Below are positions 1-18,286 of a stretch of DNA of 18,286 nt, piece after piece (the stretch's first letter is position 1; the number at the start of each line of letters is the position of its first letter). The position numbers and the translations under genes are program-made. Source of the stretch: Paludibacter sp. (GTDB lineage Bacteria; Bacteroidota; Bacteroidia; Bacteroidales; Paludibacteraceae). The notes below the pieces were generated by a model. The model worked only from the letters and a program-made list of their open reading frames with translations. It was not told the DNA's origin and did not search any database. The stretch is from positions 1 through 18,286 of the forward strand of contig JAQTOL010000012.1 in assembly GCA_028748945.1 (NCBI GenBank), in the 5' to 3' direction.

Positions 1-297
1 TTCGAGAACGGTGTCCTTTTTCACAAATGAATCGAAAGGAACTTCGCCGGTGGTATCAATTACCGTAACCCGCAACAGGCTGTCAGGAAATACTTGTACA
101 TATTCCTTTAGCTTATCCCAATCGGGATGTTGTTCAAGGATAAACCGGTGAATGGTGAAATTGTATGTAGACAGTTGATGATCGAGCTGTTCGGTACGGA
201 AATCTTTTTCCCGTTGGTATTGAAAATAACTGATGATAGCCATCATCAGGAAAAAGATGCTGAAAAAATATAAGAATATGCGGCGATTTAAAGTCAT
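1..297 (-). CDS. Sensor histidine kinase, N-terminal fragment (probable PhoR partner)
   Basis: This reading frame starts at ATG 297 and stays open to the window edge (99 codons), so only the N-terminus is present. It begins MTLNRRIFLYFFSIFFLMMA, giving a short basic stretch and one hydrophobic membrane segment at about residues 8-24. A mostly hydrophilic region follows that would be the start of an extracytoplasmic sensor domain (for example RVTVIDTTGEVPFDSF near residues 75-90). No HisKA or ATPase domain is within the window. The kinase call rests on position: it lies directly downstream of a PhoB/OmpR-type regulator on the same strand, the usual regulator-kinase order. The 97-bp spacer holds an inverted pair of G/C-rich repeats, and the nearer copy ends about 2 nt before the start codon. 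PhoR is the likely identity given the neighbouring pst operon, but this is inference. Confidence 0.6.
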   Translation of the reverse strand, partial: MTLNRRIFLYFFSIFFLMMAIISYFQYQREKDFRTEQLDHQLSTYNFTIHRFILEQHPDWDKLKEYVQVFPDSLLRVTVIDTTGEVPFDSFVKKDTVLE

Positions 298-299
298 GA

Positions 300-320
300 C
301 CCCTAACCCCTAAAGGGGAA
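300..320 (+). repeat. G/C-rich intergenic repeat, copy 1
   Basis: This copy reads CCCCTAACCCCTAAAGGGGA. It forms an inverted pair with the copy at 371-393 and sits directly upstream of the kinase start codon. Confidence 0.75.
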
Positions 321-370
321 TTTAGTTAGTATTGTTTTTTTTATAAATTTTGAATTGTCTTTCTCCAGAG

Positions 371-393
371 TCCCCTTTAGGGGATTTAGGGGT
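371..393 (-). repeat. G/C-rich intergenic repeat, copy 2
   Basis: On the minus strand this copy reads CCCCTAAATCCCCTAAAGGG and begins two bases after the regulator stop codon. With copy 1 it brackets a 50-nt AT-rich spacer. In the regulator-kinase transcript the two copies could pair into a long stem. Confidence 0.75.
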
Positions 394-394
394 C

Positions 395-1084
395 TTATTC
401 TTCAAAACAATATCCATATCCCAAGCGGGTTACGATATTTTTTCCATATGTTCCGATCTTTTTACGAAGCCGGGTGATATTTACATCAATGGTTCGATCG
501 AGCACAATTACCTCGTCGCTCCATACACGTGTCAACATTTCATCCCGCGAGAAAACACGGTTTTTGTTTTCAAGAAAGAGTTTCAGGATTTCAAATTCTT
601 TTTTGGTAAATGGAACTTCAACACCATCGAGCAATACTTTTTTGTTATCCAGCGTCATTTGTAATGTTTCGTAGCTCAATTGCTGAACTGGCTGTGCTTC
701 AATCTTACCATTTTCAATCCTTCGTAAAACAGCCTTCACCCGGGCTAATACTTCCCGGATAGAGAATGGTTTGGAAATATAATCGTCTGCACCGATATTA
801 AATCCGGTTAGCCGGTCCGTTTCGGAATCTTTTGCAGTAAGGAATATGATGGGAACGTTTGTATTCTTCGCATTTTCACGCAGGATACGAGCCATTTTAA
901 AGCCGGAAATCTCGCCCATCATAACATCGAGCAATAATAAATTGTAAACTGTCAAATCTTTTTTTAAAGCTTCTTCAGCAGAATAGGCAACATCAACGGT
1001 GTAACCTTCAGTTTCCAAATTAAATTGAAGAATTTCACACAAGTCTTCTTCGTCATCTACAACCAAAATACGATATGGATTCAT
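395..1084 (-). CDS. Response regulator, OmpR/PhoB family (probable PhoB)
   Basis: This is a 229-aa two-component regulator with an N-terminal receiver domain and a C-terminal winged-helix DNA-binding domain. Visible receiver landmarks are the acidic pair in RILVVDDEED (D10, D11), the phospho-acceptor D53 in LLLLDVMMGE, T83 in IIFLTAK and K105 in DDYISKPF. The C-terminal half (about 130-229) has the OmpR/PhoB pattern: FTKKEFEILKLF, the recognition region DRTIDVNITRLRKKIG, and the final RLGYGYCFEE hairpin. A start two codons earlier would be TTG (1090). ATG 1084, giving MNPYRILVV, is preferred. The gene lies downstream of phoU, past a terminator, and directly upstream of a probable sensor kinase. 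It is the natural candidate for binding the 11-bp-phased operators at 6952-7463. PhoB is inferred from context, because the domain set is shared with many OmpR-type regulators. Confidence 0.9.
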   Translation of the reverse strand: MNPYRILVVDDEEDLCEILQFNLETEGYTVDVAYSAEEALKKDLTVYNLLLLDVMMGEISGFKMARILRENAKNTNVPIIFLTAKDSETDRLTGFNIGADDYISKPFSIREVLARVKAVLRRIENGKIEAQPVQQLSYETLQMTLDNKKVLLDGVEVPFTKKEFEILKLFLENKNRVFSRDEMLTRVWSDEVIVLDRTIDVNITRLRKKIGTYGKNIVTRLGYGYCFEE

Positions 1085-1199
1085 AACCAATTAAGAATTA
1101 AATATTAAATATTAAAGTATGACTCACTTGTGAGGTCGTACTTTTTAATAATTTACAAAGAAACAATTCTTTTATTTCGGTGCTGTGTAATAACTGTTA

Positions 1200-1207
1200 C
1201 AAAGATA
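1200..1207 (-). promoter_or_regulatory. Candidate -7 box for the response regulator
   Basis: The minus strand reads TATCTTTG, an exact match to the Bacteroidota -7 consensus TAnnTTTG. It lies downstream of the phoU terminator and about 115 bp from the regulator start. No TTG is found at the usual 19-21 bp spacing, and none of the phased Pho-type sites seen at the porin promoter line up with it. Confidence 0.35.
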
Positions 1208-1244
1208 TGACAAAAATATAAAATGTATTGTATATCAATAAAAA

Positions 1245-1286
1245 TAATCAAAAAGAAAAAGGCAAAGCGTAAACCGCTTTGCCTTT
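1245..1286 (-). terminator. Rho-independent terminator after phoU
   Basis: A perfect 12-bp stem (1258-1269 with 1275-1286, core GGCAAAGCG/CGCTTTGCC) has a 5-nt loop. On the minus strand it is followed by a T-rich run (complement of 1245-1257). It closes the porin-pst-phoU transcription unit and separates it from the regulator gene. Confidence 0.85.
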
Positions 1287-1328
1287 GGTATTTTCCCGAG
1301 TAGGGAAATAGCTATTTACCTTTCTTAT

Positions 1329-1994
1329 TTATTTCTTTTCTGAATGTTTCAGGACTTTTGCATCGATGAAGAAGAAAATTTCTTCAGCGATATTACTGCA
1401 ATGGTCGCCGATGCGTTCCAGTTTGCGGAATGCACTTATTAATTGTAAACATTCAAATGCTCTGTCGGGATTTTTTTGAATATAAGCGGCAACAAGATGT
1501 ACGGCCTGAGCATTAATTTCGTCTACTTTGGAGTCTTCACTGAAAATGGCAGAGGCAAAATCAGAATTTTCATTTTCAAACGATTCTAATCCCTGTTGAA
1601 GCATTTTATTAACCTGTTCAATCATACCCCGTAAATTTGAATCCGTAATTACTTCTGCGTCGAGAATGACAGAAGGATTTTCAAGTAAGATACGTGAAAT
1701 CCCGTAAGCAAAATCGGCAATACGTTCCAAATTTGAATTTATTTTCAGTGCCGCCAGTACAAATCGTAAATCGATGGCAACAGGCTGATGCAAAGCAATA
1801 ATGTTTTCGCAGAAGCTGTCAATTTTTAATTCGTATGCATCTACTTTTTTCTCCCGCATGGATACTTTCATCGCCAGGTCTTTATCAAATGACAATATTG
1901 ATTCTCCCGCATTATAAACCTGTGAAATGACTATTTTCCACATATCTATCACATCCTGACGAAGTGTCACCAGTTCTTGTTCTAAGTGTCTCAT
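1329..1994 (-). CDS. phoU: Phosphate transport system regulatory protein PhoU
   Basis: This is a 221-aa all-helical protein, the usual length for PhoU. The family is built from two three-helix bundles, each with one acidic metal-binding motif. Both motifs are visible: NLERIADFAYGIS at about residues 88-100 and KLERIGDHCSNIAEE at about 191-205. PhoU links the state of the PstSCAB transporter to the PhoR kinase and represses the Pho response when phosphate is plentiful. It is the last gene of the operon, after pstB and before a strong terminator. The 137-bp pstB-phoU spacer carries an inverted pair of G/C-rich repeats that could fold the intercistronic mRNA and separate phoU expression from pstB. 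No signal peptide or membrane segment is seen, consistent with a cytoplasmic peripheral protein. Confidence 0.95.
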   Translation of the reverse strand: MRHLEQELVTLRQDVIDMWKIVISQVYNAGESILSFDKDLAMKVSMREKKVDAYELKIDSFCENIIALHQPVAIDLRFVLAALKINSNLERIADFAYGISRILLENPSVILDAEVITDSNLRGMIEQVNKMLQQGLESFENENSDFASAIFSEDSKVDEINAQAVHLVAAYIQKNPDRAFECLQLISAFRKLERIGDHCSNIAEEIFFFIDAKVLKHSEKK

Positions 1995-2002
1995 AAATTT
2001 AG

Positions 2003-2028
2003 AAGCCCCCCAGCCCCCATTAGGGGGT
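2003..2028 (+). repeat. G/C-rich intergenic repeat, copy 3
   Basis: This copy has the form GCCCCCCAGCCCCCATTAGG and lies 8-9 nt upstream of the phoU start codon. It is oriented opposite to copy 4, and the AAGCCCCC edges of the two copies are exactly complementary. Confidence 0.75.
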
Positions 2029-2104
2029 TCAAAGACTATGTTTTTGTTGATTAATAAAAATACTGTTTCATTATACTCTAAATGCTGTTGGTTCCGCTCT
2101 TTAA

Positions 2105-2131
2105 GTCCCCCACGGGGGATTTAGGGGGCTT
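2105..2131 (-). repeat. G/C-rich intergenic repeat, copy 4
   Basis: On the minus strand this copy begins GCCCCCTAAATCCCCCGTGG, immediately after the pstB stop codon. With copy 3 it encloses a 76-nt spacer between pstB and phoU. Confidence 0.75.
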
Positions 2132-2908
2132 TCAACCAAACCTTCCGGTAATGTAATTCTGTGTGGAAGTTTCTTTTGGATTGGTAAATATCTTTGTTGT
2201 TTCGTCGTATTCAATCAGTTCACCCATGTACATATACATGGCGTTATCCGATATTCGTGCGGCTTGCGACATATTGTGTGTAACCAGCACAATGCTGTAG
2301 TTTTCTTTTAAATCAATCAGCAAATCTTCGATCTTAGCCGTTGCAATCGGATCCAGCGCGGAAGTCGGTTCGTCGAGAAGAATAACATCGGGTTTAAATG
2401 CCAATGCACGGGCAATGCAAAGTCGTTGTTGCTGTCCACCGGATAAGAAGTTGCCTTTTTTGTGTAAGGAATTTTTTACTTCATCCCACAAGGTTACATT
2501 TTTCAGGGATGTTTCTACAATTTCGTCACGTTCGGACCGCTTAAGTTTGATGCCGTTGAGTTTATATCCTGCAATCACATTATCATAAATGCTCAGGGTG
2601 GGGAAAGGATTCGGACGCTGAAAAACCATTCCGATTTTTCTTCGCAGTTTAATGGTGGACATGTCGTAGATATTTTCATCGTACAACCTGATTTGCCCTG
2701 TTGTTGAAATATTAGGATAAAGCTCATGCATCCGGTTCATTGCCCGTAATAATGTTGTTTTTCCGCAACCCGAAGGTCCCATAATAGCTGTAATTGCATT
2801 CTTTTTTATGGTCGCAGAAACATTTTTCACGGCAAGCTTATCTTTATCGTAAGCTATTGAAAGATTTTCAATGGTTAAAATGGATGGTTGTGTATTAATA
2901 TCGTTCAT
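2132..2908 (-). CDS. pstB: Phosphate ABC transporter ATP-binding protein PstB
   Basis: This 258-aa cytoplasmic ATPase powers phosphate import through PstA and PstC. All ABC motifs are present: Walker A GPSGCGKTT (44-52), Q-loop FQRPNPFP with Q97, signature LSGGQQQR (155-162), Walker B VILLDEP (175-181) followed by the D-loop SALD, and the switch histidine H211 in LVTHNM. The FQRPNPFP Q-loop is typical of PstB rather than of other ABC ATPases. The gene starts 33 bp after the pstA stop and its ATG at 2908 is unambiguous. It is followed by an inverted pair of G/C-rich repeats and phoU. Confidence 0.97.
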   Translation of the reverse strand: MNDINTQPSILTIENLSIAYDKDKLAVKNVSATIKKNAITAIMGPSGCGKTTLLRAMNRMHELYPNISTTGQIRLYDENIYDMSTIKLRRKIGMVFQRPNPFPTLSIYDNVIAGYKLNGIKLKRSERDEIVETSLKNVTLWDEVKNSLHKKGNFLSGGQQQRLCIARALAFKPDVILLDEPTSALDPIATAKIEDLLIDLKENYSIVLVTHNMSQAARISDNAMYMYMGELIEYDETTKIFTNPKETSTQNYITGRFG

Positions 2909-2941
2909 CTTCTTTTGATAAGAGTTTTTTTAGTATAGCTA

Positions 2942-3850
2942 TTATTTTTGTCTTGCAGCAATCCATTTCGAGAGTATATTCAGCAAAAGAACAAATCCCA
3001 TAAGAAACAGAGAAGAGCTCCAAATCAGATCCACCATATTCGGATCGTTATAAAATTGCCAGATCAATAAAGGTACAGCACTTACAGGTTTGGCAATATT
3101 CCAGTTGATAGCCGGATTTCCAAGAGTGGTGAGCATCAACGGGGCTGTTTCTCCAAGTATTCTTGAAATGGCCAGTAAAATACCGGTCATCAATCCGCTG
3201 AAACTGGAAGGTATCAAAACCCGCATGACCACTTTATAATAAGGTGTTCCGAGTGCAATGGCCGCTTCTTTCAAGGTGTCTGGAATCATTTTAAGCGATT
3301 CTTCGGTCGAACGGATAATTAATGGCAGCATCATGATGGCCAAAGCAACACTACCGGCCAATACCGAATATCCATGTGTAATTTCAACCACCACCCAAAG
3401 ATATACAATTAATCCGATAACTATGGAAGGTACTCCCTGTAATACATCGGTAATGTCACGAATGAAACCTGCATATTTCTTTTTACTGTTTTCGTACAGG
3501 TAAATTCCGATTAAAACCCCGAATGGAATGGCAATAAGCGATGCGATACCAACCAGGTAAAGCGAACCGGTAATCCCGTTGATAATCCCGCCGGGAATTG
3601 TTTTTCCGCTCATTTTTGCCATCATGGCCTGGAACGTGTCGGGAGGCGATTGCGTAAAAAATGCCCAGTTAATCTGATGATAACCTTTGAGAATCATACT
3701 TCCGATGATTAAGACAACCATGGAAATGGTGAGCAGGGAAAATATTACAATGCCGATTAAAAATAGTCTGTCTTTCAGTTTCCTTCCGGAAAAAAGATCA
3801 GGAATCAGTTCAGTTACTTTTTTCCCCGCTAGAATGTTTGTTTGATTCAT
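2942..3850 (-). CDS. pstA: Phosphate ABC transporter permease PstA
   Basis: This 302-aa inner-membrane permease has about six hydrophobic segments (roughly residues 28-53, 90-115, 135-157, 160-182, 210-234 and 275-297). The cytoplasmic EAA loop that contacts PstB is visible as KEAAIALGTPYYKVVMRVL near residues 194-212. The ILGETAPLML stretch near 231-240 is typical of PstA. It forms the heterodimeric channel with PstC. Its ATG overlaps the pstC stop codon by 4 bases (ATGA at 3850-3847), which indicates translational coupling and one-to-one production of the two permease halves. Confidence 0.96.
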   Translation of the reverse strand: MNQTNILAGKKVTELIPDLFSGRKLKDRLFLIGIVIFSLLTISMVVLIIGSMILKGYHQINWAFFTQSPPDTFQAMMAKMSGKTIPGGIINGITGSLYLVGIASLIAIPFGVLIGIYLYENSKKKYAGFIRDITDVLQGVPSIVIGLIVYLWVVVEITHGYSVLAGSVALAIMMLPLIIRSTEESLKMIPDTLKEAAIALGTPYYKVVMRVLIPSSFSGLMTGILLAISRILGETAPLMLTTLGNPAINWNIAKPVSAVPLLIWQFYNDPNMVDLIWSSSLFLMGFVLLLNILSKWIAARQK

Positions 3851-4701
3851 CGGTTTAATTTTTTAATAATGAATTTCCCTACGGCATTAATAATGGTTGT
3901 CATTACAAACAAGAGTAATCCGATCTCAATTAAAGAACTCAATTGCAATCCGCTGGCTTCGCCAAACTGGTTGGCTATCACGCTGGACATAGTATTCCCT
4001 GTACTGAAAAGCCCGGTAGGCATTCGGTTCGAGTTTCCAATCAACATGGTAACTGCCAGTGTCTCGCCTAAGGCACGACCGAAAGCTAGAATGTAACTTG
4101 CGGTAATTCCCGAACGGGCATTGGGAAGTATAACATTCCAGATGACTTCGAGCCTTGTAGCTCCCAGCGAATAGGCCGCTTCTTTCAGTTCATTGGATAC
4201 CATTGAAATACTTGTATTGCTTAATGATGTTGCATAAGGAATAATCATGAAAGCCAGGATAAGGCCGGAAGTGAAAATCCCGTAACCCTGGTCACTCAAG
4301 CCGATGGACACAATAAACGGACGCAGGATATAAAAACCCCATAAACCAAAAATGATGGAAGGGATTCCTGCCAGCAAATCGACCATGGTACTTACTACCG
4401 ATGCTATTCGTGTATTTTTGAAGTATTCGGCAACAAACAATGAGGTTGAAAATGCCAGGGGTACCGCGATGAGTAAGGCAAGTACAGAAGTCAACAAGGT
4501 TCCTACTATAAATAATAATGCTCCGTATTGTTCTCTGCCCTGCGTTGGATCCCATTCCGATGAAATGATAAACTTCCAGCCAAATTCATGAAAAGAAGGC
4601 ATCGCTCCCCGAACCAACGAGAAAACCATACCTCCTGAAATTAGTAAAATCAGCAACGATGCTGTGAATAAAATATACTTTAAAATTTTATCACTATTCA
4701 C
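3847..4701 (-). CDS. pstC: Phosphate ABC transporter permease PstC
   Basis: This 284-aa integral membrane permease is the partner of PstA. About six membrane segments are visible (roughly residues 6-30, 62-90, 102-127, 143-160, 200-222 and 255-280). The EAA loop KEAAYSLGATRLEVIWNVILP lies near residues 173-193, and FGRALGETLAVTMLIGN follows near 206-222, both typical of PstC. The start is GTG at 4701. An upstream ATG at 4709 is out of frame, and no other in-frame ATG precedes the first membrane segment. The 93-bp gap to pstS holds a large imperfect hairpin, which may let pstS mRNA accumulate above pstCAB mRNA. Confidence 0.95.
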   Translation of the reverse strand: MNSDKILKYILFTASLLILLISGGMVFSLVRGAMPSFHEFGWKFIISSEWDPTQGREQYGALLFIVGTLLTSVLALLIAVPLAFSTSLFVAEYFKNTRIASVVSTMVDLLAGIPSIIFGLWGFYILRPFIVSIGLSDQGYGIFTSGLILAFMIIPYATSLSNTSISMVSNELKEAAYSLGATRLEVIWNVILPNARSGITASYILAFGRALGETLAVTMLIGNSNRMPTGLFSTGNTMSSVIANQFGEASGLQLSSLIEIGLLLFVMTTIINAVGKFIIKKLNR

Positions 4702-4720
4702 TTGAACATGTATTTATTAA

Positions 4721-4778
4721 ATTCAATTGAGCCAATTAAACCGTATCAATTGACAGTTTAATTGACTCCTTATTGAAT
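4721..4778 (-). other. Stem-loop between pstS and pstC
   Basis: The arms 4729-4741 and 4756-4768 match at 12 of 13 positions around a 14-nt loop. A further outer pairing (4721-4727 with 4772-4778) extends the stem. No T-run follows on the minus strand, so this looks like an mRNA-stabilising or processing hairpin at the 3' end of pstS rather than a full terminator. Confidence 0.55.
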
Positions 4779-4794
4779 TCAAAGGATTTGAATC

Positions 4795-5835
4795 TTATTT
4801 TAATACTGGTTTTCCGTTATACGTTACGGTGCGTAAAATTGCATTTGCTTTCTTAACCACGGCTTCCGGAAGTGAAGCGTAATTAACTGTCGGAGCAATT
4901 TTTTGAGCATCGGGAGTTAACATCCAGCTTAATAATTTAAGTGTTGCTTCAGCCTGGGCTAGTGTACGGTTATTATAGTTTTGTTCTTTGTAAATAATGA
5001 TCCAGGTAAATCCGGCAATCGGATAAGCATAAGGAGCATCCGAATTTGTCAGCATCACCCGTGTGTCGGCAGGAATTGTACCTTGTCCGGCAGCACTGAT
5101 AGAGGCCATACTTGGTTTGATAAATTTGCCGGCTTTGTTTTTTAAATAGGCAGTTGGAATTTTTTGAGCAAATGAATACTCTGATCCGACATAGCCGATA
5201 GAACCTTTCGTTTGGCTGATAGTTCCGGCAACTCCGGGATTTCCTTTTGCACCAACTCCAACAGGCCAGTTGACCGTTTTTCCGGATCCAAGTTTGTTAG
5301 CCCATTCTTTGCTTACCTTGGTCAGGTAATCGGTAAACATATTGGTGGTACCGCTACCATCCGAACGATAGACTACCGTAATAGGCATATCAGGGAACTT
5401 AACACTTGCATTTAGTTTTTTCAATGAAGGATCATTCCAGTTTTTTATTTTACCCAATAAAATATTGACCAGTACATCGGATGTCAAATTAATAGATTGA
5501 ATTCCGGGAAGATTAAATGCTACGACTACAGCACCGCTACAGGTCGGCATGTGAACAATTGTTGCCGGCATTTCCGCTAATTCTTTATCGCTGAGGAAAG
5601 CATCGGAAGCTCCAAAATCAACCACTTTGTCCGAAAGGCTGCGAATACCGCCTCCCGATCCGATTCCACCGTAAGTTACTTTTACTCCGGTCGATTCAGT
5701 ATATTTTTGAAATGCCATATTGTAGAACGGCAGTGGAAATGTTGCTCCTGCACCCGATAAGGATTGTCCAAAAGCAGACGAACTAATGGTTGCTAAAATA
5801 GCAACGAGTGATAAAAATAAACTTTTCTTTTTCAT
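4795..5835 (-). CDS. pstS: Phosphate-binding protein PstS
   Basis: This 346-aa secreted phosphate-binding protein delivers substrate to PstC-PstA. A signal peptide is visible at about residues 1-23 (KKK, hydrophobic core, SSAFG before Q24). Phosphate-binding motifs of the PstS family are GAGATFP (28-34), YGGIGSGGGI (55-64), DFGASD (73-78) and RSDGSGTT (157-164). There is no lipobox cysteine, so it is expected to be soluble in the periplasm. The gene follows the porin gene by 49 AT-rich bases with no promoter or Pho-type sites of its own. It is therefore most likely transcribed from the operator-controlled promoter upstream of the porin. Confidence 0.97.
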   Translation of the reverse strand: MKKKSLFLSLVAILATISSSAFGQSLSGAGATFPLPFYNMAFQKYTESTGVKVTYGGIGSGGGIRSLSDKVVDFGASDAFLSDKELAEMPATIVHMPTCSGAVVVAFNLPGIQSINLTSDVLVNILLGKIKNWNDPSLKKLNASVKFPDMPITVVYRSDGSGTTNMFTDYLTKVSKEWANKLGSGKTVNWPVGVGAKGNPGVAGTISQTKGSIGYVGSEYSFAQKIPTAYLKNKAGKFIKPSMASISAAGQGTIPADTRVMLTNSDAPYAYPIAGFTWIIIYKEQNYNNRTLAQAEATLKLLSWMLTPDAQKIAPTVNYASLPEAVVKKANAILRTVTYNGKPVLK

Positions 5836-5884
5836 AATGAAAATGTATTAATTGTTTAATTGTATTTTTTAATAATTTATTGTT

Positions 5885-6895
5885 TTAGAAATTCATTCCG
5901 ACACTCAGATTAATGCTTGAAGCAGTGGTCCCTGATGTCAGACTCGAATAGCGATAATTGGGTGTCAGCTGGATTCCTTTTACAGGCGTGTATTCAATAC
6001 CGGCCATATAAACCTGTCCGTCGGTTGAAGTATTCCAGCCTGTTGTTGCAGTACCTACTTTAGTTGACATTAAATCATCAAACCGGGCGATAGCTGTAAA
6101 TTGTTTTGCAAATGGTAGTGTTCCGTAAACCGATAAACCCGACCAATTGTGATCTGCTGTGTTTTTATTTCCCATCTGAGTGTTGTATTCAGCTGCAAGG
6201 GTAGCTTTATCACTCTTATAACCAACAAATACGTTGAAAGAAGACTGGGCAACTTTTGAACTGGCATACGATTGTTTATTCATATAATCATAGTAAACAC
6301 GTGCATAAAGATTTTTAATGGGTTGAGCGGTCAGTACGATTGCAAATTGCATGGTACAGTCGGCCTGTACTTTCTTATATCCTTCGCCGTTATAAACTGC
6401 AAGATCCAGACTTAGTTCAGGTATAAACTGAAGGTTTACTTTAGCACCAAGATCTGCACTGTTTCCGAAACCATATTGATCCTGAAATGATTTATACATA
6501 TAACGTTTTCCCCAAAAAGATTCCTGTAAGCTAAACATTGAAGTACCAATCATACCTAAATCAGCTTTCACCATACCGTGTGAATATTCAGCATAAGCAT
6601 TTTTCAGAAATGCTGTAAATGCGGAAGGATTCAACCCTGCTGAGCCGGCAATATCAAAAACTACTTTTCCTGAAAAATCACGGCTGAAATTATAGCCATA
6701 ACCAAAATAGGCCCGCGATACTTCAAATGCATTATTACTCTTCCCGCTGGAAGTTGAATTTGAGAAATCACTAAATACTGTTACAATCGGTTTTCCATTT
6801 GGAGTAAATTTTTCTTCTACATTACTCTGATTTTGTGCGAAAACACTTGTACTGATAAAAATAAGCAAAAAAGCACTTGTTAATTTATTCTTCAT
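5885..6895 (-). CDS. Phosphate-selective porin (OprO/OprP family)
   Basis: This 336-aa outer-membrane beta-barrel begins with a signal peptide (MKNKLTSAFLLIFISTSVFA, about residues 1-20). Its body has alternating aromatic/polar beta-strand character, for example SRAYFGYGYNFSRDFSGKVVFD, and it ends in GMNF with the C-terminal phenylalanine typical of barrel proteins. The overall pattern fits the phosphate-selective porin O/P family. Being first gene in front of pstS supports phosphate as substrate: the porin would pass phosphate to the periplasm, where PstS captures it. The promoter at 6935-6942, with four phased Pho-type sites upstream (6952-6991), predicts a leader of about 35 nt before ATG 6895. 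Specificity for orthophosphate over polyphosphate or organic phosphates cannot be judged here. Confidence 0.88.
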   Translation of the reverse strand: MKNKLTSAFLLIFISTSVFAQNQSNVEEKFTPNGKPIVTVFSDFSNSTSSGKSNNAFEVSRAYFGYGYNFSRDFSGKVVFDIAGSAGLNPSAFTAFLKNAYAEYSHGMVKADLGMIGTSMFSLQESFWGKRYMYKSFQDQYGFGNSADLGAKVNLQFIPELSLDLAVYNGEGYKKVQADCTMQFAIVLTAQPIKNLYARVYYDYMNKQSYASSKVAQSSFNVFVGYKSDKATLAAEYNTQMGNKNTADHNWSGLSVYGTLPFAKQFTAIARFDDLMSTKVGTATTGWNTSTDGQVYMAGIEYTPVKGIQLTPNYRYSSLTSGTTASSINLSVGMNF

Positions 6896-6934
6896 TTATA
6901 GATGAATTAAATTGTACCCGCTTGTTTACAATGG

Positions 6935-6991
6935 CAAAAGTATAGTGGAACTATTACAGACAAATTAAGCATATGTTACAATGGTGTTACA
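6935..6991 (-). promoter_or_regulatory. Pho-type operator and promoter A, driving porin-pstSCAB-phoU
   Basis: Read on the minus strand there are four 7-bp sites on an exact 11-bp period: TGTAACA (6991-6985), TGTAACA (6980-6974), CTTAATT (6969-6963) and TGTAATA (6958-6952). A 9-bp gap and the -7 box TACTTTTG (6942-6935) follow. Phased 7-bp direct repeats with 4-bp spacers are the known layout of PhoB boxes, which replace the -35/-33 element. The start codon lies 40 bp downstream of the -7 box. Confidence 0.75.
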
Positions 6992-7140
6992 ATTATTTGA
7001 TGCTTCAACCTGATCGAAAGTTACATTCATAATCTTGTTCTTAAAACAAACTTTGACAATAAGTTATTTTAAATCGGAAAAGAATAAACAAATTTGAAAT
7101 TGAATTCAAAGCAGATGTTGTCTTTTCACTTTATCGGTTA

Positions 7141-7197
7141 CAAAATTAGTTCGATAGTATTTCAACAAAATTAAGAGAATGTTACAGTAATGTTACG
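7141..7197 (-). promoter_or_regulatory. Pho-type operator and promoter B, distal copy on the porin side
   Basis: The layout is identical to copy A on the minus strand: CGTAACA (7197-7191), TGTAACA (7186-7180), CTTAATT (7175-7169), TGAAATA (7164-7158), a 9-bp gap, then TAATTTTG (7148-7141). It points toward the porin gene but lies about 245 bp from its start. It would make a second, longer transcript, or a short RNA ending before promoter A. I see no convincing open reading frame between B and A. Confidence 0.65.
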
Positions 7198-7310
7198 TTT
7201 AATGCTGTTTACCGTGTTCTGTTTTGTACTAAGAGTAAGATAAAATATATGATTTATAGATCAGTAAGCCGATTAAGTCAGTTCCAATCACATTTTTTAT
7301 TGCTTACGAA

Positions 7311-7372
7311 TGACATATGAATGTTACGTGAATGGATTTATTTAGAAAGAAAAATGTAACAGAAATGAAACA
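7311..7372. promoter_or_regulatory. Additional partial Pho-type half-sites
   Basis: TGACATA (7311) and TGTTACG (7322) are 11 bp apart. TGTAACA (7355) and TGAAACA (7366) are also 11 bp apart and in phase with the first pair (7322 to 7355 is 33 bp). No TAnnTTTG box lies at the 9-bp spacing on either strand. These may be auxiliary binding sites or decayed operators. Confidence 0.35.
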
Positions 7373-7423
7373 GCGGCGAATAAAACCTTGTCTGTTTTTA
7401 ATAATAAACAAGGAATTGTTATT

Positions 7424-7480
7424 CGTAACTCTATTGTCACAGTTCTTTATTTTCATTGAAACAGATATGAATTACTTTTG
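7424..7480 (+). promoter_or_regulatory. Pho-type operator and promoter C, driving the TonB receptor
   Basis: On the plus strand the sites CGTAACT (7424-7430), TGTCACA (7435-7441), TTTATTT (7446-7452) and TGAAACA (7457-7463) keep the 11-bp period. They are followed by a 9-bp gap and TACTTTTG (7473-7480), the same -7 octamer as promoter A. The receptor ATG is 28 bp further on. The shared spacing with A and B argues for one common activator. Confidence 0.68.
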
Positions 7481-7508
7481 CGGCGTATAAATAAAGATTA
7501 AAATCCAG

Positions 7509-10310
7509 ATGAAACAACTACTTTCACTCCGCTTTCTTATTCTAACAATTTCAGTATCATGTTCGTTCATTCTGTTTGCCCAGACCGGCATACAGGGAAG
7601 TGTTCTGGATAAAAAAGTAAAGGAACCGCTTACCGGAGCCGCTTTATTAATAGAAGGTTCAACAATCGGAACCACGGCCGATATTGATGGAAACTTTAAA
7701 ATAACCGGAGTTGCACCGGGAAAATACACAATCAAGGTGTCGTACGTGTCCTATAAATCGCAACGTATTCCGGATGTGATTGTTGAAAAGGGCAAACTTA
7801 CCGTTTTAAATGTAGAGCTGGAAGATGCGGCTTTGCAACTGGAGGGTGTGCAGGTGGTTGCCCAACGAAAAACCGATACCGAACTGTCGATGTTGAAAAG
7901 TGTACGATCTTCCCTTCAGGTGGTAAGCGGTATATCGTCGCAGCAAATCGGTAAAACGCTCGACCGCGATGCCTCGGAAGTGGTCAAACGTATTCCGGGC
8001 GTTACGATACAGGATAACCGCTTTATTGTGGTTCGCGGATTGAATCAACGTTATAATAATGTATGGCTGAATAATGCAGCCACTCCGAGTAGCGAAACGG
8101 ATGTGAAGGCATTCTCATTTGATGCCATTCCCAGTAATATGATCGATAATTTACTGATTTATAAAACCGGTTCTCCTGAGTTCTCGGCTGAAGCAACCGG
8201 TGGCTTTATCAAGATATTCACTAAAAATATTCCGGATGAAAATTTTCTGACGGTAGATTACAGTATTGCTTATAATAATCAGACTACTTTTAAAGATACC
8301 TATCGTTTACCCGGATCAGCTGTTGACTTTTTAGGGTTGGGAAGCGGTGCCCGCAGTATTCCCTCCGATTATCCGGCGAACCTGAGTCTGGTAGGTGTTA
8401 CCCAACGCGATGCTTATGCACTGCGGTTGAATAATAACTGGGTGGCACAACAACATACCGCTTTACCCAATCAAAAGGCAGCAATTGCTTTTGGTAAGAA
8501 ATGGAACCTGCACGGCGGCGCGAAACTGGGAACCATTACTTCATTCAATTACAGCAACACCTACAATACGCGCAGTAATATGGAGAATTATGCTTATGAG
8601 CGTTTTGATCCGACGACTGAAACCCCTACTTATTCATACAAGTATAACGCCGACATATATTCCGACGAATTCAAAATAGGATTGATGCACAACTGGGCTT
8701 ATCAGACTGCTGATGGTACGCGATTCGAATTTAAAAATATACTCAATCAGATCGGGGTCGATAAAACGGCAAATACCTGGGGCTGGAATAATTACCGGAT
8801 TGGAAACTTCAGGTATTTTAGCAATCAGTATTCGAGCCGTACCACGTATTCCGGACAATTTAGCGGAAATCATACCCTGGATGAAACGAAGGAAGCCAAA
8901 CTGGACTGGATTGCAGGGTTTGCCTATGCAAACCGGATTGAACCCGATCGGCAGAACTGGAGTATGAAAGAAAATACAGACGGAGTATATGAATATGTGT
9001 TGCCGACCGTACCGAGTATCAATGAACTTGGACGGTTGTACCTGACGAATCACGAATATGTAGGTACGCTGGCAGCCAACTACGAACAAAAAGTAGCCCT
9101 CGGCGACATTCTTTCGACTGTGAAAGCCGGTGAATACTCCGAATATAAAACCCGTAATTATTCCGAACGCAGTATTGATTACCGCGCAACCAACAGCGGG
9201 TTATTTTCGAACGATGTTATAAACGCGCTTCCGTTTGAAACCATTTTTACCGAACCTTATTTGGGACAAAACAAAGTGCTTACACTCGACGAACAAACAA
9301 ATGTCACCAATTCCTATCAGGCACAAAATATCCTGTCGGCAGGTTATGTGGCCATTAACCTCCCGGTTGGCAAGTTGAATGTTTATGGTGGTGTGCGGGG
9401 TGAATATAATTTACTAACCCTGGACGGTTATTTAGATCCAGGTTCTCCCCTGCATTTGAATATACCCACTTTTAATTTGTTTCCCTCTGTCAATACCTCT
9501 TATAATCTGACAGAGAAATCGCTGGTACGCGTGGCTTATGCACGAACGATTAACCGTCCGGAGTTTCGTGAAGTATCGCCTATGAGTTATTACGATTTTA
9601 CGGAGAAAACATCGATTACCGGTAATCCGGCATTGAAAGATGCCAGCATTCAAAACCTCGATTTGCGTTTTGAACACTATCCTTCGCCTGCCGAAACATT
9701 CTCGGTTGCCGCATTCTACAAGCATTTCTCCAATCCCATAGAGATGGTCAGTGTGGGTGCCGGATCGGCTTATTCGTTCGCCAATGCATTAGGAGCAACC
9801 AACTACGGTCTGGAACTGGAAGTGAAAAAGTCCCTGGAAAGCCTGATTGGATTGAAAAATTTCAGCCTGACTATGAATGCTTCCTATATTTACAGTGAAG
9901 TTCAGTTTGCCAATACCCAAACCGAGCGCAGCCGTCCGCTTCAGGGGCAATCGCCTTTTGTAGTTAATGCGGCTTTGTATTACCAGAATGAAAAACTCGG
10001 TTTATCCTCATCGCTTATGTATAACGTGATGGGCAAACGCATTCTGGTGGCGGCACAATTAAACCAGGGAGAGGTGGTCATTCCCGATATTTACGAAATG
10101 CCAAGGCAGGTGGTGGATTTTACGCTGAATAAAAAAATAGGGGAAAGACTGGAACTGAAATTCGGCATCAAAGATTTACTGGCACAGAATTTTGTTACCG
10201 AGCAAATTTACGACTATGTAAAGGATGGGGCTCCCAAATCGGTGGTATTGACCAATAAAGTTTATAACCTCGGACGAACCGTATCGTTGGGTGGAAGCTG
10301 GAAGTTCTGA
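7509..10310 (+). CDS. TonB-dependent outer-membrane receptor, probable phosphate-starvation-induced
   Basis: This 933-aa active-transport receptor uses TonB energy to bring a substrate across the outer membrane. The domains in order are a signal peptide (about 1-24, ending LFAQ), a carboxypeptidase-regulatory-like beta-sandwich (about 27-107, with IDGNFKITGVAPGKYTIKVS), a plug domain (about 130-240, with DASEVVKRIPGVTIQDN, FIVVRGLNQRYN and AEATGGFIKI), and a long beta-barrel ending GGSWKF with a C-terminal phenylalanine. There is no SusD-like lipoprotein partner; the next gene is convergent and unrelated. It is divergent from the porin-pst operon and has the same operator-promoter design, so it is probably induced by phosphate starvation. 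An organic or complexed phosphate is a reasonable guess for its ligand, but the sequence does not show it. No terminator was found in the 75-bp gap to the next gene. Confidence 0.93.
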   Translation: MKQLLSLRFLILTISVSCSFILFAQTGIQGSVLDKKVKEPLTGAALLIEGSTIGTTADIDGNFKITGVAPGKYTIKVSYVSYKSQRIPDVIVEKGKLTVLNVELEDAALQLEGVQVVAQRKTDTELSMLKSVRSSLQVVSGISSQQIGKTLDRDASEVVKRIPGVTIQDNRFIVVRGLNQRYNNVWLNNAATPSSETDVKAFSFDAIPSNMIDNLLIYKTGSPEFSAEATGGFIKIFTKNIPDENFLTVDYSIAYNNQTTFKDTYRLPGSAVDFLGLGSGARSIPSDYPANLSLVGVTQRDAYALRLNNNWVAQQHTALPNQKAAIAFGKKWNLHGGAKLGTITSFNYSNTYNTRSNMENYAYERFDPTTETPTYSYKYNADIYSDEFKIGLMHNWAYQTADGTRFEFKNILNQIGVDKTANTWGWNNYRIGNFRYFSNQYSSRTTYSGQFSGNHTLDETKEAKLDWIAGFAYANRIEPDRQNWSMKENTDGVYEYVLPTVPSINELGRLYLTNHEYVGTLAANYEQKVALGDILSTVKAGEYSEYKTRNYSERSIDYRATNSGLFSNDVINALPFETIFTEPYLGQNKVLTLDEQTNVTNSYQAQNILSAGYVAINLPVGKLNVYGGVRGEYNLLTLDGYLDPGSPLHLNIPTFNLFPSVNTSYNLTEKSLVRVAYARTINRPEFREVSPMSYYDFTEKTSITGNPALKDASIQNLDLRFEHYPSPAETFSVAAFYKHFSNPIEMVSVGAGSAYSFANALGATNYGLELEVKKSLESLIGLKNFSLTMNASYIYSEVQFANTQTERSRPLQGQSPFVVNAALYYQNEKLGLSSSLMYNVMGKRILVAAQLNQGEVVIPDIYEMPRQVVDFTLNKKIGERLELKFGIKDLLAQNFVTEQIYDYVKDGAPKSVVLTNKVYNLGRTVSLGGSWKF

Positions 10311-10385
10311 TTCGGACCTGAGTAATCCACATTAATTCCGGGAACAGTCAAGATGTTTATTTGAATCGTAAAATTTAGCTGATAT

Positions 10386-10835
10386 TTAAAGTTCCTTTTC
10401 GAAGCAGATGCTGTTTTCAATATTCTTATATTGACCGTAATTGGGGATGACGCTGTACTTATTTTTTTTATACATCCTGATGGCTTCCGGTTGTTTCTGT
10501 CCGGTCTCCAGTATACACTTTTTATAGCCAAGTTCCCGGCTCCAGCTCTCTAATTCCGCTAATATTCCGGAGGCAATGCCCTTGCCGCGTTCGGCGGGTT
10601 GAACAAACATCCGCTTTACTTCCATTGTATCACCGGAGTATACTTTAATTGCGCCACAGCCAACGGGTTTGTCCTGAACATAGGCAACAATGACCTGTTT
10701 TATTTTATCGGTTTTATTAAACTGAGCATAAAAAATATGCTCCTCTCCGTCGCGTATTTTTAAATCGGCATCCAATTCGGCCACCAGTTGCTTGAAGTCA
10801 TTGTCGCCGGAATCCGTTCGTTTCGTAATGATCAT
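10386..10835 (-). CDS. GNAT-family N-acetyltransferase
   Basis: This 149-aa protein is a typical single GNAT domain. The beta4-alpha3 acetyl-CoA-binding segment is clear: MEVKRMFVQPAERGKGIASG at about 71-90, with the pyrophosphate-binding RGKGIA loop at 83-88. The C-terminal half (CILETGQKQPEAIRMYKKNKY) is the usual GNAT ending with a conserved asparagine/tyrosine-like loop. The acceptor substrate cannot be deduced. The gene stands alone, converging on the TonB receptor. A candidate -7 box TATCTTTG lies at 10902-10895, about 60 bp upstream of ATG 10835. Confidence 0.9.
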   Translation of the reverse strand: MIITKRTDSGDNDFKQLVAELDADLKIRDGEEHIFYAQFNKTDKIKQVIVAYVQDKPVGCGAIKVYSGDTMEVKRMFVQPAERGKGIASGILAELESWSRELGYKKCILETGQKQPEAIRMYKKNKYSVIPNYGQYKNIENSICFEKEL

Positions 10836-10894
10836 ATTCTGTCGGTTTATGTATCTGTTTTATTATTAGCAGTCAGTGGTCCATTATTAAAATG

Positions 10895-10902
10895 CAAAGA
10901 TA
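10895..10902 (-). promoter_or_regulatory. Candidate -7 box for the GNAT gene
   Basis: The minus strand reads TATCTTTG, an exact TAnnTTTG match about 60 bp from the GNAT start codon. No TTG occurs at the normal -33 spacing, so this rests on the -7 box alone. Confidence 0.35.
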
Positions 10903-11035
10903 GTTGTTTTATATATATGCTGACTTTAACCACAGATCAAATTTATCTTCCGCATTATGTCATGCTATTTTCACAGTTTTGTTTTAATGCTTTAATAGTG
11001 AAGTCGTTATTTTGTACATAAAAAATAAAACACAC

Positions 11036-11884
11036 ATGTACAATCAAAAATTTTATCCGACCATTGTAATTTCCGATGTTCATCTCGGAACCGAACATTC
11101 CAAAACACGTCAACTGGCCGAATTCCTCCGGACGGTTAACTGCAATACCCTTATCATGAATGGTGACATTATTGATGGATGGCACTTGCAAAAAGGAGGC
11201 AAAGGAAAATGGAAAAAAGAGCATACCGATTTAATTAAAATCATCATGAAGATGATGGAGCATCACAATACCAAGGTGATTTATGTCCGTGGCAACCACG
11301 ATGACTTTATCGATCATTTGGCTCCGTTTTCGTTTTATAATGTCGATATTGTAAAGGATTATGTGCATGAACGGAACGGCAAAACGTACTACGTGGTACA
11401 CGGCGATGTGTTCGACAATGTAACTTCTAAAATGGTTTGGCTGGCTAAACTGGGCGATATCGGATACACGTTTTTATTGTGGATAAACCGCCTTTATAAT
11501 ATCTACCGCTTCAAAAAAGGGCTGCCTTACTTTTCGTTATCTCAGGTAATCAAACAGAAAGTAAAATCGGCCGTGTCCTATATTTCCGATTATGAAACGG
11601 AACTGGTTGCGTTGGCGCGTGCCCGTCATGCCGATGGAATTATTTGCGGTCATATCCATCAGCCCGCCGACCGGATGGTCGATGGAATTCATTACCTGAA
11701 CTCGGGTGACTGGGTGGAAACCATGTCGGCATTGCTCGAACATGAAGATGGAACCTGGGAAGTGTATATGCATAATGATGTTGTTCGCTTGCCGGAACCG
11801 ATCGAAATTGTTGAAATGCCCGATTCCAACCGCAAGCCGCTTCGGGTGGCATTCTCCAATAATCTTTATCATCATTTCTTCTAA
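11036..11884 (+). CDS. Metallophosphoesterase, UDP-2,3-diacylglucosamine diphosphatase-like (LpxH-like)
   Basis: This 282-aa calcineurin-like phosphoesterase carries the whole metal-site set: D14 and H16 in ISDVHLG, D44 in NGDIID, GNHD (86-89), H122 in VVHGD and GHIH (205-208). These residues build the two-metal centre of the LpxH family, which hydrolyses UDP-2,3-diacylglucosamine to lipid X in lipid A synthesis at the inner membrane. The segment between GNHD and the HGD motif and the hydrophobic insert near 133-165 fit this subfamily better than a generic phosphatase. A TTG at 11012 would add eight residues; ATG 11036 is preferred. It is followed 13 bp later by a glycosyltransferase, so both probably act on an envelope glycolipid. 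The exact substrate is inferred. Confidence 0.85.
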   Translation: MYNQKFYPTIVISDVHLGTEHSKTRQLAEFLRTVNCNTLIMNGDIIDGWHLQKGGKGKWKKEHTDLIKIIMKMMEHHNTKVIYVRGNHDDFIDHLAPFSFYNVDIVKDYVHERNGKTYYVVHGDVFDNVTSKMVWLAKLGDIGYTFLLWINRLYNIYRFKKGLPYFSLSQVIKQKVKSAVSYISDYETELVALARARHADGIICGHIHQPADRMVDGIHYLNSGDWVETMSALLEHEDGTWEVYMHNDVVRLPEPIEIVEMPDSNRKPLRVAFSNNLYHHFF

Positions 11885-11897
11885 AAAAAACCGCGCG

Positions 11898-13001
11898 ATG
11901 AACTACTTATTTGTTATACAGGGAGAGGGCAGGGGCCATTTTACACAAGCATTGAGTCTTAAGCATATGCTCGAACGCAACGGACATGAAGTATCGGCCG
12001 TAATGGTCGGCAGTAGTGCCCGTCGTACTTTGCCGGACTTTTTTACTCAAAAGATTAATACCGAAATTATCCGGTTTCAAAGTCCGAATTTCCTGCCGAC
12101 ACCGAAAGGGAAAAGTTCCTCTTTAATCGGCAGTATTCTCTATAATTTATTGTTGTTGCCGGTTTATATCGGCAGTATATTCACCATCCGCCGGACTATC
12201 AGGGAAAAACAACCTGATGTGGTTATTAATTTCTACGAGTTGCTCTGTGGAATAACCTATGGAGTTTTCAACCCCGAAACACCCATGATCAATGTGGCGC
12301 ATCAGTATTATTTTCTCACGCCGGCCTTTCATTATACCGGTACCAACAGCTGGCAGTTCGGGCTTTTGAATTTTTACTCCCGGTTGACGGCACTGAATGC
12401 CTATAAAATACTGGCCCTTTCATTCCGCGATGAGAATCATTTCCGGTTCGGGAAAATATCGTTTGTACCGCCGCTTTTACGGCCGGAAGTACTCCACAGG
12501 GAAACAACTACGGGAGAATATATCCACGGCTATCTTCTCAACAGCGGGTATGCCACAGAACTGAAATCGTGGAGCGAACAACATCCCGGTCAGATGCTTC
12601 ATTTCTTTTGGGATAAAAAGAAAATGAATAAAACCACCCTGCTGACGCCTTCACTCAGCATGCATGCGCTTTCGGACAGCGACTTCCTGAATTATATGGC
12701 GGGTTCCAAAGCCTATGCCACGACAGGCGGTTTCGAATCGGTTTGCGAGGCCATGTATATGCAGAAACCGGTATTGATGGTCCCGACTCATATTGAACAG
12801 GAATGCAACGTGATCGATGCGCTGCGTTCGAAAGCGGGAGTTTCATCCACCGAATTTAACCTGGATATTTTGCTCGGTTTTATACTGCGCTACCGCAAAA
12901 CCCGTGATTTCAACTTGTGGACACATACAGCCGAAGCACGGTTTATTGATGAACTGACAAGACTTGAGTCAGAACCGGTACGCGTGCTGGCAGCTTATTA
13001 A
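11898..13001 (+). CDS. GT-B-fold glycosyltransferase (MJ1255/VC2487-like)
   Basis: This 367-aa protein has the two Rossmann-like halves of a GT-B enzyme. The N-terminal loop IQGEGRGHFTQAL (8-20) is the acceptor-side glycine-rich motif of MurG/GT28-like enzymes. The C-terminal donor-binding motif is TGGFESVCEAMYMQKPVLMVP (about 276-296), followed by the acidic QECN segment. A hydrophobic stretch around residues 75-100 suggests membrane association. The frame is open further upstream inside the preceding gene, but ATG 11898 is preferred because it gives a proper GT-B N-terminus and sits 13 bp after the phosphoesterase stop. A terminator follows at 13045. The donor and acceptor sugars are not identifiable. 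Pairing with an LpxH-like enzyme suggests glycolipid or lipid A-related work. Confidence 0.87.
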   Translation: MNYLFVIQGEGRGHFTQALSLKHMLERNGHEVSAVMVGSSARRTLPDFFTQKINTEIIRFQSPNFLPTPKGKSSSLIGSILYNLLLLPVYIGSIFTIRRTIREKQPDVVINFYELLCGITYGVFNPETPMINVAHQYYFLTPAFHYTGTNSWQFGLLNFYSRLTALNAYKILALSFRDENHFRFGKISFVPPLLRPEVLHRETTTGEYIHGYLLNSGYATELKSWSEQHPGQMLHFFWDKKKMNKTTLLTPSLSMHALSDSDFLNYMAGSKAYATTGGFESVCEAMYMQKPVLMVPTHIEQECNVIDALRSKAGVSSTEFNLDILLGFILRYRKTRDFNLWTHTAEARFIDELTRLESEPVRVLAAY

Positions 13002-13044
13002 AAATACTTCTTTCGTTTGCGCTAACCTGCACTTTAATTGTGAA

Positions 13045-13078
13045 GAAAGCCCCCCGGCGATGGGTGGCTTTTTTGTTT
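13045..13078 (+). terminator. Rho-independent terminator after the glycosyltransferase
   Basis: AAAGCC pairs with GGCTTT and inner CCC with GGG across a single mismatch, with a loop of about 6 nt. The run TTTTTTGTTT follows. It closes the phosphoesterase-glycosyltransferase unit. Confidence 0.8.
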
Positions 13079-13266
13079 AAACTTCCGACAGGTTAAATAT
13101 GTCCGTCATTAAATAAGATGGGTACCACTTGGCAATATTAAAACTCAGCCTGCCGTCACGGACTTTTCTCTGTTTAAAGATAAATCCTATATCAATTCAG
13201 AGCCGTTTGCTTCCCACTAACCTGCAATAAAATAACAAAATGTCGCTTTAAGTAAGTGGAAATAAA
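13079..13266. other. Intergenic stretch without recognisable genes
   Basis: Between the terminator and the MITE-like element I find no open frame of credible length, no RNA gene and no strong hairpin. Confidence 0.5.
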
Positions 13267-13519
13267 TAATGTCGTATAATCGAATAAAAAAAATGGAAAA
13301 TAGTACGCGGATAAACGCGGATGAAACGGATTTTAATCCCGATAGCTATCGGGAGGATTTTAATTTCGACAAGTCGAAATTGATATTCAGGCATTTACTA
13401 TCTTATCAGTCATGCTTGCATGACTTAAATCCGTTTTAAATATGATTCAATATTATTCGTTCTTATCCGCCTTGTCCGTGAAAATCCGCGTTCTATTCTT
13501 TTTATAAAATACGACATTA
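13267..13519. mobile_element. MITE-like element with terminal inverted repeats and three hairpins
   Basis: A 253-bp non-coding element is bounded by a perfect 11-bp inverted repeat: TAATGTCGTAT at 13267-13277 and its complement at 13509-13519. The repeat starts and ends in TA, so a TA target duplication is possible. Subterminal regions hold related GCGGAT motifs (ACGCGGATAAACGCGGATGA on the left, diverged copies in inverse orientation on the right). The centre contains three hairpins in a row: an 18-bp perfect palindrome (13337-13354), a 9-bp stem with a 2-nt loop (13362-13381) and an 8-bp stem with a 2-nt loop (13408-13425). It encodes no protein and would depend on a transposase elsewhere. 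Classification as a MITE is inference. Confidence 0.6.
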
Positions 13520-13850
13520 AAGTTGTTATATTACTTAGTATACAACATTATATAAAAATTATTATTTTTGTATGTTGATAATTGGTACTGATCGTTGCCT
13601 GACAATCAGCGGAACGGGAATAAGTTGCAACATACCGATACGGAAACCATTTGGATGCATGCCCACTAAAGCCCTTATGCCATTGAAAGCTAATTTATCG
13701 GGGCAAAAATAATTTTATACGCTGCGGAAGTAAATTTTTATGCCTCCGGAACACTTTAGAATGAAACAGACGGGAAGTAGTATGCTATTGACATAAAGTT
13801 TTATAAGATTGATAAGAAAAAGAACGGAACCGAACCTAAAAATAATAGCA
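13520..13850. other. Intergenic stretch with a weak promoter-like box and no clear gene
   Basis: TATTTTTG at 13563-13570 matches TAnnTTTG but lacks a -33 TTG. A 45-codon open frame from ATG 13572 has no recognisable features. I see no RNA gene here. Confidence 0.35.
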
Positions 13851-14218
13851 CTGACATACGGTCGGACGCAAATGACAAGGAAAAAAACGATGCAGATAAA
13901 ATAAATAACGACGCTGACATTCGGTCGGATGAAAATGACGAGGAAAATAACGATGCAGATAAAATAAATAACGATGCTGACATTCGGTCGGACGCAAATG
14001 ACGGAAGAAAGTACGACGCTGATAGAATAAATAACGACGTTGACATTCGGTCGGACGCAAATGACGGGAGAAAGTACGGCACTGATAGTATAAATAACGA
14101 TGCTGACATACGGTCGGATGAAAATGACGAGGAAAAGTACGACGCTGATAATATAAATAAGGACACTGACATTCGGTCGGGTGCAAATGACGGGAAAAAG
14201 AAGGACACAGATAAATAG
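13781..14218 (+). pseudogene. Start-less open frame of 21-aa acidic repeats (possible gene remnant)
   Basis: A plus-strand frame of 146 codons lies between stop codons at 13778 and 14216. It begins YAIDIKFYKIDKKKNG, passes through six 21-residue D/N/K-rich units and ends KKKDTDK. There is no ATG, GTG or TTG in frame before the repeats, so it is either the tail of a broken gene or not coding. After the TAG the same frame remains open for 18 more codons to a TAA at about 14273. The hydrophilic acidic composition is plausible for a repeat protein, whereas the antisense frame (ATG 14271, 156 codons) would be an odd hydrophobic S/F/L repeat. I recognise no family in either. No signal peptide is visible. 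Confidence 0.3.
13851..14218 (+). repeat. 63-bp tandem repeat, six units
   Basis: Units start at 13851, 13914, 13977, 14040, 14103 and 14166, exactly 63 bp apart with no indels; the last is slightly shorter. Each begins CTGACATWCGGTCGG or a one-base variant. The plus strand reads without stops from 13781 to TAG at 14216-14218 as 21-residue acidic repeats (consensus DIRSDANDGRKYDADRINND plus one residue). The minus strand is also open (13801-14271) as a hydrophobic S/F/L repeat. Differences between units fall preferentially at bases that are wobble positions in both frames, so substitution pattern does not decide between them. Confidence 0.85.
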
Positions 14219-14366
14219 CAGGACAAGATGGCTAAGAGTTTGAACAATATGGACATCCTGTTACACGGCATTTAAATAGAATCATTCGGGTTCGGCAGTA
14301 TCGGGAATAAAGCAGACAACGAATGAAGACAAATCAGGCAGTATAAACCATTTATAATTTAATCCT

Positions 14367-15275
14367 ATGAAAAACAGACAGATTAATTTTATTGCCATGT
14401 GCAGACGTGTTTCGGAAATGATGAAAAAATATACGGATCTGTTTCAGAAGTTTCCGGTATTTAGCAGTCTGCAAAACAGTTTTGATTCTAATTTCTGCGA
14501 GATGCAACGGCTGGGTGAACTACAGGGGATTGTTATTAAGGGTTACCGCATTCAAAAGGCCAATATGAAATTGAAACTGGCCCGAAACACCATGTATCTG
14601 AGTAGCTGTGCCGGGGCGTACGCGCTTACAGCAAGTGATTTCGTCCTGCAGAAAAGGATTCACCGGGCTGAAACCCATTTGCTCAAATTATCGGATGTGA
14701 ATTTTATAAGTTCATGTGAAATTGTGTACCATTCTGTTCTGTCCTATCGGGAAGTGCTGGGAGCATACGGTGTAAATGAAGTATCCTTATCGAACCTGAA
14801 AACAGCTATGGACGACTATAAAACCGTGATGGATGCTCCCAAAGAAGCAATTATTGCACGGAAACAAATCACCTGGCAATTAGCGGAATGCATTATCGAT
14901 CAACGGGCTATTTTAGATAAATTAGATAATCTGATTGGCATAACGCTTTCTGAAAAACCTGCCGTTCTTGCCGAATATTGGGCTGCGCGCAAGGTGCTTT
15001 ACCGGAGCCGTGCACTGGCGCTGCAGTGCCGGATAACCGATGGGGATACGGGCAAAGGACTGGAGGCTGCCATTATTACTTTTAGTCTGAACGACGTAAT
15101 TGTTCAGAAAAAAAGAACCTACAAAGCCGGCGGTGTCTACCTGAAATCGCTGAACGAGGGCACTTATACGGTTACCGTGGCGCGGCTGGGTTATATCACC
15201 CAAATGCTGACGGTAAATAACAATGCAAAAGAACTCACGCGGGTTAAAGTGGCGATGGTGAAGATGGCCCCCTAA
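14367..15275 (+). CDS. Unknown protein with C-terminal carboxypeptidase-regulatory-like domain
   Basis: This 302-aa protein has no signal peptide or membrane segment. Residues about 1-215 look mostly alpha-helical, with many charged and leucine-rich stretches (for example LKTAMDDYKTVMDAPKEAI). Residues about 218-300 resemble a carboxypeptidase-regulatory-like beta-sandwich: a strand RITDGDTGKGLEAA, a hydrophilic turn, then GGVYLKSLNEGTYTVTVARL and a final strand. Such domains are usually on exported proteins, so its presence without an export signal is unusual. The last residues MAP and the stop codon are encoded inside a copy of the G/C-rich intergenic repeat, which suggests the 3' end was altered by repeat insertion. 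ATG 14367 is the first start in frame. I do not recognise a function. Confidence 0.75.
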   Translation: MKNRQINFIAMCRRVSEMMKKYTDLFQKFPVFSSLQNSFDSNFCEMQRLGELQGIVIKGYRIQKANMKLKLARNTMYLSSCAGAYALTASDFVLQKRIHRAETHLLKLSDVNFISSCEIVYHSVLSYREVLGAYGVNEVSLSNLKTAMDDYKTVMDAPKEAIIARKQITWQLAECIIDQRAILDKLDNLIGITLSEKPAVLAEYWAARKVLYRSRALALQCRITDGDTGKGLEAAIITFSLNDVIVQKKRTYKAGGVYLKSLNEGTYTVTVARLGYITQMLTVNNNAKELTRVKVAMVKMAP

Positions 15276-15291
15276 TCCCCTAAAGGGGGAA
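15267..15291 (+). repeat. G/C-rich intergenic repeat, copy 5
   Basis: This copy reads GCCCCCTAATCCCCTAAAGG plus GGGA. It overlaps the 3' end of the preceding gene: codons GCC CCC TAA lie inside it. Unlike the other copies it has no inverted partner in the neighbouring spacer. Confidence 0.75.
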
Positions 15292-15418
15292 TAGAAACCC
15301 GTACAGAACGGCGAGCAATCCTTCCTGTTGCTATGCCTGCAGCGGTACCGTACAAGCTCTTATCTCAACCAAATTAAACATTTCCGAACAAATAGTAAAT
15401 TAATTAAAAAATAGTTTG

Positions 15419-15426
15419 TATTTTTG
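15419..15426 (+). promoter_or_regulatory. Candidate -7 box upstream of the cassette region
   Basis: TATTTTTG matches TAnnTTTG and points toward the first cassette 108 bp downstream. No -33 TTG at 19-21 bp is present. If real, it could transcribe the cassettes from outside, like an integron Pc promoter. Confidence 0.3.
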
Positions 15427-15449
15427 AGGGTTAAAAAGTTAATGCAACT

Positions 15450-15530
15450 ACACATATCCGGCTATATATCGGATATGTGTTATTGAATTCAACTTATAAA
15501 TGGAATATATGCGCAATTGCGTATATATTT
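15450..15530. other. Two hairpins immediately upstream of the first cassette boundary
   Basis: A perfect 11-bp stem (15450-15460 with 15470-15480, 9-nt loop) is followed by a near-perfect palindrome centred on CGCAATTGCG (about 15507-15528). They lie just before the cassette boundary GTTATGC at 15534. This block may be the preceding recombination site (attC of an earlier cassette, or attI), but it does not show the clear R''/L'' pairing seen in the two later sites. Confidence 0.4.
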
Positions 15531-15553
15531 GGTGTTATGCGGCATAGTAAAAA

Positions 15554-16327
15554 ATGAAAAACAACCCTTATATTATGATTAAGACATACGGAAAAGATAT
15601 TATTGGTATTGGACTTTCAGCTTTGATAATAATCATTTCGTTCTTTCCGATTGAAGATTTTATATCACGGGAAATACCAATTCTAAAAGTAATTTGGATT
15701 TGGGATAAATTAGATATTTACTCCCTTGTTTTAATTCCAATTGCTATTTTATTTTACACTTTCGGAAAATTAAGAATATCACTTACTATCGTTTACAGTT
15801 ATATTCTTATTCAATTCCATTTTTTTAGAAATCTACCATGGGATTTCCAAAATCATCTTGTATTGACTCTGGCATTCATTATTGCGCTTATAGCATTTAT
15901 ATTTGGGGTATACTTTTTTAGCAATGATAAGTATATACGAAAGAAAAGTATTTTGAAATTTAAATATGTCTGGATTGTAAATTACATATTAATAGCATTG
16001 GCATTATTTATTGCTTCATGGGAATTTAACACCTCTATTGCTTCATTAATTTACGTATTACTTTTAGCTTCTATTATATTGACGGCAATCCATAATCCCA
16101 AAAACTGGAAAATTAGATTTTTGATTTTTTCCACGTTATATATTGTAATTCAAACATTCTATTTAAGTTGTTATACGCATTTTTATGGTGACCTTGGTTT
16201 ACTTGATTTTTCGATTAATAATATGTGGACAAATTGTTCTAAGAATTATCTTTGGTTAATCTCTGGTCTGATAATTTTGTATATGGCTATTAACAAGATA
16301 AATACACTGTATAACAAAACTGTTTGA
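15554..16327 (+). CDS. Orphan multi-pass membrane protein, cassette-borne
   Basis: This 257-aa protein is composed largely of hydrophobic helices. I count about seven membrane segments (roughly residues 14-32, 53-70, 73-92, 101-122, 138-158, 162-180 and 187-207, with a last one near 233-250). No catalytic motif or known family signature is visible. Charged residues are sparse and fall in short loops such as NDKYIRKKSILKFK. The gene is visibly more AT-rich, with more ATA/TTA/AAA codons, than the phosphate and TonB genes, which fits acquisition by transfer. It starts 20 bp after a cassette boundary, as cassette genes commonly do. Given the abortive-infection-like neighbour, a defence or immunity role is possible but not shown by the sequence. 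Confidence 0.75.
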   Translation: MKNNPYIMIKTYGKDIIGIGLSALIIIISFFPIEDFISREIPILKVIWIWDKLDIYSLVLIPIAILFYTFGKLRISLTIVYSYILIQFHFFRNLPWDFQNHLVLTLAFIIALIAFIFGVYFFSNDKYIRKKSILKFKYVWIVNYILIALALFIASWEFNTSIASLIYVLLLASIILTAIHNPKNWKIRFLIFSTLYIVIQTFYLSCYTHFYGDLGLLDFSINNMWTNCSKNYLWLISGLIILYMAINKINTLYNKTV

Positions 16328-16757
16328 TTGTGTTTTTATTGAAAAAACTAAATACGACTTACAGACTCTTTCCGCTTTTTAATGCAAATTGGTAGACTAA
16401 ACGAGAGAAAACAAAATAAACTCTCTCTGACAACTCGAAAGAAGACAAACCCGTTTCGAGTTGTTGAGAGAATGCTTACAAGGAAATTTTTTTGACTTTG
16501 ATTTTGCTCATTTCGACAGCTAGAAAAAGAAAGAAAAACGACTTTGATATTTGAAAACTTAAAATTTATTCGTTAATTTGTAACATTTATAGGCGGTTGG
16601 ACATGAAGAAAAGAACGAAAAATCAACTTGACTTTGTGAGTGACGAACATTTTCGTGCTTTGACAGCTTTGTGCTGACTAACTGGAAAGTGAAACGAACA
16701 GACTTTTAGCATTTAATCAACTGAAATAAAACACGACAGGAAAGCACAAAACTACGA
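16328..16757 (+). other. Non-coding tail of cassette 1
   Basis: No credible gene was found in these 430 bases. A strong hairpin (11-bp perfect stem, 16430-16440 with 16454-16464, 13-nt loop) is present. A T-run at about 16487-16493 is too far from it for a standard terminator. A 24-codon frame from ATG 16604 is too short to support. Confidence 0.5.
16551..16580 (+). promoter_or_regulatory. Candidate cassette-borne promoter
   Basis: TTG (16551-16553), a 19-bp spacer, then TTAATTTG (16573-16580) match the Bacteroidota -33/-7 layout with one mismatch in the -7 box. It points toward the second cassette and could help express its gene across the attC. Confidence 0.3.
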
Positions 16758-16892
16758 CCGCATAACACACGCCTATGCTCACCTGCTGGCTGACATGCAC
16801 TTAGCAGTATTTGCTCCCGCATTCACTTTTTCGCTTTGCGAAAGTGAAAGCTCCCGCAAACCGCAGGATGCGCATAGCCTCGGTCGTTAGCA
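16758..16892 (+). repeat. attC-like recombination site 1
   Basis: This is an imperfect palindrome of about 133 bp. R''-like GCATAAC (16760-16766) is followed after 6 nt by CTATGC (16773-16778), which pairs with GCATAG (16872-16877). After 8 nt comes R'-like GTTAGCA (16886-16892). Inside, CCTGC (16782-16786) pairs with GCAGG (16863-16867), and a central hairpin around 16822-16848 (TTCAC...GTGAA, TTTCGC/GCGAAA) closes the fold. Length, inner arms and unpaired spacers all resemble long attC sites. Confidence 0.6.
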
Positions 16893-16937
16893 GCAATCCA
16901 AAAAAAACAGTAGACTTCTAAATAACGTGAACACAAT

Positions 16938-18143
16938 ATGAGAATATTTTTATGGATAATATCGGTATTACTGATATTTGTAGGAATTACAGTAAGTTTT
17001 ATTTTTTTTAGAAATTTATCGTTAGAGTATACTGTGAATGGTAACAGTGAACTTTTACTTGATAAAACTGGGCAAGTTGGAGACTTTATTGGAGGAGTTG
17101 TTGGAACTATATTTTCATTAGCGGGTTTTGCGATTTTAATCATAACACTTTCTGCACAAACTCAAGTTTCATATACAGAGCAATTTGAGAATAAATTTTT
17201 TGAGCTAATTCGTTTACATAGAGAAAATCTTAACGAAATATCAATTACAAGGAAATCCAAAAATGAAGAAGGAACATTAATTGATTTCAAGTTTACTGGG
17301 AGACAAGTATTTAAAATTGTATTAGATGACTTTCTTACATGTAGAAATGAGCTAAGACAGTATTTTCATAAATTTGAATTACACGAAATTTATGAAAATG
17401 AGTACCTAAAACATATAAGTGAGATATTAAACGTTGAAGAAAGTCACATAAGAGTTAGAACAATAGCGAGAATTGATATTGCTTACTGTATTGTTTTTTA
17501 TGGTGTTGGAAACGAGGGATATAAATTGTTATGCGAGATATTCAACAAGAGATATAAGAAAGATTTTTATATTGGACTTCTTAATTACATTCAGATGAAA
17601 CCTATAAAACATAGTCGGTATTGGGAAGAGTGGGATAAATTCAGAAATGTTAACAAAGTAGTTGATAGACTTGTCAACTTAGAGCAAATAATAACTTTAC
17701 GAAGAAAGAATATTGATGAAGCTGATAAAAGAAACCAAAATCAATACTACTATGATACAAATTACATAAAATATTATGGAGGACACCAATTTAGGCTAGG
17801 GCATTATTACAGACATTTATTCCAAACTGTGAAATACGTCAATTCTCAGAACAGACTTAATTTCAAACAAAAATACTTTTATGCAAAAACATTAAGGGCA
17901 CAGCTTTCAACTTATGAACAGGCGTTATTATTTATTAATTCATTGTCTATTTTAGGACATCCATGGGAATTAAACTGTGAATATAAAAAGAGTCACTTTC
18001 TATTTCTAGACAAAAGAAGAAAAGAAAAGAACAAACTTATTACTCGTTATAATTTAATTAAGAATATGCCTGGAACTCAAATGTTTGGAATAGTTTATAC
18101 TCATTATTATCCCAACGTAAAATATGAAATACAAATATTCTGA
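16938..18143 (+). CDS. Putative phage abortive infection protein (putAbiC-like), membrane-anchored
   Basis: This 401-aa protein has two N-terminal membrane segments (about residues 3-25 and 48-72) and a large cytoplasmic domain. The region GDFIGGVVGTIFSLAGF (48-64) followed by QFENKFFELIRLHRENLNEI (82-101) matches my recollection of the start of the putAbiC (putative phage abortive infection) family. The later LRAQLSTYEQALLFINSL (about 319-336) and LITRYNLIKNM near the C-terminus also fit. No nuclease or other catalytic motif is recognisable, so the killing mechanism is unknown. The gene is AT-rich, lies inside the second cassette and has its own attC 11 bp after the stop. Its start ATG 16938 is about 50 bp inside the cassette. 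Family assignment is from memory of motif pattern and should be confirmed by profile search. Confidence 0.75.
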   Translation: MRIFLWIISVLLIFVGITVSFIFFRNLSLEYTVNGNSELLLDKTGQVGDFIGGVVGTIFSLAGFAILIITLSAQTQVSYTEQFENKFFELIRLHRENLNEISITRKSKNEEGTLIDFKFTGRQVFKIVLDDFLTCRNELRQYFHKFELHEIYENEYLKHISEILNVEESHIRVRTIARIDIAYCIVFYGVGNEGYKLLCEIFNKRYKKDFYIGLLNYIQMKPIKHSRYWEEWDKFRNVNKVVDRLVNLEQIITLRRKNIDEADKRNQNQYYYDTNYIKYYGGHQFRLGHYYRHLFQTVKYVNSQNRLNFKQKYFYAKTLRAQLSTYEQALLFINSLSILGHPWELNCEYKKSHFLFLDKRRKEKNKLITRYNLIKNMPGTQMFGIVYTHYYPNVKYEIQIF

Positions 18144-18154
18144 CAAAATGGACT

Positions 18155-18283
18155 GCTGCTAACATCTTAGTGTTTTATTCATCGTTTTCGTGAGACAAAG
18201 TTAACTAAAAGTCACAATATCCCAAATAAAAACAAAATTTATTTAATGCACGGACGAAAATGGTGAATAAAACAGAGTTGAAC
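18155..18283 (+). repeat. attC-like recombination site 2
   Basis: This imperfect palindrome of about 129 bp begins GCTGCTAAC (18155-18163). TGTTTTATTCA (18171-18181) pairs perfectly with TGAATAAAACA (18264-18274), and TTTTCGT (18185-18191) with ACGAAAA (18254-18260). It ends at GTTGAAC (18277-18283), an exact GTTRRRY core. The core belongs to the next cassette, which runs out of the window after three bases. Confidence 0.6.
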
Positions 18284-18286
18284 GGG

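What the first reader, a model, noticed from the sequence alone, without database searches (positions are those of the whole stretch)
15534..18283. Two integron-type cassettes recognised by self-complementary ends
Segment 15534-16886 starts GTTATGCGG and its 3' palindrome starts with the complement CCGCATAAC. Segment 16886-18277 starts GTTAGCAGCAATCC and its 3' palindrome starts with a 13/14 complement. The two pairs differ from each other, which ordinary repeats would not do. It follows from how integron cassettes are cut at G/TTRRRY and carry their own attC. The 3' palindromes are ~130 bp with inner pairing arms, the final core GTTGAAC fits GTTRRRY exactly, and each gene lies close to a boundary. 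The DNA is also more AT-rich than the rest. No integrase is in the window.
Basis: partly seen in the sequence, partly recalled or inferred. Interest (0 to 1): 0.85.

Follow-up and report, generated by a model that had tools for sequence, protein, structure and literature searches.

The report
Integron cassettes with unusual Bacteroidota integrase
The window ends in a small stack of movable gene cassettes of a kind found across Bacteroidota bacteria, which appear to be handled by a recombinase that lacks the part thought to define integron integrases.

Summary
Cassette 1 (15534-16885) ends in an attC-like hairpin of a structured family with 9 model matches in this genome and up to 50 in genomes of the same genus. 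In 38 of 57 adjacent site pairs a cassette's start is complementary (9 bp or more) to its own end, against 2.3% of all pairings. No IntI match passes the cut-off here. Relatives instead carry an XerA-type tyrosine recombinase (about 345-590 aa), usually with 1-3 N-terminal HARP-like repeats and without the IntI-specific insertion. Cassette chains lie behind its gene, in its direction, often within 125 bp, after a palindrome, a short spacer and GTT (attI-like). The window has that palindrome at 15504-15529 but no integrase.

I read it as an integrase-less array of an I2-less integron class of Bacteroidota. The second 'attC' (18164-18276) seems inverted and is not cassette 2's in-line site; its nature is less sure. 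The core GTTRRRY is mostly not met (6 of 78). That this recombinase moves the cassettes is inferred. The papers searched do not describe it. By-catch: the mobile tet(X3) module carries this recombinase's 3' end and an attI-like palindrome before tet(X3).

The parts
15504..15533 (+). attI-like site: 26-nt near-palindrome (15504-15529) plus 4-nt spacer, directly before the first cassette's GTT
   Evidence: score 9.5 against a mean of 5.9 and maximum of 8.5 in 15 shuffles; same layout behind integrase genes in relatives
15534..16885 (+). cassette 1 (GTT start to the base before the next GTT)
15554..16327 (+). cassette 1 ORF, 257 aa, no Pfam family at E<=0.001
16758..16885 (+). attC-like site 1: R'' CCGCATAAC (16758-16766) and hairpin core up to GTT at 16886
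   Evidence: model 158.5 bits at 16761-16892; this site is one of the 24 that built the model
16886..18163 (+). cassette 2 body, ends 13/14 self-complementary; probably no in-line attC follows
16938..18143 (+). cassette 2 ORF, 401 aa, putAbiC domain (PF16872, 57.9 bits)
   Evidence: no match in the other 59 genomes of the 60-relative set at E<=1e-20
18164..18286 (-). element K: hairpin with a promoter-like TTG..TAACTTTG on the minus strand, its GTT end facing cassette 2; contig end
   Evidence: last 127 nt equal the reverse complement of the start of contig C53

Best explanation
The 3' end of the window is an array of integron-type gene cassettes that starts at an attI-like palindrome and lacks an adjacent integrase. 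It belongs to a chromosomal integron class of Bacteroidota. Shown by sequence: cassettes are bounded by GTTR... and by an imperfect hairpin whose outer arm is cassette-specific and complementary to the cassette's own start; in relatives such arrays follow behind the gene of one recombinase clade, in the same direction. Inferred: that recombinase (tyrosine recombinase domain of XerA type, usually 1-3 HARP-like N-terminal repeats, no IntI-type insertion) recognises the folded single strand of the attC-like hairpin, exchanges a strand next to the GTT, and inserts cassettes at the attI-like palindrome so that the newest cassette comes first. In this genome the integrase gene is lost or not assembled.
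For: Boundary test: 38 of 57 adjacent pairs with 9 bp or more, against 2.3% of all pairings. Hairpin: 31 consensus pairs, 10 with changes on both sides, in 24 sites. Inner stem, not used for selection: 64 of 78 sites above the 95% level of mismatched halves. Link to the recombinase: chains of 4 or more cassettes downstream in 20 of 47 testable loci, upstream control never above 2 (44 loci), shuffles at most 3; in a second, hand-picked set 11 of 21 repeat-bearing loci, upstream at most 2. Contig end within 1 kb downstream of the gene in 34 of 80 loci against 4 of 80 upstream, as repeats would cause. Palindrome ending 2-9 nt before the first GTT at or above the shuffle 95% level in 25 of 33 sequences, the window included. 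Model hits in recombinase loci: 17 of 17 on the recombinase's strand, in 11 of 37 such loci given.
Against: No recombination was observed. No such recombinase is in this genome's assembly (85% complete), and only 14 of 60 relatives have a strong match (E<=1e-160, my count) while 34 of 60 have the hairpin. 27 of 47 and 10 of 21 recombinase loci gave no chain of 4 or more. In 6 of the 20 and 3 of the 11 chain-bearing loci the longest chain starts more than 125 bp behind the gene. Two repeat-less members (L287, L289) also have arrays, so the repeats are not always needed. Among 88 cassettes compared only 3 pairs matched over 70% of length, one a palindromic self-match, so exchange is little documented. 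The promoter motif is in only 8 of 35 loci. The clade's tree support is modest (SH-aLRT 84).
Confidence: 0.84

Rival explanations
1. A canonical IntI integron whose intI is missing from the assembly; the HARP-like recombinase is a bystander.
For: The genome is 85% complete. One relative of the same order, G042, has a true IntI match (367 bits), and IntI proteins named as from Bacteroidales or Bacteroidia exist.
Against: No IntI over cut-off in the own genome and in only 1 of 60 relatives; the attC model built here has no hit at that IntI locus (L073, E<=1). Cassettes begin behind the HARP-like recombinase in many genera. GTTRRRY is mostly not met (6 of 78).
Confidence: 0.06
2. The hairpins are an interspersed palindromic repeat family (REP/MITE-like) or transposon ends, with no cassette recombination.
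For: The core is well conserved within the genome (78-98% identity for the longer matches) and palindromic.
Against: Cassette-specific self-complementary outer arms, which a copied repeat would not carry; constant orientation with the recombinase (17 of 17); different core sequences with the same layout in other families.
Confidence: 0.03
3. Host XerC/XerD act in trans on the hairpins, as Xer proteins do on some integrative elements, and the linked recombinase has another role.
For: XerC- and XerD-like proteins are present in the own genome while the HARP-like recombinase is not; hairpin-bearing genomes without a strong recombinase match are common in the set.
Against: The first unit of the chain lies within about 125 bp behind the recombinase in 14 of 20 and 8 of 11 chain-bearing loci, with a palindrome in between.
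Confidence: 0.06
4. For segment 2 only: the junction between cassette 2 and the second hairpin is an assembly chimera, or a rearrangement that joined an inverted array leader to cassette 2's R'' end.
For: The hairpin lies at the contig end, and its last 127 nt are the reverse complement of the start of contig C53, where the element precedes a paired cassette with an attC. Spacer asymmetry is reversed in the window (by eye). In 6 of 8 loci from 7 relatives a cassette-start-like GTT follows the element in that other orientation.
Against: The 13/14 complementarity of cassette 2's ends is as in a genuine cassette. In the relatives a paired cassette end or attC downstream of the element was found in only 1 of 8 loci (G025, a hybrid site), some with short downstream stretches.
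Confidence: 0.5

Closest known systems
Integrons (IntI, attI, attC; sedentary chromosomal integrons and CALINs)
   Same: Arrays of cassettes, each with a 3' hairpin site of R''-L''-...-L'-R' layout, cassette starts complementary to R'', an attachment site at the array head, and arrays without an integrase.
   Different: XerA-type recombinase without the IntI-specific insertion and usually with HARP-like N-terminal repeats; gene read toward the array; outer arm 9-10 bp and variable, core GTTR rather than GTTRRRY; palindromic attI-like site.
Treponema integrons
   Same: intI is transcribed toward attI, in the direction of the cassettes (passage of PMC3607928).
   Different: They carry an intI gene by that paper's account; no HARP-like repeats are mentioned in the passages seen.
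'Integron-like' subgroup of tyrosine recombinases (PMC8138268)
   Same: Simple recombinases; [quoted passage not shown] The present family may fall there.
   Different: The passages seen mention no HARP-like repeats and no cassette arrays for insertion-less members.
XerA / XerC / XerD
   Different: The family carries the repeats and sits at cassette arrays; in the quick tree it is separate from the 9 IntI rows and from 10 of 11 repeat-less Bacteroidota recombinases (support 84).

Membership tests
Integron (canonical) | attC sites: imperfect palindromes that fold with R and L boxes and an asymmetric spacer | tested here: met
   attC-like site 1 of the window, (RNA folding energies)
Integron (canonical) | Cassette 5' end complementary to its own R'' | tested here: met
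   38 of 57 adjacent pairs against 2.3% of all pairings
Integron (canonical) | Core GTTRRRY | tested here: not met
   6 of 78 fit GTTRRRY, 72 of 78 fit GTTR; GTTATGC and GTTAGCA in the window do not fit, GTTGAAC does. The consensus itself is recalled.
Integron (canonical) | IntI with the IntI-specific additional (I2) domain | tested here: not met
   own genome none over cut-off; the linked recombinase matches TIGR02249 in two stretches, 210-220 bits against 265 in 7 proteins, and its alignment skips IntI4 residues 180-245
Integron (canonical) | attI next to the integrase gene | tested here: inconclusive
   an attI-like palindrome lies behind the recombinase in most tested loci (25 of 33 sequences) and in the window without a recombinase; that it acts as attI is not shown
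Integron (canonical) | Pc promoter driving the first cassettes | tested here: inconclusive
   8 of 35 loci with a -33/-7-like motif, 0 on the reverse strand, shuffle mean 0.4, max 3 (motif recalled); none with -33 before the window's first cassette
Integron (canonical) | Integrase-dependent excision and insertion | not testable with these tools
   needs experiments
HARP domain (PF07443) | Sequence match over the Pfam cut-off | tested here: not met
   12.1-15.5 bits against 25, in 3 of 12 proteins; DUF5710 is as frequent or more (9.6-18.3 bits against 26.5, 6 of 12)
HARP domain (PF07443) | Fold of the SMARCAL1 HARP domain | tested here: inconclusive
   [not shown]

The most novel reading that the evidence does not exclude
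Folded-strand cassette recombination does not require the I2 helix. A second lineage of tyrosine recombinases in Bacteroidota runs integrons with N-terminal HARP-like fork/hairpin-binding repeats in its place and uses a palindromic, possibly also folded, attI. It went unseen because integron finders require the IntI-specific profile. The mobile tet(X3) resistance module then derives from the head of such an integron.
Probability: 0.5. Interest if true: 0.95.

Novelty: new variant of a known kind. Interest (0 to 1): 0.88.

Why it matters
Bacteroidota have looked poor in integrons: reviews list the phylum among carriers, but the IntegronFinder 2.0 passages seen name one complete integron in it, Salinibacter ruber. 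The I2 helix is held to be necessary for cassette capture and not known in other proteins (passages of PMC7790495). A widespread I2-less class would give a natural test of what folded-site recombination needs, open a cassette pool that standard searches can skip (they require the IntI-specific profile; PMC9668308 passage), and suggest a route by which a tetracycline-inactivating gene left Bacteroidota.

Tried and rejected
Rejected or inconclusive: Rfam gave no match in the window. PADLOC gave no match for the 9 proteins scanned. Cassette homologues in other contexts were few: among 88 cassettes 3 pairs matched over 70% of length, one a palindromic self-match. The HARP identity of the repeats stays unproved. 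The branching of IntI, the HARP-like clade and other XerA-like recombinases is unresolved (quick tree, SH-aLRT only; 8 of its 9 IntI rows come from one close cluster). Searches with the recombinase found no record covering 80% of the query among plasmids and phages; the viral-contig scan gave 68 loci, mostly matching the catalytic half only, not followed up. tet(X3): the cassette test failed on its right side; no GTT before the gene pairs 6 bases or more with an AAC behind it.

Limits of counts: the flanks of sites were found by pattern (133 left and 101 right flanks of 161 sites), so some pairs may be misplaced; the all-against-all figure includes the true pairs. Chain counts use exact 9-mers anchored on GTT/AAC, so single low-complexity pairs (GTTTTT...) may be chance. 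Testable loci only: 47 of 80 (downstream stretch long enough; 44 upstream). The 40 loci were picked by me from the matches for long contigs, 20 with longer and 20 with shorter frames; L286 had 297 bases downstream and was left out. L270 was counted as repeat-bearing after its frame was read from its true start; L256 (4-5 bits) was counted as repeat-less. Of the 93 proteins, L105, L106 and L126 are the same contigs as L062, L063 and L070 by length. Genome counts score at most 56 candidates a genome, those at most 3. In one search I used 54 repeat-bearing, 9 IntI, 13 repeat-less, 2 XerA and 2 Xer rows.

Full report
WHAT IS THERE. The window is the whole of contig C12 of a 3.46 Mb, 540-contig, 85% complete genome. 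The proteins and contigs nearest to its relatives' recombinases are labelled Paludibacter, Bacteroidales and other Bacteroidota. The stretch from 15534 is AT-richer than most of the rest. It holds two ORFs on the plus strand: 257 aa with no Pfam family and 401 aa with a putAbiC domain. A two-unit chain by the same rule arose in 4 of 500 shuffles.

THE FIRST HAIRPIN IS A FAMILY. The site at 16755-16900 has 8 BLAST matches in the own genome, itself included, three of them in tandem on contig C75. A covariance model built from 24 sites (31 pairs, 10 with changes on both sides, for example three neighbouring pairs that switch C-G/U-A, U-A/C-G and G-C/U-A) finds 9 sites in the own genome, two of them weak, and sites in 34 of 60 relatives, up to 50, 48 and 44 per genome. 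I took 161 BLAST-defined sites on 49 contig stretches and compared the 3' flank of each site with the 5' flank of the next site on the same strand within 3 kb: 38 of 57 such pairs were complementary over 9 or 10 bases from GTT/AAC, against 2.3% of all-against-all pairings. That is the signature of cassettes that carry their own recombination site; a copied repeat would not show it.

LINK BETWEEN ENZYME AND ARRAYS. In the 80 loci kept from genome contigs, of 555 relatives found (Arundinibacter, Spirosoma, Runella, Algoriphagus, Belliella, Gillisia, Maribacter, Seonamhaeicola and others), the contig ends within 1 kb downstream of the match in 34, upstream in 4. A mechanical test, chains of GTT+6 ... 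reverse complement, then 35-220 bases, then the next unit, gave 4 or more units downstream in 20 of 47 testable loci, with a maximum of 12 in Flavobacteriales bacterium ALC-1; the upstream control never exceeded 2 in 44 loci and 20 shuffles each never exceeded 3. The chain starts within about 125 bp of the gene's end in 14 of these 20. In 40 loci that I picked from a phylum-wide search, 11 of 21 repeat-bearing loci (8 of them within 120 bp) and 2 of 18 repeat-less loci reached 4; both exceptions (L287, L289) fall inside the repeat-bearing clade. The inner stem of the sites, which was not used to find them, beats mismatched halves in 64 of 78. In the phylum sample 110 of 392 genomes match the profile at E<=1e-75; this includes repeat-less relatives without arrays and is not a count of integrons. 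17 of 17 model hits in recombinase loci (11 of 37 loci given) are on the recombinase's strand, so the gene is read toward the array; Treponema integrons show that orientation too (passage).

attI. Between the recombinase and the first GTT lies a palindrome that ends 2-9 bases before GTT, at or above the shuffle 95% level in 25 of 33 sequences, the window among them. By eye the same layout is seen within the genus behind the gene in G017, G023, G025 and G031, and before the first cassette of G016, a one-contig genome in which no such gene was found; G016's palindrome closely resembles G031's. The window has a 26-nt near-palindrome at 15504-15529, TGGT, then GTT. So the window's array begins at an attI-like site whose integrase is gone or not assembled.

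THE SECOND HAIRPIN. 18164-18286 is the contig end, and its last 127 bases are the reverse complement of the first 127 of contig C53, where they precede a paired cassette with an attC. Read in that orientation the element recurs in 8 loci from 7 relatives: conserved sequence, a TAnnTTTG motif visible in all aligned copies (the fuller TTG...TAACTTTG was tested on the window's copy only), the hairpin, and in 6 of 8 a cassette-start-like GTT, with mostly unrelated DNA upstream. But a paired cassette end or an attC downstream was found in only one of the 8, a hybrid site in G025. Spacer asymmetry, judged by eye, is also reversed in the window. The reading as an inverted array leader is therefore plausible, not settled. 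Whether the junction came from recombination on the other strand, another rearrangement or assembly cannot be told here.

HOW IT MOST LIKELY WORKS. Shown by sequence: site family, self-complementary ends, covarying stem, placement behind one recombinase clade, attI-like palindrome. Inferred: the recombinase binds the folded site (variable but paired outer arm, so structure rather than sequence is read beyond GTTR), exchanges one strand next to GTT and inserts cassettes at the palindrome; the repeats may hold the fork or hairpin, the task that I2 has in IntI.

LITERATURE. Searches listed nothing that by title or abstract describes HARP-like integrases or such arrays in Bacteroidota; no preprints are held and most listed papers were not opened. 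Only passages were read: PMC9024848, PMC8618304, PMC9668308, PMC2426708, PMC7790495, PMC8352920, PMC3607928, PMC8138268, PMC8946536. One statement tempers novelty: in the integron-like recombinase subgroup of PMC8138268 the insertion is said to be not fully conserved.

BY-CATCH. In Acinetobacter plasmids a 221-aa recombinase (TpnF), 72% identical to residues 333-562 of the family, stands 189 bp before tet(X3) (three records looked at). Between them is TATACGCCATTTGGCGTATA + 7 bases + GTT (4 of 200 shuffles as good; the two other GTTs scored in the gap have no such palindrome; 0 of 25 control GTTs nearby), and this stretch is at least 99% identical in 50 plasmid records. The right side behind tet(X3) does not pair with that GTT. 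TpnF's named relatives in the listing include Crocinitomicaceae, Spirosoma and Algoriphagus.

Noticed in passing
L391 4028-6049 (NZ_CP041297.1); also L392, L393: Truncated recombinase TpnF beside tet(X3) is 72% identical to this integrase family, and an attI-like palindrome + GTT lies between it and tet(X3); the right-hand cassette end does not match.
   Followed up: partly
window 18164-18286; L016 1-127; L304-L310, L322, L394-L401: Element K with hairpin and promoter-like motif recurs in 7 relatives; in the own contig C53 it heads a paired cassette, in the window it abuts cassette 2 inverted.
   Followed up: partly
L307 (G025:C175), about 1501-1625: Hybrid site: 5' half like element K, 3' half like the genus attC, then GTTAGGCGG.
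   Followed up: no
L287, L289: Recombinases without the repeats, nested in the repeat-bearing clade, also followed by cassette chains with hairpin sites.
   Followed up: partly
L073 8267-9175: Canonical IntI in the relative G042; its C-terminus reads differently from its homologues after the HxxRxSFATHLLE region, perhaps a frameshift.
   Followed up: no
H12, MT732473.1 (Polaribacter phage Leef_1): Phage integrase 37% identical to the catalytic half of the family.
   Followed up: no
window 2942-5835: Substrate-binding protein of the PBP superfamily and two ABC-transporter permeases in a row on the minus strand; an ordinary transport operon.
   Followed up: no
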